Shown one piece after another: positions 1 to 64,000 of a stretch of 64,000 bases of DNA. Both the position numbers and the translations under genes were made by a program. Position 1 is the first letter of the stretch. Every line of letters begins with the position of its first letter. Under the pieces are notes generated by a model. The model saw nothing but the letters and a program-made list of their open reading frames with translations, did not search any database and had not been told where the DNA came from. The stretch is from Candidatus Dichloromethanomonas elyunquensis (lineage in GTDB: Bacteria; Bacillota; Desulfitobacteriia; Desulfitobacteriales; Syntrophobotulaceae): NCBI GenBank assembly GCA_001515265.1, contig LNDB01000006.1:1-64000 (forward strand). The letters are read 5' to 3'.

Positions 1-30
1 AATATTTGAACATCCTATATAAGGCGGATA

Positions 31-136
<106 letters not shown>

Positions 137-140
137 ACTC

Positions 141-172
141 AAAGACCACATGCCAGTCATGTGGTCTTTTGC
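141..172 (+). terminator. rRNA operon terminator
   Basis: Perfect 12-bp stem, AAAGACCACATG (141-152) with CATGTGGTCTTT (158-169), 5-nt loop, ending in a short T run directly after the 5S gene. Rho-independent. Confidence 0.85.
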
Positions 173-240
173 TATAGAGATACTTCTAAAATCACTGTAT
201 TTTTTTGATAAATTCAACAATATTTAAATTTTCCATTAAC

Positions 241-281
241 TTAACATTTAGTTAATTTGCTATTAACATATCTCTTATAAT
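241..281 (+). promoter_or_regulatory. PhoP-type promoter of pstS: phased Pho boxes plus -10
   Basis: Three TTAANW hexamers start at 241 (TTAACA), 252 (TTAATT) and 263 (TTAACA), exactly 11 bp apart, as in Firmicute PhoP sites (TT[ACT]A[ACT]A with 5-bp gaps). A consensus -10, TATAAT, lies at 276-281, 13 bp after the start of the last box. No clear -35 exists, as expected for an activator-dependent promoter. The same arrangement occurs before pstB and phoU. Confidence 0.75.
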
Positions 282-314
282 ATTAAATCATAAAATTTTA
301 GGGGGTAACAAAAA

Positions 315-1199
315 GTGACCAAATTTAAACCATTACTGATTGCTTTAGTTTTAGTTCTGAGTCTTTCTGTTGCATTAGTCGGATGTTCAAGCAACACAGC
401 TCAGCCAACACCAGCACCCGCAGCAAATAGTCTTACGGGTTCTGCCACAGCAGTTGGGTCTTCTGCCCTTCAACCTTTAGCTGAAAAAGCTGCCGAAATG
501 TTTATGGCAAAAAATAAAGATGCCAGGGTTCAGGTTCAAGGCGGTGGAAGTGGTACAGGATTGACCCAGGTTGCTCAAGGTGGATGTGACATTGGAAATT
601 CTGATGTCTTTGCAGCTGAAAAGCTTCCTGCTGACCAAGCCGGTACTCTGGTAGATCATAAAGTATGTGTCGTTGGATTTGCAACGGTTGTAAATCCGGA
701 AGTCAAAGTTGACAATTTAACCGGTCAACAGTTAATTGATATTTTCACAGGCAAGATTAAGAACTGGAAAGAAGTTGGCGGACAGGACCTTTCTATTGTG
801 ATTCTTAACAGACCTGCATCCTCCGGCACCAGAGCAACTTTCAAAAAGTATGCTTTAAATGGCGCTGAAGAAGCTGCTGGACAGGCTTTGACCGAAGAAT
901 CTTCCGGTGCTATCAAAAAAGCCCTCACCGATACCAAAGGTTCCATCTCCTATCTCGCTCTTTCATATGTTGACAGCGCTGTCAAAACTTTAAAATATGA
1001 TGGTGTAGAACCTACTGTTGCTAACATTACAAGCGGCAAATATCCGATCTGGTCCTATGAGCATATGTATACCAAAGGTGAAGCTAAAGGGGTTGCCAAA
1101 GCTTTCATCGAGTACATGATGAGTTCAGATTTCACCTCAACCATTACGCAAATGGGATATATCCCTAATTCCGACATGAAAGTTTCAAGAGATAAGTAA
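315..1199 (+). CDS. pstS: Phosphate ABC transporter, substrate-binding lipoprotein PstS
   Basis: Captures inorganic phosphate outside the membrane and delivers it to PstCA. The 294-residue protein starts at GTG behind TAGGGGG. It has a lipoprotein signal peptide with lipobox LVGC (acylated Cys24) and then a Ser/Pro/Ala linker. The phosphate-binding loops are visible as GSSALQPL (about 48-55), GGGSGTG (about 76-82) and the SSGTRATF segment (about 170). Length and motifs are typical of PstS. The Pho-box promoter upstream implies induction by phosphate starvation. A hairpin after the gene separates it from pstCA and should leave more binding protein than permease. Confidence 0.96.
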   Translation: MTKFKPLLIALVLVLSLSVALVGCSSNTAQPTPAPAANSLTGSATAVGSSALQPLAEKAAEMFMAKNKDARVQVQGGGSGTGLTQVAQGGCDIGNSDVFAAEKLPADQAGTLVDHKVCVVGFATVVNPEVKVDNLTGQQLIDIFTGKIKNWKEVGGQDLSIVILNRPASSGTRATFKKYALNGAEEAAGQALTEESSGAIKKALTDTKGSISYLALSYVDSAVKTLKYDGVEPTVANITSGKYPIWSYEHMYTKGEAKGVAKAFIEYMMSSDFTSTITQMGYIPNSDMKVSRDK

Positions 1200-1221
1200 G
1201 CAATTATTACTGCGTGGAATA

Positions 1222-1267
1222 CTAAGAACTGGTTGATGTGTTGCTTCAACCAGCTCTTAGTTATTTA
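1222..1267 (+). terminator. Intercistronic hairpin pstS/pstC
   Basis: 15-bp stem with one mismatch: CTAAGAACTGGTTGA (1222-1236) with TCAACCAGCTCTTAG (1246-1260), followed by TTATTTAT. The T run is broken, so it is probably a partial terminator or 3' stabiliser giving excess pstS mRNA. Confidence 0.65.
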
Positions 1268-1347
1268 TAAACAGGTCTAACATGTTCATATGATAATTAA
1301 TTTTTGTTTGTCTGTTTGTTAAGCTTATTCGTGTTAGGGGGGGCGTT

Positions 1348-2268
1348 ATGAAAAATAACACTAAGAAAATAGACAAATATTATGCATTAAAGCACGAATA
1401 TTCTGGGCGTACCGTGGTAACTATTTTTGGGATTATGTTAATTCTTATCACATTAACCATGGTGTTTTTTCTTATTTCCAAAGGTTCAGCAACATTCTTC
1501 CAAAATCATATTTCGCTGAAGGAGTTTCTCTTTTCAACGGAGTGGATGCCGGGCAAGGATGAAGCGCAGGGCGGACCTGCAGTAGGAGCACTCATTTTTA
1601 TTATTGGCTCGATATTAATTTCCGGTTTTGCTTTGCTGATCAGTACCCCTTTCAGTGTTGCCTTAGCGATATTCATGACACAAATATCCCCGGCGTTCGG
1701 GAAAAAACTGTTGCAGCCTGTGATTGAGATATTTGTAGGGATTCCGTCCGTAGTTTACGGTTGGATTGGTTTAAGTGTTCTTGTGCCTTTTGTTCGTCAT
1801 CAATTTGGCGGATTGGGATTTAGCCTTTTGGCCGGTTCTTTGGTATTATCGGTTATGATTTTCCCCACAATCACATCGGTTGCGGCCGATGCTCTAAGTA
1901 TTATCCCAAATGACTATAAGGAAGCTTCCTATGCTTTGGGCGCCACAAGATGGCATACGATTCGAAGAATTATTTTTCCTACGGCTCTTCCCGGAATTTT
2001 AACAGGCGTTGTATTGGGTTTGGCCCGTGCTTTTGGGGAAGCGCTGGCGGTACAGATGGTCATCGGAAATACCATTCGGATTCCAGGAACCATTCTGGAT
2101 TCTACCGTTAATTTAACAAGTATAATAACGATGGATATGGGAAATACGGCTATGGGCACCACATGGAATAATGCGCTTTGGTCAATGGCGTTATTGCTTC
2201 TGATTATTTCTTTTATTTTCATTTTTATCATCCATAGAATTGGGAGAAAGGGGAGCGCATCTTCGTGA
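1348..2268 (+). CDS. pstC: Phosphate ABC transporter permease PstC
   Basis: One of the two membrane subunits of the high-affinity phosphate importer. The 306-residue protein has about six membrane segments. The ATPase-coupling (EAA) loop is visible as EASYALGATRW at about residues 191-201, before a proline-rich IIFPTALPGI segment. The start ATG follows a strong GGGGGGCG ribosome binding site. The gene overlaps pstA by 4 bp, so the two are translationally coupled. pstB, normally next in the operon, is missing here and lies 12.5 kb downstream. Confidence 0.95.
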   Translation: MKNNTKKIDKYYALKHEYSGRTVVTIFGIMLILITLTMVFFLISKGSATFFQNHISLKEFLFSTEWMPGKDEAQGGPAVGALIFIIGSILISGFALLISTPFSVALAIFMTQISPAFGKKLLQPVIEIFVGIPSVVYGWIGLSVLVPFVRHQFGGLGFSLLAGSLVLSVMIFPTITSVAADALSIIPNDYKEASYALGATRWHTIRRIIFPTALPGILTGVVLGLARAFGEALAVQMVIGNTIRIPGTILDSTVNLTSIITMDMGNTAMGTTWNNALWSMALLLLIISFIFIFIIHRIGRKGSASS

Positions 2269-3161
2269 GAATAAATCCCAAGACTGCTGATAAAGTAACG
2301 ACTGTTCTTTTTTATCTGGTGGCAGCAGGGTTTATCATATTACTGGTTTTCTTTGTGGGCTATATCCTCTATGAGGGAAGAGTCAGATTGAATTTGCATT
2401 TTATTACTTCTTCACCTGTCTTTATGCAAGCGGGCGGAGGTATAGCGCCACAATTATTTAATTCCGTATACCTGGTTTTCCTTTCTATCCTGATTACGGT
2501 ACCTATCGGTTTATCTGCCGGAATATATCTGGCTGAGTATGCAACGCAAAACAGAATTACGAAAGCGATCCGATTCTGTATTGAAGCTTTGGCATCTTTG
2601 CCTTCTATTGTTATCGGACTCTTTGGGCTACTGGTTTTTGTAAGTATGACGGGGTGGGGATATACTTTGATGTCCGGGGCTTTGGCGGTATCCATCTTGA
2701 ACCTGCCTGTTATCACAAGAATTAGTGAAGACTCTTTGAGAGGTGTTCCCAAATCTTATAAAGAAGCTAGTCTTGCTTTGGGAGCAACACATTGGCAGAC
2801 TATAACCAAAGTACTTGTTCCTGTTGCTTTGCCTGGACTTATTACAGGTATTGTAATGACAGCCGGAAGAGCGTTCGGGGAGGCTGCAGCTTTGCTGTAT
2901 ACAGCGGGAATGAGCAGCCCTAAATTGGATTTTACAAATTGGAATCCATTCAGTTTTACATCACCTTTAAATCCATTCAGACCGGCTGAGACGCTCGCTG
3001 TCTATATTTGGAAGGTTAATTCCGAAGGACTAATCCCGGATGCCAGACAGGTAGCAGACGGTTCTGCTGCGATTTTGATTATTTCCGTTTTTCTTTTTAA
3101 TATTGGATCCCGTTTTATCGGAAGAGTTTTGAGCAGTCGGTTCTCAGGAAAAAGCAAATAG
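2265..3161 (+). CDS. pstA: Phosphate ABC transporter permease PstA
   Basis: Second membrane subunit, partner of PstC. 298 residues, about six membrane helices, EAA loop EASLALGATHW at about 165-175, then LVPVALPGL. Begins at GTG overlapping the pstC stop. The gene is followed within 41 bp by a convergent gene, so the operon ends here without pstB or phoU. Those genes appear at 15.7 and 31.9 kb under their own Pho boxes. Confidence 0.95.
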   Translation: MRINPKTADKVTTVLFYLVAAGFIILLVFFVGYILYEGRVRLNLHFITSSPVFMQAGGGIAPQLFNSVYLVFLSILITVPIGLSAGIYLAEYATQNRITKAIRFCIEALASLPSIVIGLFGLLVFVSMTGWGYTLMSGALAVSILNLPVITRISEDSLRGVPKSYKEASLALGATHWQTITKVLVPVALPGLITGIVMTAGRAFGEAAALLYTAGMSSPKLDFTNWNPFSFTSPLNPFRPAETLAVYIWKVNSEGLIPDARQVADGSAAILIISVFLFNIGSRFIGRVLSSRFSGKSK

Positions 3162-3202
3162 TAGATGAAGATGGTATATTCAAAAATCGACATACCAACC
3201 AT

Positions 3203-3553
3203 CTAGATGCACTCAAGATAATCTCCTGTTGCTGTTCCGGTAATATCAGCCCATTTTTGCGGGAATTCAATAATCAGATGTGAAAAAGGATCATAGGGGG
3301 AGACTCGCCACGGCAGAAGTTTATCTACGATTCGAATAATCTGCAATCGACGGTTAACATACCAAACAGAAATGGGATAATGCATGGCAACGGTATGAAC
3401 TTGCTTACAGGGCTTAAGAATAATTCCCTGAAAAGGGAGTAGTTCCTTGGTGCCCAGCAAACCTTTCATTCTCGAAACTGTGTCTTCTGCTACAGTAACG
3501 TTTCCGAGATAGGTTTCGGTCCTTAAATTGGTTATTTTGAATTCTTTCATCAT
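3203..3553 (-). CDS. DUF192 family protein
   Basis: About 116 residues from the preferred start; a GAGGT site lies 4 bp before the ATG at 3553, whereas an upstream in-frame ATG at 3604 has no clear site. It shows the DUF192 pattern: a MKGLLG motif near the N-terminus, then a hydrophobic beta segment with a conserved basic/Pro patch. The biochemical role of DUF192 is not settled. It is the last gene of the minus-strand Tad pilus block, a common position for this family in Firmicutes, which suggests but does not prove a link with pilus assembly. Confidence 0.75.
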   Translation of the reverse strand: MMKEFKITNLRTETYLGNVTVAEDTVSRMKGLLGTKELLPFQGIILKPCKQVHTVAMHYPISVWYVNRRLQIIRIVDKLLPWRVSPYDPFSHLIIEFPQKWADITGTATGDYLECI

Positions 3554-3648
3554 TCTGACCTCATAAACATTTTTTATAACTCTTAATTTAAACTGGGTAT
3601 CCATCCTGATTTAAAGGTGGTTGGAAATTAGTACTAATTTGATTCATG

Positions 3649-4572
3649 TTATTTACTGAAGTATTCCATAATCTGAATAAATGCCGGACCTAATATAAGG
3701 ATAAAAATACTAGGAAAGATAAAGAAAACAAGCGGGACCATAATTTTGACAGGTGCTTTCTGAGCCTGTTCCTGAGCGCGTTGTTTTCTTTTTTGTCTGA
3801 TCTGGTTAGACTGGTTCCGAAGAACACCTCCCATAGAGATGCCTAATTGATCCGCTTGGACAAGAGAAGCAATTACATTGCTTAAATCATCCACATTATT
3901 TTTCTTACCCATATCCCGAAGGGCATCCCGCCGTGGTTTGCCCATTTTTATTTCTTGGAGAACAAGACTGAATTCATCGGAAAGGACACCTTTTTGTTTT
4001 TCCACCACCTTCATCATGGCCGCATCAAAGCCTAGTCCTGCTTCCACACTTACCATAATAAGATCTAAAGTTTCAGGGAGAGTACGTTGGATCTCTTCCT
4101 CATGCTTTTTTATTTTTGATTTTAGCCATAAATTCGGGTAGATCAAACCTGCTAAAAAGCCGAAAATCGACATTTCCATCTTCGCTAAAGGAGGAATGGA
4201 AAAGAATATACATGCTGCGGCCGTGAATAAGGCGGATCCAAAAGCAATCGCATGATTTAACACTTTCCATTCCGCATATGTCCAGTCTTTTAATCCCGCA
4301 GCCATCAATCCGAGGTCTTTAACTTTCATTTCTTCATTTCTTTTGATAAAGAGGTGAAGAAAACCGAGGAGGAAATGATTAACCGATTGTTTGCCAAACG
4401 GTTTGGTACGGGAGACTGTTCTCATTTCCGCTTTGTCTTTCGGCTGGGATATTCTTCCCAAAGAACGTAGAACCCTGTTTTGAGGGAGAGAAAGGTGAAG
4501 CTTTCCGGAGAGAAGCGCTAATAGAAGAAAACTGATTAGACTGGAACCGCTGAAAATAATAACAGATTCCAT
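3649..4572 (-). CDS. tadC: Tad pilus inner-membrane platform protein TadC
   Basis: 307-residue type II secretion F-domain protein of the Tad (Flp pilus) system. A membrane anchor at the N-terminus is followed by a basic cytoplasmic stretch, a membrane pair around 105-150, the T2SF core (ETLDLIMVSVEAGLGFDAAM, about 170-190) and a C-terminal membrane helix with the characteristic PLVFFIFPSIFILILGP. TadC partners TadB to form the platform on which the ATPase CpaF works. It lies 13 bp after tadB. Confidence 0.92.
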   Translation of the reverse strand: MESVIIFSGSSLISFLLLALLSGKLHLSLPQNRVLRSLGRISQPKDKAEMRTVSRTKPFGKQSVNHFLLGFLHLFIKRNEEMKVKDLGLMAAGLKDWTYAEWKVLNHAIAFGSALFTAAACIFFSIPPLAKMEMSIFGFLAGLIYPNLWLKSKIKKHEEEIQRTLPETLDLIMVSVEAGLGFDAAMMKVVEKQKGVLSDEFSLVLQEIKMGKPRRDALRDMGKKNNVDDLSNVIASLVQADQLGISMGGVLRNQSNQIRQKRKQRAQEQAQKAPVKIMVPLVFFIFPSIFILILGPAFIQIMEYFSK

Positions 4573-4585
4573 AGGCCTTTATCCC

Positions 4586-5530
4586 CTAATACTTAATATT
4601 TACGATCCGTTTGATCGCAATGAAACCGATTGCTTGCAGGACCAGTCCGCAAACAACCATGATAATTCCGATATTGCTATGGAAAAGAGCTGAAAGGTAG
4701 CTGGGCTGCATAGCGGTAATCACTAAACCAATTAAGAAAGGCAGGGCCCCGATAATATTGCCGGATAATCTTCCTTGGGCGGTAAGGCTTCTCACTTCGC
4801 CTTGAATACGAAGGCGTTCCTGTATGGTATGGTGGATGCCAATTAATATTTCCGCAAGGTTTCCCCCGATTTGACGCTGAATCAGAATAGAGGTAATCAT
4901 TAAATCCAAATCGCTGCTTTTTACTCTCTCCGTCAGGTGGATTAAAGCCACTTCAGTGGACTCTCCGAAGGTCATCTCTTTTAAAGTCATGCGCAATTCT
5001 GAGGAGATTGGATCGGGCATTTCCTGGCTGGCCATTTCCAATGCCTGAAATAAACTGAAACCTGCCTTCAGAGAGTTAGCCAGGGTTAAAAGGACATCGG
5101 CCAATTGGCTGTTAAACTGACTAACCTTTTTGTTTCTTGAACGGGTAATATATAAACGGGGAAGAATGAGACTAAGCAGCGGCAGAAACATAACAGCAAA
5201 GGTCAAGTGAGATAGGACTAAGGCGACTAGCGAGAAGAAAATAAGCATAAAGACTTGTAATATAATATACTCTCCGCCTGTTAGAGGAACACTGCTGTTT
5301 TTCAGCTCTTGATCAAGCTGCTTGGTCCACCGGCGGGGTGTAAATCTGGATAAACTGGAAAGATTTTTTTTCCAGGAAAACTGAATTTTCTCACTAGATA
5401 CGGCGTTTTTTTCTGAGGCCAACCGCTTTACTTTTTCTTCTACACTTTCTTTCTGCGGTCTTACGGCCATCATTAAGGAGTATACCAGAAAAAAACCCGT
5501 AAAAGAGGACAGGACGATCAGTTGTGTCAA
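4586..5530 (-). CDS. tadB: Tad pilus inner-membrane platform protein TadB
   Basis: T2SF-domain platform protein paired with TadC. I start it at TTG 5530 behind AGGGGTG, giving 314 residues. The open frame extends upstream to 5677, but that part overlaps the cpaF 3' end and is not homologous-looking. An N-terminal membrane helix, basic linker, membrane pair (about 90-140) and T2SF core (LADVLLTLANSLKAGFSLFQALEM) are visible. It is 16 bp downstream of cpaF and is probably cotranscribed from the flp promoter. Confidence 0.9.
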   Translation of the reverse strand: MTQLIVLSSFTGFFLVYSLMMAVRPQKESVEEKVKRLASEKNAVSSEKIQFSWKKNLSSLSRFTPRRWTKQLDQELKNSSVPLTGGEYIILQVFMLIFFSLVALVLSHLTFAVMFLPLLSLILPRLYITRSRNKKVSQFNSQLADVLLTLANSLKAGFSLFQALEMASQEMPDPISSELRMTLKEMTFGESTEVALIHLTERVKSSDLDLMITSILIQRQIGGNLAEILIGIHHTIQERLRIQGEVRSLTAQGRLSGNIIGALPFLIGLVITAMQPSYLSALFHSNIGIIMVVCGLVLQAIGFIAIKRIVNIKY

Positions 5531-5546
5531 AATGTTCACCCCTATC

Positions 5547-6914
5547 TTATTTGACAAAGATATTCTCAGGCAGAATCTGTCCGCAAGCAAGAAGAGTATC
5601 CATAAAACGCGGCCTGATCCCGGCGGCCTTAAAACCTCCAAGAACGTGAACGTTGGAATCAATACCGGTTTGCTCAAATTTGAAGATATCCTGGGTTACG
5701 ATGGTGTCGCCTTCCATTCCGAGAATTTCGGTAATATGGGTTATTTTCCGACTGCCGTCCCGAAGCCTGCTTTGTTGAACAATTACATCGATCGCACTGG
5801 AAATTTGCTCACGAATCGCCCTGATAGGAAGGTCCATTCCTGACATTAAAACCATGGTTTCCAGACGGGAGAGCATATCGCGGGGAGTGTTGGCATGCCC
5901 GGTTGTCAAAGAACCGTCATGGCCGGTATTCATAGCCTGCAGCATATCCAGGGCCTCACCGCCGCGTACTTCACCGACAATAATCCTTTCAGGTCTCATC
6001 CTTAACGAGTTTTTAACGAGGTCCCTAATGGTAACGGCACCTTTCCCTTCAATATTTGAGGGTCTGGTTTCCAGTGTTACAACGTGGTTTTGATGGAGCT
6101 GGAGTTCGGCAGCATCTTCAATGGTTATGATCCGCTCATGTTCGGGAATAAAGGAAGAAAGGACATTTAAAGTGGTGGTTTTTCCTGAACCGGTGCCTCC
6201 TGAAACCACGATATTTAAACGTGCTTTAACGCATGCTTCCAACAAGTAAGCCATTTCCCGGGTTAGGGTTCCAAAGGTGATTAAATCCTCAACACCATAG
6301 GGATCACGGGAAAATTTTCGAATAGTAATAACGGGCCCTTTTAAAGAAAGCGGGGGAATAACCGCATTGACCCTGGAACCATCGGGAAGGCGCGCATCAA
6401 CCATGGGTTGGCTTTCATCTATTCGGCGTCCGATCGGAGCAACAATTTTTTCAATGATATGTTGAACATGCTGGTCATCATGAAAAGTTACACTGGATAA
6501 TTCTACGATCCCATGGCGTTCTACATAGACTTGATTGGGACCGTTAACCATAATTTCTGATACACTGTCATCTTTCAGGAGAGGAGAGATGGGGCCAAAA
6601 CCGAGAATTTCATCAATTACTTCCTGGGCAATTTTTTGTCTTTCGTTTCTGGGCAGGAGCGTGCCGTTTTTTTCGACATATTGGTCGATAATTTTTTGGA
6701 CGACGGGTTCGATTTCTTCCGTAACGATTTGATCCATATGATCCATGGGGATATTCTTAATGGTTTCTTTATGGATAATACTTTTCAGTTCCCTCCACGG
6801 ATCGGTGGCCGGAGGCGATGTAATTGCCTGTCTTACTTCAATAATAGGCTTTTCAGGTTTGAGTTTTTCTTTATCTTTATCTTTTTCTTGCTGCAGCCTT
6901 GAAAGGAGTGACAT
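5547..6914 (-). CDS. cpaF: Tad pilus assembly ATPase CpaF/TadA
   Basis: 455-residue secretion ATPase that powers Flp pilus extension. Visible motifs are the N-terminal dimer region (EILGFGPISPLLKD, VSEIMVNGP), Walker A GGTGSGKTTT (about 240-249), the Asp box (IITIEDAAEL), Walker B (RIIVGEVRGGEALD) and the His box (GHDGSLTTGHANT). It is the only secretion ATPase in the locus, as usual for Tad systems. It starts 4 bp after cpaE. Confidence 0.95.
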   Translation of the reverse strand: MSLLSRLQQEKDKDKEKLKPEKPIIEVRQAITSPPATDPWRELKSIIHKETIKNIPMDHMDQIVTEEIEPVVQKIIDQYVEKNGTLLPRNERQKIAQEVIDEILGFGPISPLLKDDSVSEIMVNGPNQVYVERHGIVELSSVTFHDDQHVQHIIEKIVAPIGRRIDESQPMVDARLPDGSRVNAVIPPLSLKGPVITIRKFSRDPYGVEDLITFGTLTREMAYLLEACVKARLNIVVSGGTGSGKTTTLNVLSSFIPEHERIITIEDAAELQLHQNHVVTLETRPSNIEGKGAVTIRDLVKNSLRMRPERIIVGEVRGGEALDMLQAMNTGHDGSLTTGHANTPRDMLSRLETMVLMSGMDLPIRAIREQISSAIDVIVQQSRLRDGSRKITHITEILGMEGDTIVTQDIFKFEQTGIDSNVHVLGGFKAAGIRPRFMDTLLACGQILPENIFVK

Positions 6915-6918
6915 GATT

Positions 6919-8145
6919 TCACCTGCCTAATCCTAATATTTTTTGCAGCCCTGTGCCTTTATTTTTTTCGTTCTCCGCCGGAGATTTTTGGGCTGCCGTT
7001 TCCGAAAGATCTTTGGCCATTTTTTTTGTTTCCAAGGCCATTGCGGAACGGGGCAAGGCCTTGACGAACGGAATCCCCTTGTTTAAGACAGAAGTAAGCT
7101 GCTCTTCTTCAGGCAGAACATAGTCGATTTTTTTGCCCAGACTGCTTTCAATCTCCTTAAGGTTGATTCCGATTCTCCGGTTGTATTGATTGAGTATCAA
7201 CTTGATTTTAGGGGTATAATCCAGGCTGTACAGGATTTCCAGGGCTATTTTTGTATTCTTGATAGCCGGAATGTCCATCCCGGCTATCAGCCATATTTCA
7301 TCTGCAGCCTCCAGGGAGGTGAGACTGATATCGTCAAAACGGGCAGAATTGTCGCAGAGAATAAAGTCGTAATGAAGTTTAATCTCTTTCAGAATTTGCT
7401 GAACATGTTCGGGAGTGACCATCTCCGCGTATTCCGGACGTGTAGAGGCAGCCAGAACGTCCACACCTGAAGAATGAGAAAGAATATGAAAACGGATATC
7501 TTCCTCTTTAATTGGATTTACTTGGGCAAGGTCGCTAATGGTTCTTTTGGGAACAAGATTTAAGAAGGAGGCGATATCTCCGAATTGGAGGCTCAAATCC
7601 ATCAGAAGAACCCGAAAGGTATGGGATTTCCTTAACTCAACCCCTAAATTAACGGCAGTGGTAGTTTTTCCAACGCCGCCTTTCGTACTGAAAATACTAA
7701 TTATTTTTCCGGTAGATTCTTTTTCTGAAGTTTGAGGAATGGAAGGGGAATTAATGATTTCCCTTTTTCGGGCCTCTTTATGGTAAACATTGAGAATGGT
7801 GCTGACAACTTCATTTCCGGTAAAAGGTTTGACGATATAGGCCTTTGCCCCCGCCAGCATGGCCTTGGTCATATGGTCCGAGTCTTTTTCGACAGACATG
7901 ATGATAACAGAAGTGTTAGGTACCCGGAAAGAAAGCAGTTCTGAAGTTTTAATTCCGTCAATATCCGGCATGCTGATATCCATAAGGACGATATCCGGTT
8001 TGAGCAATTCTGCCAATCGCAAGGCATCCGACCCGCAGCCGGCTTCGCCTACCACTTCGAAATCCGAATCAAAGCCTAAGATCCGGCGGATACTTTCCCG
8101 GGTATTTCTTACGTCATCCACAATCAGGACGCGTATGCTCTGCAT
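6919..8145 (-). CDS. cpaE: Receiver-domain / CpaE (TadZ) fusion, pilus localisation ATPase
   Basis: 408 residues in two parts. Residues 1-125 are a response-regulator receiver with the acidic pair D10/D11, the phospho-acceptor D56 (VLMDISMP) and the conserved Lys in IVKPF. Residues about 150-380 are a MinD/ParA-type ATPase with deviant Walker A KGGVGKTT. TadZ proteins place the Tad machine at a cell site. Their receiver-like domain is usually degenerate, whereas here all the phosphorylation residues seem present. No histidine kinase gene lies in the locus. The tail is charged and low-complexity. Confidence 0.9.
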   Translation of the reverse strand: MQSIRVLIVDDVRNTRESIRRILGFDSDFEVVGEAGCGSDALRLAELLKPDIVLMDISMPDIDGIKTSELLSFRVPNTSVIIMSVEKDSDHMTKAMLAGAKAYIVKPFTGNEVVSTILNVYHKEARKREIINSPSIPQTSEKESTGKIISIFSTKGGVGKTTTAVNLGVELRKSHTFRVLLMDLSLQFGDIASFLNLVPKRTISDLAQVNPIKEEDIRFHILSHSSGVDVLAASTRPEYAEMVTPEHVQQILKEIKLHYDFILCDNSARFDDISLTSLEAADEIWLIAGMDIPAIKNTKIALEILYSLDYTPKIKLILNQYNRRIGINLKEIESSLGKKIDYVLPEEEQLTSVLNKGIPFVKALPRSAMALETKKMAKDLSETAAQKSPAENEKNKGTGLQKILGLGR

Positions 8146-8160
8146 ATGGAATCACCACCC

Positions 8161-8904
8161 CTATCTGTAATGAGTAAAATAATTCGAATCATAGAAAACA
8201 TTGGAATCAACAGGAGGTTCTGTAAACATTTCTTTATTGGCAGGGTTACGAAGAAGCAGGCGGATTGAACCTTTTTCGCTGCCTAAAGTTACGGCCATCG
8301 CTTGAGATACGTTTAAAGCCAGAATGTAAGAACTTGAGGACGGAGCTTTTTCGCCATCTTTCGAAGCAGTATCGCCCGTATTCAAAACCAGAACATCCTG
8401 AGCTGCCAGTGTGGTGACAGTCTTTGAACCGCCATCTGCTTTGACATCGATAGTCGTCAGAATATCCACACGGTCCCCCGGCTTAACTTTAAAACCAACG
8501 CTTCCTACTTGACAGACAGAAATAGCCACGGCCCTTTTGCCCTCCGGTACGGCGAGTGAAAAACTGCTTGAAGGGTTATTGGCCGCCGTACCGGATTGAT
8601 AGGATGCCTCCAACATGGGGCTAAGCAAGTAATCGCCTTTTTTAACGCCAACGAGGAGTACCTTTCCGCCTACTTCTTCAATGGAAGAAGCCCCTCCTTG
8701 GGGATAGCCGGTACTTGGGATTTTTTTGATCTCCAGTTGAGTGGATTGGACAATGCTTCTTGCGGGAATATCCACTGCGGCAACCACCAAAGGTTTCAGG
8801 TCCCTATTCGAGGAATTCTGCACATTTTTCAAGTAATAGAACAGGGACAAACCAAAGATGAGTCCCGAGAAAACTGCCATAAAAACATAGAACTTCCGCT
8901 TCAT
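8161..8904 (-). CDS. cpaB: Flp pilus assembly protein CpaB/RcpC
   Basis: 247 residues. One N-terminal membrane anchor (about 5-24) is followed by an SAF-like domain (PLVVAAVDIPARSIVQSTQLEIKKIP) and the RcpC domain with GDRVDILTTIDV. In diderms CpaB/RcpC stabilises the outer-membrane secretin. Here no secretin or TadD lipoprotein is encoded, so in this monoderm it probably acts in the wall or periplasm-like space. It sits between the TadE/G-type pseudopilins and the cytoplasmic components. Confidence 0.88.
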   Translation of the reverse strand: MKRKFYVFMAVFSGLIFGLSLFYYLKNVQNSSNRDLKPLVVAAVDIPARSIVQSTQLEIKKIPSTGYPQGGASSIEEVGGKVLLVGVKKGDYLLSPMLEASYQSGTAANNPSSSFSLAVPEGKRAVAISVCQVGSVGFKVKPGDRVDILTTIDVKADGGSKTVTTLAAQDVLVLNTGDTASKDGEKAPSSSSYILALNVSQAMAVTLGSEKGSIRLLLRNPANKEMFTEPPVDSNVFYDSNYFTHYR

Positions 8905-8914
8905 ACCATATTCC

Positions 8915-9850
8915 TCAATTCATGAGTAGTTTAACAGAATATAAGCCGTAGTCATTGGTTGGGTCATCTTCACCTGCAAGGATAGGGCTTGTTTCATTCC
9001 CCTGAGATACAATAATTTGCAAAAAACGCCCGGTAATCCAACAATCATTTCCGCTTTGAGTCAGATTTTCAATAAAGAAAGCCGCAAATCCAAGTATTTT
9101 CACTTCCTGAACTGTAGAATTATCCCTGGCCGCGATTTCCACGATGGGGATGTAAACGATTTCCGGTGCGTTACTATCGTGATTCTCAAATGTATTTTTG
9201 GGAATCCGATGATCGGATGCAAGTCTGTTTTCCAAGCCCTTTTTTGTAGGACCGCTCATATTACCGTTTTCTATTTCTAAAATCTGACCGATTGACAGGG
9301 GCGAGGTACACCCATCTGCTAGGGACTCTTCATAGGTACTGGCACCCTGACCGTCTAGCCGAACGGGACCATACCAACCGTTTTCTCCTGCCGGGGGGGC
9401 ATTTTTCAGCGTGTATTCCTGGCCATAAACAAAATCCCTCATGGTAATGCTCAAAGGAGTTACGCCTTTGATACTATGAGCTGATAATACCGCCGCTCTG
9501 GCTTCAGCACTGACAACCTTAGAAGAGATGCCAAAGAAGCGGGCCAAATATAAAGGAACTTCTTTTTGCGCCGTAACAAGTACTTCTTTATTATTGCTGG
9601 AAATTTTAATGGCAGAAAGGGCAGTGTGGTTGGAAGAGGCATACTGATCAGCTATGGAGTAAGCGCTTTGAGGTTTGCCGGGAAGTTCCTGTGCACCGGC
9701 TAAGGCTGAGGCATCCGCGGCATTTTGGAGGTTTGATTTTTCAACGTAGAGTACGGCCATATCGGTGGACAGCGCCCCGATACCCAGAAGGGCGGTCAAC
9801 ACTACCATTGTTAGAATTAACATACTTCCTTGGTCTCTTTTTTTATCCAA
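8915..9850 (-). CDS. TadG-like Flp pilus assembly protein
   Basis: 311 residues. The N-terminal segment (about 8-33; MLILTMVVLTALLGIGALSTDMAVLYVEKSN contains it) is a TadE/G-type hydrophobic helix followed by LQNAADASALAGAQEL, the hallmark of the putative Flp-pilus-assembly TadE/G-like family. The remaining extracellular part is poorly conserved and lacks an obvious complete von Willebrand A domain. It lies between cpaB and tadE and is probably a minor pilin-like component. Confidence 0.82.
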   Translation of the reverse strand: MDKKRDQGSMLILTMVVLTALLGIGALSTDMAVLYVEKSNLQNAADASALAGAQELPGKPQSAYSIADQYASSNHTALSAIKISSNNKEVLVTAQKEVPLYLARFFGISSKVVSAEARAAVLSAHSIKGVTPLSITMRDFVYGQEYTLKNAPPAGENGWYGPVRLDGQGASTYEESLADGCTSPLSIGQILEIENGNMSGPTKKGLENRLASDHRIPKNTFENHDSNAPEIVYIPIVEIAARDNSTVQEVKILGFAAFFIENLTQSGNDCWITGRFLQIIVSQGNETSPILAGEDDPTNDYGLYSVKLLMN

Positions 9851-9862
9851 TCTCTTTACCCC

Positions 9863-10258
9863 CTATTCAATTCGCATGACCAAAGATGATTCAATCACAA
9901 CAGGATTTGGAAGAACCTGGCTCAGAAAAGGGGTACTTAAGTAAACCGGATAGGAGGCGTCAATCAGGACGCTCGACCCGGAACGGCGTAATGTCTCATT
10001 CGGGGTGATTTGGATGGTGATATGGGTACTGTCAAATAGAGGTGCCGACCCTTTAACGGTATTGGCAATATCACTGTCCAATCCACCCAAACCAGCTACC
10101 CGGGCCCCGCTTCTTACTGCGTTGTTGAGCGTCAAATAGGAATAACCGAGCCGGCTCATTTCAATGACGCCAAAGACCAATAGAAGAAAAATAGGAAGGA
10201 CCAAGGCCAGCTCGGTTACGGCTTGACCCTTGGAAGATTTGAAGAATCTTTTAATCAT
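9863..10258 (-). CDS. tadE: TadE-like pseudopilin
   Basis: 131 residues. The N-terminal KSSKGQAVTELALVLPIFLLLVFGVIEM-type segment has a Gly before the hydrophobic helix and Glu at +5, the processing pattern of TadE/Flp-class prepilins cut by CpaA/TadV. The C-terminal half is predicted beta-rich. It is 4 bp from cpaA on one side and 12 bp from the tadG-like gene on the other. Confidence 0.88.
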   Translation of the reverse strand: MIKRFFKSSKGQAVTELALVLPIFLLLVFGVIEMSRLGYSYLTLNNAVRSGARVAGLGGLDSDIANTVKGSAPLFDSTHITIQITPNETLRRSGSSVLIDASYPVYLSTPFLSQVLPNPVVIESSLVMRIE

Positions 10259-10261
10259 GAT

Positions 10262-10708
10262 TCACATCCCGTTTCCTGAGAAGATACAAAAAACTGTTCC
10301 TAAGGTCAGGGGGATTCCATAAGGCAAGGTGGAAATTTTTTGCTTCGATATCATATTGTAAAGAATTACCCCAAGAGAAAAAAAACCCCCGATGACAGCG
10401 CCCAGAAGAAAAGCACCCACTGCCAGACGAACACCTCCGAAGGTGCCGATTAACATAAGAAGTTTGACATCTCCCGCCCCGATACCACTAAGAAGATAGG
10501 GGACAAGTAATAATGCAAACCCGGCCAATAATCCTTCAAAGGACCATAAGAGACCCCGGATTCCCATTACTGCGGTATTTACGATTAACGCAACAAAAAA
10601 GAAGGGAAGAAGAAGGGAGTTTGGAATAATTCTTTGTTTCCAATCTGTCCAGGAAGCTATAAAAAGCACCACTGCTAAGAAATACAGGGAAATTGGCACG
10701 AACATCAC
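10262..10708 (-). CDS. cpaA: Prepilin peptidase CpaA/TadV (A24 family)
   Basis: About 148 residues with four or more membrane helices. Both catalytic Asp regions of the A24 aspartyl peptidases are visible: TDWKQRIIPN near residue 21 and GIGAGDVKLLML at about 76-87 (GxGD). It processes the Flp pilin and the TadE/G pseudopilins. The short form without the N-methylase domain is typical of Tad loci. GTG 10708 or the adjacent ATG 10705 could be the start; AGAAGGT precedes both. Confidence 0.92.
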   Translation of the reverse strand: MMFVPISLYFLAVVLFIASWTDWKQRIIPNSLLLPFFFVALIVNTAVMGIRGLLWSFEGLLAGFALLLVPYLLSGIGAGDVKLLMLIGTFGGVRLAVGAFLLGAVIGGFFSLGVILYNMISKQKISTLPYGIPLTLGTVFCIFSGNGM

Positions 10709-10727
10709 ACCTTCTTAGTTTAAGAAA

Positions 10728-10752
10728 GCTCTACTGCCAGAAACAGTAGAGC
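10728..10752 (-). terminator. Hairpin between flp and cpaA
   Basis: Perfect 9-bp stem GCTCTACTG/CAGTAGAGC with a 7-nt loop, followed on the minus strand by TTTC. The T run is weak, so it is likely a partial terminator or mRNA stabiliser that makes the pilin message more abundant than the assembly genes. Confidence 0.5.
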
Positions 10753-10788
10753 CTGAAAAGAAACATTTTTTGATCCTCAAATTACGGC

Positions 10789-10959
10789 TTACAGATGGTC
10801 GATGATACTTTGGAACGTGTCGCCCAGGCCGCCTGCAAGAAAACCTAAAGCGCCGATTAAAAAAACAGCTACTAAGGCAATTATGAGACCGTACTCTGTC
10901 AATGCCTGGCCCTTTTCCTCATTTTTAAAGGATTGTATTGTTTGGATTAAAGTTAACAT
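10789..10959 (-). CDS. flp: Flp-type type IVb major pilin
   Basis: 56-residue prepilin, start ATG 10959 behind AAAAAAGGAGTG. The leader ends EEKG and the mature part begins QALTEYGLIIALVAVFLIG. Gly17 before the cut, Glu at +5 and Tyr at +6 are the Flp signature, followed by one hydrophobic helix and a short polar tail. It is the first gene of the Tad operon, with cpaA next, and should be the structural subunit of the pilus. Confidence 0.93.
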   Translation of the reverse strand: MLTLIQTIQSFKNEEKGQALTEYGLIIALVAVFLIGALGFLAGGLGDTFQSIIDHL

Positions 10960-11287
10960 GGGATTCACTCCTTTTTTGAAAATTTTTATTAAATTGGTTA
11001 TTGCCGGCTTTGTATCTAAAAATTTACTCCATTTCCGAAAGATTCACAATAACCGCAAGTCTTGATTTTATAGGACCACAGGCTTATTAATAATGTGTGA
11101 CAAATCGGAAGAATCAAGGGAATAATGCCTGCGAATCATATTATCTTTAACTCATTCAAACAATCAGCAGTGTTTTGTCCTATAGAAGGGTAACAGAATT
11201 GTTGGGATAATAAAAAGGATTTGGCCAAGAATTGTGGAAGTATTATTTTTAATTTGCTTGAAAGATTGAAGGGCTGGAGGTTTTTGT
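10960..11287. other. Intergenic region flp/ftsK (divergent)
   Basis: 328 bp separating the Tad operon (leftward) from ftsK (rightward). It must hold both promoters, but I cannot point to a convincing -35/-10 pair for either. No RNA gene or coding sequence is apparent. Confidence 0.6.
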
Positions 11288-13609
11288 TTGGCTAGAAGAA
11301 AATCACAACGTAGAGTCCGCCGCAAGAAAGAAACGGTCAGCAATGCAATTAGGAATGAAATTCTGGGTATTATCATTTTGGGATTGGCCTGTTTAGGATT
11401 TGTGCTGCTTTACGGCAATAACCAAAATACTTTAGCCAATTTGATCGTCAAATCCCTCCGGACCGCAACCGGTGACGGAAGCGCCGGTATTTTCATTGTC
11501 CTGGCAGTCTTCGGTATTGGTCTGATGAGCAATAATAAGCGTACCATGAAGGTCAGAATGGTAGGGGTACTGCTGTTGTGGCTTGTTTTTGTAGGCTTTA
11601 ACCATTTGAGCCTGGGAAGTCATAGTCCGTCATCTGTCTTATGGGCTCAGGGAAAGGACGGTCAAGGGGGGGGGCTTCTTGGAGCCGGTATTTGCATTCT
11701 GTTCATTAACTTTGTCGGAGTTCCCGGGGCTTATATTATTTTGATTGTCTTAGCAGCCATCGGGGCAGTCTTAACCATTAACCGATCCCTGGTTGGGACA
11801 TTCATTGAGTTATTTCAAATATTGGTGAATGGTATTCAGGCCCTTCTTCAACAAATGAATGATTTTAGTAAAGTCTTGGCTGATGGGGAAAAAGAAATAA
11901 AAGATAAGAAAAATCAATCCAGAAACGATTTTTTGATCAGGCGGAAAGAATCTGCACGGGATGTGCCGGAGTATTATTTTGATTCCCAAATAGAGAACAC
12001 GGTAATAGAGCATTCCCCGGACGAACCCGATATCGGACCGGAACCGCCCAGACCAGATGCGGAGAGGGCCGCAGTTCCAAGAATTATTCCGGAACCTCCT
12101 GGTAAAGAACCTATCAAAGCTATGCCCGAAAAACTCACGGGGACACCCCTCTCCCGGAAAACCGAAAGAAACGATAATTATCAGCTTCCGCCTCTGAATT
12201 TGGTTCATAAGGCGATGAAAAAAGGAAATAAATCCAATAAGGATTTGGCGGAAAACGTCAAGTTATTAGAAGATACCCTGGCTAGTTTTGGGGTCAAAGT
12301 AAAGGTTACCAGAGTAACTCAGGGACCTACCATCACTCGGTATGAAGTTCAGCCGGCCCCGGGTGTGAAAGTCAGCAAGATCACCAATCTGGCAGATGAT
12401 ATTGCCTTAAGTCTCGCTGCCAGAGACGTGAGAATTGAGGCTCCGATTCCCGGGAAATCAGCAGTAGGAATAGAAGTTCCCAACAGGGAAATAGCCCTGG
12501 TTCATTTTCGGGAGGTTTTGGAAACGGATGAATTTCAAAACGCACCGGGAAAACTTAGTCTGGCGCTTGGCAAAGATATTGCCGGATCCCCGGTGATTGC
12601 CGATCTCACAAGAATGCCGCATCTGTTAATTGCCGGGGCGACGGGTTCAGGGAAATCAGTTTGTATTAATACCATTATTGCCAGTATTGTTTATAAGGCA
12701 AAACCGGATGAAGTCAAACTGCTGCTGATTGATCCTAAAATGGTGGAGTTAGCTAATTATAACGGGATTCCCCATCTGATCTCGCCTGTTGTCACAGAAG
12801 CCCAAAAAGCTGCCAGTGCCCTAAAATGGATCGTGACAGAGATGGAAACAAGATATGAATTATTTGCCTCATCCGGTGTCCGGGATATTGTTCGGTACAA
12901 CTTCATCGCAGGAGAAAAAAAAGACAGCGAGCAAAAAGTCCTGCCTTATGTTGTCGTAATCATAGATGAATTAGCCGATTTGATGATGGTTGCTCCAGGA
13001 GAAGTGGAAGATACGATTTGCCGTTTGGCGCAAATGGCAAGAGCGGCAGGAATTCACTTAATTGTTGCAACGCAGAGACCTTCTGTGGATGTTATTACCG
13101 GTCTGATCAAATCAAATATACCTTCCCGGATTGCTTTCGCGGTATCATCCCAAATCGATTCCAGGACAATTTTGGATATGAGCGGTGCAGAAAAACTTTT
13201 GGGACGAGGGGATATGCTCTATCATCCCATAGGAGTCAGCAAACCGATTCGTGTTCAGGGGAGTTTCGTAGCCGATAAGGAGGTCAAAAATATCGTTGAT
13301 TTTCTTATCGAGCAAGCTAAGCCGGAATACTGCGAAATACCGGAAACAAGTTTAAGGGGTGTCCAGAAAGAAGAACCGGAAGATGAATATTTCTATAAAG
13401 CAGCCCATATTTTCTTCGAAAACAATACGGCTTCCGTTTCGCTTTTACAACGAAGGCTTAAGATTGGATATACAAGGGCTGCTCGAATTATGGATATTCT
13501 GGAGGATAAAGGAGTTGTCGGGCAGTATGAGGGGTCAAAGCCCAGAGAGCTGCTGTTGACGAAAGGACAATTTGATCTAAAATTTGGCAAAAATGAGGAA
13601 TCATTGTAA
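11288..13609 (+). CDS. ftsK: DNA translocase FtsK/SpoIIIE
   Basis: 773 residues, TTG start behind GGAGG. Four to five N-terminal membrane helices (about 25-170) are followed by an acidic/proline-rich linker (about 200-300). The RecA-like motor has Walker A GATGSGKSV (about 450) and Walker B VVIIDELADLMM. A C-terminal winged-helix gamma domain (VSLLQRRLKIGYTRAARIMDILE) reads KOPS/SRS DNA polarity. It pumps DNA through the division or sporulation septum. Full length and intact. Confidence 0.95.
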   Translation: MARRKSQRRVRRKKETVSNAIRNEILGIIILGLACLGFVLLYGNNQNTLANLIVKSLRTATGDGSAGIFIVLAVFGIGLMSNNKRTMKVRMVGVLLLWLVFVGFNHLSLGSHSPSSVLWAQGKDGQGGGLLGAGICILFINFVGVPGAYIILIVLAAIGAVLTINRSLVGTFIELFQILVNGIQALLQQMNDFSKVLADGEKEIKDKKNQSRNDFLIRRKESARDVPEYYFDSQIENTVIEHSPDEPDIGPEPPRPDAERAAVPRIIPEPPGKEPIKAMPEKLTGTPLSRKTERNDNYQLPPLNLVHKAMKKGNKSNKDLAENVKLLEDTLASFGVKVKVTRVTQGPTITRYEVQPAPGVKVSKITNLADDIALSLAARDVRIEAPIPGKSAVGIEVPNREIALVHFREVLETDEFQNAPGKLSLALGKDIAGSPVIADLTRMPHLLIAGATGSGKSVCINTIIASIVYKAKPDEVKLLLIDPKMVELANYNGIPHLISPVVTEAQKAASALKWIVTEMETRYELFASSGVRDIVRYNFIAGEKKDSEQKVLPYVVVIIDELADLMMVAPGEVEDTICRLAQMARAAGIHLIVATQRPSVDVITGLIKSNIPSRIAFAVSSQIDSRTILDMSGAEKLLGRGDMLYHPIGVSKPIRVQGSFVADKEVKNIVDFLIEQAKPEYCEIPETSLRGVQKEEPEDEYFYKAAHIFFENNTASVSLLQRRLKIGYTRAARIMDILEDKGVVGQYEGSKPRELLLTKGQFDLKFGKNEESL

Positions 13610-13688
13610 TTATTTAGAGAAAATATATAAATTAAAGAAGGATTCGTAGACAATATTGTAGAATACAGGAATGAGATGGAGTAATTTA

Positions 13689-14744
13689 ATGGTGCATGAA
13701 ATTTCGCTTAATGAAATATATCGTTTAAAAAATACTGTTTTTATTGATGTCAGATCCGAAAATGAATATCAAGAAGGCACAATTCCGGGAGCCTATAATA
13801 TTCCTTTGTTTAATAATGAGGAGAGAGCTAAAATCGGGGCGATATATACCCAGGAATCGCCCAAAAAGGCAGCGGAAATTGGACTGCAGGTTGTGAGCAG
13901 TAAACTGCCGTCTCTGTATAAGCAAGTAGAGATGCTGGCCGGAAAAGACCCGGTTATGCTTTTTTGTTGGCGCGGCGGAATGAGGAGCAAGTCAGTAGCG
14001 GTTATTCTTGACCTTATGGGTTTAAGCGTTTATCGCTTACACGGCGGATATAAGGCGTATAGAAGATCGATAGTCGAGTTCTTTAGCAAAGAGTTCCCTT
14101 TCCATGTTGTGGTTTTAAAAGGAAATACCGGAACTGGCAAAACCGAAGTATTAAAACAATTAAAGGCCGAAGGTTATCCGGTCATTGACCTGGAAGGATT
14201 ATCAAACAATCGCGGGTCGGTTTTTGGGCATATCGGTTTAGGCGCACAACCCACGCAAAAACAGTTTGAATCATTGCTTTACCGAGAGATAACCAATTAT
14301 GTTCATTTTGTTTATATCCTGGTGGAGTGTGAAAGCAAAAGGATCGGAAGAGTGACAATCCCCCATTCTGTTTATTCAGCGATGCAGGAAGGCACACAAA
14401 TCCTCATCCATGATTCCCTTGGCCATCGTGCTGAGAGGCTTGTAAAAGAATATACCCAAATGGTTGAAAGGGATATAGACTTAAGAAATGCCTTAGAAAG
14501 GTTAAAAAAAAGGATCGGGAAAGCAAGTCTTGCAGGACTATTGGATATGCTGGATAAAAATGATTATGAAGGATTTGCCGGGAAGTTAATTCTTGAATAC
14601 TATGATCCGCTGTATGGCTATCCTAATGAAGATAACGATTCCTTTGACTTTTGTATTTCCAATCACTCGTTTGAGGATGCTTTGAGCAACCTTAGGGGAT
14701 TTCTGGATAATAAGTTTAATCTAGGGACATTGCCCTTAAAATAA
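13689..14744 (+). CDS. mnmH: tRNA 2-selenouridine synthase
   Basis: About 351 residues. The N-terminal rhodanese domain carries the family motif FCWRGGMRS with the catalytic Cys. The C-terminal P-loop domain has KGNTGTGKTEVL (about 145-156 from the upstream ATG). The enzyme converts 2-thiouridine to 2-selenouridine at the wobble position of tRNA Lys/Glu/Gln via a geranylated intermediate, using selenophosphate. Its presence implies SelD and selenium use in this organism. ATG 13689 with GGAG 8 bp upstream is preferred to ATG 13671. Confidence 0.92.
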   Translation: MVHEISLNEIYRLKNTVFIDVRSENEYQEGTIPGAYNIPLFNNEERAKIGAIYTQESPKKAAEIGLQVVSSKLPSLYKQVEMLAGKDPVMLFCWRGGMRSKSVAVILDLMGLSVYRLHGGYKAYRRSIVEFFSKEFPFHVVVLKGNTGTGKTEVLKQLKAEGYPVIDLEGLSNNRGSVFGHIGLGAQPTQKQFESLLYREITNYVHFVYILVECESKRIGRVTIPHSVYSAMQEGTQILIHDSLGHRAERLVKEYTQMVERDIDLRNALERLKKRIGKASLAGLLDMLDKNDYEGFAGKLILEYYDPLYGYPNEDNDSFDFCISNHSFEDALSNLRGFLDNKFNLGTLPLK

Positions 14745-14768
14745 ATGAGGAAGTTAGGGTGGTTGAGC

Positions 14769-15533
14769 ATGGCAGGAGAAGGGAAAATTTTACAAGATGC
14801 CCGGGAAAAAAAGGGTTTGACACTTAAGAATGTGGAAGAAGAAATCAAGATAAGAATCATGTATTTGGAGGCCTTAGAGAACGAGCAATATGAAATATTG
14901 CCGGGTACTGCCTATACCAAAGGATTCTTAAGAACGTATTCCAAACACTTGGAACTTAATTCGGCACATATTATTGATCTTTTCAACTCATCTTTCCAGC
15001 AGAAAACTCCATCTGAATCTTACCCTCCTCTTACCCCTATTCAAAGTACTTCCGTATGGTTTAAACCCATTGTTCTCCTTGTTATGGGTTTGATTGCCGT
15101 AGCTATTGTTATTGGAATAACGTATTTAAGCCGGATGAATATAAAACCGCAACTTTCCGATTATAAGCCGGCCCCTTTGCCTACCGCTCCACAGACTTCA
15201 ACTGTCCCGTCTTCAGACCAGAATACTGTCCAGCCCAGCTCTCCTGCTAAGGAACAGTCCCCTGCAGTCTACCAAGGAATCGTTGCCGAGATGACATTCA
15301 AGCAGAATTGTTGGCTAAAAGTGAAGGTGGACGGTGCAATTGTCGAGGACGGGATGAATGAGGCAGGTACAACCAAAACACTGCAAGGAACCCAAAAAAT
15401 TGAATTTTTGACCATTGGAAATGCCGGGGGGATTCTAGTAAAACTTAACGGAAAAGAAATACCTTCCTTGGGCTCATCCGGAGAAGTGGTTCGGAATTAC
15501 ATTGTAACAGAAGAGGTAATAAAAAATTTATAA
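14769..15533 (+). CDS. RodZ-like helix-turn-helix membrane protein
   Basis: About 254 residues. An N-terminal Cro-like HTH (LQDAREKKGLTLKNVEEEIKIR and LPGTAYTKGFLRTYSKHL) is typical of RodZ/HTH_25 proteins. One membrane helix (about 105-125 of the longer frame), a Pro/Thr/Ser-rich linker and a C-terminal DUF4115 domain with CWLKVKVDG follow. RodZ links MreB to the cell envelope in elongation. I start it at ATG 14769 in MAGEGKIL. Confidence 0.88.
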   Translation: MAGEGKILQDAREKKGLTLKNVEEEIKIRIMYLEALENEQYEILPGTAYTKGFLRTYSKHLELNSAHIIDLFNSSFQQKTPSESYPPLTPIQSTSVWFKPIVLLVMGLIAVAIVIGITYLSRMNIKPQLSDYKPAPLPTAPQTSTVPSSDQNTVQPSSPAKEQSPAVYQGIVAEMTFKQNCWLKVKVDGAIVEDGMNEAGTTKTLQGTQKIEFLTIGNAGGILVKLNGKEIPSLGSSGEVVRNYIVTEEVIKNL

Positions 15534-15536
15534 AAA

Positions 15537-15590
15537 TTAACAAGAAATTAACATTTGCAAAACTTGCGGTTAATTTTTCTTTGTTAATAT
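15537..15590 (+). promoter_or_regulatory. Pho-box promoter of pstB
   Basis: TTAACA at 15537 and 15548 and TTAATT at 15570, that is 0, +11 and +33 bp on the same 11-bp grid (the +22 slot is degenerate). A weak -10, TAATAT, is at 15585. This matches the pstS promoter layout and explains how a displaced pstB stays in the Pho regulon. Confidence 0.7.
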
Positions 15591-15671
15591 GAATAAAGGC
15601 CTAATTGAAATTTGAGATGTTTATTTCCAAAAATATCCGTTCCGGATTTAGTTTCTTAGGGGGTTAAATTC

Positions 15672-16463
15672 ATGGCAGAATACTACAGCAACGGAAATAG
15701 CAAATACTATGATATAAAAATTAAAGTAGAAGATTTAGATCTTTTTTATGGCAGTTTTCAAGCCCTGAAAAATGTCAATCTGGAAATTCCCGAAAAACAG
15801 GTTACGGCTTTAATCGGACCTTCCGGCTGCGGAAAGTCAACCTTTCTTAGAACATTAAATCGAATGAATGACTTGGTTCATGGTGTTGTAATAAAAGGGA
15901 AGATCGAATTAGATGATCAAGATATTTATGAAAAATCAATTGATGTAGTCGAGTTAAGAAAAAAAGTGGGTATGGTATTCCAAAAACCCAATCCTTTTCC
16001 TATGAGTATTATCGAAAATGTTGCCTATGGTCCAAAGGCTCATGGTATCAAAGATAAAACAAAGATTGCAGAGATTGTCGAAAGAAGTCTTGTTCAAGCT
16101 GCTCTCTGGGAAGAGGTAAAAGACCGTCTGCATACCTCTGCATTGGGTTTATCCGGCGGACAGCAGCAAAGGCTTTGCATAGCAAGGGTGCTGGCTGTTG
16201 AACCTGAGGTATTGCTAATGGATGAACCTACTTCGGCGCTGGATCCTTTGGCCACTTTAAAAGTCGAAGAATTGGTAAACGAATTGAAAGAAATGTATAC
16301 AATCGTTATCGTTACACATAATATGCAGCAGGCAGCCAGGATATCGGATATTACCTCCTTCTTCCTGAACGGAGAAGTGGTTGAGACGGATGCTACGAGA
16401 AAAATGTATACCAATCCGTCCAATAAAAAAACCGAAGATTATATCACAGGAAAATTCGGTTGA
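15672..16463 (+). CDS. pstB: Phosphate ABC transporter ATP-binding protein PstB
   Basis: 263-residue ATPase energising PstCA. Walker [10 protein letters not shown] (about 52-60), signature LSGGQQQRL (about 160-168), Walker [14 protein letters not shown] and the switch His in [10 protein letters not shown] are all intact; the protein matches PstB throughout, including NRMNDL after Walker A. It has no pst neighbours: rodZ-like lies upstream and rimO downstream. Expression is probably through its own Pho boxes. Confidence 0.96.
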
Positions 16464-16561
16464 TCTATTTTCTATCATATCCATTTTAATTCGGAATTTG
16501 CTGCTGGGGCATATCAAATGCTTCAGTTTTTATTTTGCCCGGATACAGGGTTTATGCGGTT

Positions 16562-16591
16562 TTGACACGTTAGGAGATCATGTATTATACT
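16562..16591 (+). promoter_or_regulatory. Sigma-A promoter of rimO
   Basis: TTGACA (16562-16567), an 18-bp spacer and TATACT (16586-16591), about 45 bp before the rimO start. Confidence 0.6.
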
Positions 16592-16635
16592 GAAGTGAAT
16601 TAAACAATGACTCTTTTCGTTTTTTGAGGTGGAAA

Positions 16636-17961
16636 TTGAAGAAAAAAATTGCGGTCATCAATTTGGGCTGTCCAAAGAACCAGGTAGACAGCGAAGTGAT
16701 TTCGGGGATGCTCGCTGGTCATTATACCCTTACGTACCGTCCGGATGAGGCGAATATTATTATTGTAAATACCTGCGGATTTATTGAAGAGGCTAAAGCC
16801 GAATCTATCGAAACGATTTGTGAAATGATTCAATTGAAGGCAGCAGGCAATTGTGAAAGCGTTTTTGTAACCGGCTGTCTGGCTCAGCGTTATGGAGAAG
16901 AGTTACTGAAGGAAATTCCCGAACTAGATGCAGTATTAGGCGATGGGGATCTAGAGAGGATTCCTTTGGAAATAACAAATAAACTCAATCAAAAAATACA
17001 TACGTCTAAGAAACAGCAAGATTTTATTTATTCCCATACTATGCCCCGGATCCGTATGGGTCCCCGGTACTCAACATATGTCAAGATTGCCGAGGGCTGT
17101 GATAATTATTGCAGTTATTGCGCAATTCCTATGATCAAAGGAAAATATCGGAGCAGACCAATTGAATCGATTGTGGAAGAAACAAAAAAGCTTGCTGCTG
17201 AGGGCGTTAAAGAAATCATACTTGTCGCCCAGGATACCACGCGTTTCGGGATTGACCGTTATGGGGAACTATTTTTACCGGTTCTGCTGAAGGAACTGGT
17301 AAAGATTGACAATATTCGCTGGATCAGACTTATGTATTGTTATCCGGATGTGTTTACAGATGAACTTATTTCGGTCATAAGCCGTGAGCCGAAGATCTGT
17401 AAATATGTCGATTTACCGTTGCAGCATGCCGATAATGATATCTTAAAAAAGATGAACAGAAGGAATACTGCAGAGGAAGCTGAAATACTTATCAGTAAAT
17501 TGCGAAATGCGATTCCTGGAATATTTATTCGTTCAACATTTATTACGGGATTTCCAGGAGAGACAGAAGAACACTTTCAACATATGCTGGATTTTATTCA
17601 AAGAATTCGATTAGATCGGCTGGGGGTTTTTGCTTATTCGCAGGAAGAGAATACGCCTGCGGGAATTATGGAAGATCAGATTCCGGAAGAAGTTAAGGAA
17701 GAACGGAAAAATAGGATGATGGTCTTGCAAGCAGAGCTCGTTGCAGAATTTCAACAACGAAGAGTGGGGCAAACCATCCCGGTTATTCTGGAAGAAAAGT
17801 TATCCAATGATAATTGGGTAGGGCGGACTGAGGGAGATGCCCCGGAAATAGACGGGCAGATATACATAAAAGTTCATAAAAATTATTGCCCGGGAGATAT
17901 CCTTGATGTCCGAATTCTACAGGCAGATAGCTATGATATGCGAGGGGAGGGTCCGGAGTGA
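16636..17961 (+). CDS. rimO: Ribosomal protein S12 methylthiotransferase RimO
   Basis: About 441 residues. Radical-SAM methylthiotransferase that modifies Asp88 (E. coli numbering) of ribosomal protein S12. The order is an N-terminal UPF0004 domain (INLGCPKNQVDSE, VNTCGFIEEAK, VTGCLAQRYGEEL), a radical-SAM core with CDNYCSYCAIP (CxxxCxxC) and a C-terminal TRAM domain. The TTG at 16636 follows GAGGTGG and is preferred over TTG 16624. It overlaps pgsA by 4 bp. Confidence 0.94.
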   Translation: MKKKIAVINLGCPKNQVDSEVISGMLAGHYTLTYRPDEANIIIVNTCGFIEEAKAESIETICEMIQLKAAGNCESVFVTGCLAQRYGEELLKEIPELDAVLGDGDLERIPLEITNKLNQKIHTSKKQQDFIYSHTMPRIRMGPRYSTYVKIAEGCDNYCSYCAIPMIKGKYRSRPIESIVEETKKLAAEGVKEIILVAQDTTRFGIDRYGELFLPVLLKELVKIDNIRWIRLMYCYPDVFTDELISVISREPKICKYVDLPLQHADNDILKKMNRRNTAEEAEILISKLRNAIPGIFIRSTFITGFPGETEEHFQHMLDFIQRIRLDRLGVFAYSQEENTPAGIMEDQIPEEVKEERKNRMMVLQAELVAEFQQRRVGQTIPVILEEKLSNDNWVGRTEGDAPEIDGQIYIKVHKNYCPGDILDVRILQADSYDMRGEGPE

Positions 17962-18521
17962 ACTTACCGAACATCTTGACACTTGTCCGGATCATCATGA
18001 TACCGATCTTTATGGTAGTACTTTTGCTGCAGCTCCCTGGCGGAAAAACGTATTTTCTTTTCCAGGATTATGTTGCCGCCGCTATTTTCATCCTGGCCGC
18101 AGCGACAGATGGTTTGGATGGATATATAGCCAGAAAAATGAGACAGGTAACAACTTTAGGAAAGTTCCTTGACCCCCTGGCGGACAAACTTCTTGTTTCT
18201 GCTGCTTTGATTTCGTTAGTAGAACTTAAGATGGTTTCAGCTTGGATTGTCTGGATTATCTTAGCCCGGGAATTCGCCGTAACCGGAATCCGGGCAATCG
18301 CTGCAGCGGACGGAGTGGTTATCAGTGCCAGTAAATTAGGAAAGCTCAAAACCTTAACTCAGGTCATAGCAATTTCAGCTTTAATTTTGCGTGATTGGCC
18401 GTTTTCTCTTATCGGTATCCATGTAGGTCAGACTATGATTCATGTTGCGTTAATCCTCACAGTACTATCCGGGATCGATTATTTTGTTAAATCCTGGAAT
18501 TTGCTCAGAGGTAAAAAATAG
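17958..18521 (+). CDS. pgsA: CDP-diacylglycerol--glycerol-3-phosphate 3-phosphatidyltransferase
   Basis: 187-residue membrane enzyme making phosphatidylglycerol phosphate. The CDP-alcohol phosphotransferase motif D-G-x2-A-R-x8-G-x3-D-x3-D is visible (DGLDGYIARKMRQVTTLG... then LDPLADKL). N-terminal NLPNILTLVRI is typical of PgsA. GTG start coupled to rimO by GTGA overlap. Confidence 0.94.
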   Translation: MNLPNILTLVRIIMIPIFMVVLLLQLPGGKTYFLFQDYVAAAIFILAAATDGLDGYIARKMRQVTTLGKFLDPLADKLLVSAALISLVELKMVSAWIVWIILAREFAVTGIRAIAAADGVVISASKLGKLKTLTQVIAISALILRDWPFSLIGIHVGQTMIHVALILTVLSGIDYFVKSWNLLRGKK

Positions 18522-18539
18522 GATAGTAAAATAACTCAA

Positions 18540-18648
18540 GGGTTATTGCAAAACTACGAAAGATTTCCGTAATGTATAGCCGTACTCCGCATCGTACTTC
18601 GCTTGACGCAGTCTATACATCACGGAGACCGGTCGTTTTGCAAGAGCC
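18540..18648. repeat. 109-bp imperfect palindromic repeat element (REP/MITE-like)
   Basis: The outer arms are GCAAAAC (18547-18553) and GTTTTGC (18635-18641). The inner arms CCGTAATGTATAG (18567-18579) and CTATACATCACGG (18613-18625) pair with one mismatch. The loop contains two direct CGTACTYCG copies. The left 19 bp (GGGTTATTGCAAAACTACG) recur perfectly, in inverse orientation, at 51122-51140. No coding sequence. It sits between pgsA and cinA. Confidence 0.7.
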
Positions 18649-18743
18649 TTTTCTTATAATGGCTTAAGTCAAAGAAACAGATTGGATAAGGTTCTGTTGA
18701 TGGTGAAATAATGAATGGGTATGAACATTGGGAGTGTGATAGT

Positions 18744-19982
18744 ATGAAAGCGGAAATTATTTCTACGGGAACGGAATTATTACTGGGAAAAACCTTAAAT
18801 ACCAGTGTTTTCTACCTTACAGGCCAGCTATCGGGAATGGGAATAGAAGTCCTTTTCCATACCACGGTTGGAGATAACAAAGATAGGTTTCTCGGAGTAC
18901 TAAGGCAGGCGCTGGACCGTTCCGGATTAATTTTTTTAACCGGAGGGCTTGGACCGACTGCAGATGATTTGACAAAGGAAATAACCAGCTTTGTCCTGGA
19001 TCTCAATATGAATTTCAATCAACAAAGCATGGATTCCATTCAAAGGTTTTTCTTCACGAAGCATGAACTTCCTCCCGGTTCGGAAAAGCAGGCTTTTTTT
19101 CCCGAAGGTTCAAAAATACTTCCCAATGACTTTGGGACGGCACCGGGAGCAATGATTCAAAAAGACGGGAAATATTGCGTGTTCCTTCCCGGACCTCCAG
19201 CTGAAATGAAACCCATGTTTGACCATTATGTTCTTCCGGAAATTCTAAAAATCACGAAGGATCATGCCAGAATGCACGTCCGGATCTTAAAGGTTTTCGG
19301 TCTCGGGGAATCTGAGTTAGAACGGAAACTGCCGGACTTAATGAAACAATCTTCCCCTTTTTTAACTTTGATTGACAAGCATACCTATATGGATTTGAGG
19401 ATTTCCGTTAGAGATCGGGACGAAACCGCGGCGCTCACGGCATTGGGACAAACGGAAAAAGTGATCCGGCAAAGACTGGGCAATCACATCTTTGGCATAG
19501 ATGAAGAGACGCATTCACAAGTAGTAGGAGGACTTCTAAGGCAAGAGAAGCTGACTTTGGCAACTGCGGAATCCTGCAGCGGCGGTTTACTGGGAGGAAG
19601 AATTACCGCCGAAGCGGGTAGTTCAGATTATTATTTGGGCGGAATTGTAAGTTATGCGAATTCGGCCAAAGAAGGCATGCTGGGTGTAAAAACAGGCAGC
19701 CTCATGACATTCGGGGCAGTAAGTGAAGAGGTCGCCAAAGAAATGGCTGATGGGGCGCGCAAGGTTCTAAGTGCGGATTTAGGGCTATCCATAACCGGAA
19801 TTGCCGGCCCTGGCGGAGGGACAGAAGACAAACCGGTCGGCCTTGTCTATCTTGCCCTGGCTGATGCTCATGGTGTCCGCGCAGAAAGGAAGCTATTTTC
19901 CGGGAATAGGGAATCCATCAGGAATATGGTTGTCGAAACAGCTCTCCATATGCTGAGACTGTATCTCTTGGACCGGCAATAA
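18744..19982 (+). CDS. cinA: CinA family protein (competence/damage-inducible; NMN deamidase type)
   Basis: About 412 residues from ATG 18744 (GGGAGTG upstream); the in-frame ATG at 18711 adds 11 implausible residues. An N-terminal MoaB/COG1058 domain (AEIISTGTELLLGKTLNTS, TGGLGPTADDLTKE, LPGPPAEMKP) is followed by a C-terminal CinA domain (LATAESCSGGLLGGRIT, SITGIAGPGGGTEDKPVG). CinA proteins hydrolyse NMN and/or ADP-ribose in pyridine-nucleotide repair. It is followed by recA, the classical cinA-recA order. Confidence 0.94.
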   Translation: MKAEIISTGTELLLGKTLNTSVFYLTGQLSGMGIEVLFHTTVGDNKDRFLGVLRQALDRSGLIFLTGGLGPTADDLTKEITSFVLDLNMNFNQQSMDSIQRFFFTKHELPPGSEKQAFFPEGSKILPNDFGTAPGAMIQKDGKYCVFLPGPPAEMKPMFDHYVLPEILKITKDHARMHVRILKVFGLGESELERKLPDLMKQSSPFLTLIDKHTYMDLRISVRDRDETAALTALGQTEKVIRQRLGNHIFGIDEETHSQVVGGLLRQEKLTLATAESCSGGLLGGRITAEAGSSDYYLGGIVSYANSAKEGMLGVKTGSLMTFGAVSEEVAKEMADGARKVLSADLGLSITGIAGPGGGTEDKPVGLVYLALADAHGVRAERKLFSGNRESIRNMVVETALHMLRLYLLDRQ

Positions 19983-19985
19983 GTC

Positions 19986-20034
19986 TTGACAATTGGTCAA
20001 AAGAAAAAGTATAATGAGATCGAACATATGTTTT
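19986..20034 (+). promoter_or_regulatory. recA promoter with near-consensus LexA box
   Basis: TTGACA (19986-19991), 18-bp spacer, TATAAT (20010-20015). At the expected start of transcription lies CGAACATATGTTTT (20021-20034), close to the Gram-positive SOS box CGAAC-N4-GTTCG. This suggests LexA control. Confidence 0.7.
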
Positions 20035-20064
20035 GCTTGGAAATCTTAAGGGAGGCTGAAAGGG

Positions 20065-21117
20065 ATGGCTGTTCCGGATAAATTAAAAGCTTTGGATATC
20101 GCTTTAAGCCAAATTGAGAAACAATTTGGCAAAGGCGCAATTATGAAACTTGGAGAGGCTTCGGCAAGGTTGTCTGTAGAAGTAATTTCGACAGGTTCTT
20201 TGGCGTTAGATCTGGCTTTGGGAGTAGGCGGCGTACCCAGAGGCAGAGTTATTGAGGTTTACGGACCGGAATCTTCCGGCAAAACGACAGTAGCACTGCA
20301 TGTTATTGCTGAAGCTCAGAAAACAGGCGGAGTAGCCGCTTTTATTGATGCTGAGCACGCCTTGGACCCTGTGTATTCCCGGGCTTTAGGAGTCAAGGTG
20401 GATGACCTGCTTGTTTCTCAACCGGATACAGGCGAACAAGCGTTGGAAATCTGTGAGGCTCTTGTCCGCAGCGGCGCAATCGATGTGATCGTGGTTGACT
20501 CTGTGGCGGCACTTGTTCCGCGGGCAGAAATTGAAGGAGAAATGGGTGATTCCCATGTTGGCCTCCATGCACGTCTCATGTCCCAAGCCTTGCGCAAACT
20601 TACCGGTGCAATCAGCAAAAGCCGGACCTGCGTCATTTTTATTAACCAAATTAGAGAAAAAGTAGGGGTCATGTTTGGAAACCCGGAAACCACTACCGGT
20701 GGAAGAGCTCTCAAGTTTTATGCTTCCGTGAGAATGGAAGTAAAAAAACAAGATGTTATTAAACAAGGGCAGGATATCGTTGGGAACCGTACCAGGGTAA
20801 AAATTGTCAAAAATAAAGTAGCCCCGCCATTTAACTTTGCCGATTTCGATTTGGTTTATGGTGAAGGGATTTCCAAAGAGGGAAGCATTATTGATATGGG
20901 AACCGAAACAGGTATACTCGTTAAATCCGGGGCTTGGTATTCCTATAATAGCGAGCGTCTGGGGCAGGGAAGAGAAAATGTGAAAGATTTTCTGCGGCAG
21001 CATCCGGATATTTCTGCTGAAATCGAAAATAAAGTCAGAGAATTAATTCTTACCTCTCTCAGGGAAAAGAACCGGTTCGCTGAGGATACAAGAGATTCTA
21101 TGGATTATGAAGGATAA
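20065..21117 (+). CDS. recA: Recombinase RecA
   Basis: 350 residues. Strand-exchange ATPase for homologous recombination and SOS induction. Walker [10 protein letters not shown] (about 66-74), Walker [11 protein letters not shown], the L2 region and [22 protein letters not shown] at the N-terminus are canonical. The C-terminus ([10 protein letters not shown]) is normal. The recX start overlaps its last 11 bp. Confidence 0.98.
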
Positions 21118-21604
21118 CCGGCAAAAAAATACGATGACCACCGCTTTACAGCTCCTGAGCAAACGACAGGTAACTGTTTTCCAATTGAAAAAACGCTTGG
21201 AACAAAAAGGATTTGATCTGGAAAATATTAACCAAACCATCATGAAACTTGTGGAATGGAAATACCTAAATGATACGGATTATGCTTTAAGTTATATAAA
21301 AGCTAAAAGAGTAAAATATTCTAAGAGAAGAACAATGTTTGAGCTTCAAAATGCAGGAATAGACCGGGAGCAAACACGGGTTTTTTTGGATAAACACTAT
21401 ACGGATGAACAAGAATATGAGAACTGCCTGCAACTTGCTCGAAAAATTTGGGGAAACGAATACATAAAATGGGAGAAAAAATATCAAAATATTACTAAAA
21501 AAAGTTTTATAACCAAAAGAGTTGGCGGTAAGTTGTTAATGAAGGGTTTCTCACTAACTACCGTGAGAAATGTTTTGACAAACGAATTCTCAAGAGACAT
21601 TTAA
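21107..21604 (+). CDS. recX: RecA regulatory protein RecX
   Basis: 165 residues, overlapping recA. Small, basic, all-helical, with the repeated three-helix RecX motifs visible as [22 protein letters not shown] and the following [23 protein letters not shown]. RecX caps or inhibits RecA filaments. The position directly after recA supports the call. Confidence 0.88.
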
Positions 21605-21624
21605 AAACGATTATTACAGTTTAC

Positions 21625-21653
21625 TTGACATTATTTACACATTTCATTAAACT
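21625..21653 (+). promoter_or_regulatory. Candidate promoter of rny
   Basis: TTGACA (21625-21630), 17-bp spacer, TAAACT (21648-21653). This would give a leader of about 215 nt for rny. Confidence 0.5.
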
Positions 21654-21732
21654 AATAATAATTGGACTTGTTTGTTGTAAATTTTAACCTTTATGGGTTT
21701 TCTCTTATATAAATTGGCAACTGAACAGCGTT

Positions 21733-21823
21733 GTGCGCACTAGGTCTTAGTGCAGCTATTTTTAAGGGAAAAATTATGAGATTGGGGTTATTGTTTAACA
21801 GAACTGGTCTAACCAGTTTTTTT
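21733..21823 (+). promoter_or_regulatory. Structured rny leader with terminator-like hairpin
   Basis: Two hairpins lie in the leader: GCACTA/TAGTGC around 21736-21752, and AACTGG/CCAGTT (21802-21818) running into a seven-T tract, a good intrinsic terminator just upstream of rny. The pair could form an attenuator, or the second could simply end recX transcription. Confidence 0.45.
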
Positions 21824-21874
21824 CTTTTGTATAAGCAAATTTTTATTTAAAAAATGGATAAGGAGGTGGACTAT

Positions 21875-23422
21875 ATGGAATCATCAACATTATTTGCAGT
21901 TATCATTGTACTGGTCGGATTAGCAATTGGCGCTTTAGTCGGTTGGTTAATCCGAAAAACAGTAGCGGAGAAAACGATCGGATCTGCCGAGATAGAATCA
22001 AAAAGAATTATTCACAATGCTGAGACAGAGGCCGAAGCCAAAAAAAGAGAGGCCATTGTAGCGGCAAAAGAAGAAGTGATGCAGATCCGCAATGATATTG
22101 AAAAAGAAACAAGGGAAAGGCGTAATGAGCTTCAGCGGATGGAAAGGCGTTATCTTCAAAAAGAGGAAACACTGGAAAGAAAACTGGAGGCTTTAGAGCG
22201 AAAAGAGGAAAATTTACAGCGTAAAGAATCCGAAGTCGAAAAACAAAAAGTCGATTTAAGTGAGTTGATGACAAAACAGGTAGCTGAGTTGGAACGGCTT
22301 TCAGGGTTGACTCCGGAAGAAGCAAAACAACTCTTGCTGAAAAGTGTAGAAGAAGAAGTTCGATACGAATCGGCAATCATGATCAAGGAAATTGAGACCC
22401 GGACCAAGGAAGAAGCCGAAAAGAGGGCTAAAGACATCATTTCGCTTGCAATTCATCGTTGTGCTGCAGACCATGTGGCAGAAAGCACAGTATCTGTTGT
22501 AGCCTTACCCAACGATGAAATGAAAGGACGAATTATCGGAAGAGAGGGCCGTAACATCAGGGCTCTGGAAACACTGACAGGAATAGACTTGATCATCGAT
22601 GATACGCCTGAAGCAGTAATCCTCTCCGGTTTTGATCCGATCCGAAGAGAAGTAGCCCGGGTCGCACTAGAAAAACTAATTTTAGACGGACGAATCCATC
22701 CTGCCAGAATTGAAGAGATGGTGGAAAAGGCTCAGAAGGAAGTCGAGCAGAAAATTCGCGAAGAAGGGGAACAGGCAACCTTCGAAACAGGAGTTCATGG
22801 ATTACATCCTGAATTGATTAGGATTCTGGGCCGCTTGCGTTTCAGAACAAGTTACGGTCAAAACGTGTTAAAACATTCTATCGAAGTATCTCATCTCGCA
22901 GGGTTAATGGCTGCGGAGCTGGGTGTAGATGTTCAAACTGCAAAACGGGCGGGATTACTTCACGATATTGGTAAAGCAGTAGATCATGATACCGAAGGAA
23001 CCCATGTGGAAATTGGGGTTGATATCTGTAAGCGGTACAAAGAATCTGTAGATGTTATCCATGCGATCGAGGCTCATCATGGAGATACTGAACCCAAAAC
23101 CATTGTGGCAGTGCTCGTGGCAGCTGCAGACGCGGTATCTGCCGCAAGGCCTGGTGCCAGGAGAGAAACACTGGAAACATATATTAAACGCCTGCAGAAA
23201 CTTGAAGAGATCGCCGAAACGTTTGAAGGTGTTGAAAAATCCTATGCAATCCAAGCCGGTAGAGAAATACGAATTATTGTAAATCCTGACCGGATAGATG
23301 ACGCACTTGCACCCCGGGTTGCACATGATATCTCTAAGAGAATTGAAGAAGAACTGGAATATCCCGGACAAATCAAAGTAGTTGTGATCCGGGAAACCCG
23401 TGCGGTAGACTACGCCAAGTAA
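21875..23422 (+). CDS. rny: Ribonuclease Y
   Basis: About 515 residues from ATG 21875 (GGAGGTGG site). A membrane anchor (about 5-25) is followed by a long Glu/Lys/Arg-rich coiled coil (about 45-150), a KH domain with [17 protein letters not shown] and an HD domain with [12 protein letters not shown]. It is the membrane-bound endonuclease that starts mRNA decay in Firmicutes. Full length. ymdB, its usual neighbour, is two genes downstream. Confidence 0.97.
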
Positions 23423-23454
23423 CAGGATTTTCTTATCTAAAATACAGGGTTTCC

Positions 23455-23489
23455 GCAACAAAGCAGGCGAGAGGATACTGCTTTGTTGC
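23455..23489 (+). terminator. Strong hairpin after rny
   Basis: Perfect 12-bp stem GCAACAAAGCAG (23455-23466) / CTGCTTTGTTGC (23478-23489) with an 11-nt loop. It lacks a T run, so it may be an mRNA 3' stabiliser rather than a full terminator. Confidence 0.5.
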
Positions 23490-23607
23490 ATATAATAGGT
23501 TATTATTACTAACAGCTGTTTTTGAAGGACTTTGTCTTTTTTTGAAGAATAAATAATACTGTTTGTTTATTGAATAAAATATCTCGATTTAGGAAAGGAT
23601 TATTAGG

Positions 23608-24120
23608 ATGGCCGCATTAGATGTGACAGAAATGGAATCTAATTATCTAAACTATAGCACCGGGTTATTAGTATCAATCCTGCTTCGATATCCCGAAATT
23701 GGGACGATTAGTTGCTGCAAACAACAACAAACTCTGATCTTAAAGTTTATTATGTCAAAAGAAAGCAATTTTGAATCTTTGCAAGCACAACTTATTCAAG
23801 CTCTAGAAATCTTTCACAAAATCGAAGGGCGTAAGATGAAGTTGTGTTGTATTGAAAAATATGAGCAAGAATTGGATTTGCTTATTATAACAAGGGATTT
23901 GCAGAGTATAACACAAAATGAAATCAATTTAATTGTGGGAATCTTGAAGAGCGAGTTAGGAAAAAATTTGATTATGGAAGATAATAATTTGCTCGAAGAT
24001 GAAATTTTGCTGCAAGAAGAAGTAATCAGTTATATGCTGACAGCTATCCGTTCCCAAGGGACCGAAAAGAGTATCACGGCAGTACGAGAAGACGGAAAAG
24101 TTTTGGTATTTAACGGTTAA
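23608..24120 (+). CDS. Conserved-looking protein of unknown function
   Basis: 170 residues, AGGAAAGGATT site before ATG. I do not recognise a family. The sequence is acidic, predicted helix and beta mixed, without signal peptide or membrane segment. It has a pair of Cys (SCCKQQ) near residue 35, another pair (KLCCIEK) near 80, and a C-terminal VREDGKVLVFNG that looks like a beta hairpin. Codon usage is like its neighbours. It lies between rny and ymdB, 34 bp before the latter, so a role in RNA turnover or cell-surface development is possible but unsupported. Confidence 0.7.
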   Translation: MAALDVTEMESNYLNYSTGLLVSILLRYPEIGTISCCKQQQTLILKFIMSKESNFESLQAQLIQALEIFHKIEGRKMKLCCIEKYEQELDLLIITRDLQSITQNEINLIVGILKSELGKNLIMEDNNLLEDEILLQEEVISYMLTAIRSQGTEKSITAVREDGKVLVFNG

Positions 24121-24154
24121 GGGATAATAATGGATATAAAAGGGAGCATCCTAT

Positions 24155-24934
24155 ATGCAGATTCTATTTATCGGAGATATTGTGGGGAAGCCTGGCAGAG
24201 GAGCCGTTACTTCCTTACTGCCGGATCTGCAGAAAGAATATCAGTTTGACTTAGTTGTAGCGAACGCTGAAAATGCTTCTGGCGGAAGAGGCTTGACGAA
24301 GGAAGCAGCCAACGAGCTTTTTGACAATGGAATACACTTTTTAACAATGGGTAACCATGTCTGGGATCAGAAAGAAATCATCAAGTTTATTGATGATGAA
24401 CACCGGCTGATAAGACCTGCAAATTATCCCAAAGGGGTTCCCGGTAAAGGATATGGCTTCGTGATACGCAACGGAATTAAAACAGGTATAATTAATCTAT
24501 CCGGACGCATTTTTCTTCCTCCCTTAGAGAATCCTTTTACGATGATTATACAGTTAATTAATACAATGTCCTTAGAAACGCCAATCATCCTCGTGGATTT
24601 TCACGCTGAAGCTACTTCGGAAAAAGTTGCACTTGGTTGGCTGTTAAACGGTAAAGCGAGTGCAGTACTTGGGACACATACCCATATCCAAACAGCAGAT
24701 GCGCGTATCCTGGACCAAGGGACAGCATATATTACAGATGTCGGTATGACCGGGCCCAGGGATTCCGTCCTGGGTATAAAGAAAGAAACCATACTGAACA
24801 GTTTTTTAACCCAAATGCCTGTAAGGTTTGAAGTGGCAAACGGAGTTTTACAGCTGAATGCTGTGATCTTAGATATAGATGAAAAAACCGGAAAAGCACG
24901 CGGAATTATTCCTGTCCAAAAGTTTATTGGATAG
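24155..24934 (+). CDS. ymdB: YmdB-type metallophosphoesterase
   Basis: 259 residues of the YmdB/TIGR00282 calcineurin-like family. Metal-binding motifs are visible: FIGDIVGKPGRGA at the N-terminus, VANAENASGGRG, MGNHVWDQKEI and GTHTHIQTAD near 175. In Bacillus YmdB is a cyclic-nucleotide phosphodiesterase that influences motility versus biofilm choice; here its substrate is inferred from the family only. A downstream partner of rny in many Firmicutes. Confidence 0.92.
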   Translation: MQILFIGDIVGKPGRGAVTSLLPDLQKEYQFDLVVANAENASGGRGLTKEAANELFDNGIHFLTMGNHVWDQKEIIKFIDDEHRLIRPANYPKGVPGKGYGFVIRNGIKTGIINLSGRIFLPPLENPFTMIIQLINTMSLETPIILVDFHAEATSEKVALGWLLNGKASAVLGTHTHIQTADARILDQGTAYITDVGMTGPRDSVLGIKKETILNSFLTQMPVRFEVANGVLQLNAVILDIDEKTGKARGIIPVQKFIG

Positions 24935-24992
24935 GATTTTTTTAATCACATACAAGGAGAAAACAAAAAAAGAAAAAACTAACACATTCAAA

Positions 24993-25019
24993 AGAGGATT
25001 TTTTTTAAATTGCTAGAAT
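24993..25019 (+). promoter_or_regulatory. Candidate sigma-H promoter of spoVS
   Basis: AGAGGATTT (24993-25001) fits the sigma-H -35 pattern RnAGGAwww. After 11 bp, CTAGAAT (25013-25019) fits the -10 RnnGAAT except for the first purine. spoVS is a known sigma-H target in Bacillus. Confidence 0.5.
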
Positions 25020-25079
25020 ATTATATACAAATTAAGTGGAAATACATGTAAAAAGAGTCGATTAGGAGGTATTCAAATA

Positions 25080-25340
25080 ATGGATGTCTTAAAAGTCTCA
25101 GCAAAATCAAGTCCTAATTCTGTAGCAGGTGCTTTGGCTGGAGTACTTAGAGAAAAAGGCGGAGCCGAATTACAGGCGATTGGTGCGGGTGCTTTAAACC
25201 AAGCTGTAAAAGCGGTTGCTATTGCCAGGGGTTTTGTTGCTCCGAGTGGACTTGATCTGGTTTGTATTCCGGCATTTACCGACATTCAAATTGAAGGGGA
25301 AGAAAGGACGGCTATAAAGCTCATTGTCGAACCTCGATAA
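25080..25340 (+). CDS. spoVS: Stage V sporulation protein S
   Basis: 86 residues, almost a textbook SpoVS (VLKVSAKSSPNSVAGALAGVL ... GAGALNQAVKAVAIARG). Alba-like fold protein required for spore coat and septation timing. AGGAGG ribosome site. Its presence is a marker of a spore-forming lineage, and it commonly follows the rny-ymdB genes in Firmicutes. Confidence 0.97.
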   Translation: MDVLKVSAKSSPNSVAGALAGVLREKGGAELQAIGAGALNQAVKAVAIARGFVAPSGLDLVCIPAFTDIQIEGEERTAIKLIVEPR

Positions 25341-25357
25341 TCTATAAAAAACCTTAG

Positions 25358-25388
25358 CACCTGTCTTTTACCAGGCAGGTGTTTTTTA
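25358..25388 (+). terminator. Terminator after spoVS
   Basis: CACCTG (25358-25363) pairs with CAGGTG (25376-25381), followed by TTTTTTATT. Confidence 0.8.
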
Positions 25389-25418
25389 TTAAAAAATATT
25401 TTTAATACAAGGGGTTAT

Positions 25419-26372
25419 ATGGGAAATATCTGGATTGCAGACGGTCACTGCGATAGTTTAGGCGATCTGACCGATGGCAAAAGGGATTTACAGAAAAGTG
25501 CCTATTTCGGACATTGGGACATCATGAAAGCAAAAGAGGCCAATATTGGATTGCAATTTTTCGCCGCCTATATAGAAAGTGAGTACAAACCGTTCTTAGC
25601 AATGCAAAGGGGCCTTCAGCATATAGAAGCGGCCAGAAGATTTATTGATCACAGCCAAGATGAAGTTTTTTTGGTTTCCTGTTCAGACGATCTTCAATAT
25701 CTGGGAAAGAACGGAAAAATAGGACTTCTGCTTCATGTTGAGGGCGGAGAAATACTTGCCGAAAATATTTTTATGCTGGATATCATTTATCGATTAGGAG
25801 TAAGAAGTTTGGGGCTGACTTGGAATCAAAGGAACGCTATTGCAGATGGGATAGGAGAACGGCAAAGCAGCGGAGGATTATCACAATTTGGCTTAAACGT
25901 TATTTCTAAAATGAATGAATTGGGGATGATTATTGATGTATCCCATATTAATAAGGCGGGATTTTGGGATGTTCTCCATCATTCTAACAGTCCGGTCATT
26001 GCCTCTCATTCCTGCGCGCAAACCCTTTGCCAACATCCCCGAAATCTCGATGACGAGCAACTAAAGGCTTTGGCCGGGAGTAAAGGGGTAGTGGGGATTA
26101 ACTTTTGTAAAGACTTTCTTTGTGAAAGTGGGGAGGCAAATATGGACGATATTGTAAAGCATATTTGCCATATTGCCGAGGTCGCAGGTATCGATACGGT
26201 AGGCTTTGGATCGGATTTCGATGGAATTCCTTCAACTCCTGACGGATTCGAAAATGTATCAAAATACCCTCTGCTGATTGAAAAGTTGTATCAACGAAGT
26301 TTTTCGATGATGGAGATAGAAAAAATCTGTCATGGCAATTTTGTAAGAGTCTTACAAAATGTGTTAAAATAA
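25419..26372 (+). CDS. Membrane-dipeptidase family (M19) zinc peptidase
   Basis: 317 residues. The renal-dipeptidase fold is recognised by the metal and substrate motifs ADGHCDSL (about 7-14), LHVEGGE (about 107), VSHINKAGFWD, ASHSCAQTLCQHPRN and GFGSDFDGIP. Known members cleave dipeptides, including some D-amino-acid and beta-lactam substrates. No signal peptide, so cytoplasmic. It lies 27 bp before the PHP phosphoesterase gene, probably cotranscribed. Confidence 0.92.
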   Translation: MGNIWIADGHCDSLGDLTDGKRDLQKSAYFGHWDIMKAKEANIGLQFFAAYIESEYKPFLAMQRGLQHIEAARRFIDHSQDEVFLVSCSDDLQYLGKNGKIGLLLHVEGGEILAENIFMLDIIYRLGVRSLGLTWNQRNAIADGIGERQSSGGLSQFGLNVISKMNELGMIIDVSHINKAGFWDVLHHSNSPVIASHSCAQTLCQHPRNLDDEQLKALAGSKGVVGINFCKDFLCESGEANMDDIVKHICHIAEVAGIDTVGFGSDFDGIPSTPDGFENVSKYPLLIEKLYQRSFSMMEIEKICHGNFVRVLQNVLK

Positions 26373-26398
26373 ACAAAATCAAAATAGAGGAAAACATT

Positions 26399-27235
26399 GT
26401 GAAGAGCAAATCTAACTATGAAGCAGACCTCCATTGCCATACCACAGCATCGGATGGTTCGCTTTCACCGGAAGAAACAGTAAGACTGGCTAAAGAAAAA
26501 GGACTCCGGGCTTTGGCCATTACGGACCATGATACAATTGAGGGCTGGGGTAAAGCCGAAAAAGCCTCTGCCCAATTAGGAATCGTTTTATTAAAAGGGA
26601 TAGAGATTAATACGGATTGGGAAGGTCATGAGATCCATATTCTGGGATATGGAATGAAGGAACACGATCCCGTATTTCTGAATGAATTACGGGTCATCCA
26701 GAAAAAAAGAATATCCAGGATTGAACAGATGCTCGAAAAATTAGAACAATTTGGCATTAGGATTTCCTTTGAGGAAGTTATGGATTTTGCTCATGGAGAA
26801 TCGATTGGCCGTCCGCATGTAGCTCAGGCGATGCTGAGGAAGGGCTTTGCAGCCACGACAAAAGAAGCTTTTCATCACTACCTGAGAATAGGTGCTCCCG
26901 CCTATGTTCCAAGGTATAAACTTTCTCCGTCAGAGGCTATTCACATGATCCGCCAAGCCGGGGGAGTGACTGTACTTGCTCACCCGGGTGCGTATAAGGT
27001 TGAAACACACCTCGAGGAATGGATAAAAGCCGGATTGCAAGGAATAGAGGTTTTTCATCCTAAGCATACTTTCCAAGATAATATCCATTACGGAATGATT
27101 GCAGAAAGAATGGGGCTCATTGCTACGGGAGGTTCCGATTTTCATGGTCCACAGACCAAACCGGAAGTTGAACTGGGCGGATGGGGTGTAGGAATGGATG
27201 TAGTAATACAAATTGCAAGCAAAATAATAACATAA
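26399..27235 (+). CDS. PHP-domain phosphoesterase
   Basis: 278 residues, GTG start. The PHP motifs are clear: DLHCHTTASDGSLSPEE at the N-terminus, AITDHDTIEGW, GIEINTDWEGHEIHILGYG, VLAHPGAYKV and GGSDFHGP. Known relatives (YciV/RnmV, TrpH) hydrolyse 3'-5'-phosphoadenosine phosphate and/or trim RNA 5' ends. The exact substrate cannot be told from sequence. Confidence 0.9.
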   Translation: MKSKSNYEADLHCHTTASDGSLSPEETVRLAKEKGLRALAITDHDTIEGWGKAEKASAQLGIVLLKGIEINTDWEGHEIHILGYGMKEHDPVFLNELRVIQKKRISRIEQMLEKLEQFGIRISFEEVMDFAHGESIGRPHVAQAMLRKGFAATTKEAFHHYLRIGAPAYVPRYKLSPSEAIHMIRQAGGVTVLAHPGAYKVETHLEEWIKAGLQGIEVFHPKHTFQDNIHYGMIAERMGLIATGGSDFHGPQTKPEVELGGWGVGMDVVIQIASKIIT

Positions 27236-27301
27236 AAACAACGAATAACAATAGACAGAAAATGTAATCTTACATGTAATCTCTTAAGAGGAGGTAATCT
27301 C

Positions 27302-28474
27302 TTGGAATTTGCACAGAGACTCAGCAGTCTTCAGGCTTCCATTTTTTCACAGCTTGCAGTATTGAAAACCGATTTAGAAAGAGAAGGAAAAACCCTCGTT
27401 AACCTCAGTATTGGAAGTCCTGATCTTGCCCCCTCTCTGGAAGTCAGAAAGATCATCAGTAAACAAGCTTTATATAATGATTCATATTCTTATACCCTCA
27501 CCCGGGGGACTTCAGAATTCAGGGAAGCCTGTGCCAAATGGTATAAATTAAGGTTTAATGTTGACCTAGATCCTGAAACGGAAGTTTTGCCCGTCATCGG
27601 TTCCCAGGATGGTCTTTCCCATATATTTTGGGCATTTATTGATAAAGATGATGCGGCTTTTATCCCTGACCCCGGTTATCCGATCTATTCAGACGGACTT
27701 GCCTTGGTTCAGGGCAGAAAAATATCATTGCCCTTAAAGGAAGAAAATGGTTTTCTGCCTGACTTTTCCTCGGTCAATCCGGAAGACGCGGCTATTGCCA
27801 AATTAATGATCTTAAACTATCCTAATAATCCCACTGCTGCGGTTGCTTCAAAGACTTTTTTCGAGGAAGTTGTTTCATTTGCAAAGAAATATGAAATCGT
27901 TGTCTGCCATGACGCCGCATATACGGAATTAGCGTTTGACGGATATGTCCCGGCCAGCTTCCTGCAGGCACGAGGTGCCAAAGAGGTTGGCGTTGAATTT
28001 CATTCTTTATCAAAAACATTTAATTTGGCGGGTATCAGGCTCGGATTTGCAGTCGGAAATTCAAAAGTTATCAAAGCTTTAGAGACTATTAAATCCAATA
28101 TCGATTATGGGACATTTCTACCTTTCCTAAAAGCGGGAGCGACTGCGCTCCTTGGTTCGGGCAATACGATTTTAGAGAATCAAGAAACCTATAAGAAAAG
28201 AAGAGACATCTGGGTAGATGGTTGTGCTGCGGTAGGTTGGCAGATGTTAAGACCGAAAGGATCAATGTTTGTTTGGGCACCGGTCCCAACGAATCAAGAT
28301 TCAATTTCCTTTGTTTTTGAACTGGCCAGGGAGGCTGGAGTTCTCGTAGTTCCTGGCATTGCTTTCGGTGAATATGGTGAAGGCTATGTTCGAGTAGGCC
28401 TTGTCCAGAAGGAAGAAGTCTTAGCAGAGGCTGTCCAACGCGTAAAAAACTTTTTGCACTTCAGAAAACAGTAA
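27302..28474 (+). CDS. PLP-dependent aminotransferase, class I/II
   Basis: 390 residues, TTG start behind GAGGAGG. Fold type I aminotransferase: NYPNNPTAA (about 177), CHDAAYTEL, and the PLP lysine in HSLSKTFNLAGIRLGFAVG (about 240). The overall pattern is closest to the LL-diaminopimelate/alanine-type aminotransferase group, but I would not fix the substrate. No pathway genes adjoin it. Confidence 0.88.
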   Translation: MEFAQRLSSLQASIFSQLAVLKTDLEREGKTLVNLSIGSPDLAPSLEVRKIISKQALYNDSYSYTLTRGTSEFREACAKWYKLRFNVDLDPETEVLPVIGSQDGLSHIFWAFIDKDDAAFIPDPGYPIYSDGLALVQGRKISLPLKEENGFLPDFSSVNPEDAAIAKLMILNYPNNPTAAVASKTFFEEVVSFAKKYEIVVCHDAAYTELAFDGYVPASFLQARGAKEVGVEFHSLSKTFNLAGIRLGFAVGNSKVIKALETIKSNIDYGTFLPFLKAGATALLGSGNTILENQETYKKRRDIWVDGCAAVGWQMLRPKGSMFVWAPVPTNQDSISFVFELAREAGVLVVPGIAFGEYGEGYVRVGLVQKEEVLAEAVQRVKNFLHFRKQ

Positions 28475-28573
28475 TTTGAAGGCGTCCAGATATAAGTTTT
28501 CTTCATGAACAGGATTAAAATAGAGCTTTCGGGTATAGAATAGTAACAGTAATCCATATCCGGAGGAAAAATA

Positions 28574-28825
28574 ATGAACACAAATGAAGAAATTACGTTT
28601 TTGACAAAAAGGGTTAATGACCTAGAAAAACAGCTTGAAAACCTTCGTTTAAGCAGGAGGGTATTAATGGATCTTTTGGAGCAGATCGAAAAAGAAAAGA
28701 ACAATCTCAGTTCTCAGCTTGAAAAAAAATCAAAACATCTCCAAAGATATAGAAAAATGAATCAAAAAAGAACATATTCCCAGAACTTTGAATTATACGA
28801 ATTCAAAAACTATATTAAGGAATAA
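28574..28825 (+). CDS. Small coiled-coil protein, unknown function
   Basis: 83 residues, CGGAGG site. Heptad-like Leu/Ile pattern between about 8 and 60 (ITFLTKRVNDLEKQLENLRL) predicts a coiled coil; the C-terminal 25 residues are very basic and then aromatic. No family recognised. It stands alone between an aminotransferase gene and a strong terminator. Confidence 0.65.
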   Translation: MNTNEEITFLTKRVNDLEKQLENLRLSRRVLMDLLEQIEKEKNNLSSQLEKKSKHLQRYRKMNQKRTYSQNFELYEFKNYIKE

Positions 28826-28842
28826 CACAAGTAAAATAAAAT

Positions 28843-28885
28843 GACTCAGCAACTGTTAAACCGCTAAGGTTTAAACTGGCTGCTG
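28843..28885. terminator. Bidirectional terminator
   Basis: Long stem of ACTCAGCA (28843-28850) with TGCTGAGT (about 28879-28886) plus an inner TTTAAACC-type pairing around CTAA. It lies between the convergent 28.6-kb and 28.9-kb genes. Confidence 0.75.
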
Positions 28886-28896
28886 AGTTCTTGATT

Positions 28897-29409
28897 TTAA
28901 TGCCTGTTGTCTGCTTTGTGCAGAATCCTTTCCATGGAATTGGCAGGTTTATGATGATTTCTTATAAGGGTCAGGATATCTTCGTTCACTCCGGCCTTAG
29001 CTGCTAGATGTCCGCCCCAGGCAGGATGCTGCCTATTAATCAGCATCGTTTTTCTTATAATATGACGCTGCTTAATAAGGTTATTCTGCCACTTGAGAGG
29101 AAGATTACCAATTAAAACAATAATCACCCGTTGCCAAAGGCGAAATTTAAAAAGTGACTTTCCGCAATCATGGAGAAGAGAAGCGTGAAGAAGGTTGGAA
29201 TATTGAACTTCTCCAAATTTTCCATAAATAAATTTTTTTTGTTTCTCAATATCCTTAGCCACGTCCAGAGCATGTTTTTGTTCAGTCAATGTCTGCCGAT
29301 AAAATAAAATACGCTCGGCTGGTGTGAGAATGGAATTCAGCCAATGGTATTCTTGATTATTGATTTGTGGCAGTAACGCTTTAAAGAATTGGTTCATTCG
29401 ATAAAACAT
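28897..29409 (-). CDS. HD-domain protein
   Basis: 170 residues, minus strand, isolated. HD-superfamily metal motifs: His46 (QKHALDVAKDIE), HD near residue 79 (LLHDCGKSLFKF), then HPAWGGHLAAKAG and a late IRNHHKP. This suggests a small phosphohydrolase of the HDIG/OrfA type. A basic amphipathic stretch (RLWQRVIIVLIGNLPLKW) may touch membrane. Substrate unknown. Confidence 0.78.
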   Translation of the reverse strand: MFYRMNQFFKALLPQINNQEYHWLNSILTPAERILFYRQTLTEQKHALDVAKDIEKQKKFIYGKFGEVQYSNLLHASLLHDCGKSLFKFRLWQRVIIVLIGNLPLKWQNNLIKQRHIIRKTMLINRQHPAWGGHLAAKAGVNEDILTLIRNHHKPANSMERILHKADNRH

Positions 29410-29472
29410 AATATTGTCCTTTACTTACTTAGTATCTCTATTGTAAATAAAAAATAAAATTTAATCTACTAA

Positions 29473-30981
<1,509 letters not shown>

Positions 30982-31050
30982 TTAGAAACAATTAACTATA
31001 TTGTTAATTACTATTAATAGTATTGTATGGGATAAAAAAGGAGGAGCATT

Positions 31051-31833
31051 GTGTCTATTTGGCAAGCTGTAATCATGGGACTTATTCAGGGTTTAGGAGA
31101 ATTTTTGCCCATCTCCAGTTCCGGGCATCTTGTTTTGGCACCATGGATATTTAATTGGGAAGTACCGGGCATAACATTTGACGTTGCCTTGCACATGGGT
31201 ACTTTGGCGGCTGTTCTTCTGTATTTTTGGAGAGACTGGATCAAATTGCTGAAAGCAGCTCTTAGCGGTAAAGATAAGGAGAATCAAAGGGTATTCTGGT
31301 ATCTTGTAATCGGATCTATTCCAGCAGCGGCAGTTGGATTTTTATTTGATGATGTCATAGAAAACCTCCTGCGGTCTCCCGTCATTGTTGGTTTTATGCT
31401 GATTTTGTTTGGTATTTTTCTCTTTCTTTCAGATAAGACCAGGCAAGTCCGAAGACTCGACAGCATGAATTTGCGTGATGCGCTTCTCATCGGAGCGGCA
31501 CAGGCAATTGCCCTTATCCCGGGTGTCTCCCGTTCGGGAGTTACCATCACGGCTGCCAGGTTATTTTCTTATACAAGGGAGGAAGCTGCCAGATTCTCGT
31601 TTCTTCTATCTACTCCGGTTATTTTTGGAGCAGGGGTGCTTAAGATGACCCATCTGCATCCCGGTGACATAAACCCAGCCTTTATTAGCGGGGTTTTGGT
31701 TTCGGCAATTGTCGGGCTTCTTAGCATATCTTTCTTATTACAATTTATAAAGCGCAGCAGTTTCGCGCTATTTGTCGGCTATCGTATTATTTTAGGACTT
31801 TTGATTATTTTCTTGTCATTAAAGGTCTTTTAA
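31051..31833 (+). CDS. uppP: Undecaprenyl-diphosphatase UppP/BacA
   Basis: 260 residues, GTG start. Polytopic membrane enzyme that recycles undecaprenyl pyrophosphate, the lipid carrier of cell-wall synthesis, and gives bacitracin resistance. Both active-site motifs are present: GLIQGLGEFLPISSSGHL at the N-terminus and IPGVSRSGVTITAARL at about 157-172. It precedes phoU but the phoU Pho boxes start only after the uppP stop. Confidence 0.95.
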   Translation: MSIWQAVIMGLIQGLGEFLPISSSGHLVLAPWIFNWEVPGITFDVALHMGTLAAVLLYFWRDWIKLLKAALSGKDKENQRVFWYLVIGSIPAAAVGFLFDDVIENLLRSPVIVGFMLILFGIFLFLSDKTRQVRRLDSMNLRDALLIGAAQAIALIPGVSRSGVTITAARLFSYTREEAARFSFLLSTPVIFGAGVLKMTHLHPGDINPAFISGVLVSAIVGLLSISFLLQFIKRSSFALFVGYRIILGLLIIFLSLKVF

Positions 31834-31838
31834 TAAAG

Positions 31839-31879
31839 TTAATTAATCATTAAAATTTGATTAAAGTTGTTGTGATAAC
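31839..31879 (+). promoter_or_regulatory. Pho-box promoter of phoU
   Basis: TTAATT (31839), TTAAAA (31850) and TTAAAG (31861) with exact 11-bp phasing and a weak -10 GATAAC at 31874, 13 bp after the last box start, the same geometry as pstS. Confidence 0.7.
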
Positions 31880-31937
31880 GTCATCAATCAGTTATTCTAG
31901 TTAATATATGGATATGGTTATGGCGGGAGGGAGCACA

Positions 31938-32591
31938 ATGCGTCATAAATTTGAAGTCCAATTAATGGAATTGAAGAAAAAAATCGTTGCTATGAGCGAT
32001 TTGGTCGAGGTCGCAGTAGAACAGGCAATTATTAGCCTCAAGGAAAGAGATTTGGAAAGTGCCGAAAAGATTGTAGCAAATGATGTGCATATCAATAATT
32101 GCGAACAGGAAATCGAACAGCTTTGCACCCATCTCGTTGCTACGCAGCAGCCTTTTGCTTCCGATCTTCGGAAGATCGTTGCCAGTTATAAAATTATTAC
32201 AGCACTCGAAAGAATGGGCGACCTTGCTGCGGATATTGCCAAGCTTTCTCTGCGTATTGGACCTGTTCCATTGATTAAGCCCCTTATTGATTTACCCAAG
32301 ATGACTGAGATTGTGATTAAAATGATTCGTACTGCGGTAGAAGCATTTATCAATGAAGATATTGAGATGGCAAGGTCTCTAGCGGATATGGATCACGAAG
32401 TTGACCATTATTATAAACAGATATTTACCGAACTCAATGAAATTATGGCTAAAAACGCTTCTCTGGCCCATCAGGGAGTATATATCCTGTTAACAACCCG
32501 TTACATGGAAAGAATCGGAGACTATTGTACAAATATCGGCGAAGAAGTCATCTACATGGATATTGGTGTAAGAGAAGATCTGAACCAATAA
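31938..32591 (+). CDS. phoU: Phosphate signalling protein PhoU
   Basis: 217 residues from ATG 31938 (GGGAGGGAG site). Two PhoU three-helix repeats: LMELKKKIVAMSDLVEVAVEQA with VIANDVHIN-like metal motif (KIVANDVHINNCEQEIE), and the second with SLADMDHEVDHYYKQI and TTRYMERIGDYCTNIGEEV. It signals Pi sufficiency from PstB to the Pho histidine kinase. Far from the pst genes but carrying its own Pho boxes. Confidence 0.95.
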   Translation: MRHKFEVQLMELKKKIVAMSDLVEVAVEQAIISLKERDLESAEKIVANDVHINNCEQEIEQLCTHLVATQQPFASDLRKIVASYKIITALERMGDLAADIAKLSLRIGPVPLIKPLIDLPKMTEIVIKMIRTAVEAFINEDIEMARSLADMDHEVDHYYKQIFTELNEIMAKNASLAHQGVYILLTTRYMERIGDYCTNIGEEVIYMDIGVREDLNQ

Positions 32592-32644
32592 TCCGAATGA
32601 CTTAACACTAAAGCTTTTTAACCCGCATCTTACGAAAGGCCGGA

Positions 32645-32680
32645 AACTCTGCTGCCGAAGGCGACAGAGTTTTATTTTTC
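32645..32680 (+). terminator. Terminator after phoU
   Basis: AACTCTG (32645-32651) pairs with CAGAGTT (32665-32671), inner GCC-GAA-GGC, followed by TTTATTTTTC. Confidence 0.8.
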
Positions 32681-32804
32681 TCAAATTAGCGGTAACCAGT
32701 CATTTCCAAACTTCTTAAAGCGTATTTATTATCATATTCCGGATTCAGGTGGGGTTTTACTCCATCTGAATCTGTAAAAAACAGCTTGCAGGGAGGAAGG
32801 CGTT

Positions 32805-34034
32805 TTGAAGGTTGACTGGAAAGAGATTTGGGATGCTAACCCGGAAATATTCGTAGGATCAGGATGGGAACCATGTTCGGAAGAAAAAAGAAAACTTTGG
32901 TACCTGCCTTCTCAATTCAGTTATTTTAGTGCAGGAGATTTAAATTTACGAGTCGGAATTATCGCCGCACACGGAATCTATAAAGAAGAAGATTTCCTTT
33001 TAGGGGGTATCTTATTTGGTCTACGTTTAGGGAACGGCGCAAGGACTGTAATTTATTTTGTGGCACAGGACTTTTCCCCGCTTTTTTTTGGTTCTATAGC
33101 GAAACTCGGAGGAACGCTCATTGCCAAGGCCGTCTATTGGAGAGAAAAACTGACTCCCAGTCTCTATCCGGTTCAGGAAAAAAGTTACCGGAAAAATAAC
33201 TATAGCGTTAATCTGGGTGATCCCCGGCCTACTTGGGAATACTGGGAGAGGCAGTTAAACCCCGTGGCCTGGAATCATCTAAAAATAATCAGAAATTATT
33301 TTAATGGTTTAGCGAAAAGAAGGGTGAGAGCTTCTTTTGAAAAAAACAAAATAGTATATCAATGGGGGAACATCGATATTGCTGAAATCAGGCAAAAAGG
33401 AAATAAATTTGAACTAATGACCAAAGTAAAATGGACCAGGAATAAAAATATCTCCACCAAATTTTCGAAATTAGGGTGGGTGGACCTGTCAGGAACTATT
33501 AATGAAGAATTTTGCAGAGCAGCTCATGGAATCTTAGACCTTTTAGAAGAGATAGAAACGAACGGAAGCTTGGATACCCGAGATCAATTGGCCATAAAGC
33601 TGCTGCATGACAGAGAGTCCGTTCCTGAATTTTTTGGAAGGCCAATTGAGTTTCCGCGGTTGATCAAAGAACGAAGCGATATCCCCGATACCGGACAGCT
33701 CATCTATTTTGAATTGAATGGTCAAATCAGCGCGGTAAATGTGATCTTAGATAAGCCGGTTCAAAGAATGGTTCATACCCTTCTGATTTGTACCGCTTTA
33801 GAATACAGTGTGCTTGCAGAAAAAGGGTCAGTACCTCTTCAATGGAATCAAAAGATTTATTTACTGACACTACCCGAATTAATGGATGAATTGAGATTAT
33901 GCCAATCTTGGTTGAACCAAGAAAATAGGTTTACCATTATCTTGTTACCTGAAGATTGGAGAACTGAAGGATTTAAAAAATATAAAGGATTATCTCCGAA
34001 AGAATGGGAAGATTCATTTTTTTGCAATGGATAA
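32805..34034 (+). CDS. Protein of unknown function (409 residues)
   Basis: TTG start behind GGGAGGAAGG. I recognise no family. Soluble, no signal peptide. The N-terminal 120 residues contain a hydrophobic alpha/beta segment (LNLRVGIIAAHGIYKEEDFLLGG; TVIYFVAQDFSPLFFGSIA) resembling a nucleotide- or Rossmann-like core. A basic central part follows (YFNGLAKRRVRASF, KVKWTRNKN), then a C-terminal helical region. Flanked by terminators and monocistronic. Codon use is like its neighbours, so probably a vertically inherited lineage-specific gene. Confidence 0.7.
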   Translation: MKVDWKEIWDANPEIFVGSGWEPCSEEKRKLWYLPSQFSYFSAGDLNLRVGIIAAHGIYKEEDFLLGGILFGLRLGNGARTVIYFVAQDFSPLFFGSIAKLGGTLIAKAVYWREKLTPSLYPVQEKSYRKNNYSVNLGDPRPTWEYWERQLNPVAWNHLKIIRNYFNGLAKRRVRASFEKNKIVYQWGNIDIAEIRQKGNKFELMTKVKWTRNKNISTKFSKLGWVDLSGTINEEFCRAAHGILDLLEEIETNGSLDTRDQLAIKLLHDRESVPEFFGRPIEFPRLIKERSDIPDTGQLIYFELNGQISAVNVILDKPVQRMVHTLLICTALEYSVLAEKGSVPLQWNQKIYLLTLPELMDELRLCQSWLNQENRFTIILLPEDWRTEGFKKYKGLSPKEWEDSFFCNG

Positions 34035-34147
34035 TCCAATTGCATTCATCTTGTCAACATAGTAAGATTAAGAATGGAGTGTTATCCCATCTAAAGTAAT
34101 TTGAAACAACTTTTATCCCGAAATGAAAAGAGGTTAAGGAGAACAAG

Positions 34148-34606
34148 ATGATCGTTTACAGACATGCGAAACTAAGTGATGTGGAAGAAATTATGATGCT
34201 TATCAATCAATATGCCGAAAAAGGATTGATGCTACCCCGTACTAGAAATACCTTATACGAAGGGATTAGGGAATTTGTAGTAGCAGTGGAAGAAGAAAGG
34301 ATCATCGGCACAGGATCTTTACATATCATTTGGGATGACCTTGCTGAGATCAGGGCGTTAGCGGTAGACCCGGGCAAACGGGATAAAGGGATTGGCCGTA
34401 AAATTGTTGAACGCTTATTAAAAGAAGCCGTGGGTTTACATTGTCCTCAAGTGTTTGCACTTACCTATCAAGTCGATTTCTTCAAAAAATTTGGATTTGA
34501 AATTATAGATAAAGAGCAAATGCCGCATAAAGTATGGAAAGAGTGCATCAACTGCATAAAATTCCCGAATTGTGACGAAATCGCAATGATTTTAAAAGTG
34601 GGATAG
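34148..34606 (+). CDS. GNAT N-acetyltransferase, short ArgA-like
   Basis: 152 residues. Acetyl-CoA binding motif A is visible (EIRALAVDPGKRDKGIGRKIVERLL, with the R/QxxGxG/A loop). The C-terminal FFKKFGFEIIDKEQMPHKVWKECINCIKFPNCDE is characteristic of short stand-alone N-acetylglutamate synthases of clostridia. Likely acetylates glutamate (arginine synthesis); no arg genes are adjacent, so substrate is inferred. Confidence 0.8.
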   Translation: MIVYRHAKLSDVEEIMMLINQYAEKGLMLPRTRNTLYEGIREFVVAVEEERIIGTGSLHIIWDDLAEIRALAVDPGKRDKGIGRKIVERLLKEAVGLHCPQVFALTYQVDFFKKFGFEIIDKEQMPHKVWKECINCIKFPNCDEIAMILKVG

Positions 34607-34632
34607 ACAATGTCCCCGAATTGGGAGGCTGA

Positions 34633-35088
34633 ATGTTCAAAAAAAGAATTATCATCTATACAGACGGGGCCTGTTCGGGTAATCCTGGGCCCGGCGGTTG
34701 GGGTGCTGTACTGCAGTATGGGGACCATATTAAAGAAATCAGCGGCTTCGAAAAAAATACTACAAACCAAAGAATGGAATTAATGGCAGCCATAAAAGCT
34801 CTTCAAATGTTAAAGGAACCATGTTTTGTTGATTTATTCAGTGACAGTGCCTATTTGATTAATGCTTTTGAACAACAGTGGTTTACCCGTTGGCAGCAGA
34901 ACGGATGGCAGAATGCCAAAAAAAAACCTGTCGAAAATCGTGACTTATGGCAAAAACTTCTTGAGATATCTTCCAAGCACCAAGTGAACTGGAACAAAGT
35001 TAAGGGTCATTCGGGGGATTCTTCGAATGAAAGATGTGATCAACTCGCGCGAAAAGCCATAGCAGACCTTGATAAGCAATCTCAATAG
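34633..35088 (+). CDS. rnhA: Ribonuclease HI
   Basis: 151 residues. Cuts RNA in RNA-DNA hybrids. Catalytic residues visible: Asp in IYTDGACSGNPGPGGWG (about 10), Glu in NQRMELMAAI (about 48), Asp in LFSDSAYLI (about 70) and the late Asp/His loop KGHSGDSSNERCDQLAR. Basic handle WQQNGWQNAKKKPVENRDLW is present, so this is the E. coli-like form. Confidence 0.95.
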   Translation: MFKKRIIIYTDGACSGNPGPGGWGAVLQYGDHIKEISGFEKNTTNQRMELMAAIKALQMLKEPCFVDLFSDSAYLINAFEQQWFTRWQQNGWQNAKKKPVENRDLWQKLLEISSKHQVNWNKVKGHSGDSSNERCDQLARKAIADLDKQSQ

Positions 35089-35199
35089 ATTTTTCATTCC
35101 ACAGACGGACTTGTTTTTGCAAATAATTCAGTTATAATAATCTGTAAATAAAAGTGGAATAAAAATTAAATTTGAATATTTAGACACTTTTAAATTCAG

Positions 35200-35228
35200 T
35201 TGACTATTTGGATGATTCATTAGATAAT
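35200..35228 (+). promoter_or_regulatory. Sigma-A promoter of the malyl-CoA cluster
   Basis: TTGACT (35200-35205), 17-bp spacer, GATAAT (35223-35228), each one mismatch from consensus. Predicted start near 35235, leaving a 370-nt leader before the first gene. Confidence 0.65.
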
Positions 35229-35234
35229 AATAAT

Positions 35235-35605
35235 AATGAAACTCTGTTTTAAAGAGTGAAACAATAATTTCTGTCTTATTTTTGGGTTATCGACACATTT
35301 GGCTTTTTGGTCGAAGGTCGTACGGCAAAAGTTCCTCGGTCTATGGGAATAATTGCTGCTGCGGGATTCGGTCTCCATAGCCGGCTGGTGTCATATCTAT
35401 ATTATTTTACATACCGGGTTAACGAAGTCGCATGTGGATATTTTGGCATGCGATTTGTGGCAAATACTGTGTACAATAAACAAAGTCAACCTTGGTATGT
35501 TAAGAAATAAGCGAGAGGGGGGAATACTTCTAAGTAGAGGAATTATTCAACTTTATTTATTTGACAAAGTTATTGAACAAAATTTCTTTATGGAAGGGAT
35601 AATGC
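35235..35605 (+). promoter_or_regulatory. Long structured 5' leader, candidate cis-regulatory RNA
   Basis: No credible gene fits here (open frames at 35307 and 35353 lack ribosome sites and familiar sequence). GACAC (35292-35296) can pair with GTGTC (35387-35391), enclosing a domain of about 100 nt. Inside it are a CTTTT/AAAAG hairpin (about 35312-35331) and a CGG-CTATGG/CCATAG-CCG hairpin (about 35337-35383). A GCATG...GCATGC pairing follows near 35430-35452. It does not match any riboswitch consensus I can recall. Confidence 0.5.
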
Positions 35606-36880
35606 ATGGCTAAATTTCTAGAGTATCAGGGTAAGGAATGGCTTGGAAAAGCCGGTATGCCGGTTCCTAAAGGGAGAGCGGCGTCTTCCCCGGAAGAAGC
35701 TAAGCAAGTTGCGGAGTGGATCGGTGGTCCTGTTGCAGTAAAGGGTCAAGTACAGGCTGGTGGACGCGGTAAAGCCGGTATCGTTAAACTGGTTAACACC
35801 CCAGATGAAGCGGCAGCTGCAGCAGAAGAAATTATGTCTAAAACAGTAAAAGGACTTCCTGTTCGTCAAGTGCTTATTGAAGAAAAACTTGACATCAAGA
35901 AAGAATTTTATTGTTCAATCGTTATTAACAACGCCAAAGAAGCGCGCTGCCCAATGATGATGTTCAGTACCGAAGGCGGTATGGATATCGAGAGTGTTCC
36001 GGAAGAGTTAATTCATAAAGTGAATATTGATCCCATTTTTGGTTTCCAAATTTATGATGCAGTTGATCTTTGTGTTAAAGCAGGAATACCTGACAAAGAC
36101 ATCAGCAAATTTGCATCTTTCCTTACAAAGTTAGCCCAGACTCATAAGAAGTATGACTGTCAGACTCTCGAAATCAACCCCTTTGTTATGACAGGCAGCG
36201 GCAGTTTGATCTGTGCAGACTGCAAGATGGAAATTGACAATAGTTCTGTTGGCCGTCATCCCGAGTTTAATATCAAGATCGCTCGTGATCTTCCAGGTGA
36301 AGTAACCGAACTGGATATGATCGGCTGGAGTATCGAAGAAACTGACGCCCGTGGTACAGGCTTCCTCATGAATATGAGTTATGATGAAGTAAGCCCAGGT
36401 TATGTTGGTTATCATCCAATCGGCGGCGGTTCCGCAATGATGGGACTGGATGCTTTGAACCAAGTTGGATTAAAGCCGGCCAACTATGCTGATACTTCCG
36501 GAAACCCGGTTGGTTCTAAAATTTATCGTGTTGCTAAATGCGTTCTTTCCCAGCCAAATCTTGACGGCTATCTGCTTGGTGGTTTCATGATGGCTAACCA
36601 GGAACAGTGGCACCATGCTAATGCAATGGTTAAGGTGCTTTGGGAAGAACTTCCGAAAAAACCAGGTCTGCCTTGCGTACTGCTTCTCTGCGGTAACAGA
36701 GAAGATGAGTCTCTGGAAATCTTGCGTACAGGCTTAGCGGGTCTTATGACTCCGGACGGTCCCGGCAAGAGAGTCGAAATCTACGGAAAAGAGCACGTTA
36801 CAGATACTAAATTCATCGGCGAAAGACTCTTAGCTCTGGCTAAAGAATACAGAGCTGAGAAAGAAGCTCAAGGAAAGTAG
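35606..36880 (+). CDS. Acyl-CoA synthetase beta subunit, probable malate-CoA ligase (ADP-forming)
   Basis: 424 residues of the succinyl-CoA synthetase beta (SucC) family. An ATP-grasp domain (PVAVKGQVQAGGRGKAGIVKL at about 43-63) is followed by LEINPFVM and a C-terminal ligase domain (VLLLCGNREDESLEIL, GLAGLMTPDGPGKRVEI). It is slightly longer than SucC. The neighbours (alpha subunit, CitE-type lyase, malic enzyme) argue for malate as acid substrate rather than succinate: malyl-CoA + ADP + Pi giving malate + ATP + CoA, or the reverse. Arginine is mostly CGT/CGC here, unlike many neighbouring genes, hinting at high expression. Confidence 0.85.
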   Translation: MAKFLEYQGKEWLGKAGMPVPKGRAASSPEEAKQVAEWIGGPVAVKGQVQAGGRGKAGIVKLVNTPDEAAAAAEEIMSKTVKGLPVRQVLIEEKLDIKKEFYCSIVINNAKEARCPMMMFSTEGGMDIESVPEELIHKVNIDPIFGFQIYDAVDLCVKAGIPDKDISKFASFLTKLAQTHKKYDCQTLEINPFVMTGSGSLICADCKMEIDNSSVGRHPEFNIKIARDLPGEVTELDMIGWSIEETDARGTGFLMNMSYDEVSPGYVGYHPIGGGSAMMGLDALNQVGLKPANYADTSGNPVGSKIYRVAKCVLSQPNLDGYLLGGFMMANQEQWHHANAMVKVLWEELPKKPGLPCVLLLCGNREDESLEILRTGLAGLMTPDGPGKRVEIYGKEHVTDTKFIGERLLALAKEYRAEKEAQGK

Positions 36881-36889
36881 GGAAATACT

Positions 36890-37180
36890 GTGCTGGAAAT
36901 CAAAGAAAAAAGTATTACTGTGAAAGTCGATACCAGCAAGTGCGACACATGCACAACCAAAGCGTGTGCCGATGCATGCAAGAAATTTGCCAGAGGTGTA
37001 CTTCAAATCGTTGACGGAAAGCCATCTGTAGCCCATATGAGTGCTGATGAGATTCTCCGTTTAGGTACTGAATGCCTGGCCTGTGAAATTGCTTGCAAAT
37101 TTGATGGCAATAAAGCGATTCAAATCGATGTTCCTATTGAAGGACTCGAGGCCTATCTCGCAAAACGCGGTTTAGCCTAA
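36890..37180 (+). CDS. Small ferredoxin-like Fe-S protein
   Basis: 96 residues, GTG start 9 bp after the ligase beta gene. Seven cysteines: C18, C21, C26, C30 (CDTCTTKACADAC) and C62, C65, C69 (CLACEIAC). The pattern resembles divergent FixX/4Fe-4S ferredoxins, enough for one cluster and perhaps a second incomplete one. No signal or membrane part. Wedged between the beta and alpha subunit genes, it is probably cotranslated with them. It could be a third subunit or an electron carrier for glycolate oxidation, malic enzyme or pyruvate synthase. Function unknown. Confidence 0.85.
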   Translation: MLEIKEKSITVKVDTSKCDTCTTKACADACKKFARGVLQIVDGKPSVAHMSADEILRLGTECLACEIACKFDGNKAIQIDVPIEGLEAYLAKRGLA

Positions 37181-37236
37181 TCTCGCTTGTCTGGTATCGA
37201 AGGATACAGAGCAAAAACTAAAATGAGGGATAAGTA

Positions 37237-38133
37237 ATGGGCATATTGATTAATAAAGACACGAAGGTAGTTATCCAAGGGATTACCGGTCGTGAAGGAT
37301 CGGTAAGAACCAAATACATGAAGGAATACGGTACAAAAGTTATCGGTGGAACCAGCCCCGGTAAAAAGGGCGAAGAGGTTCATGGCATTCCTGTTTACAA
37401 CACTGTAAAAGAAATCGTCAGGGAACAAGGGGAAATTGATTTCAGTGTTGTTTTTGTGCCTGGCAGTGTATTAAAGACTGCTGTATTTGAAGCAGCTGAT
37501 GCAGGTGTTAAAAATATTATTCCCTGCGTTGAAGGCACTCCTATCCATGATATTATGGAAATGGTAGCCTATTGTAAGCTGAAAGGAGCCCGTCTGATCG
37601 GGCCTGGTTCCATAGGAATTCTTACCCCTGGCGAAGCTGTTGTAGGCTGGCTTGGCGGTAATAAAGAATGGGCAAATAAATTCTTTCAAAGAGGAAATAT
37701 TGGGGTATTCTCCCGCAGCGGCGGACAATCCGGCACGATTCCCTGGGTTTTAAGAGAAGGCGGCTTCGGTGTGAGCACCGTTGTTCATACCGGTACTGAG
37801 CCTGTTCTCGGAACCTCCATGGCAGATCTTCTTCCTCTCTTTGAAGCTGACTCCGAAACCAAGGGTGTTGCTGTATACGCTGAAATCGGCGGTTCCCAAG
37901 AAGAAGAGTGCGCAGATGTTATTGCTGCCGGTAAATTCACCAAACCATTCGTTATTTATGTTGCCGGTGCTTGGGCTCCTGAAGGTCAGCGATTCTCCCA
38001 TGCTTCCAACATCGTTGAGCGCGGCCGCGGGTCAGCTAAGAGCAAAATGGAGGCCATCACCAAAGCTGGCGGCTACGTAGCTCAAACCCCGACGGATATT
38101 CCTATTATTCTCAAAGAAAAAATTAAAGCTTAA
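37237..38133 (+). CDS. Acyl-CoA synthetase alpha subunit, probable malate-CoA ligase
   Basis: 298 residues of the SucD family. The N-terminal CoA-binding Rossmann part (VVIQGITGREGSVRTKYMKEYGTKVIGGTSPGKKG) is followed by VEGTPIHDIMEM, GPGSIGILTPGEA and the ligase domain. The phospho-histidine is in the PEGQRFSHASNIVERGRG segment near residue 257. With the beta subunit it forms an ADP-forming acid-CoA ligase. Context favours malate/malyl-CoA. It is followed by a 117-bp gap with a GGCC/GGCC hairpin and a TATAAT, so a secondary promoter for the lyase is possible. Confidence 0.86.
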   Translation: MGILINKDTKVVIQGITGREGSVRTKYMKEYGTKVIGGTSPGKKGEEVHGIPVYNTVKEIVREQGEIDFSVVFVPGSVLKTAVFEAADAGVKNIIPCVEGTPIHDIMEMVAYCKLKGARLIGPGSIGILTPGEAVVGWLGGNKEWANKFFQRGNIGVFSRSGGQSGTIPWVLREGGFGVSTVVHTGTEPVLGTSMADLLPLFEADSETKGVAVYAEIGGSQEEECADVIAAGKFTKPFVIYVAGAWAPEGQRFSHASNIVERGRGSAKSKMEAITKAGGYVAQTPTDIPIILKEKIKA

Positions 38134-38250
38134 GCGCTAAAGTTCGATTAATTTAAACTGCATGAGTGTATAATAATTTTTGGAAAAATAAATATAAACA
38201 GAAGTTACTGGCCTGAAAAAAGGCCAAGAAAACGAAGGAGGCGTACCAGA

Positions 38251-39138
38251 ATGGCTGTAATGCGCTCTATTCTTTATGTGCCGGGAAATAACCCCAAAAT
38301 GGTGGAGAAAGCTCCTACTTTTCCCGCGGACATTATTACTCTGGACTTGGAAGATTCCGTACCACCGGCGGAAAAAGAAAATGCCAGGAAAATTGTTGCT
38401 GAAAATCTCAAACATGCTGGACAGGGTGGTTCCCTGGTATTTGTTCGTATCAATAACTGGGAAACTGAATTGACCAATGATGATCTGGAAGCCGTTGTAT
38501 GGGAAGGATTAAATGGCGTTACCCTCGCCAAAACCGGCCATCCCGATGATGTAAAGCGTCTTGACTGGAAACTTGAAGAACTGGAACGCCGCCGTGGCAT
38601 TCCGGTAGGAACCGTAAAAATCTCTATGCTTCTCGAAACTGCAAAGGGTATCATCAATGCTTATGAATGCTGCATGGCCAGCAAACGTAACGTAAATGCG
38701 ATTTTCGGAGCAGTTGACTACTGCCGTGATATGAGAGTTAAGCTTACGTCCGAAGCCGTTGAGCAGACCTGGGGTCGTGCCAAAGTTGGCGTAGCTTGCC
38801 GTGCTGCCGGTATTATAGCTATTGATGCTCCTTTCGTAGCATTCCAGGATATCCCGGCTTTTGAAAGAAACGTTGCTGAAGGCAAACAAATGGGTTATGA
38901 GGGCCGTATGATTATTCATCCAAGCCAAATCGAACCTTCCAATCGCATGTATGCCCCAGACCCAGCTGATGTTGAGTGGGCTATCGGCGTTGTTAAAATC
39001 TTTGAAGAGGAAGGTATTGCTAAAGGGAAAGCTGCTGTTTCCTATAACGGAAAAATGGTTGATACCCCTGTATACCTCAACGCCAAAGATATCCTTGCTG
39101 CCCAAGCTGAAATTGAGGCTAAAGAAGGCAAGAATTAA
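38251..39138 (+). CDS. HpcH/HpaI-CitE family lyase, probable malyl-CoA lyase
   Basis: 295 residues, strong AAGGAGG site. (beta/alpha)8 CitE/malyl-CoA lyase family: MRSILYVPGNNPKMVEKA, the Mg-ligand region ITLDLEDSVPPAEK, the Arg in LVFVRIN, ISMLLETAKGI with the second metal Glu, IFGAVDY and GRMIIHPSQIEP. These enzymes reversibly join acetyl-CoA and glyoxylate into malyl-CoA. The absence of citrate lyase alpha/gamma genes and the presence of the ligase and malic enzyme support the malyl-CoA assignment over citrate lyase beta. Confidence 0.86.
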   Translation: MAVMRSILYVPGNNPKMVEKAPTFPADIITLDLEDSVPPAEKENARKIVAENLKHAGQGGSLVFVRINNWETELTNDDLEAVVWEGLNGVTLAKTGHPDDVKRLDWKLEELERRRGIPVGTVKISMLLETAKGIINAYECCMASKRNVNAIFGAVDYCRDMRVKLTSEAVEQTWGRAKVGVACRAAGIIAIDAPFVAFQDIPAFERNVAEGKQMGYEGRMIIHPSQIEPSNRMYAPDPADVEWAIGVVKIFEEEGIAKGKAAVSYNGKMVDTPVYLNAKDILAAQAEIEAKEGKN

Positions 39139-39159
39139 TCTTACGGTATATACATGTTT

Positions 39160-39192
39160 GGTCGTCTCAGGTGAGACGACCCAGCATTTTTC
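39160..39192 (+). terminator. Terminator-like hairpin after the lyase gene
   Basis: Perfect 10-bp stem GGTCGTCTCA (39160-39169) / TGAGACGACC (39172-39181), followed after CAGCA by TTTTTCTCC. The very short loop would open by a base pair or two. It probably separates the malic enzyme transcript. Confidence 0.7.
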
Positions 39193-39327
39193 TCCTTTAT
39201 TAAATAATAAACAAGATGTTCTAAAATTATTTCATAGCTGAAACATACTAAAATATCTAAAAATACAAAAAATATGAACATATTTGACCTTGTTTTATTA
39301 AACTTTGTATGAAAGGAAGACATACGC

Positions 39328-40584
39328 ATGTCACGTATTAAAAATCTTCGCGAAGAAGCTCTTGCATTTCATGCCGCTACACCTGGGAAATTGGAAGTAA
39401 GAGTAACCTGCCCTGCTAACGACAGAGACGATCTCACTCTTGCTTATTCTCCCGGAGTTGCCGAACCTGTAAAAGAAATCGCTAAAGACATCTCTAACCT
39501 TGATGTTTACACCAACCATGCCAACTATGTCTGCATTGTTTCCGATGGAACCGCTATCCTTGGTTTAGGTAACCTGGGCGGAGCAGCCGCTATGCCGGTT
39601 ATGGAAGGTAAAGCGCTTCTCTTCAAAACTTTCGCAGACGTTGATGCTTTCCCGATTTGTGTCAACACGAATGACACCAATAAGATCGTTGAACTTGTTG
39701 AGTTAATGGGACCCACTTTCGGTGGTGTTAACCTTGAAGATATCAAAGCTCCTGAATGCTTCATGATTGAAGAAGCACTCAAAGCCCGCGGAATCTTCAA
39801 AGGACCTATTTTCCATGATGACCAGCATGGTACGGCCGTTGTAACACTGGCCGGTCTGTATAACGCGCTTAAAGTCGTCGGCAAGAAGATTGAAGACATT
39901 ACAGTTGTTGCCAACGGAGCTGGTGCTGCCGGTATTGCTATCATTAAACTGCTCATGGCTGAAGGTCTGAAAAATGTTGTTATGTGCGATACAAAGGGTG
40001 CTATCTACGAAGGCCGTAAAGAAGGTATGAATCCCTGGAAAGAGCAGATTGCTAAAGCTACCAATCCCAAGAAACTCTCCGGCAGCCTGAGAGACGTTAT
40101 TAAAGGCGCTGATGTGTTCATTGGAGTTTCTGCTCCTGACAGTATTGACGAAGAAATGATCAAATCCATGGCTCCAAGCCCGATCGTTTTCTGCCAAGCT
40201 AACCCCATTCCTGAAATTTGGCCGATCGAAAGAGCTATCCAAGCCGGCGCAGCTGTTATCTCCACCGGGCGTTCCGATGTTCAGAACCAGATCAATAACG
40301 TTTTGGCATTCCCCGGCATGTTCCGCGGTGCTATTGATGTAAGAGCTACCGATATTAACGATGCTATGAAGATTGCTGCTGCGAAAGCAATCGCTTCCTG
40401 CGTAAAACCAGAAGAATTGAATGCTAACTTCATTATTCCCAGTACATTTAATCCTGATGTTGCTCCTGCAGTTGCCGCAGCCACAGCTCAGGCAGCAATC
40501 GATTCCGGTATTGCCAGAAACCCAATCGATCCTGCGTTGATTGCGGAAAATCTTAGAAAGAGACTTGCTAACCAATACAAATAA
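39328..40584 (+). CDS. Malic enzyme (malate dehydrogenase, decarboxylating)
   Basis: 418 residues, short prokaryotic malic enzyme. LAYSPGVAEPVKEI, VSDGTAILGLGNLGGAAAMPVMEGKALLFK, FPICVNTNDTNKIVE, ISDDQ-type metal site (IFHDDQHGTAVV) and Rossmann NAD(P) loop ANGAGAAGIAI (about 190-200) are visible; C-terminal NPDVAPAVA. Malate + NAD(P)+ to pyruvate + CO2 + NAD(P)H. With the ligase and lyase it completes glyoxylate + acetyl-CoA to pyruvate. The cofactor cannot be decided from sequence alone. Confidence 0.93.
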   Translation: MSRIKNLREEALAFHAATPGKLEVRVTCPANDRDDLTLAYSPGVAEPVKEIAKDISNLDVYTNHANYVCIVSDGTAILGLGNLGGAAAMPVMEGKALLFKTFADVDAFPICVNTNDTNKIVELVELMGPTFGGVNLEDIKAPECFMIEEALKARGIFKGPIFHDDQHGTAVVTLAGLYNALKVVGKKIEDITVVANGAGAAGIAIIKLLMAEGLKNVVMCDTKGAIYEGRKEGMNPWKEQIAKATNPKKLSGSLRDVIKGADVFIGVSAPDSIDEEMIKSMAPSPIVFCQANPIPEIWPIERAIQAGAAVISTGRSDVQNQINNVLAFPGMFRGAIDVRATDINDAMKIAAAKAIASCVKPEELNANFIIPSTFNPDVAPAVAAATAQAAIDSGIARNPIDPALIAENLRKRLANQYK

Positions 40585-40633
40585 TTTTTATTATAATCAG
40601 TGATCATTGAATTTAACTACGACAAGTTTTTCA

Positions 40634-40668
40634 TTCAGGGCCGGTATACTCGGCTCTGAATTTTTTGT
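40634..40668 (+). terminator. Terminator after malic enzyme
   Basis: TTCAGGGCCG (40634-40643) pairs with CGGCTCTGAA (40651-40660, one G-U), then TTTTTTGTTT. Confidence 0.88.
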
Positions 40669-40735
40669 TTCAAGTGCGCCACACATGTCGCGTAACTTGA
40701 CGTAAGCGCTCGATGAAAAGGGGTATTGATAAAAA

Positions 40736-40816
40736 ATGGAACAGACCGCTAAAACTCGCGTATACGCTTATTGCAGGGTTTCAATAAATTGCTATATAAT
40801 TAAAAAAAGTCTTTGA
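40736..40816 (+). pseudogene. Serine recombinase N-terminal stub
   Basis: A 26-codon frame whose first 16 residues, MEQTAKTRVYAYCRVS, match the N-terminus of serine resolvase/integrase proteins, including the catalytic Ser in YCRVS. After that the sequence becomes unrelated and stops. No downstream recombinase body exists. It reads as a deletion scar of a mobile element between the malic enzyme and the accessory block. Confidence 0.6.
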
Positions 40817-40878
40817 GAGAGGTTACATTTCAACGTACAAAGCAGCCAGTATGTAATTGAGATATAAGGAGGGGCGAG

Positions 40879-41688
40879 ATGAGGCACCCGTTAGTTGAGA
40901 TGGCTTGTAGTAAGTATTATCACAAATCACATATTAATGAACCGCTTATCATAGGAAAAGCCATCTCGCTCGAAGAGAAAGGGTTCAAGGAGAACGCTGA
41001 TAAATTTGTACGAAATATAGAAAAATATCCGCATGCATTCGTTTTAGCCTGCTTAATGGACAGCGGCGTTGATGCGGATGCGGCATGGTCCATCCCATAT
41101 CGCGCTTGCAAAGAACTTGGGACTTTTGAGATCTCTGACCTTTATAAAATTAAGGAACATCAATATATCGGGATGTTTAGCGGCGAAAAAAAGTGGCATA
41201 GATATCCTATAATAAAAGCCAAGGTATTTCATGATGCCGTACATAAAATTGTTGAAACAAAATTGATGAATGGTGATGCTTCAAGAATATGGGCGGACAA
41301 GCCAGGCAGCTATGATGTTGTGATGCGTTTCATTGATTTTAACGGATGTGGATTTAAAATTGCAAACATGGCTTCCAATATTCTCTTTAGATACTTTGGA
41401 GTTGAATTTTCAGATTACAGTTTTATAGATATTGCTCCGGATGTTCATACAATGAGGGTGTTTCAGCGCTTGGGTCTAACGCCGTATGTAAAGGATACTG
41501 AAATCGCTCGAATATATACTATTGTTAGAGCAAGAGAGTTAAATCCCGAGTTTCCTGGTCTTGTTGACGGACTGTGCTGGGAGGTTGGCAGAGAGTTCTG
41601 CCGTCCGGGCAAACCAAAGTGCGAGAACTGCCCTTTGGGTACATTTTGTGAAAAAGTTATTTTGGAAGAGATTAACGTCTGGAGGTAG
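40879..41688 (+). CDS. HhH-GPD-like DNA glycosylase with Fe-S loop
   Basis: 269 residues, AGGAGGGG site. Three parts can be seen. The helical core has a helix-hairpin-helix-like FNGCGFKIANMASNIL (about 155-170), then PDVHTMRVFQRLGL, equivalent to the endonuclease III segment with the catalytic Asp. The C-terminal CRPGKPKCENCPLGTFC gives the C-x6-C-x2-C-x5-C Fe-S cluster. The overall length and N-terminus differ from Nth and MutY. It is an unusual family member, probably a base-lesion glycosylase or a nuclease partner of the next gene. Confidence 0.78.
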   Translation: MRHPLVEMACSKYYHKSHINEPLIIGKAISLEEKGFKENADKFVRNIEKYPHAFVLACLMDSGVDADAAWSIPYRACKELGTFEISDLYKIKEHQYIGMFSGEKKWHRYPIIKAKVFHDAVHKIVETKLMNGDASRIWADKPGSYDVVMRFIDFNGCGFKIANMASNILFRYFGVEFSDYSFIDIAPDVHTMRVFQRLGLTPYVKDTEIARIYTIVRARELNPEFPGLVDGLCWEVGREFCRPGKPKCENCPLGTFCEKVILEEINVWR

Positions 41689-41708
41689 TGTAAAAAGGAG
41701 GTGATATT

Positions 41709-42363
41709 TTGAACAAAGAAAGACTGAGAGAGGCGCAAGAAAGGTTCTTTATGAAATACCCCAATGGATTTTCTGATCCTCAGTTCCTTGAACAGGTGAA
41801 AAAACACAAAATAGAAAAAATGAGAAATCTGGCTGCAGATAGTTTCTCGCTAGAGCAATTTGAAAATCCGGACATGATTGCAGATTCAATGATTAAGATA
41901 GTTGTTCAATCTTCGATGATTTCCATTTTTGAAAAGCCAAGGTTTAGAGATTGTGTGAAAGGGATGAACCAATGCTGAAGAAACGCATTTGGCCTGCGGG
42001 CTGAAGGAATTTTTACATGGAGATCAGGCCTTGGGTTTTAGGTTGATGACAGATCTTCTTAATGAATACAAGTTGGCGAAATGGCCGCTTCTGACAATCT
42101 TTCCGATATATTACAGACCAAGTACTGAGGTTTTTATCAAGCCTTCTACAGTGAAAGAGATAATTGAATTCTTTGAGTTAAAAGAGATCAAATACAACCC
42201 CCGTCCAACCTTTGAGTTTTATCATGCTTATCGGGAAAAAATTATGGAGATGAAACAAGCGGCTCATATTTCACTGCAGGGTGGTAATGCTGAGTTTTGT
42301 GGGTTTCTCAAAATGATGGCGGAAAATCCGGAGGGGCTTGAAGCTCTATTCGATAAAATTTAA
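41709..42363 (+). pseudogene. Frameshifted gene of unknown function (two reading-frame halves)
   Basis: The first half (41709-41978, 89 residues) has an AGGAGGTG site and ends KGMNQC-stop. The second half (from about 41974 to 42363) continues in another frame as AEETHLACGLKEFLHGDQALGF. Dropping one T at about 41973 fuses them into one protein of about 217 residues: MNQ-AEETHL. Both halves look like one helical protein with consistent codon use. No family recognised. It follows the HhH-GPD gene by 20 bp. It may be a true mutation, a sequence error or, less likely, recoding. Confidence 0.7.
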
Positions 42364-42380
42364 AAAAAGCAGGTGTTTTT

Positions 42381-43190
42381 TTGAAATACTATGCGGTTAA
42401 TAAAGCGACAGAAGAAGTTTGTCAAGTAGGCCGTCTTCTTTTTGATAAAGGTTTTGTGGCAGCGAATGACGGCAACCTTTCAGTCCGGCTTTCGGAAGAT
42501 GTAATTCTCACAACGCCGACAGGGGTAAGTAAGGGTTTTCTAGAACCAGACATGTTAGTTAAAGTAAATTTGCAAGGTGAGGTTCTAGAAGGGAAGACGG
42601 AACCTTCCTCTGAACTGAAAATGCATTTGCGAGTCTATTCTGAACGTCAGGATGTACAAGCGGTCGTCCATGCCCATCCGCCAATTGCCACAACGTATGC
42701 GATTGCCGGAATTCCCTTGGATCAGGCGATGATGCCAGAAGCAGTTATCACATTGGGGACCGTACCGGTTGTAGAATATGGTACTCCTTCCACAGAGGAG
42801 ATTCCGAATGCGATAGCCCATTACATTCATTCCTACCGTGCTCTTTTGTTGGAGAATCATGGAGCATTAACTTGGGGGAAAGATATTTTTTCTGCTTATT
42901 ATTTGATGGAAACTTTAGAGTTTGCAGCTCAAGTGAATTTTAATCTTAAGTTATTAGGTAGGGAACGGGAGTTATCAAAGGGGCGCGTACAAGAATTGCT
43001 GACAATAAAAGAAAAAATGGGAATCAAAGGCGAATCTCCGGCGGGGATTTCCTGCGGTTCCGGAGAATCCGTATGCAAATCTGCGGCAAAGCAAACCGGT
43101 ATGCCGATGAGCATAACAAGAAGCGAACTGGAGACACTTGCTGAATTGATCACGGAAAAGGTGTTGTTTAAAATAAGAAAAGAAAAATGA
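42381..43190 (+). CDS. Class II aldolase/adducin family protein
   Basis: 269 residues, TTG start. The FucA/AraD fold is clear: FVAANDGNLSVRL, TPTGVSKGFLEPDMLV, the zinc histidines in VHAHPPIAT (about 92-100) and the later LLENHGALTWG. It could be L-fuculose-phosphate or a related sugar-phosphate aldolase. The core ends near residue 215; an unusual tail of about 50 residues follows, Gly/Ser/Cys-rich and then an amphipathic helix (SELETLAELITEKVLFKIRK). No sugar kinase or isomerase gene lies nearby. Confidence 0.88.
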   Translation: MKYYAVNKATEEVCQVGRLLFDKGFVAANDGNLSVRLSEDVILTTPTGVSKGFLEPDMLVKVNLQGEVLEGKTEPSSELKMHLRVYSERQDVQAVVHAHPPIATTYAIAGIPLDQAMMPEAVITLGTVPVVEYGTPSTEEIPNAIAHYIHSYRALLLENHGALTWGKDIFSAYYLMETLEFAAQVNFNLKLLGRERELSKGRVQELLTIKEKMGIKGESPAGISCGSGESVCKSAAKQTGMPMSITRSELETLAELITEKVLFKIRKEK

Positions 43191-43223
43191 AATAAAAATA
43201 TCCCCCCTGTCCGGATAGTAAAA

Positions 43224-43244
43224 ATTATGCAAGAGTGCCATAAT
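43224..43244 (+). promoter_or_regulatory. Palindrome upstream of the Ni/Co importer
   Basis: ATTATG (43224-43229), 9 bp, CATAAT (43239-43244), 41 bp before cbiM. A possible operator for a metal regulator; it is not a NikR consensus match, and there is no room for a full cobalamin riboswitch (94-bp gap). Confidence 0.4.
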
Positions 43245-43284
43245 GAAAAAAATAAATTATTACTTAATCAATGAGGTGTAAAAA

Positions 43285-44286
43285 ATGCATATTCCGGACA
43301 ATTATCTTAGTCCTGCGACCTGTGCTGTAATAGGTGCTGCCATGGTCCCGGTTTGGGCTGCGGCTGTTAAAAAAGTCAAAGAAGAAATCCCCAGGGAGAA
43401 GATGCCGTTATTAGGTGTCGGTGCTTCTTTCTCCTTTTTAATGATGATGTTTAATGTTCCTCTCCCTGGGGGAACAACCGGTCACGCCGTAGGCGGGACA
43501 TTACTGGCAATTCTTATGGGACCTTACGCCGCGTGTATCTCAGTTACAGTAGCCTTGCTGATCCAGGCGTTACTTTTTGGGGACGGCGGGATACTCGCTT
43601 TTGGCGCAAACTGTTTTAACATGGCCTTTATTTTGCCTTTCTTAGGCTACGGCATATACAAGTTTATGAAAGACCGGGTTCAATCTGAGAGAGGAGAATA
43701 CACGGGGATCGTACTGGGGTCATATTTCGGAATTAACATTGCGGCCTTAGCTGCGGCAATCGAATTTGGTATCCAGCCGCTGTTATTTACCAATGCTGCG
43801 GGACAGCCGCTGTACTGCCCCTATCCGTTATCGGTCTCCATTCCGGCGATGACCATACCCCATTTACTGGTGGCCGGTATTGTCGAAGTCATTTTTACGG
43901 TAACGATCGTAGGCTTTATCAAAAAAGTTTCTCCGGGGACCATTTACCAGGGAGCTAAACAAAAAACGAAGGCTATTTATGGACTGCTTTTGGCCCTAAT
44001 CTGTTTAACGCCACTCGGACTCCTTGCCTCAGGCACAGCCTGGGGCGAATGGGGGGCTGATGAAATTCACGAAGTGGTGTCCGGCAGCACGCCTCTGGGC
44101 TATACGCCGGAAGGAATGCGCCATGGCTTTAGCTTTGGAGCTGTTATGCCCGATTATTCCATCAACGGCCTGCCTGAAGCAGCCGGATATATTTTATCTG
44201 CGGTGGCAGGAGTTGCAATAATGATTATTCTGTTTAAAATAATAAGTGCATTGAAGAAAAATACCTCCGGGAAGATTACCGGTTGA
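43285..44286 (+). CDS. cbiM: Ni/Co ECF transporter, fused CbiM/NikM-PDGLE component
   Basis: 333 residues. The N-terminus MHIPDNYLSP carries the metal-binding Met-His signature of CbiM/NikM, followed by about six membrane helices (GTTGHAVGGTLLAILMGPYAA). From about residue 240 a second module (GLLASGTAWGEWGADE ... MPDYSINGLPEAAGYILSAVAG) matches the PDGLE/NikN-like domain. The fused M-N layout is commoner for nickel importers, which fits the NiFe hydrogenase in the window, but cobalt cannot be excluded. Confidence 0.9.
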   Translation: MHIPDNYLSPATCAVIGAAMVPVWAAAVKKVKEEIPREKMPLLGVGASFSFLMMMFNVPLPGGTTGHAVGGTLLAILMGPYAACISVTVALLIQALLFGDGGILAFGANCFNMAFILPFLGYGIYKFMKDRVQSERGEYTGIVLGSYFGINIAALAAAIEFGIQPLLFTNAAGQPLYCPYPLSVSIPAMTIPHLLVAGIVEVIFTVTIVGFIKKVSPGTIYQGAKQKTKAIYGLLLALICLTPLGLLASGTAWGEWGADEIHEVVSGSTPLGYTPEGMRHGFSFGAVMPDYSINGLPEAAGYILSAVAGVAIMIILFKIISALKKNTSGKITG

Positions 44287-44307
44287 TAGCTGGGAGACAG
44301 GAATTAA

Positions 44308-45102
44308 ATGCCCGAATGGCTGTTGAAGGATGAAAGTTACATTCCCGAGTCTGATAAGGATACTTTTATTAACAAAAGTATCCTGTCTTTATTGGGCCTG
44401 CTGGCTAGAATCAGAACTCAAGGCTGTGACAAAACCGATAAATATTTTGTTCATGCGGCTTTAAAGGTTGCCTTTACCTTTCTGCTTATTTTATTGCTTT
44501 CGATTTCAAGAAATTTTACATTTATCGTTATCTCAATGGTATATCTGCTCGTTATCTTAAGCTTGATGCGAGGCAAAGAAATACTTCATATTCTTAAGGT
44601 AAGTTCAGCCATGGCGCTTTTTACTTTTATTGTCCTTTTGCCGTCCGCTTTCTGGGGGAACGGTTACAGTATTGTGACCATTACTTCCAAAGTCTTGGCA
44701 ACCATCATAGCCGTCAACATCCTGTCACATTCTGCGAAATGGAACTCCATTACAAGTGCGCTGAAGGTGTTTCATGTGCCTGATATTTTTATCTTTGTTT
44801 TGGATATCACAATTAAATATATTGCCATGTTAGGCGAGTTTTCACTTTATATGCTTTATGCCTTAAAACTGAGATCAGTCGGAAAGAATCATAACAAGTA
44901 TGCAGCACTTTCAGGGATTGCCGGGACGCTGTTTATCAAGTCCAAGGAAATGGCCGAAGAAATGCACGCAGCAATGGAATGCAGGGGATTCACAGGGGAA
45001 TACTCGGTGCATAACCGATTTAAATTTACCGCTGCAGATTTTATCTATATCCTTATTAATGCAGGGCTGCTGACTATTTTCGTATATCTGGAAAGGATTT
45101 AA
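44308..45102 (+). CDS. cbiQ: Ni/Co ECF transporter transmembrane protein CbiQ/NikQ
   Basis: 264 residues, about five membrane helices, with the ECF T-component ATPase-coupling motifs near the C-terminus (MAEEMHAAMECRGFTG; the A-x-E-x-RG signature). Between cbiM (21 bp) and cbiO (1 bp), so the operon is cbiM-Q-O. Confidence 0.9.
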   Translation: MPEWLLKDESYIPESDKDTFINKSILSLLGLLARIRTQGCDKTDKYFVHAALKVAFTFLLILLLSISRNFTFIVISMVYLLVILSLMRGKEILHILKVSSAMALFTFIVLLPSAFWGNGYSIVTITSKVLATIIAVNILSHSAKWNSITSALKVFHVPDIFIFVLDITIKYIAMLGEFSLYMLYALKLRSVGKNHNKYAALSGIAGTLFIKSKEMAEEMHAAMECRGFTGEYSVHNRFKFTAADFIYILINAGLLTIFVYLERI

Positions 45103-45103
45103 A

Positions 45104-45889
45104 ATGATCGAATTAACGAATGTATCTTATGCGTATGCCGGAATTGATGCCTTAAAAGATGTGAGTCTCCGTATTGAAAAAGGTGAGGCGGTTGCTTTAA
45201 TGGGGGCCAATGGAAGCGGTAAATCCACACTTTTGAAAATCATTAACGGAATCGTGTCACCCGACAGCGGGGCCTACCGGTTCAATAACGAAGAGATTAC
45301 CCCGAAGAAGCTTAAGGATACAAAGTTTGCCAAATTATTTCACCAGAAGATTGGATTTGTTTTTCAAAATTCAGATACCCAGTTGTTTTGTACCAATGTA
45401 TATGACGAGATAGCCTTTGGTCCAAGACAGATGGGGATGGATGAAGCTGATGTGGAGCAAAGGGTCAATGATTGCCTCAGCTTGCTTAATATTCAGGACT
45501 TTAAATCCAGGCAGCCCTATCATTTAAGCGGAGGAGAGAAAAGAAAAGTAGCGATCGCCAGTGTCCTGGCTTTAAATCCCGAAGTGCTGGTTCTGGATGA
45601 ACCGATGAACGGTCTTGACCCAAGAACCCAGAGATGGCTGGTAGAGTTTTTAATCATGCTGAACAAAGCCGGTAAAACGATCCTTACATCAACGCATAAT
45701 CTGGAACTTGTCCAGGAAATCTCGCAGCGTGCCGTGCTGTTCGGCGAAGATCACAGCATCGCGGCGGATATGGCGACAACCAAATTGCTGACGGAAACAG
45801 ACCTTTTAAAAAAGGTCAACCTGGTGGATGAATATTACCACCGCCATGATGGCGACCAGCATGTTCATTTTCATCTTCACAATTATTAA
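45104..45889 (+). CDS. cbiO: Ni/Co ECF transporter ATPase CbiO/NikO
   Basis: 261 residues. Walker A GANGSGKST (about 35-43), Q-loop VFQNSDTQLF, signature HLSGGEKRK, Walker B VLVLDEPMNGLDP and switch STHNLE are intact. The last 20 residues (YYHRHDGDQHVHFHLHNY) hold six histidines, a likely metal-binding tail suited to a nickel/cobalt system. ATP hydrolysis drives uptake through CbiMQ. Confidence 0.93.
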   Translation: MIELTNVSYAYAGIDALKDVSLRIEKGEAVALMGANGSGKSTLLKIINGIVSPDSGAYRFNNEEITPKKLKDTKFAKLFHQKIGFVFQNSDTQLFCTNVYDEIAFGPRQMGMDEADVEQRVNDCLSLLNIQDFKSRQPYHLSGGEKRKVAIASVLALNPEVLVLDEPMNGLDPRTQRWLVEFLIMLNKAGKTILTSTHNLELVQEISQRAVLFGEDHSIAADMATTKLLTETDLLKKVNLVDEYYHRHDGDQHVHFHLHNY

Positions 45890-45904
45890 AAGGGAACTCT
45901 TTAT

Positions 45905-45938
45905 ACTCCTGTGGACGAGTGTTACACGGGAGTTTTTT
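45905..45938 (+). terminator. Terminator after cbiO
   Basis: ACTCCTGTG (45905-45913) pairs with CACGGGAGT (45925-45933, one G-U), then TTTTTTC. Confidence 0.85.
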
Positions 45939-46020
45939 CATAAAGGGAGCTTATTTGATGCTTAGAAGGCGATAGCGTTTATGGTGTAAGAGATTGTCGA
46001 AAATTCCATTGAAGAAGTAC

Positions 46021-46051
46021 TTGACTTGGAGTTAACTGCAAGTATTAGAGT
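46021..46051 (+). promoter_or_regulatory. MerR-type promoter of the aldo/keto reductase gene
   Basis: TTGACT (46021-46026), a long 19-bp spacer, TAGAGT (46046-46051). The spacer region holds a near-perfect dyad, ACTTGGAGTT-AACTGCAAGT (46024-46043). A 19-bp spacer with the dyad inside it is the hallmark of MerR-family activation by DNA untwisting. No merR gene lies in the window. Confidence 0.65.
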
Positions 46052-46120
46052 TTAAGATAACAGGAACCCTTTAAATTTATAGTATGGTAAAAAAAGAATA
46101 AAATAACGGAGGTTTTTGCT

Positions 46121-47122
46121 ATGAAGTACAAAAAATTAGGGAGAACAGACAGTGAAGTGTCGGCAGTGGGATTGGGCTGCATGGGAATGAGCGCTGCTTA
46201 TGGAAAGGCGGATGAGAAAGAAAGCATTACCACCTTACAATATGCATTGGAACTTGGCATAAACCTTTGGGATACCGCTGATGTTTATGGAAACGGTGCC
46301 AATGAGGAACTGATTTCCAAAGTGCTGGTACCAAACCGCAGCAAGATTTTTATTGCAACAAAATTTGGTTTTCGCTTAAGAGATGATAAGGGAGATGTGT
46401 TTGCCGGCGGCAATTCTTATGTCGATGGTTCCCCGGATTGGGTGAAGAAGGCGGTTGAGGACAGTCTCAAACGTTTGAAAATTGATACTATTGACCTGTA
46501 CTATGCCCACCGTGTAGACCCGAATGTTCCTGTGGAAGAAACGGTCGGTGCCATGTCCCGTCTGGTAGAAGAAGGGAAAGTGCGTTACTTGGGATTAAGC
46601 GAGTGTACAGCGGAGGATTTAAGAAAGGCCAATAATGTTCATCCTATCACTGCCGTACAAAGTGAATACTCCTTGCTTACGCGCGATGTGGAAAAAGAAG
46701 TTCTTCCATTAACCCAAGAGTTAGAAATAACATTCGTTCCATTTTCCCCTTTAAGTCGCGGGTTGATAACAAACAAACTCAATGTAAGCGCACTTGAATC
46801 AAATGATTTCCGCAGAAATCTGCCGCGTTACAGCGGAGAATATTTAGACAATAATCAAAAATTAGCATCCGAGTTTGCAAAGTTTGCTGCAGATAAAAAT
46901 TGCACACCTTCCCAGCTTGCCATAGCGTGGGTCATATCCCAGGGCGATCATATTATTCCTATTCCCGGAACAAAACGCAGAGAATATCTGGAAGAAAATG
47001 CAGGCGCGGCAGATGTAACGCTGACGTCCAGGGATATGGGAGAGATAGAAAACATATTAAAGAAAAATCCCAATATAGGGCCGCGTTACAGTGCACGTGA
47101 GAATAAATTTTTAAAAAAATAA
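46121..47122 (+). CDS. Aldo/keto reductase
   Basis: 333 residues, ACGGAGG site. NADPH-dependent AKR of the YghZ/IolS-like (AKR11/13) type: [12 protein letters not shown], catalytic tetrad elements [15 protein letters not shown] and YYAHRVD, then [14 protein letters not shown] and C-terminal [16 protein letters not shown] (NADPH binding). Probably detoxifies reactive carbonyls, consistent with the MerR-type promoter upstream. Confidence 0.93.
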
Positions 47123-47156
47123 ATGGATGCTTACTCAAATTAAGGGGGTTCTATGA

Positions 47157-47270
47157 TGCTAAATTTTGATTTTTATAATCCGACACGTATTTTTTTTGGT
47201 AAGGACAGACCTGAGCGTATTGATCAGTAGGTTCCGACTGATGCCACTATCTTAATAACTTATGGAAGGG
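47157..47270 (+). pseudogene. Iron-containing alcohol dehydrogenase remnant
   Basis: Starts MLNFDFYNPTRIFFGKD, the N-terminus of butanol-dehydrogenase-like Fe-ADHs, with a good GGGGG site. It hits a stop after ERIDQ, then continues in frame as VPTDATILITYGRGRA (the usual VPKDAKVLLTYGGGS region), then a second stop. The remaining 350 codons are gone. A decayed, truncated gene directly after the aldo/keto reductase. Confidence 0.75.
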
Positions 47271-47440
47271 GAAGGGCGTAGCGTTTGGCCCAAGTGTCTT
47301 GAAATAATTATCAAGGTTGTCTTCAAGGGCTTTATTAAAGACTTTGGTTACTTCAGGATATTGGCCTACAATTAACGTTATTGTGTTCCTAAATGAAACT
47401 TTGGCATGATTTGCAGACCCAATGTCTATAATGAACATTA
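47247..47440 (-). pseudogene. Possible phospholipase-D-type fragment
   Basis: On the minus strand, IDIGSANHAKVSFRNTITLIVGQYPEVTKVFNKALEDNLDNYFKTL resembles the second half of a PLD-family protein (HKD-like region with GSAN), without the rest of the gene. It may be a leftover from the deletion that removed the Fe-ADH. Low confidence. Confidence 0.3.
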
Positions 47441-47549
47441 TTTGTTTAATGAAAAGGAAATTTGTAAGAAAAGGAGAATAATCAAAAGATTGACTAACCA
47501 GAAGAAAGTTAAGGAGATAAATCCGAACAAAAATTAACGGGGGATAAAA
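47271..47549. other. Decayed spacer before the phosphofructokinase gene
   Basis: Part of the gene-poor stretch 47123-47549. Apart from the two remnants I see only the GGGGG ribosome site of the next gene. Confidence 0.5.
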
Positions 47550-48773
47550 ATGCATAGCAACGGGAAAATTTTAATTGCTCAAAGCGGAGGACCGACTGCA
47601 GTAATAAATCAGACCTTAGCGGGGATCGTTCTGGAGGCTAGAAAGTTTACCCAAGTGTCCAGAGTGTACGGAGCGTTAAGAGGGGTAGAGGGAATAGTTA
47701 ATGAAGATTTTCTGGACTTGACCCAAGAGACTACCCATAATTTGGAGCAGGTTGCCTTAACGCCGTCCTCCGCTTTATTGTCTACCAGGATCAAACCGGA
47801 CACCCAATATTGCCACACTATTTTTGAGGTTTTAAGAGCTCATGATATCCGGTATTTCTTTTATATAGGCGGTAATGATTCCTCGGATACGGCACGTATT
47901 GTCAATGAAGAAGCCCAGGTGGCAAACTATGATTTAAGAGTGATTCATGTCCCTAAAACTATAGATAATGATTTAATGCTGAATGACCATACTCCGGGTT
48001 TTGGTTCGGCGGCCAGATTTGTAACCCAGGCCTTTATGGGGATTAACCTGGACGTAAGGTCTTTAAACGGGGTATATATCGGAGTGGTAATGGGCAGACA
48101 TGCAGGCTTTTTAACCGCATCTTCGGCTATTGCCCGAAAATATGAGGGCGATGGGCCTCATCTCATCTATCTGCCGGAAAGAGTTTTCAGCGTAGACCAG
48201 TTCATCCGAGATGTAAAAGAGGTTTACGAGAAATATGGGATTTGCATCGTTGCCGTTTCCGAAGGGATCAGTGATGCTTCCGGGGTACCTATCATTACCA
48301 CTATGTGCAGGGATATTGAGAAGGATGATCATGGAAATGTGAGGCTTTCCGGTACCTGTGCCCTGGGAGACATGTTGGCGGGTCAGATTAAAGAAAAACT
48401 AAATATTTCCCGGGTACGAAGCGATACATTCGGTTACTTGCAGCGGTCATTTTTTGGCTGTGTCTCCGATATTGATCAGCATGAGGCCAGGGAGGCCGGA
48501 GAACGGGCTGTGCAACTGGCGATGTGGAATGATATGGACGGCTCTGTGACCCTCAAGCGGACAGGCAATTATTCGGTTGACTATATCTTGGAACGGTTTG
48601 AGGATATTGCCGGCCAGACGAGACAGATGCCTGATGAATTTATCAACCAAGCAGGAAATGATGTCACGGATGCCTTTAAGTTTTACGTAAGGCCGCTGTT
48701 AGGCTCCGGTCTGCCCCAGCCTTCTTGGGTACGGGCACCCCGCGTGCCTAGAATTATTAATAACCGGAAATAA
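47550..48773 (+). CDS. pfp: PPi-dependent-type 6-phosphofructokinase
   Basis: 407 residues. PFK fold: ILIAQSGGPTAVINQ at the N-terminus, YIGGNDSSDTA at about 105, PKTIDNDL, VVMGRHAGFLTA, VAVSEGI and RVRSDTFGYLQRS. The phosphoryl-donor loop has Asn-Asp (GGND) where ATP enzymes have GGDG; this Asp is the known determinant of pyrophosphate use. The enzyme probably converts fructose-6-phosphate reversibly with PPi. Monocistronic. Confidence 0.88.
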   Translation: MHSNGKILIAQSGGPTAVINQTLAGIVLEARKFTQVSRVYGALRGVEGIVNEDFLDLTQETTHNLEQVALTPSSALLSTRIKPDTQYCHTIFEVLRAHDIRYFFYIGGNDSSDTARIVNEEAQVANYDLRVIHVPKTIDNDLMLNDHTPGFGSAARFVTQAFMGINLDVRSLNGVYIGVVMGRHAGFLTASSAIARKYEGDGPHLIYLPERVFSVDQFIRDVKEVYEKYGICIVAVSEGISDASGVPIITTMCRDIEKDDHGNVRLSGTCALGDMLAGQIKEKLNISRVRSDTFGYLQRSFFGCVSDIDQHEAREAGERAVQLAMWNDMDGSVTLKRTGNYSVDYILERFEDIAGQTRQMPDEFINQAGNDVTDAFKFYVRPLLGSGLPQPSWVRAPRVPRIINNRK

Positions 48774-48799
48774 ATGACACATCATACAAGATTTACGGT

Positions 48800-50365
48800 C
48801 TAGAAGTCGTTCTTTACTAATTTTTCTATTGGATTGACATCTCCGTCTAAAGTGAGGGGTTTAACGGCTGGGCCGTCAATGATATCTCCCAGATACGTGA
48901 ATCTTGATCCGTGACAAGGGCAGTCCCAAGACTTTTCCGCAGAATTCCAGTTTAATTCGCAGCCCATATGCGTACAAGTCGTATTAACGACATGCAAAGT
49001 GCCTTCCTCATCCCGATAAGCTCCAGCTCTTTCCCCATTGGCTTCAATTACTTTTCCCTCACCGAATTGAATATCAATGTCTTGGGGTAAGGAAAAAATT
49101 TTACCTCCAATCAGTTCCTTAGCGACATTCAGATTCTCTATAATAAACGTTTTGGCAGAAGCGGCCGTTGCTTGGCGTGAAGGGTTATACACATCCTGCC
49201 AGGGGCTAAACCGCTTAATGATGAGGTCCCTTAATATCATCGCGGATGCTATACTGTTGGTCATTCCCCATTTACCATAGCCGGTGGCGATATACATATT
49301 GGGCGTTTTCGAGGTAAACTGACCAACATAGGGGATGTCGTCCAAAGTCATACAGTCTTGAGCAGACCACCGGTAAGGGATGTCTTCCACCGTGAAGTGC
49401 TCATTGGCGAAATCCATTAATGCCTCATAATGCTTGATAGTATCTTCCCCCTGTCCGGTTTTATGGTGTTCGCCGCCTACCAGAATTAATTCCCCATGAT
49501 CAGATGTTTGGCTGCGCAGGGAACGTCCGGGCTCTTCCGCAGTTATATACATTCCTCCCGGATATTGTTCTTTGGCGCGAATTGCAGCCACATAGGATCT
49601 TTCGAGATAGATTTTCGTGAAATATAAACCGGATTTATTGTAACAAGGATAATGGGAAGCAATAATTAATTTTTCAGCGGTAACTTTGTTTCCGTGGTTT
49701 GTCTGCAACGTGTACCGATTATTTTTTTCAATATTGACAATTCTGCTTTGTTCATAGATTTGACAGCCATTTTCAGCTATTTTTTGGACAAGAGGCAGTA
49801 GAAATTTACGGGGGTGAAATTGGGCCTGCTCATCAAAGCGTACTGCTGCTTTTACGGAAAAAGGCAAAGGGATTTCTTCCAGATAAGTTGCTTTGATCCC
49901 CAACGAGGATGCAACCGATACTTCCTGACTGATCTTATCCATATATTTGTCTAAAAGGGTATAGTCATAGGCTGACTGCGGGACATAATCACATTCAATA
50001 TGATTTTCACGAGCGATGGCATTGATCATCTGAATTGCAGCCTGATTGGCATCCGCATACTGTTGGGCCATTTCCTGGCTCATTTGTTCTTTGATTTTAC
50101 TGTAAATCAACCCGTGTTGGGAAGTGATTTTTGCTGTTGTATGTCCCGTTGTCCCCTGTAAAATACGGTCTGCTTCAAGGATGGCTGCCTTTACTCCATG
50201 CTGGTTCAGGAAGTATGCGGTGGAAATACCGGTTATTCCGCCACCGATAATGGCGATATCGACTTGAATATCCCGATCTAAAGGCGGGTATTCCGGCTGT
50301 GGCGTTGAATCCATCCAGTAAGATTGGGGGGGCTTTTGGAAACGCTTCTGCTCATCTATCTCCAT
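48800..50365 (-). CDS. FAD-dependent oxidoreductase with C-terminal Rieske domain
   Basis: 521 residues. A DAO-type FAD domain with IAIIGGGITGISTAYFLNQHG (about 35-55) and YGKWGMTNSIASAMIL occupies 1-410. A Rieske [2Fe-2S] domain ends the protein: CTHMGC at about 467 and CPCHGSRF about 20 residues later. The substrate of this fusion family is not established; no glycine- or sarcosine-oxidase partner lies nearby. Upstream on its strand a terminator-like hairpin (50426-50446) separates it from the RND remnant. Confidence 0.9.
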   Translation of the reverse strand: MEIDEQKRFQKPPQSYWMDSTPQPEYPPLDRDIQVDIAIIGGGITGISTAYFLNQHGVKAAILEADRILQGTTGHTTAKITSQHGLIYSKIKEQMSQEMAQQYADANQAAIQMINAIARENHIECDYVPQSAYDYTLLDKYMDKISQEVSVASSLGIKATYLEEIPLPFSVKAAVRFDEQAQFHPRKFLLPLVQKIAENGCQIYEQSRIVNIEKNNRYTLQTNHGNKVTAEKLIIASHYPCYNKSGLYFTKIYLERSYVAAIRAKEQYPGGMYITAEEPGRSLRSQTSDHGELILVGGEHHKTGQGEDTIKHYEALMDFANEHFTVEDIPYRWSAQDCMTLDDIPYVGQFTSKTPNMYIATGYGKWGMTNSIASAMILRDLIIKRFSPWQDVYNPSRQATAASAKTFIIENLNVAKELIGGKIFSLPQDIDIQFGEGKVIEANGERAGAYRDEEGTLHVVNTTCTHMGCELNWNSAEKSWDCPCHGSRFTYLGDIIDGPAVKPLTLDGDVNPIEKLVKNDF

Positions 50366-50414
50366 ATCTAATCTCCTTTTCTATAGGATTTGCTATTCTG
50401 TATTTTCTTCCGAT

Positions 50415-50446
50415 AAAGAAAAAATATCCGCTTAATTAAAGCGGAT
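50415..50446 (-). terminator. Minus-strand terminator upstream of the FAD-Rieske gene
   Basis: ATCCGCTT (50426-50433) pairs with AAGCGGAT (50439-50446); on the minus strand it is followed by ATTTTTTC. It has no minus-strand gene to terminate now, so it may mark a deleted one or work as a leader attenuator. Confidence 0.55.
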
Positions 50447-50522
50447 GATTCACTAAGACAAAACAAAGTGATGAACAAACCATCATTTAAAATGAAATTT
50501 AAAAATAAAGAAAATTAAAGAA

Positions 50523-50538
50523 GGGTTTTTTGCAAAAT
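50523..50538. repeat. Left inverted repeat flanking the RND fragment
   Basis: GGGTTTTTTGCAAAAT matches GGGTTATTGCAAAAC of the 18540 element with one indel and a substitution, in the opposite orientation to 51122-51140. Confidence 0.45.
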
Positions 50539-50583
50539 CGCTGAATATTATCGTGTATTTATGGGTATGATTCTTTTGGCGAA

Positions 50584-51126
50584 ATGATTTCAACCATGAT
50601 GCTGTCTATTACCTTAGTTTATATGGTTCTGGTAGTACTGTATGAGTCTTTCTTAACCCCCTTCATCCGCTTGTTCTCTCTACCCCTGGGCTTTATAGGG
50701 GCTTTGTTTGCCTTGGCCATTACCAGAAACACCCTCAATATGTATTCCATGATTGGCTTTATTATGATGGACGGGTTGGTTGCCAAGAACGGGACCTTGC
50801 TTTTGGATTATACCCTGACACTAATAAGTGGGGGTAAAACACCAAGGGAGGCAGTGATTGAAGCCGGGATGACCCGTATCCGGCCGATTGCCATGACCTC
50901 GCTGACTATGATTTTCGGAATGCTCCCTACGGCTTTAGCCGTCAGTGAAGGTGCTGAACAACGGGTGGGTATGGCCTGGGTCTTGATAGGAGGATTAATT
51001 ACTTCTACTGTCTTTACCTTAGTCATTATCCCGATCCTATTTTTAGCTTTCAACAGCCTGAAAGATAGACTTAAGCAAAAGCAATGGCCGAAATTTAGTT
51101 TTAAGAAACTTGGTTCTCAGGCGTAG
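50584..51126 (+). pseudogene. C-terminal fragment of an RND (AcrB-type) efflux pump
   Basis: 180 residues equal to the last sixth of AcrB-family proteins: LVYMVLVVLYESFLTPFIRLFSLPLG, GFIMMDGLVAKNGTLLLDY, EAGMTRIRPIAMTSLTMIFGMLPTALA and GAEQRVGMAWVLIGGLITSTVFTLVIIPILF. Full proteins have over 1000 residues, the N-terminal part is absent, and no ribosome site is apparent. The stop codon lies inside the right-hand repeat. Confidence 0.85.
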
Positions 51127-51140
51127 TTTTGCAATAACCC
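51122..51140. repeat. 19-bp copy of the 18540 element end
   Basis: CGTAGTTTTGCAATAACCC is the exact reverse complement of 18540-18558. With 50523-50538 it flanks the RND fragment as inverted repeats. Confidence 0.75.
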
Positions 51141-51205
51141 TTTCTATATGAAAAATTGAATTGTGTTAAGGGCATGATAAAAAAAGGTTAATTTGTAAAA
51201 AGCTA

Positions 51206-51234
51206 TTGAAAAATCCCAAAATTTTAGATATAAT
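51206..51234 (+). promoter_or_regulatory. Strong sigma-A promoter
   Basis: TTGAAA (51206-51211), 17-bp spacer, TATAAT (51229-51234). Start near 51241, 400 nt before the next credible gene. Confidence 0.7.
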
Positions 51235-51240
51235 TTGGCT

Positions 51241-51475
51241 TGCGAAAAGAGGCATAGGAGCCTTTTCAGCAAAGAATTTTTTGATCAATCTCTGTACCAA
51301 GCAGAGAAATAAGGCCATACGGACAGCCGGGTCAAAAGCCGAAAATGGCAACTTTGTTGCTTTATTGATTGAGCCGGGCGGCTCGAAGCTGCGCATCACA
51401 CTTGTGAAACGATCAATAAGAGTAGTAAAAGTAATTCCTTGCTATATAGACTCTGAAAACCTCGAAAGCTGAATA
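51241..51475 (+). ncRNA. Candidate structured RNA upstream of the carboxynorspermidine genes
   Basis: Nested hairpins are visible: TCTCTG/CAGAGA (51289-51307), GCCAT/ATGGC (about 51314-51359) enclosing CGG/CCG, GGCAAC/GTTGC (51357-51361 region), GAGCC/GGCTC (51371-51384), and TTATTGAT/ATCAATAA (51362-51419) closing the last. A frame of 88 codons at 51206 starts inside the promoter -35, so it is not used. It does not match a riboswitch I know; it could be a leader for 51647 or a separate small RNA. Confidence 0.45.
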
Positions 51476-51646
51476 AATAACTCTACATTCATTTGAGGCT
51501 TAGCCTGTGGAATGGGAGAGCCAAATAATAAGTTTTTCAAGATCGTCCTGCTTAGGTGTGGTGTACTGTTCTATTTGTACAGTTACTGTTCCTGAGTTTT
51601 TTTATTGTTCTGAAAAAAAATGCGCATCAGATTGGAGGAAAAAATC
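51476..51646 (+). other. Remainder of the 51.1-51.6 kb non-coding stretch
   Basis: Contains an ACTGT/ACAGT inverted repeat (about 51565-51583) followed 12 bp later by TTTTTTTATT, which could be a weak terminator, then the TTGGAGG ribosome site of the next gene. Confidence 0.4.
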
Positions 51647-52846
51647 ATGGGAAAAGTACTTGTAATCGGCTGCGGTGGTGTAGCCGGCGTTGCGATTCAT
51701 AAAATCTGTCAGAATTTTGAAGCTTTTGGTGAGTTGTGTATTGCCAGCCGTACTAAATCAAAGTGTGATGTACTGGCGGAGAAACTCGGGGGCGGCAAAA
51801 CTAAAATTACTACTTCCCAGGTGGATGCCGACAAGGTAGGAGAACTCATAGCGCTAATCAATAAAGAAAAACCTGAAGTCGTTATAAATCTCGCTTTGCC
51901 TTACCAGGACCTGCATATTATGGATGCTTGCCTTGCTACGAAGACCCATTATGTAGACACTGCCAACTATGAGCCTGAGGATACCGCTCATTTTGAATAC
52001 AAGTGGCAGTGGGCCTACAGGAAAAAGTTCAAAGAAGCCGGGATTACAGCACTGCTTGGATCCGGCTTTGATCCCGGCGTTACAGGTATATTCAGTGCGT
52101 ATGCCTTGAAACACCACTTTGACGAGATTCATGAAATTGACATCCTTGATTGTAACGGCGGAGACCATGGCTATCCCTTTGCTACGAATTTTAATCCCGA
52201 GATCAATATCCGGGAAGTCACAGCCAAAGGCAGGTATTGGGAAAACGGACGTTGGGTGGAAACTGAGCCTATGGAGATCAAGCGGGAGTATAATTTTAAG
52301 GGCATAGGGATGAAAGAGATGTATTTATTGCACCATGAAGAGCTGGAGAGCCTTGCCCTCAATATCAAAGGGATTAAGCGTATCCGTTTCTTTATGACCT
52401 TCGGCCAAAGTTATCTGACACATCTAAAATGTTTTGAGAATGTCGGTATGACCAGTATTGAACCTATTCAGTATAACGGGATGGAGATCATACCTTTACA
52501 ATTTTTAAAAGCCATCCTTCCTGACCCTGCTTCTCTCGGGCCCCGCACTAAAGGAAAGACCAATATTGGCTGTATTTTTAAAGGCATCAAAGACGGCAAG
52601 GAAAAAACGTATTATCTTTACAATATCTGCGATCATCAGGAGTGCTACCGCGAAGCGGGCAGCCAGGCAATCAGCTATACAACGGGAGTACCGGCCATGA
52701 TCGGGGCGATGCTTGTGATGAACGGCACTTGGTCGAAACCCGGCGTTTACAATATGGAAGAATTTGATCCCGATCCATTTATGGAGGCGCTCAATATTTG
52801 GGGGCTGCCTTGGGAAGAAGACTTCAATCCGGTGTTGGTACCGTAA
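51647..52846 (+). CDS. Carboxynorspermidine synthase (saccharopine dehydrogenase-like)
   Basis: 399 residues from ATG 51647 (GGAGG site); ATG 51620 is less likely. Rossmann start GKVLVIGCGGVAGVAIHKI, VINLALPYQDLHIMDACLATKTHYVDTANYE and GSGFDPGVTGIFSAYAL are typical of carboxynorspermidine/carboxyspermidine dehydrogenase. It condenses aspartate semialdehyde with a diamine using NADPH. The next gene starts directly at its stop, giving the two-step carboxynorspermidine route to norspermidine or spermidine. Confidence 0.92.
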   Translation: MGKVLVIGCGGVAGVAIHKICQNFEAFGELCIASRTKSKCDVLAEKLGGGKTKITTSQVDADKVGELIALINKEKPEVVINLALPYQDLHIMDACLATKTHYVDTANYEPEDTAHFEYKWQWAYRKKFKEAGITALLGSGFDPGVTGIFSAYALKHHFDEIHEIDILDCNGGDHGYPFATNFNPEINIREVTAKGRYWENGRWVETEPMEIKREYNFKGIGMKEMYLLHHEELESLALNIKGIKRIRFFMTFGQSYLTHLKCFENVGMTSIEPIQYNGMEIIPLQFLKAILPDPASLGPRTKGKTNIGCIFKGIKDGKEKTYYLYNICDHQECYREAGSQAISYTTGVPAMIGAMLVMNGTWSKPGVYNMEEFDPDPFMEALNIWGLPWEEDFNPVLVP

Positions 52847-53980
52847 ATGGAGCAGTATTTTTATCAGGTTCCAACTCCGAGCTATGTTATTGACGAGAAG
52901 CTGATTATTCGCAACCTTAAGATTTTAGACGAAGTACAAAACCGAAGCGGCGCAAAAATTTTGCTGGCCCAAAAAGCGTTTTCCATGTTCAGCGTTTATC
53001 CCTTGCTTGCCCAATCCCTCACAGGAACAACAGCCAGCGGATTATTTGAGGCCCGGCTTGGATTTGAAGAATTTGGCAAAGAGGTACACATTTTCAGTCC
53101 TGCTTATCGGGACGATGAATTTGATGCAATTCTCAAGGCGGCAGACCACATTGTTTTTAACAGTATTTCTCAATGGAAAAAGTTTGGAGTCAGGGCGCTT
53201 ACGGCGGGAAAACAGTGCGGTTTACGGGTAAATCCCGAGTGTTCCACGCAAAACGGCGGAGAAATATATGATCCTTGTGCCCGATACTCACGGTTTGGGG
53301 TAACCAAGGCTAACCTGGACGCTGATGAACTTTCGGGACTATCCGGCCTTCATATGCATACATTGTGCGAACAGAATGCGGATGCCTTGGTAACAACCCT
53401 CGAAGCCTTTGAATCCGCTTTCGGAAAATATCTATATGGTATGAAATGGCTGAACCTAGGCGGAGGGCATCACATTACCCGATCGGATTACGACCTGGAA
53501 CTTCTGATTCGAACCATTAAACGGCTGCAAGAGACCTATAGCATCACAGTTTACCTGGAACCGGGAGAAGCGGTAGCGCTGAATGCCGGATTTTTAGTGT
53601 CATCGGTTTTGGATACGTTACAAAACGAAATGGATATTGCTATTCTGGATACTTCAGCAGCCTGCCACATGCCGGATGTGCTGGAAATGCCCTACCGTCC
53701 CTATATTATAGGGGCCGGCCGGCCTCAAGAAAAAAGGTTTACCTATCGTTTGGGCGGACCCACTTGTCTGGCGGGGGATATCATTGGAGACTATTCTTTT
53801 GACCAGCCGCTACAGCCGGGGGATCGTCTGGTGTTTTGCGATATGGCTATTTATTCGATGGTTAAAAATAATACCTTTAACGGCATTCGGTTGCCGGATA
53901 TTATTCTGCGAAAGAATCAGGGGACGCTGGAGATGATTCGCAGATTTGACTACTTAGACTTTAAACACCGTTTATCCTAA
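52847..53980 (+). CDS. nspC: Carboxynorspermidine decarboxylase
   Basis: 377 residues, fold III PLP decarboxylase. PLP Lys in ILLAQKAFSMFSV (about 45), GLHMHTLCEQN, WLNLGGGHHIT, the E-PGEA phosphate site (YLEPGEAVAL) and C-terminal CLAGDIIGDYSF are present. It removes CO2 from carboxynorspermidine or carboxyspermidine. The start codon abuts the stop of the upstream synthase gene, so the two are a translationally coupled pair. Confidence 0.93.
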   Translation: MEQYFYQVPTPSYVIDEKLIIRNLKILDEVQNRSGAKILLAQKAFSMFSVYPLLAQSLTGTTASGLFEARLGFEEFGKEVHIFSPAYRDDEFDAILKAADHIVFNSISQWKKFGVRALTAGKQCGLRVNPECSTQNGGEIYDPCARYSRFGVTKANLDADELSGLSGLHMHTLCEQNADALVTTLEAFESAFGKYLYGMKWLNLGGGHHITRSDYDLELLIRTIKRLQETYSITVYLEPGEAVALNAGFLVSSVLDTLQNEMDIAILDTSAACHMPDVLEMPYRPYIIGAGRPQEKRFTYRLGGPTCLAGDIIGDYSFDQPLQPGDRLVFCDMAIYSMVKNNTFNGIRLPDIILRKNQGTLEMIRRFDYLDFKHRLS

Positions 53981-54017
53981 TTCAAAGGGGACTATGTTTA
54001 TTAAGGATTGATTCAAA

Positions 54018-54043
54018 AAAGCTGTCCGCTAATGGACAGCTTT
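54018..54043. terminator. Bidirectional terminator
   Basis: 10-bp stem AAAGCTGTCC (54018-54027) / GGACAGCTTT (54034-54043), T runs on both strands (better on minus). Ends nspC and the convergent CBS gene. Confidence 0.85.
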
Positions 54044-54082
54044 AATCTATCTATCTATTGGCATACATTTGAAATCAGGAGG

Positions 54083-54550
54083 TTATGGGGTGAGATAATT
54101 GTTTACCACAAAACGGATGATATCCCCCCGGCTGATGACCCCAACCAGTTCCTTATTCTTAACGACCGGAACTTTCTTGATTTTTTTGTTGCCTAAAATT
54201 CGAGCCACTTTATCTAAATCTTCATCAAATTGAACCGAAATGACCTGTTTTGTGGCAATCTTCATTACGTTAAGTTTGTTGAGCTCTTTTATTTTTTCTT
54301 CGAGGGATTCAGTTTCCACCCAGGTAGAGGTATACGAAGTGATATCAAAAAAGAAGACAATCGAGTCATGATAACCAATGTAAGCCATAATATCACCGTC
54401 ACTGATGAACCCAACCGGTTCGTTCTTTGCGTTAATGACAGGGACACCGCTTATTCTGTGCTCTACGAATGTTTTTAACACCGTTTGAACCGTATTATCC
54501 TCACTCACCGTGAATACCGGATTAACCATAACTTCATGAGCTTTCGCCAC
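54083..54550 (-). CDS. CBS-domain pair protein
   Basis: 155 residues made of two CBS motifs and little else: VNPVFTVSEDNTVQTVLKTFVEHRISGVPVIN...GFISDGDIMAY, and ISVQFDEDLDKVARILGNKKIKKVPVV...GVISRGDIIRF. Such pairs bind adenine nucleotides or S-adenosylmethionine and act as energy or ionic sensors. No catalytic domain; partner unknown. Between them is a linker of about 35 residues (FFFDITSYTSTWVETESLEEK). Confidence 0.9.
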   Translation of the reverse strand: MAKAHEVMVNPVFTVSEDNTVQTVLKTFVEHRISGVPVINAKNEPVGFISDGDIMAYIGYHDSIVFFFDITSYTSTWVETESLEEKIKELNKLNVMKIATKQVISVQFDEDLDKVARILGNKKIKKVPVVKNKELVGVISRGDIIRFVVNNYLTP

Positions 54551-54645
54551 AATTTATCACCCCTTTTCATAGTCTAATCTTATTAATATATTACTATATT
54601 TTTGTAAGGAATAAAATTGTCTTAAACATAAACAATAAAATTCTT

Positions 54646-55884
54646 CTACAGCACAGGTGTATCTTCGTGACCAGTTTCTGTTCTGATTATTGTTCTATAG
54701 GCATAAGGTGTCATGCCAGCATGCTTTTGGAAGGCCCTTGTAAAGGTTCGCAATGACTTAAACCCAATTTCCTTTGCGATAATACCGGTAGAAATATTAG
54801 TTGCTCCAAGCAAAGAGAATGCTTTATTTATCCTTATCATTGACAGGTAATCGGGAAAAGACATCCCAAAATATATCTGGAACTCTTGATTTAATCTCTG
54901 CTCGTTTACTTCAAATTGCTTTGCTAACCATTCTACATTTAAATCCTTTGTATAATTTTGAAATATATATAGGACGATCTGTTCCTTTAATGCGGTTGGA
55001 ATAGCTTTCACAGTTGTTTCAATGCAACGGAAAAGATATTGGCGACGGTATTTGTCAGGGGTCAGGTTCCAAATCTTTTTAAAGGTGCGAAAAAAAGTAG
55101 CATCGGATTGAAAGCCCACAGTTTTGGAAATAAAGGATACTGAGAGCTCTGGAAAAGCTAAAAGTAAAGAACATGCATTTCGTATGCGTACTTCATTAAG
55201 CAAACCGGTAAAATTTATGCCCAGAGTTGAATTGATTTCTAAGTTGAGTTCTGAAGAGCTGTAATTTAGCTGTTCTGCGACCGATGTCAATGTAATGTCA
55301 TCACCGGAATGTCGATAAATATATTTAATCGCCTTCCATGCGTCATGTTTTTCCGCTGCCTGTTCGGATTTGTGTTTGGATTGCAGACGCAAGTATTTCA
55401 GAAATAGATGAAAAGCTTCATTGGCAAATAATGAACTAAAGTGGCTGTCTTCTCTATTGTTAATTAATGAGTGGTAGATATTTTCAAGAGTATTCTGTTC
55501 TTCGGAAGAGCACTGAATAACTGGCGGAGATGAAAAGATCAAATTGATGATTTCATTAAAGTTTTCTCTGATATCCAATTTTTTCAGGAGCAACCCATGA
55601 TCAAAACTGCAACGGTAATATATTACCGGTATTTCGCTTTCGGATTTTATTTCATGAACATGATAAGGCAAGACTAAAGAAAAAGAACCAGGCTGGATAG
55701 GATAGGATTGTTCATTGATAATATGTGTTCCTTGTCCGGAAATAAATAAAAGAATCTCGATAAAATTATGTCGGTGTAAAGTTATAGTAGTGTCCAATGC
55801 ATCTAAGGACACATGAATTTCGTGAGGAGCAAGAGGCAAGATTTCGATGTTATCAGGTCCGAAATAGTATGGGGTATACTTCAT
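54646..55884 (-). CDS. AraC-type regulator with one sensor and two DNA-binding domains
   Basis: 412 residues. 1-110: cupin sensor (ITLHRHNFIEILLFISGQGTHII; PIQPGSFSLVLPYHVHEI). 110-180: helical linker. 185-282: first AraC DNA-binding domain (ITLTSVAEQLNYSSSELN; SFISKTVGFQSDATFFRTFKK...LTPDKYR). 305-400: second complete one (LNVEWLAKQFEVNEQRLNQEF; IIAKEIGFKSLRTFTRAFQK...MTPYAYR). Two full AraC domains in one chain are unusual. Its start codon overlaps the stop of 55881-56471 (ATGA), so the two are coupled. Divergent from the hydrogenase operon. Confidence 0.92.
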   Translation of the reverse strand: MKYTPYYFGPDNIEILPLAPHEIHVSLDALDTTITLHRHNFIEILLFISGQGTHIINEQSYPIQPGSFSLVLPYHVHEIKSESEIPVIYYRCSFDHGLLLKKLDIRENFNEIINLIFSSPPVIQCSSEEQNTLENIYHSLINNREDSHFSSLFANEAFHLFLKYLRLQSKHKSEQAAEKHDAWKAIKYIYRHSGDDITLTSVAEQLNYSSSELNLEINSTLGINFTGLLNEVRIRNACSLLLAFPELSVSFISKTVGFQSDATFFRTFKKIWNLTPDKYRRQYLFRCIETTVKAIPTALKEQIVLYIFQNYTKDLNVEWLAKQFEVNEQRLNQEFQIYFGMSFPDYLSMIRINKAFSLLGATNISTGIIAKEIGFKSLRTFTRAFQKHAGMTPYAYRTIIRTETGHEDTPVL

Positions 55885-56471
55885 AAATCAGAAGTCTCCT
55901 TAGCTTTCTTGTATTGCTGAATAATCAGGCTTGTCTTTCCTTCAAAGCAGTTATATTTATTTGAAAGGGCAGCATGCAAATGAAAAAGCGATATCAGATG
56001 AACCTTAATGAATAGGGGAGAAAGCAGATCTTGCCGCTGGCGGTATTCACAGTATAATCGCTCAAAAGTTTCCAGTAACAAGGCAAAATCCATAGAGTCA
56101 CAAGGTAAGAATGGTTGAATCGTCAAAAAATAATTAATTTCTTGAATTTGCGGAATTGGATAGATATGTTCTTTGGCTATATAGCTCCAGTTAAACTTAC
56201 AAAGCATATATTTAAGAGGCTGGGAGCGTTTAACAGTAATTTGTGTCAAGTGAAAAGGAGTTAAAAAACAAAATGTTCCGGGTGATATATCATAAGGAAT
56301 GCCATTTACATGAATAACTCCTTCTCCAGATAAAAATAAATAGAATTCAAAAAAATTATGTTCTTCCAGTGAACTAAAATCAATAAATTTATCAACCTTG
56401 ACTTCTATAAGAGTTGAGGTATCAATATTATACCGGTCCCCACTGCTGTCTCGATTCTTTGTTAGGGTCAT
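55881..56471 (-). CDS. AraC-type sensor domain lacking DNA-binding domain
   Basis: 196 residues. Same cupin sensor pattern as the next gene (EEHNFFEFYLFLSGEGVIHVNG; ISPGTFCFLTPFHLTQITV), then the helical linker, ending SLIIQQYKKAKETSDL where an AraC DNA-binding domain would begin. It is a genuine stop, not a frameshift: the next gene has its own complete sensor. Read with its neighbour, the pair holds two sensors and two DNA-binding domains, both of the latter on one chain. Confidence 0.88.
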   Translation of the reverse strand: MTLTKNRDSSGDRYNIDTSTLIEVKVDKFIDFSSLEEHNFFEFYLFLSGEGVIHVNGIPYDISPGTFCFLTPFHLTQITVKRSQPLKYMLCKFNWSYIAKEHIYPIPQIQEINYFLTIQPFLPCDSMDFALLLETFERLYCEYRQRQDLLSPLFIKVHLISLFHLHAALSNKYNCFEGKTSLIIQQYKKAKETSDL

Positions 56472-56774
56472 TCGAATAACTCCAATCGTCTTTTAATATT
56501 CTATAATAATGTATCCATACAGAATAAATTATAATACAAATTTGTGAAGTATAGTACAAAAAAATCTTCTTTTTTTATGTTATAAAATATAGATAATTTG
56601 TCATTTAATATGTTCGTAATTTGTTTCACAAATTAATGAATTTGACCTTATTGCAATATAAATAATCTCAGAAAGTTTATCCATAAAACAGTGCGAATAT
56701 ATTTTATTAGTATATAAAAAGAGCTATAATAAAGACTGAAAAGAAATTTTTAGAAAATTCTAAATAAATTAATA
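56472..56774. promoter_or_regulatory. AT-rich divergent control region with repeated ACAAATT half-sites
   Basis: No gene. Sites: the palindrome ACAAATTTGT (56536-56545); TTGTGAAGTATAGTACAA (56542-56559), an 18-bp imperfect dyad resembling a Rex operator on its left half; AATTTGT at 56595; and a long inverted repeat TAATTTGT-TTC-ACAAATTA (56617-56635). They lie upstream of the hydrogenase promoter and just upstream of the regulator genes, so they are candidate operators. Confidence 0.5.
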
Positions 56775-56803
56775 TTGAATTTTCTGGATTTACCATATAC
56801 AAT
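56775..56803 (+). promoter_or_regulatory. Promoter of the NiFe hydrogenase operon
   Basis: TTGAAT (56775-56780), 17-bp spacer, TACAAT (56798-56803). Predicted start about 56810, leader about 137 nt. Confidence 0.55.
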
Positions 56804-56946
56804 TAAATGCAATAAATAGTATGGTACTTGGTTAGATGTTGTGATAGTTTTAACAATCTATTCGTCTATTTTATTTATAAGATTTGTTTGGGTTTTAAAA
56901 TTTTTTAATTTAGCTATAAAAAACGTTTAAAAGGAGGAAATGAAGA

Positions 56947-58026
56947 GTGAAGAATTTAGATAAGCTAAGTTCTAGAGGAATTTCAAGACGTAAATTTTTA
57001 CAACTTATCGCTGCAGCTACAGCGGCATTAAATCTTCCTAACGCTGTAATTCCGAGGGCTTCTAAGGCTGTAGAGGCAGCTTTAGGCAAACCGCCGGTAA
57101 TTTGGTTGGAAGGAATGGACTGTGCCGGCTGTACGGAATCCTTACTCGCGACCCTTAATCCTTCCGCGGCAGAAGTAGTGTTGGATATGCTCTCAATCCG
57201 ATATCACGAAACGATTATGGCCGGATCCGGTGAAGTTGCAGAGCAAGCTTATCAAGAAACCCTGCGAGGGAATTATATTTTAGTTGTTGAAGGAGCAATC
57301 CCATCCCAAGAAGATAGATATTGCATTGTTGGAGGCAAGCCTTTCCGAAAAACTGTTTTAGAAGCTGCACAGAAAGCTCAGGCCATTATTGCTGTAGGGA
57401 GCTGCGCTACCGATGGGGCCGGAATCCCAGGTGCTTGCGAGGTGAATGCTGTAGGTGTCCGCGAACTACTGAAAGCGAATGGCATTAATACACCGGTAAT
57501 AAACTTACCTTCTTGTCCTGTAAAACCTGCAACTTTGCTGGGAACGATTATCTATTACTTAACCTATAAGAAAATACCGCCGCTTGATACACAAGGCCGC
57601 CCAGTTGTCTTTTACGGAAAACTTTTGCATGATAATTGCCCGCGTCGAGGACAGTTTGAAGCAGGTAATTTCCTAAGAGACTGGAATGACCCTCAGCAAA
57701 AAGATTACTGTTTACTGTTGAAAGGCTGTAAAGGGCCAAAGACGTATACCGACTGTGCTCAAGTCTGGTGGAATGATAATGCTAATTTTTGTATTAATGC
57801 CGGTTCTCCTTGTTCCGGCTGTTCCGAAGCAGGCTTTTATAAAAATTTCAGCCCTCTTTATGCTAAGCAGGAAAACTTCCAGCTTCCTGGAGCCGGACCC
57901 GTTAACGCCGATAAGGCCGGCAAAATTATTGGAGCTGTTGCCGCTGCCGGTGTAGGGATCCATCTCGGGGCTTCGGCCCTAAGCGGACGGCTGGGGAAAA
58001 AAGACGAAAAACAGGAGGAGGTATAA
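56947..58026 (+). CDS. NiFe hydrogenase small subunit (group 1, Tat-exported)
   Basis: 359 residues, GTG start behind AAAAGGAGG. Twin-arginine signal ISRRKFLQLIAAATAAL (about 12-28). The proximal cluster Cys pair is DCAGCTES; the extra cysteines of oxygen-tolerant enzymes (CTCC) are absent, so a standard oxygen-sensitive type. GSCATDGA, LPSCPVKP, LHDNCPRRGQFEAG and the medial/distal cluster region CKGPKTYTDCAQVWW...CINAGSPCSGCSE follow. The C-terminus carries a membrane anchor (GAVAAAGVGIHLGASAL). Catalyses H2 exchange on the outer face with the large subunit. Confidence 0.95.
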   Translation: MKNLDKLSSRGISRRKFLQLIAAATAALNLPNAVIPRASKAVEAALGKPPVIWLEGMDCAGCTESLLATLNPSAAEVVLDMLSIRYHETIMAGSGEVAEQAYQETLRGNYILVVEGAIPSQEDRYCIVGGKPFRKTVLEAAQKAQAIIAVGSCATDGAGIPGACEVNAVGVRELLKANGINTPVINLPSCPVKPATLLGTIIYYLTYKKIPPLDTQGRPVVFYGKLLHDNCPRRGQFEAGNFLRDWNDPQQKDYCLLLKGCKGPKTYTDCAQVWWNDNANFCINAGSPCSGCSEAGFYKNFSPLYAKQENFQLPGAGPVNADKAGKIIGAVAAAGVGIHLGASALSGRLGKKDEKQEEV

Positions 58027-58029
58027 GTA

Positions 58030-59598
58030 ATGGCTACCCAAAAAATACTGATTGACCCGGTAACCAGGATTGAGGGTCATTTAAAAATAGAAGTTGAGAT
58101 AGAAAACGGTGTAGTTGTTAATGCGAAAACCATTGGAACAATGTATAGGGGTCTTGAAGCTTTATTAAGAGGCCGTGATCCCCGAGATGCTACCTATGTG
58201 ACGGAGCGGGCCTGCGGTGTCTGTGCCGGTTCTCATGGCTGGGCTTCCTCTCTTACCCTGGATCAGGCTTACGGAGCAAAAGTTCCGGCCGGCGGGCGAA
58301 TTCTTCGTAACCTTATTTTAGGAGCAATGTGGCTGCATGACCATCCGCTGCATTTCTACCATCTAAGTGCTCTGGATTATTTGGATATTATGGCAGTCGT
58401 CCAATATCAGGGAAAAGATCCGGGGCTGCTGAAAGTGAAAGATAAGATCGGTAAATTGGCAGCTGCCGGGGACACAGCCCCGCTGACCCCCCGATATAAA
58501 CCTGATCAATTTTGTGTGAATGATCCGGAGTTAGTAATTACGGCAGTGGCGCATTATCTGCAAGCATTGGAAATGCAAGCAAAAGCGAAAAAAATGTCGG
58601 CCCTTTTTGCCGGAAAACAGCCGCATCAATCTTCAATCGTAGTTGGCGGAGTAACTATGCTGCCAGGGATCGAGGCACTGGAACAATACAGATCCATGCT
58701 TATGGAACAGATCGATTTTATCGAAAAAGTATATCTTCAGGATGTTCTGACTTTCGGCACCGGCCCCCTTCTTCCCTTAGCTCAGGCGGGAGTAGGTGCA
58801 GGGGATTTAAACTTCTTAGCTTTCGGCGGATTCTCGAGAAATGATGAAACTAAAGATTTATTCTTAAAACCGGGAGTTATTATCGGAGGAGATTTAAATA
58901 ACGTTTTACCGTTGGATATTCAAAAAATTACGGAAGATATCCAGTATGCTTGGTATAAACAGAGCGAAAAAGGCAGAACCCCTTATGAAGAGGATACGAT
59001 ACCTGATCTTGAGAAAAAAGATGCATATACCTTTGTTAAAGCCCCTCGTTATGACAGCAAGCCAATGGAGGTTGGTCCTTTGGCCCGTATGCTGGTGATG
59101 CAGCCGAAAGTGCTGATGGATATTATCGCAAAATATAATATTAAGCCTGGTGCCGTAGCCAGACACGCTGCTCGCGCCGTAGAAACGTCCCTGCTGGCAA
59201 GGGAAATGGTTAATTGGGTCAATGCACTGGAAAATGAAATGGGCAAAAAAGATTTCCGAATTCATGATACCGAACACTGGGATGCTCCGGAAAGCGGACA
59301 AGGCGCCGGAACTACAGAGGCTCCCCGCGGAGCGTTAGGGCACTGGATTAAAGTAAAAAATCACAAGATTGAAAATTATCAGATGATTGTCCCTTCCACT
59401 TGGAACTTTTCACCCAAAGATGCCCAAGGTGTCTTAGGCCCTTGCGAGAAAGCTCTAATCGGTGTTCCGGTACCTGATCCGGAAAATCCAATTAATATTG
59501 TTCGTGTTATTCGCTCTTATGACCCATGTTTAGCTTGTGCTATCCACTTAATTAACCCTCAGAGCAATGAAATTGTAAAATATCAAATTGGTTTTTGA
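58030..59598 (+). CDS. NiFe hydrogenase large subunit (group 1)
   Basis: 522 residues. N-terminal L1 site RIEGH...RACGVCAGSH and C-terminal L2 site DPCLACAIH supply the four cysteines that bind Ni and Fe. After the His is a 16-residue extension (LINPQSNEIVKYQIGF) removed by the maturation protease once nickel is inserted. Starts 3 bp after the small subunit gene. The large chain crosses the membrane with the Tat signal of the small subunit. Confidence 0.96.
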   Translation: MATQKILIDPVTRIEGHLKIEVEIENGVVVNAKTIGTMYRGLEALLRGRDPRDATYVTERACGVCAGSHGWASSLTLDQAYGAKVPAGGRILRNLILGAMWLHDHPLHFYHLSALDYLDIMAVVQYQGKDPGLLKVKDKIGKLAAAGDTAPLTPRYKPDQFCVNDPELVITAVAHYLQALEMQAKAKKMSALFAGKQPHQSSIVVGGVTMLPGIEALEQYRSMLMEQIDFIEKVYLQDVLTFGTGPLLPLAQAGVGAGDLNFLAFGGFSRNDETKDLFLKPGVIIGGDLNNVLPLDIQKITEDIQYAWYKQSEKGRTPYEEDTIPDLEKKDAYTFVKAPRYDSKPMEVGPLARMLVMQPKVLMDIIAKYNIKPGAVARHAARAVETSLLAREMVNWVNALENEMGKKDFRIHDTEHWDAPESGQGAGTTEAPRGALGHWIKVKNHKIENYQMIVPSTWNFSPKDAQGVLGPCEKALIGVPVPDPENPINIVRVIRSYDPCLACAIHLINPQSNEIVKYQIGF

Positions 59599-59617
59599 GA
59601 AAGGAAGGGAAATCAAA

Positions 59618-60232
59618 ATGGCCAAAGCATCAGATCATCCGTTTTCACACCGTGTTTCTCACTGGATAAATTTGGTTAACTTTTCCGTTCTCATTGTGAC
59701 AGGTTTCCTTATCCACGCTCCTTTTCAGGGAATACAAATGAATATGGCGAGAAGTCTTCACTTTTTCTTCATGTATGTGCTGATGATTAATGGGCTTGTG
59801 CGGTTATACCTTGGTTTTTTTGGTAAGAACAAAGATTATACGGAGTTTTTCTTCAGTCAGCTGGATGTAAAAACATTGATACCCCAAATTAAGTTTTACT
59901 TGTTTCTCGGCCCTCACCCCAAAACAAACAAATATAATCCTCTGCAAAAACTTGCCTATCTTGCCTTGCCGCTCTTCACAATTTTTCAGGCATTTACCGG
60001 TCTTATCCTTTACTTCCCGGTAAGATTTCAGGGTCTTGCCGATAGCTTAGGCGGTTTAGCAGCTGTTAGGGGAATACACTATGTAACGATGTGGGTGTTT
60101 ATCCTGATTATCTGTGTTCATATTTACTTAGCTTTCACAGAAGCTTATGACCAGGTAGGCTTGATGTTCTTCGGCAAAACCGATAATAACGAAGGGAAAA
60201 CCATCGGTGAAGTGGCTAATAAAAGTATATGA
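59618..60232 (+). CDS. NiFe hydrogenase cytochrome b subunit
   Basis: About 204 residues from ATG 59618 (GAAGGGAAATC site); an upstream frame to 59588 overlaps the large subunit. Four membrane helices with candidate haem histidines in HRVSHWINLVN, SLHFFFMYVLMINGLVRLYLG and GIHYVTMWVFILIICVHIYLAF. Belongs to the HyaC/HupC family; anchors the dimer and passes electrons to menaquinone. Overlaps the protease gene by 4 bp. Confidence 0.93.
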   Translation: MAKASDHPFSHRVSHWINLVNFSVLIVTGFLIHAPFQGIQMNMARSLHFFFMYVLMINGLVRLYLGFFGKNKDYTEFFFSQLDVKTLIPQIKFYLFLGPHPKTNKYNPLQKLAYLALPLFTIFQAFTGLILYFPVRFQGLADSLGGLAAVRGIHYVTMWVFILIICVHIYLAFTEAYDQVGLMFFGKTDNNEGKTIGEVANKSI

Positions 60233-60750
60233 CTGCGAAATCTCCTAAAATTATGATTATGGGAGTAGGTAACGTTCTTCTTAGTGATGAAGGCTTAGGT
60301 GTTTACTTTCTTCAGAATCTTAAACAGGAGAATTTGCCGGATAATGTGGAGTTGCTGGAAGGTGGAACAGCAGGTTTGGAATTAGTGCACCTGATACGGG
60401 AAGTTGACTACTTAATTATTATTGATGCCGTTAATGCCGGAGTCCAACCCGGTTCTATCTTCAGATTCCGCCCTGACGCGATTAAAGTTCTGCCTGAAAA
60501 CTATGAAGTCTCATTTCATCAAGTAGGTATTATGGAAGTTCTTACCCTGGCCAATATTCTGGGAAATGCTCCCAAAACTATTATTTACGGCATTCAGCCC
60601 AAAAACCTGGAATGGGGACTTGAACTTTCGGAAGAAGTTAGAGTTGTATGGCCTTGTCTTAGAGAAAAAATGATAGAAGATATTAATAATATTAATACTC
60701 AAGGCGACTTTCAAAATTATGTTCAGGCACCCTCCTGCCAAGGCGGCTAG
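60229..60750 (+). CDS. Hydrogenase maturation protease (HyaD/M52 family)
   Basis: 173 residues. MGVGNVLLSDEGLGVYFL carries the first nickel ligand (Glu), IIDAVNAG the Asp and EVSFHQVGIMEVL the His. It cuts the C-terminal extension of the large subunit. Coupled by ATGA overlap to the cytochrome gene. Confidence 0.94.
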   Translation: MTAKSPKIMIMGVGNVLLSDEGLGVYFLQNLKQENLPDNVELLEGGTAGLELVHLIREVDYLIIIDAVNAGVQPGSIFRFRPDAIKVLPENYEVSFHQVGIMEVLTLANILGNAPKTIIYGIQPKNLEWGLELSEEVRVVWPCLREKMIEDINNINTQGDFQNYVQAPSCQGG

Positions 60751-60780
60751 AAAATTTTTAGTTAGGTCGGGGATAGCACT

Positions 60781-61143
60781 TTGCACGAAATGTCATTGAT
60801 GTCAGAGGTCTTTGAGATTATCAATCAAACAGTGGAAACAAATAATATCCGCCAGGTAAAGAAGGTTAATCTTCAGGTGGGCAGGCTGGCTAATGTTGCT
60901 CCCGACAGTTTAAGTTTCATCTTCGGGATTTTAGCTCAGGGAACAAAATGCCAGGGTGCGTGCCTGATGGTTGAAGAAATGCCGGTAACAGCTAACTGCC
61001 TGACCTGTGATCAAGAGTTTCATGGAGAAGGTTTTCCTTTAATTTGTCCTGCTTGCGGCAGCAGAGAAACTTATATAACCGGGGGGACAGAATTTAGGGT
61101 AGCTAGTTTGGAAGTTGACGAAGAGGTGAAGAGCAATAATTAA
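60781..61143 (+). CDS. hypA: Hydrogenase nickel incorporation protein HypA
   Basis: 120 residues, TTG start. MHEMSLMSEVFEII supplies the N-terminal MHE nickel site; the zinc site is CLTCDQEF...CPACGS (two CxxC). Hands nickel to the large subunit with HypB. Followed 4 bp later by hypB. Confidence 0.95.
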   Translation: MHEMSLMSEVFEIINQTVETNNIRQVKKVNLQVGRLANVAPDSLSFIFGILAQGTKCQGACLMVEEMPVTANCLTCDQEFHGEGFPLICPACGSRETYITGGTEFRVASLEVDEEVKSNN

Positions 61144-61147
61144 CATA

Positions 61148-61792
61148 ATGAAAAACGTTTATGAGGCAAATCAGCAGATTGCCAACCGAAACAGGAGTAA
61201 ATTTAAAGAAAACGGTATTTTTGCATTTGACCTCATGGGGTCTCCCGGTGCAGGTAAAACTTCACTTTTGGAGGCAACACTAGGTATGCTGAAAGAATAT
61301 GTCAAGCCGGCTGTTATTGAAGGAGATCTTTCAACTGCTTTGGATGCCGGACGCATCTCAAATCTTGGTATTCCGGTAATTCAAATCAATACGAATGGGG
61401 AATGCCACCTTGATGCCAGAATGATAGACAAGGTGCTTTCTGGTTTTAATTTGGATGAAGTTGACCTGATGATTATTGAAAATGTCGGTAATCTTGTTTG
61501 TCCGGCTGAATTTGACCTTGGGGAGCATTTTAAAGTTGTGGTCATCAGTGTTGCTGAAGGGGCAGATAAGCCGGTGAAATATCTGCCGGCCTTTCTAGCC
61601 GCAAGTGCGGTAGTCATTAATAAGACTGATCTTTTGCCCTATTGTGATGTTGATATCAACCAAATGAAGAAAGATATCCTGGATATTAATCCCGATATGA
61701 AGATATTTGAAATATCGTGCCGGCTGAAGGAAGGCCTTGCACCATGGGTGAACTATATACTGGAAGGGATTAAAGGGACAAAAAGTTCATGA
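61148..61792 (+). CDS. hypB: Hydrogenase nickel incorporation GTPase HypB
   Basis: 214 residues. Walker A MGSPGAGKTSLLEATL (about 32-46), NTNGECHLDARMID (metal Cys/His), ENVGNLVCPAEFDLGE and the NKTD base-recognition motif (VINKTDLLPYC). It lacks a His-rich N-terminal tail, so nickel storage is not expected. Stop overlaps the hypF remnant start. Confidence 0.95.
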   Translation: MKNVYEANQQIANRNRSKFKENGIFAFDLMGSPGAGKTSLLEATLGMLKEYVKPAVIEGDLSTALDAGRISNLGIPVIQINTNGECHLDARMIDKVLSGFNLDEVDLMIIENVGNLVCPAEFDLGEHFKVVVISVAEGADKPVKYLPAFLAASAVVINKTDLLPYCDVDINQMKKDILDINPDMKIFEISCRLKEGLAPWVNYILEGIKGTKSS

Positions 61793-62504
61793 TTAGCCGA
61801 GCTGCTCTTCATGTTTCTGGAATCGTCCAGGGAGTAGGCTTTCGTCCGTACGTATATAACTTAGTTCATTTGTTCCCTTCCTGCAAAGATACCCTCTCCG
61901 GCAAAGACTGAGGTTATCAATATTGTTTAAATTCGCTGGGATAAACCGTTTGCAGTCATGATGCCTATTTGGAAACTGTAAAAGACTACAGTATTATCCA
62001 TGATATTGAGAAAAATTTGCTTTTATCCCCAAAAAAGGCCTATCGTACTCCTGGAGAAAAAGCAGGGGATTCACGTACCTTTCCACAAAATATGCCCTTG
62101 ATTATCCCGGAAAAACTATAAAGATTGGCGTCCAGCATCATCACGCCCATCTTGCTTATATACAAATGCCGTCCGGAGCTATGGCGATTAAAGAACCTTG
62201 GCGTATGGCGGCATCTTATCTCTATACTGTATACGGCAGGGAAATGGAGGGGCTGGAGACTATAGCCGCCGGTGAAGCTGGAAATTATTCTTTCAATGTT
62301 GTTGAAACAGTTGCTTTGAGCGGGGGCGTATTCCAGAATCTATACCTGCTGGCTAAAACTGAAGATCTGCTGTCCGGGTGCGGGTTTCGGGTTCTGATGC
62401 ACAAAGGAATTCCGCCTAATGACGATGGATTATCCTTAGGGCAGGCTCTTATTGCCCATTCGCAAGCAATCGCAGATGGAAAGGAGAATGTTGCATGTGT
62501 TTAG
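61789..62504 (+). pseudogene. hypF: Decayed hypF (carbamoyltransferase)
   Basis: 716 bp against about 2.2-2.3 kb for an intact gene. Recognisable pieces, in order, are: acylphosphatase start VSGIVQGVGFRPYVYNLV (stop at 61909); the YrdC-like piece RWDKPFAVMMP and then LETVKDYSIIHDIEKNLLL and PIVLLEKKQGI in other frames; YLSTKYALDYPGKTIKIGVQHHHAHLAYIQ joined directly to MPSGAMAIKEPWRMA with the intervening about 50 residues missing; and the Kae1-like end VALSGGVFQNLYL...PPNDDGLSLGQALIA. The zinc-finger region is gone. At least three frameshifts plus internal deletions. Confidence 0.93.
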
Positions 62505-62740
62505 CGGTTCCGGGAAAGATTGTTAAAATTAAGGATAGACAAATAGCTGATGTAGACTATGGGAGTCTAATGAGAGAAGTGAGTTTGAGACTCATTCCAG
62601 AAGCCGGGGTAGGAGATTGGGTGCTGGTACATGCAGGCTTTGCCATCCAGGTGTTGGATGAGGGAGTAGCAAAAGAAACACTGAGCATTTTTGAGGAGCT
62701 GCTGCAACGTGAAGAATTTGAATGTGGAAAATTTGAATGA
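62495..62740 (+). CDS. hypC: Hydrogenase maturation chaperone HypC
   Basis: 81 residues, AAGGAGAATG site. MCLAVPGKIVKI with the essential N-terminal Cys2. Carries Fe(CN)2CO between HypD and the large subunit. Overlaps the end of the hypF remnant. Confidence 0.95.
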   Translation: MCLAVPGKIVKIKDRQIADVDYGSLMREVSLRLIPEAGVGDWVLVHAGFAIQVLDEGVAKETLSIFEELLQREEFECGKFE

Positions 62741-63809
62741 AGAATTACGCGATCCCGCCAAAGTTCAAGCTTTATTGTCGGCAATCCGAAAATTTGGATC
62801 GCGGTCCATATCACTAATGGAAGTATGCGGTACGCATACCATGTCTATCTTCCGTTACGGGATAAGGGAGATGCTTCCTCAAAACATTAAGCTCTTATCC
62901 GGTCCCGGATGTCCGGTCTGTGTTACCCCTTACCGGGCCATCGATGAAGCTATTGCAGCAGCTAAACATCCAAATAGGATTTTAACTACTTTCGGGGATA
63001 TGGTACGTGTCCCCGGTTCTAGAATGAGTCTGGCACAAGCAAAAGCAGAAGGAATTGACCTGAGGGTTGTCTACTCTCCGCTTGATGCGGTAGGTCTGGC
63101 GGCAGAAAATCAGGACAGGGAAATTATCTTTTTGGCTATTGGGTTCGAGACTACTGCTCCGACAATTGCTGCAGCCGTTCTCACGGCTGAGGAACTGAAC
63201 TTAAAAAACTTTAGTATTATTGGAAATAATAAAACTTTGCCGGGGGCGCTTCGTGTTCTGCTTACCAGCCCTGACGTAAAAGTCGATGGGTTGATTTGTC
63301 CCGGACATATAAGTACAATCATTGGGAGCGAACCATTTAGATTCATACCTGAAGAACTCGGTATTCCGGCAGTAATTACCGGTTTTGAACCAGTCGACAT
63401 CCTGCAGGGAATATATATGTTGCTGACTCAGATTCAAAAGGAAACCGCACAAGTGCAGATTCAATACAGACGCGGTGCGTCATCGGGAGGAAACCCTCAT
63501 GCCCTTAAGCTCTTAAACCAAGTGTTTCAATCCGGAGATGATAATTGGAGAGGATTTGGGGTAATTCCGGGCACAGGTCTTAAAATAAAAAAAGAATATG
63601 AACATTTTGATACTCTTAAAAAATTTAATGTCACTATCCCTGATGTGGATGATCCTATCGGATGCAGGTGCGGGGACGTCTTACGGGGAGCGGCTGCTCC
63701 ATTAGAGTGCCCCATGTTTGGGAAAGCCTGTACTCCCGAGAAACCTGTTGGGGCTTGTATGGTATCAACAGAAGGCACTTGCGCAGCTTATTATAAATAC
63801 GGAGGATAA
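62709..63809 (+). CDS. hypD: Hydrogenase maturation protein HypD
   Basis: About 366 residues from GTG 62709 (AGGAG 10 bp upstream); overlaps hypC. Motifs LMEVCGTHTMSIFRYGI, LLSGPGCPVCVTP, FGDMVRVPGS, GFETTAPT and C-terminal GCRCGDVLRG...CPMFGKACTPEKPVGACMVSTEGTCAAYY (4Fe-4S) are intact. Scaffold for assembling the Fe(CN)2CO unit. It is complete although its partner hypF is broken. Confidence 0.95.
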   Translation: MKNLNVENLNEELRDPAKVQALLSAIRKFGSRSISLMEVCGTHTMSIFRYGIREMLPQNIKLLSGPGCPVCVTPYRAIDEAIAAAKHPNRILTTFGDMVRVPGSRMSLAQAKAEGIDLRVVYSPLDAVGLAAENQDREIIFLAIGFETTAPTIAAAVLTAEELNLKNFSIIGNNKTLPGALRVLLTSPDVKVDGLICPGHISTIIGSEPFRFIPEELGIPAVITGFEPVDILQGIYMLLTQIQKETAQVQIQYRRGASSGGNPHALKLLNQVFQSGDDNWRGFGVIPGTGLKIKKEYEHFDTLKKFNVTIPDVDDPIGCRCGDVLRGAAAPLECPMFGKACTPEKPVGACMVSTEGTCAAYYKYGG

Positions 63810-63813
63810 GAAT

Positions 63814-64000
63814 ATGGACGATAAAATCCTCTTAGCTCACGGAAGCGGGGGAAAACTGCAGCAACAACTTATTAATGAAGTATTTTTACCTGCTTTTGAT
63901 AATTCGGTATTGAACAGGATGGAGGATCAGGCCAGCTTGGTCCTGCCGCCTGGACGGGCAGCTTTCACTACTGATTCTTATGTGGTAAATCCCCTTTTTT
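63814..64000 (+). CDS. hypE: Hydrogenase maturation protein HypE, 5' part
   Basis: ATG 63814 behind GGAGGA; ILLAHGSGGKLQQQLINEVFLP and TTDSYVVNP are characteristic of HypE. It dehydrates the carbamoyl group supplied by HypF to cyanide. The gene runs off the right edge of the window, so intactness cannot be judged. Confidence 0.9.
   Translation, partial: MDDKILLAHGSGGKLQQQLINEVFLPAFDNSVLNRMEDQASLVLPPGRAAFTTDSYVVNPLF

Follow-up and report, generated by a model that had tools for sequence, protein, structure and literature searches.

A sensor-only AraC-type protein coupled to a regulator with two DNA-binding domains: a candidate two-gene heterodimer

Introduction

Classical members of the AraC/XylS family carry one sensor and one DNA-binding domain (DBD) per chain. 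In a stretch of 64,000 nucleotides from Candidatus Dichloromethanomonas elyunquensis (contig LNDB01000006.1; the window), two adjoining genes depart from this layout: the chain encoded by gene A has no DBD, while that of gene B has two. This raises the question of whether the two proteins form a single regulator, with both DNA-binding heads on one partner, or whether B acts by itself beside a regulator gene that lost its DBD. If A and B are a working heterodimer, sensing would be parted from DNA binding within the AraC family, one DNA-bound complex would read two signals, and the pair would serve as a natural test case for the number of DBDs required by an AraC complex and for their arrangement on DNA. 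Targeted literature searches, whose narrow phrasing makes them weak evidence of absence, returned no account of AraC proteins with a cupin and twin DBDs. The genes and their parts are as follows.

55881..56471, minus strand: gene A, sensor-only AraC-type cupin protein of 196 aa (PF02311, without HTH)
54646..55884, minus strand: gene B, cupin sensor with two tandem AraC DBDs, 412 aa (PF02311 and two copies of PF12833)
55881..55901, minus strand: A-B coupling junction, with the AAGGAG ribosome binding site (RBS) of B and the ATGA overlap, read from the sequence
55039..55278, minus strand: DBD1 of B (HTH_18, 60.8 bits), which clusters with the first DBDs of other twin-DBD proteins
54691..54927, minus strand: DBD2 of B (HTH_18, 66.1 bits)

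Results and discussion

A sensor-only gene is coupled to a twin-DBD gene

An earlier note on this DNA described a sensor-only protein coupled to a protein with a sensor and twin DBDs, and the ORFs, the ATGA overlap and the Pfam domains are all as claimed there. In A, Pfam detected AraC_binding (PF02311) at residues 36-162 (32.3 bits against a cut-off of 21.1) and no HTH match, leaving A without the DBD expected of an AraC/XylS member. The protein does have the cupin fold and C-terminal dimer helices of the PF02311 ligand-binding/dimerisation domain. In the AlphaFold model (mean pLDDT 83.3), the entire cupin and helices 126-144 and 151-177 are predicted at about 90 or more, with low confidence limited to the N-terminus and the last helix, 181-194. 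The two helices that A keeps form the dimer contact in AraC, and among the best PDB matches of the model are RhaR, BgaR and AraC, each as an isolated sensor domain. For B, Pfam detected AraC_binding at 33-160 and two HTH_18 domains (PF12833; 118.9 bits in all against a cut-off of 33.6). The predicted structure (mean pLDDT 81.6) comprises a cupin barrel, helices and two seven-helix DBDs at about 181-291 and 297-404, with all seven helices in each DBD modeled mostly at 80-95 confidence. Its DBDs with two HTH motifs place B in the AraC/XylS family, as a regulator of a twin-DBD subtype. The pair thus holds the parts known from AraC, RhaR and RhaS, a cupin sensor with dimer helices and a seven-helix DBD with two HTH motifs.

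A is the first gene, preceded by its own GGAG site, and its ORF shares four bases, ATGA, with that of B. Its C-terminal codons KETSDL (aag gag act tct gat tta tga) contain both the AAGGAG RBS and the start codon of B, which indicates that the two genes are built for joint translation. Because B starts inside the last codons of A, there is no room between them for a DBD remnant of A. By codon statistics, each gene reads as coding in its annotated frame, and the other five frames do not.

Neither gene has a counterpart among the relatives searched: no homologue of A and no full-length homologue of B was detected in the other 100, one congener included, and a profile search of the other 82 genomes of the source genome's class returned matches of DBD length only and no cupin-DBD-DBD gene. 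Third-position GC is 0.31 for A and 0.35 for B, against 0.35-0.50 for other sampled genes. Together, the missing counterparts and low third-position GC suggest recent acquisition of the pair. A plasmid collection yielded no match to A and no recognizable full-length twin gene, viral contigs yielded no relative of A, and one single-sequence search of genome contigs gave a distant HTH match only.

B belongs to a scattered family that predates the pair

A search with B of 398 genomes spread across the phylum identified full-length relatives in three (G282, G436 and G318; 27-29% identity, E 4e-38 to 3e-48, with 3e-48 for the full-length pairwise match to G282) and single-DBD relatives in two (G278 and G412). 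With a four-member twin profile, cupin-DBD-DBD genes encoding about 390-440 aa were found in 21 of 247 Lactobacillales genomes, one copy being broken, and a further member is present in G468, from the same family as G436. Twin-DBD proteins are known from 24 genomes beyond the source genome, and their distribution is scattered. B belongs with them by domain order, by the grouping of its first DBD and by alignment, the 23 aligned members (B included) matching over their whole length. In 23 of the 24 genomes, no sensor-only neighbor lies in flanks of about 1.5 kb, so proteins of the B type evidently work alone elsewhere. These stand-alone regulators (G318, G678, G621, G436, G282 and others) have the same three-domain order as B along their full length, at 21-27% identity in the family alignment, and differ from it in lacking the sensor-only neighbor. 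One Lactobacillales genome, G585, has two twin-DBD genes (L182, G585:C1:258000-276000) separated by about 5 kb, both distant in sequence from other twins.

The earlier note pictured the pair as a conventional regulator in which one DBD had moved. The trees and the distribution argue against this: DBD1 of B groups with DBD1 of the remaining twin proteins (support 96/81), and cupin-DBD-DBD proteins exist without A in 23 other genomes, which together rule out a move from A to B as the simple origin. A recent internal duplication in B is likewise ruled out, as a topology holding its two DBDs together was rejected (AU p=0.017). The history of the second DBD is less uniform. In the best careful tree it sits beside single-DBD proteins, in a quick tree it sits among the other second DBDs, and a clade of all second DBDs was not rejected (AU p=0.394); DBD2 of B may have been replaced from elsewhere. 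Judged from these comparisons, the twin layout predates the A-B pair.

The Lactobacillales members come with a characteristic neighborhood. For 18 of the 22 twin genes in this order, a divergent gene of the NAD-dependent epimerase type is the immediate neighbor or is separated by a single gene. In 8 of 14 loci (L158-L163, L165 and L168), the short divergent intergenic region between the two genes contains a block close to AAGTKAGTGWWTWGTCTYTTTT, a candidate operator of the twin-DBD family. The conserved neighbor and candidate operator make these twins a clean system for examining how the DBDs are placed on DNA.

A second coupled pair is found in another class

The flanks (about 1.5 kb) of two twin loci, G468 and G734, contain a cupin-only second ORF. 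The G734 locus (L181, 5184-6345) was rejected as a third pair. Its twin gene is frameshifted, such that a cupin ORF leaves the frame and a DBD-DBD ORF begins inside DBD1, while same-genus relatives (L175, L176) are intact. In G468, whose class differs from that of the source genome, the two genes are as follows.

L154:1480-2772, minus strand: twin-DBD gene, cupin with twin DBDs, 430 aa
L154:953-1483, minus strand: sensor-only gene, cupin only, 176 aa, with an ATGA overlap with the twin gene

As for A and B, a cupin-twin-DBD gene and a sensor-only gene are ATGA-coupled. The pair differs from A-B in that the order is reversed, with the twin gene first, and in that identity to the A and B proteins is only about 26%. 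The sensor-only gene, whose final codon includes an ambiguous base, stops 91 bases ahead of a convergent alcohol dehydrogenase gene, leaving no space for a DBD after the cupin. On profiles, this cupin scored 56.7 bits with the twin family against 10.3 and 25.2 bits with two single-DBD groups. The N-terminus encoded by the gene divergent from the pair looks, by eye, like that of an aldehyde ferredoxin oxidoreductase. A sensor-only partner is thus present at 2 of 4 twin loci outside Lactobacillales. The earlier note had named lack of conservation as grounds for dismissing the pair and had proposed a search for sensor-only genes next to twin-DBD genes elsewhere; that search returned one true case, and by this comparison of loci the pairing recurs.

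The broken twin gene in G734, with its separate but overlapping cupin and DBD-DBD ORFs, raises the question of whether a frameshift or an assembly error has divided a single gene into A and B. We regard this as very improbable. B has a complete cupin, RBS and start of its own and A has a separate cupin, so that a fusion would read cupin-cupin-DBD-DBD, a layout not seen in any relative, and the two-gene layout in G468 is similar.

A may be a partner of B rather than a remnant or an antagonist

The stand-alone state of the twin-DBD relatives in 23 of the 24 other genomes suggests another explanation, in which B works alone as they do and A is what is left of a duplicated regulator minus its DBD, with little or no function. 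In alignments, the last residues of A fall on helix 1 of the DBD and its ORF stops at the start of that helix, so A resembles a regulator shortened at this point, as if cut. The absence of A homologues from the 100 relatives also fits. A decayed gene would sit poorly, however, with an ORF that is intact, codon-biased in its own frame, predicted to fold as a whole domain and carrier of the RBS of B, or with a sensor-only gene of the same kind in G468. On balance we consider this explanation unlikely, though it deserves serious weight. Sequence affinity says little about where A came from. The closest cupin in identity is that of B (25-30%), the profile scores of A (50.0 bits with the twin family, 40.9 and 47.4 with the two single-DBD groups) do not decide its origin, and a cupin tree gave no placement for it.

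The combination of retained dimerisation helices and a missing DBD would also suit a dedicated antagonist or independent sensor, which would bind the B cupin and block or titrate B with no DNA-bound heterodimer being formed. By analogy, DBD-less partners acting on AraC-type regulators are known, namely the ANR family (PMC5570504) and HilE, a modulator of the AraC-type regulator HilD (PMC10696396). In the parts of these accounts available to us, neither ANR proteins nor HilE are described as AraC-type cupins or as coupled to twin-DBD regulators, and we consider an antagonist role for A rather improbable.

In the most likely arrangement, DNA binding falls to B as the regulator, and A would serve as its cupin partner, forming a heterodimer with B and tuning it. 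We put the probability that A and B work as such a two-gene AraC-type heterodimer at roughly 45%. B would be the only DNA-binding subunit, its two DBDs contacting two neighboring half-sites, and A would join the B cupin through the AraC-type sensor-domain interface. The A:B complex would then have two sensors and two DBDs, as in a normal AraC homodimer, except that a single chain would carry both heads. Binding of ligand by A, B or both could switch B between a homodimer (two sensors, four heads) and the A:B heterodimer. The most likely target of the complex would be the promoter of the pair itself, with the divergent hydrogenase operon as a possible second one. This model draws on the domain content of the two chains, the dimer helices modeled at high confidence in A, the matches of A to the isolated AraC and RhaR sensor/dimerisation domains and the ATGA coupling, in which A contains the RBS of B. 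It also draws on the second coupled pair, with no room for a DBD after its sensor-only gene, on the affinity of that gene's cupin to twin-family cupins and on the top identity of A to the B cupin. The model is weakened by the small number of pairs known (two), by the 23 of 24 other twin-DBD genomes with no such neighbor, by the absence of A from the other 100 relatives and by its missing placement in the cupin tree. More tentatively still, the two lineages with opposite gene orders could represent a split-function AraC heterodimer, obligate or ligand-controlled, in which one chain makes all DNA contacts and a DNA-free chain reads a second signal.

The intergenic region is more consistent with autoregulation than with hydrogenase control

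The earlier note also drew attention to repeated ACAAATT sites between A and a divergent hydrogenase operon.

56536..56634, no strand assigned: five ACAAATT/AATTTGT copies, candidate operator, 65-163 bp upstream of the A start; the parts include ACAAATTTGT (56536-56545) and an inverted repeat, TAATTTGTTTCACAAATTA (56617-56635)
56947..58026, plus strand: [NiFe] hydrogenase small subunit, divergent neighbor and first gene of the operon (TIGR00391, 318.8 bits)

The 475-base intergenic region contains these five copies where 0.39 would be expected, a count reached for this motif in 0 of 2000 shuffles. However, the region has a GC content of 21%, and its shuffles typically have a top 7-mer count of five, with an 8-base palindrome also within chance. 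Most shuffles of a region this AT-rich contain a 7-mer with as many as five copies, so the cluster by itself is not significant, and the repeats are a suggestive operator candidate at best. The AAGTKAGTGWWTWGTCTYTTTT-type candidate operator of Lactobacillales was not found in this region, where the best score was 1.0 and shuffles averaged 4.2. The repeats lie 65-163 bp from A and more than 300 bp from the hydrogenase start, and as an operator would serve the A-B pair first. Autoregulation would thus be the simpler reading of these distances.

The divergent position of the hydrogenase operon was also as described, but the linkage is not conserved. The small subunit has orthologues at 53-78% identity in 20 related genomes, and the AraC pair was absent from their flanks in 20 of 20. 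No copy of ACAAATT was detected in the 500 bases upstream of 19 of these orthologues, and two copies were found in the remaining one. The operon is a possible target of A-B by position only. Short-chain dehydrogenases and flavin oxidoreductases lie near the twin genes of G282 and G436, and together with the epimerase-type genes of Lactobacillales and the aldehyde ferredoxin oxidoreductase-like gene of G468 these neighborhoods point to oxidoreductases as a common theme of the twin-DBD family, which a hydrogenase would fit.

Other genes in the window

Between a hypB-like gene (61148-61792) and a hypD-like gene (62691-63809) lies a 112-aa ORF (62166-62504) whose match to the HypF C-terminal domain covers just the final 48 positions. 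The hypF gene, normally a large maturation gene, is thus reduced here to this ORF. A 180-aa ORF at 50584-51126 looks by eye like the C-terminus of an efflux pump of the RND type and is probably a remnant, the remaining gene being missing. At 51620-53980, a carboxynorspermidine synthase-like gene (below the NCBIfam cut-off) is followed directly by nspC, encoding carboxynorspermidine decarboxylase.
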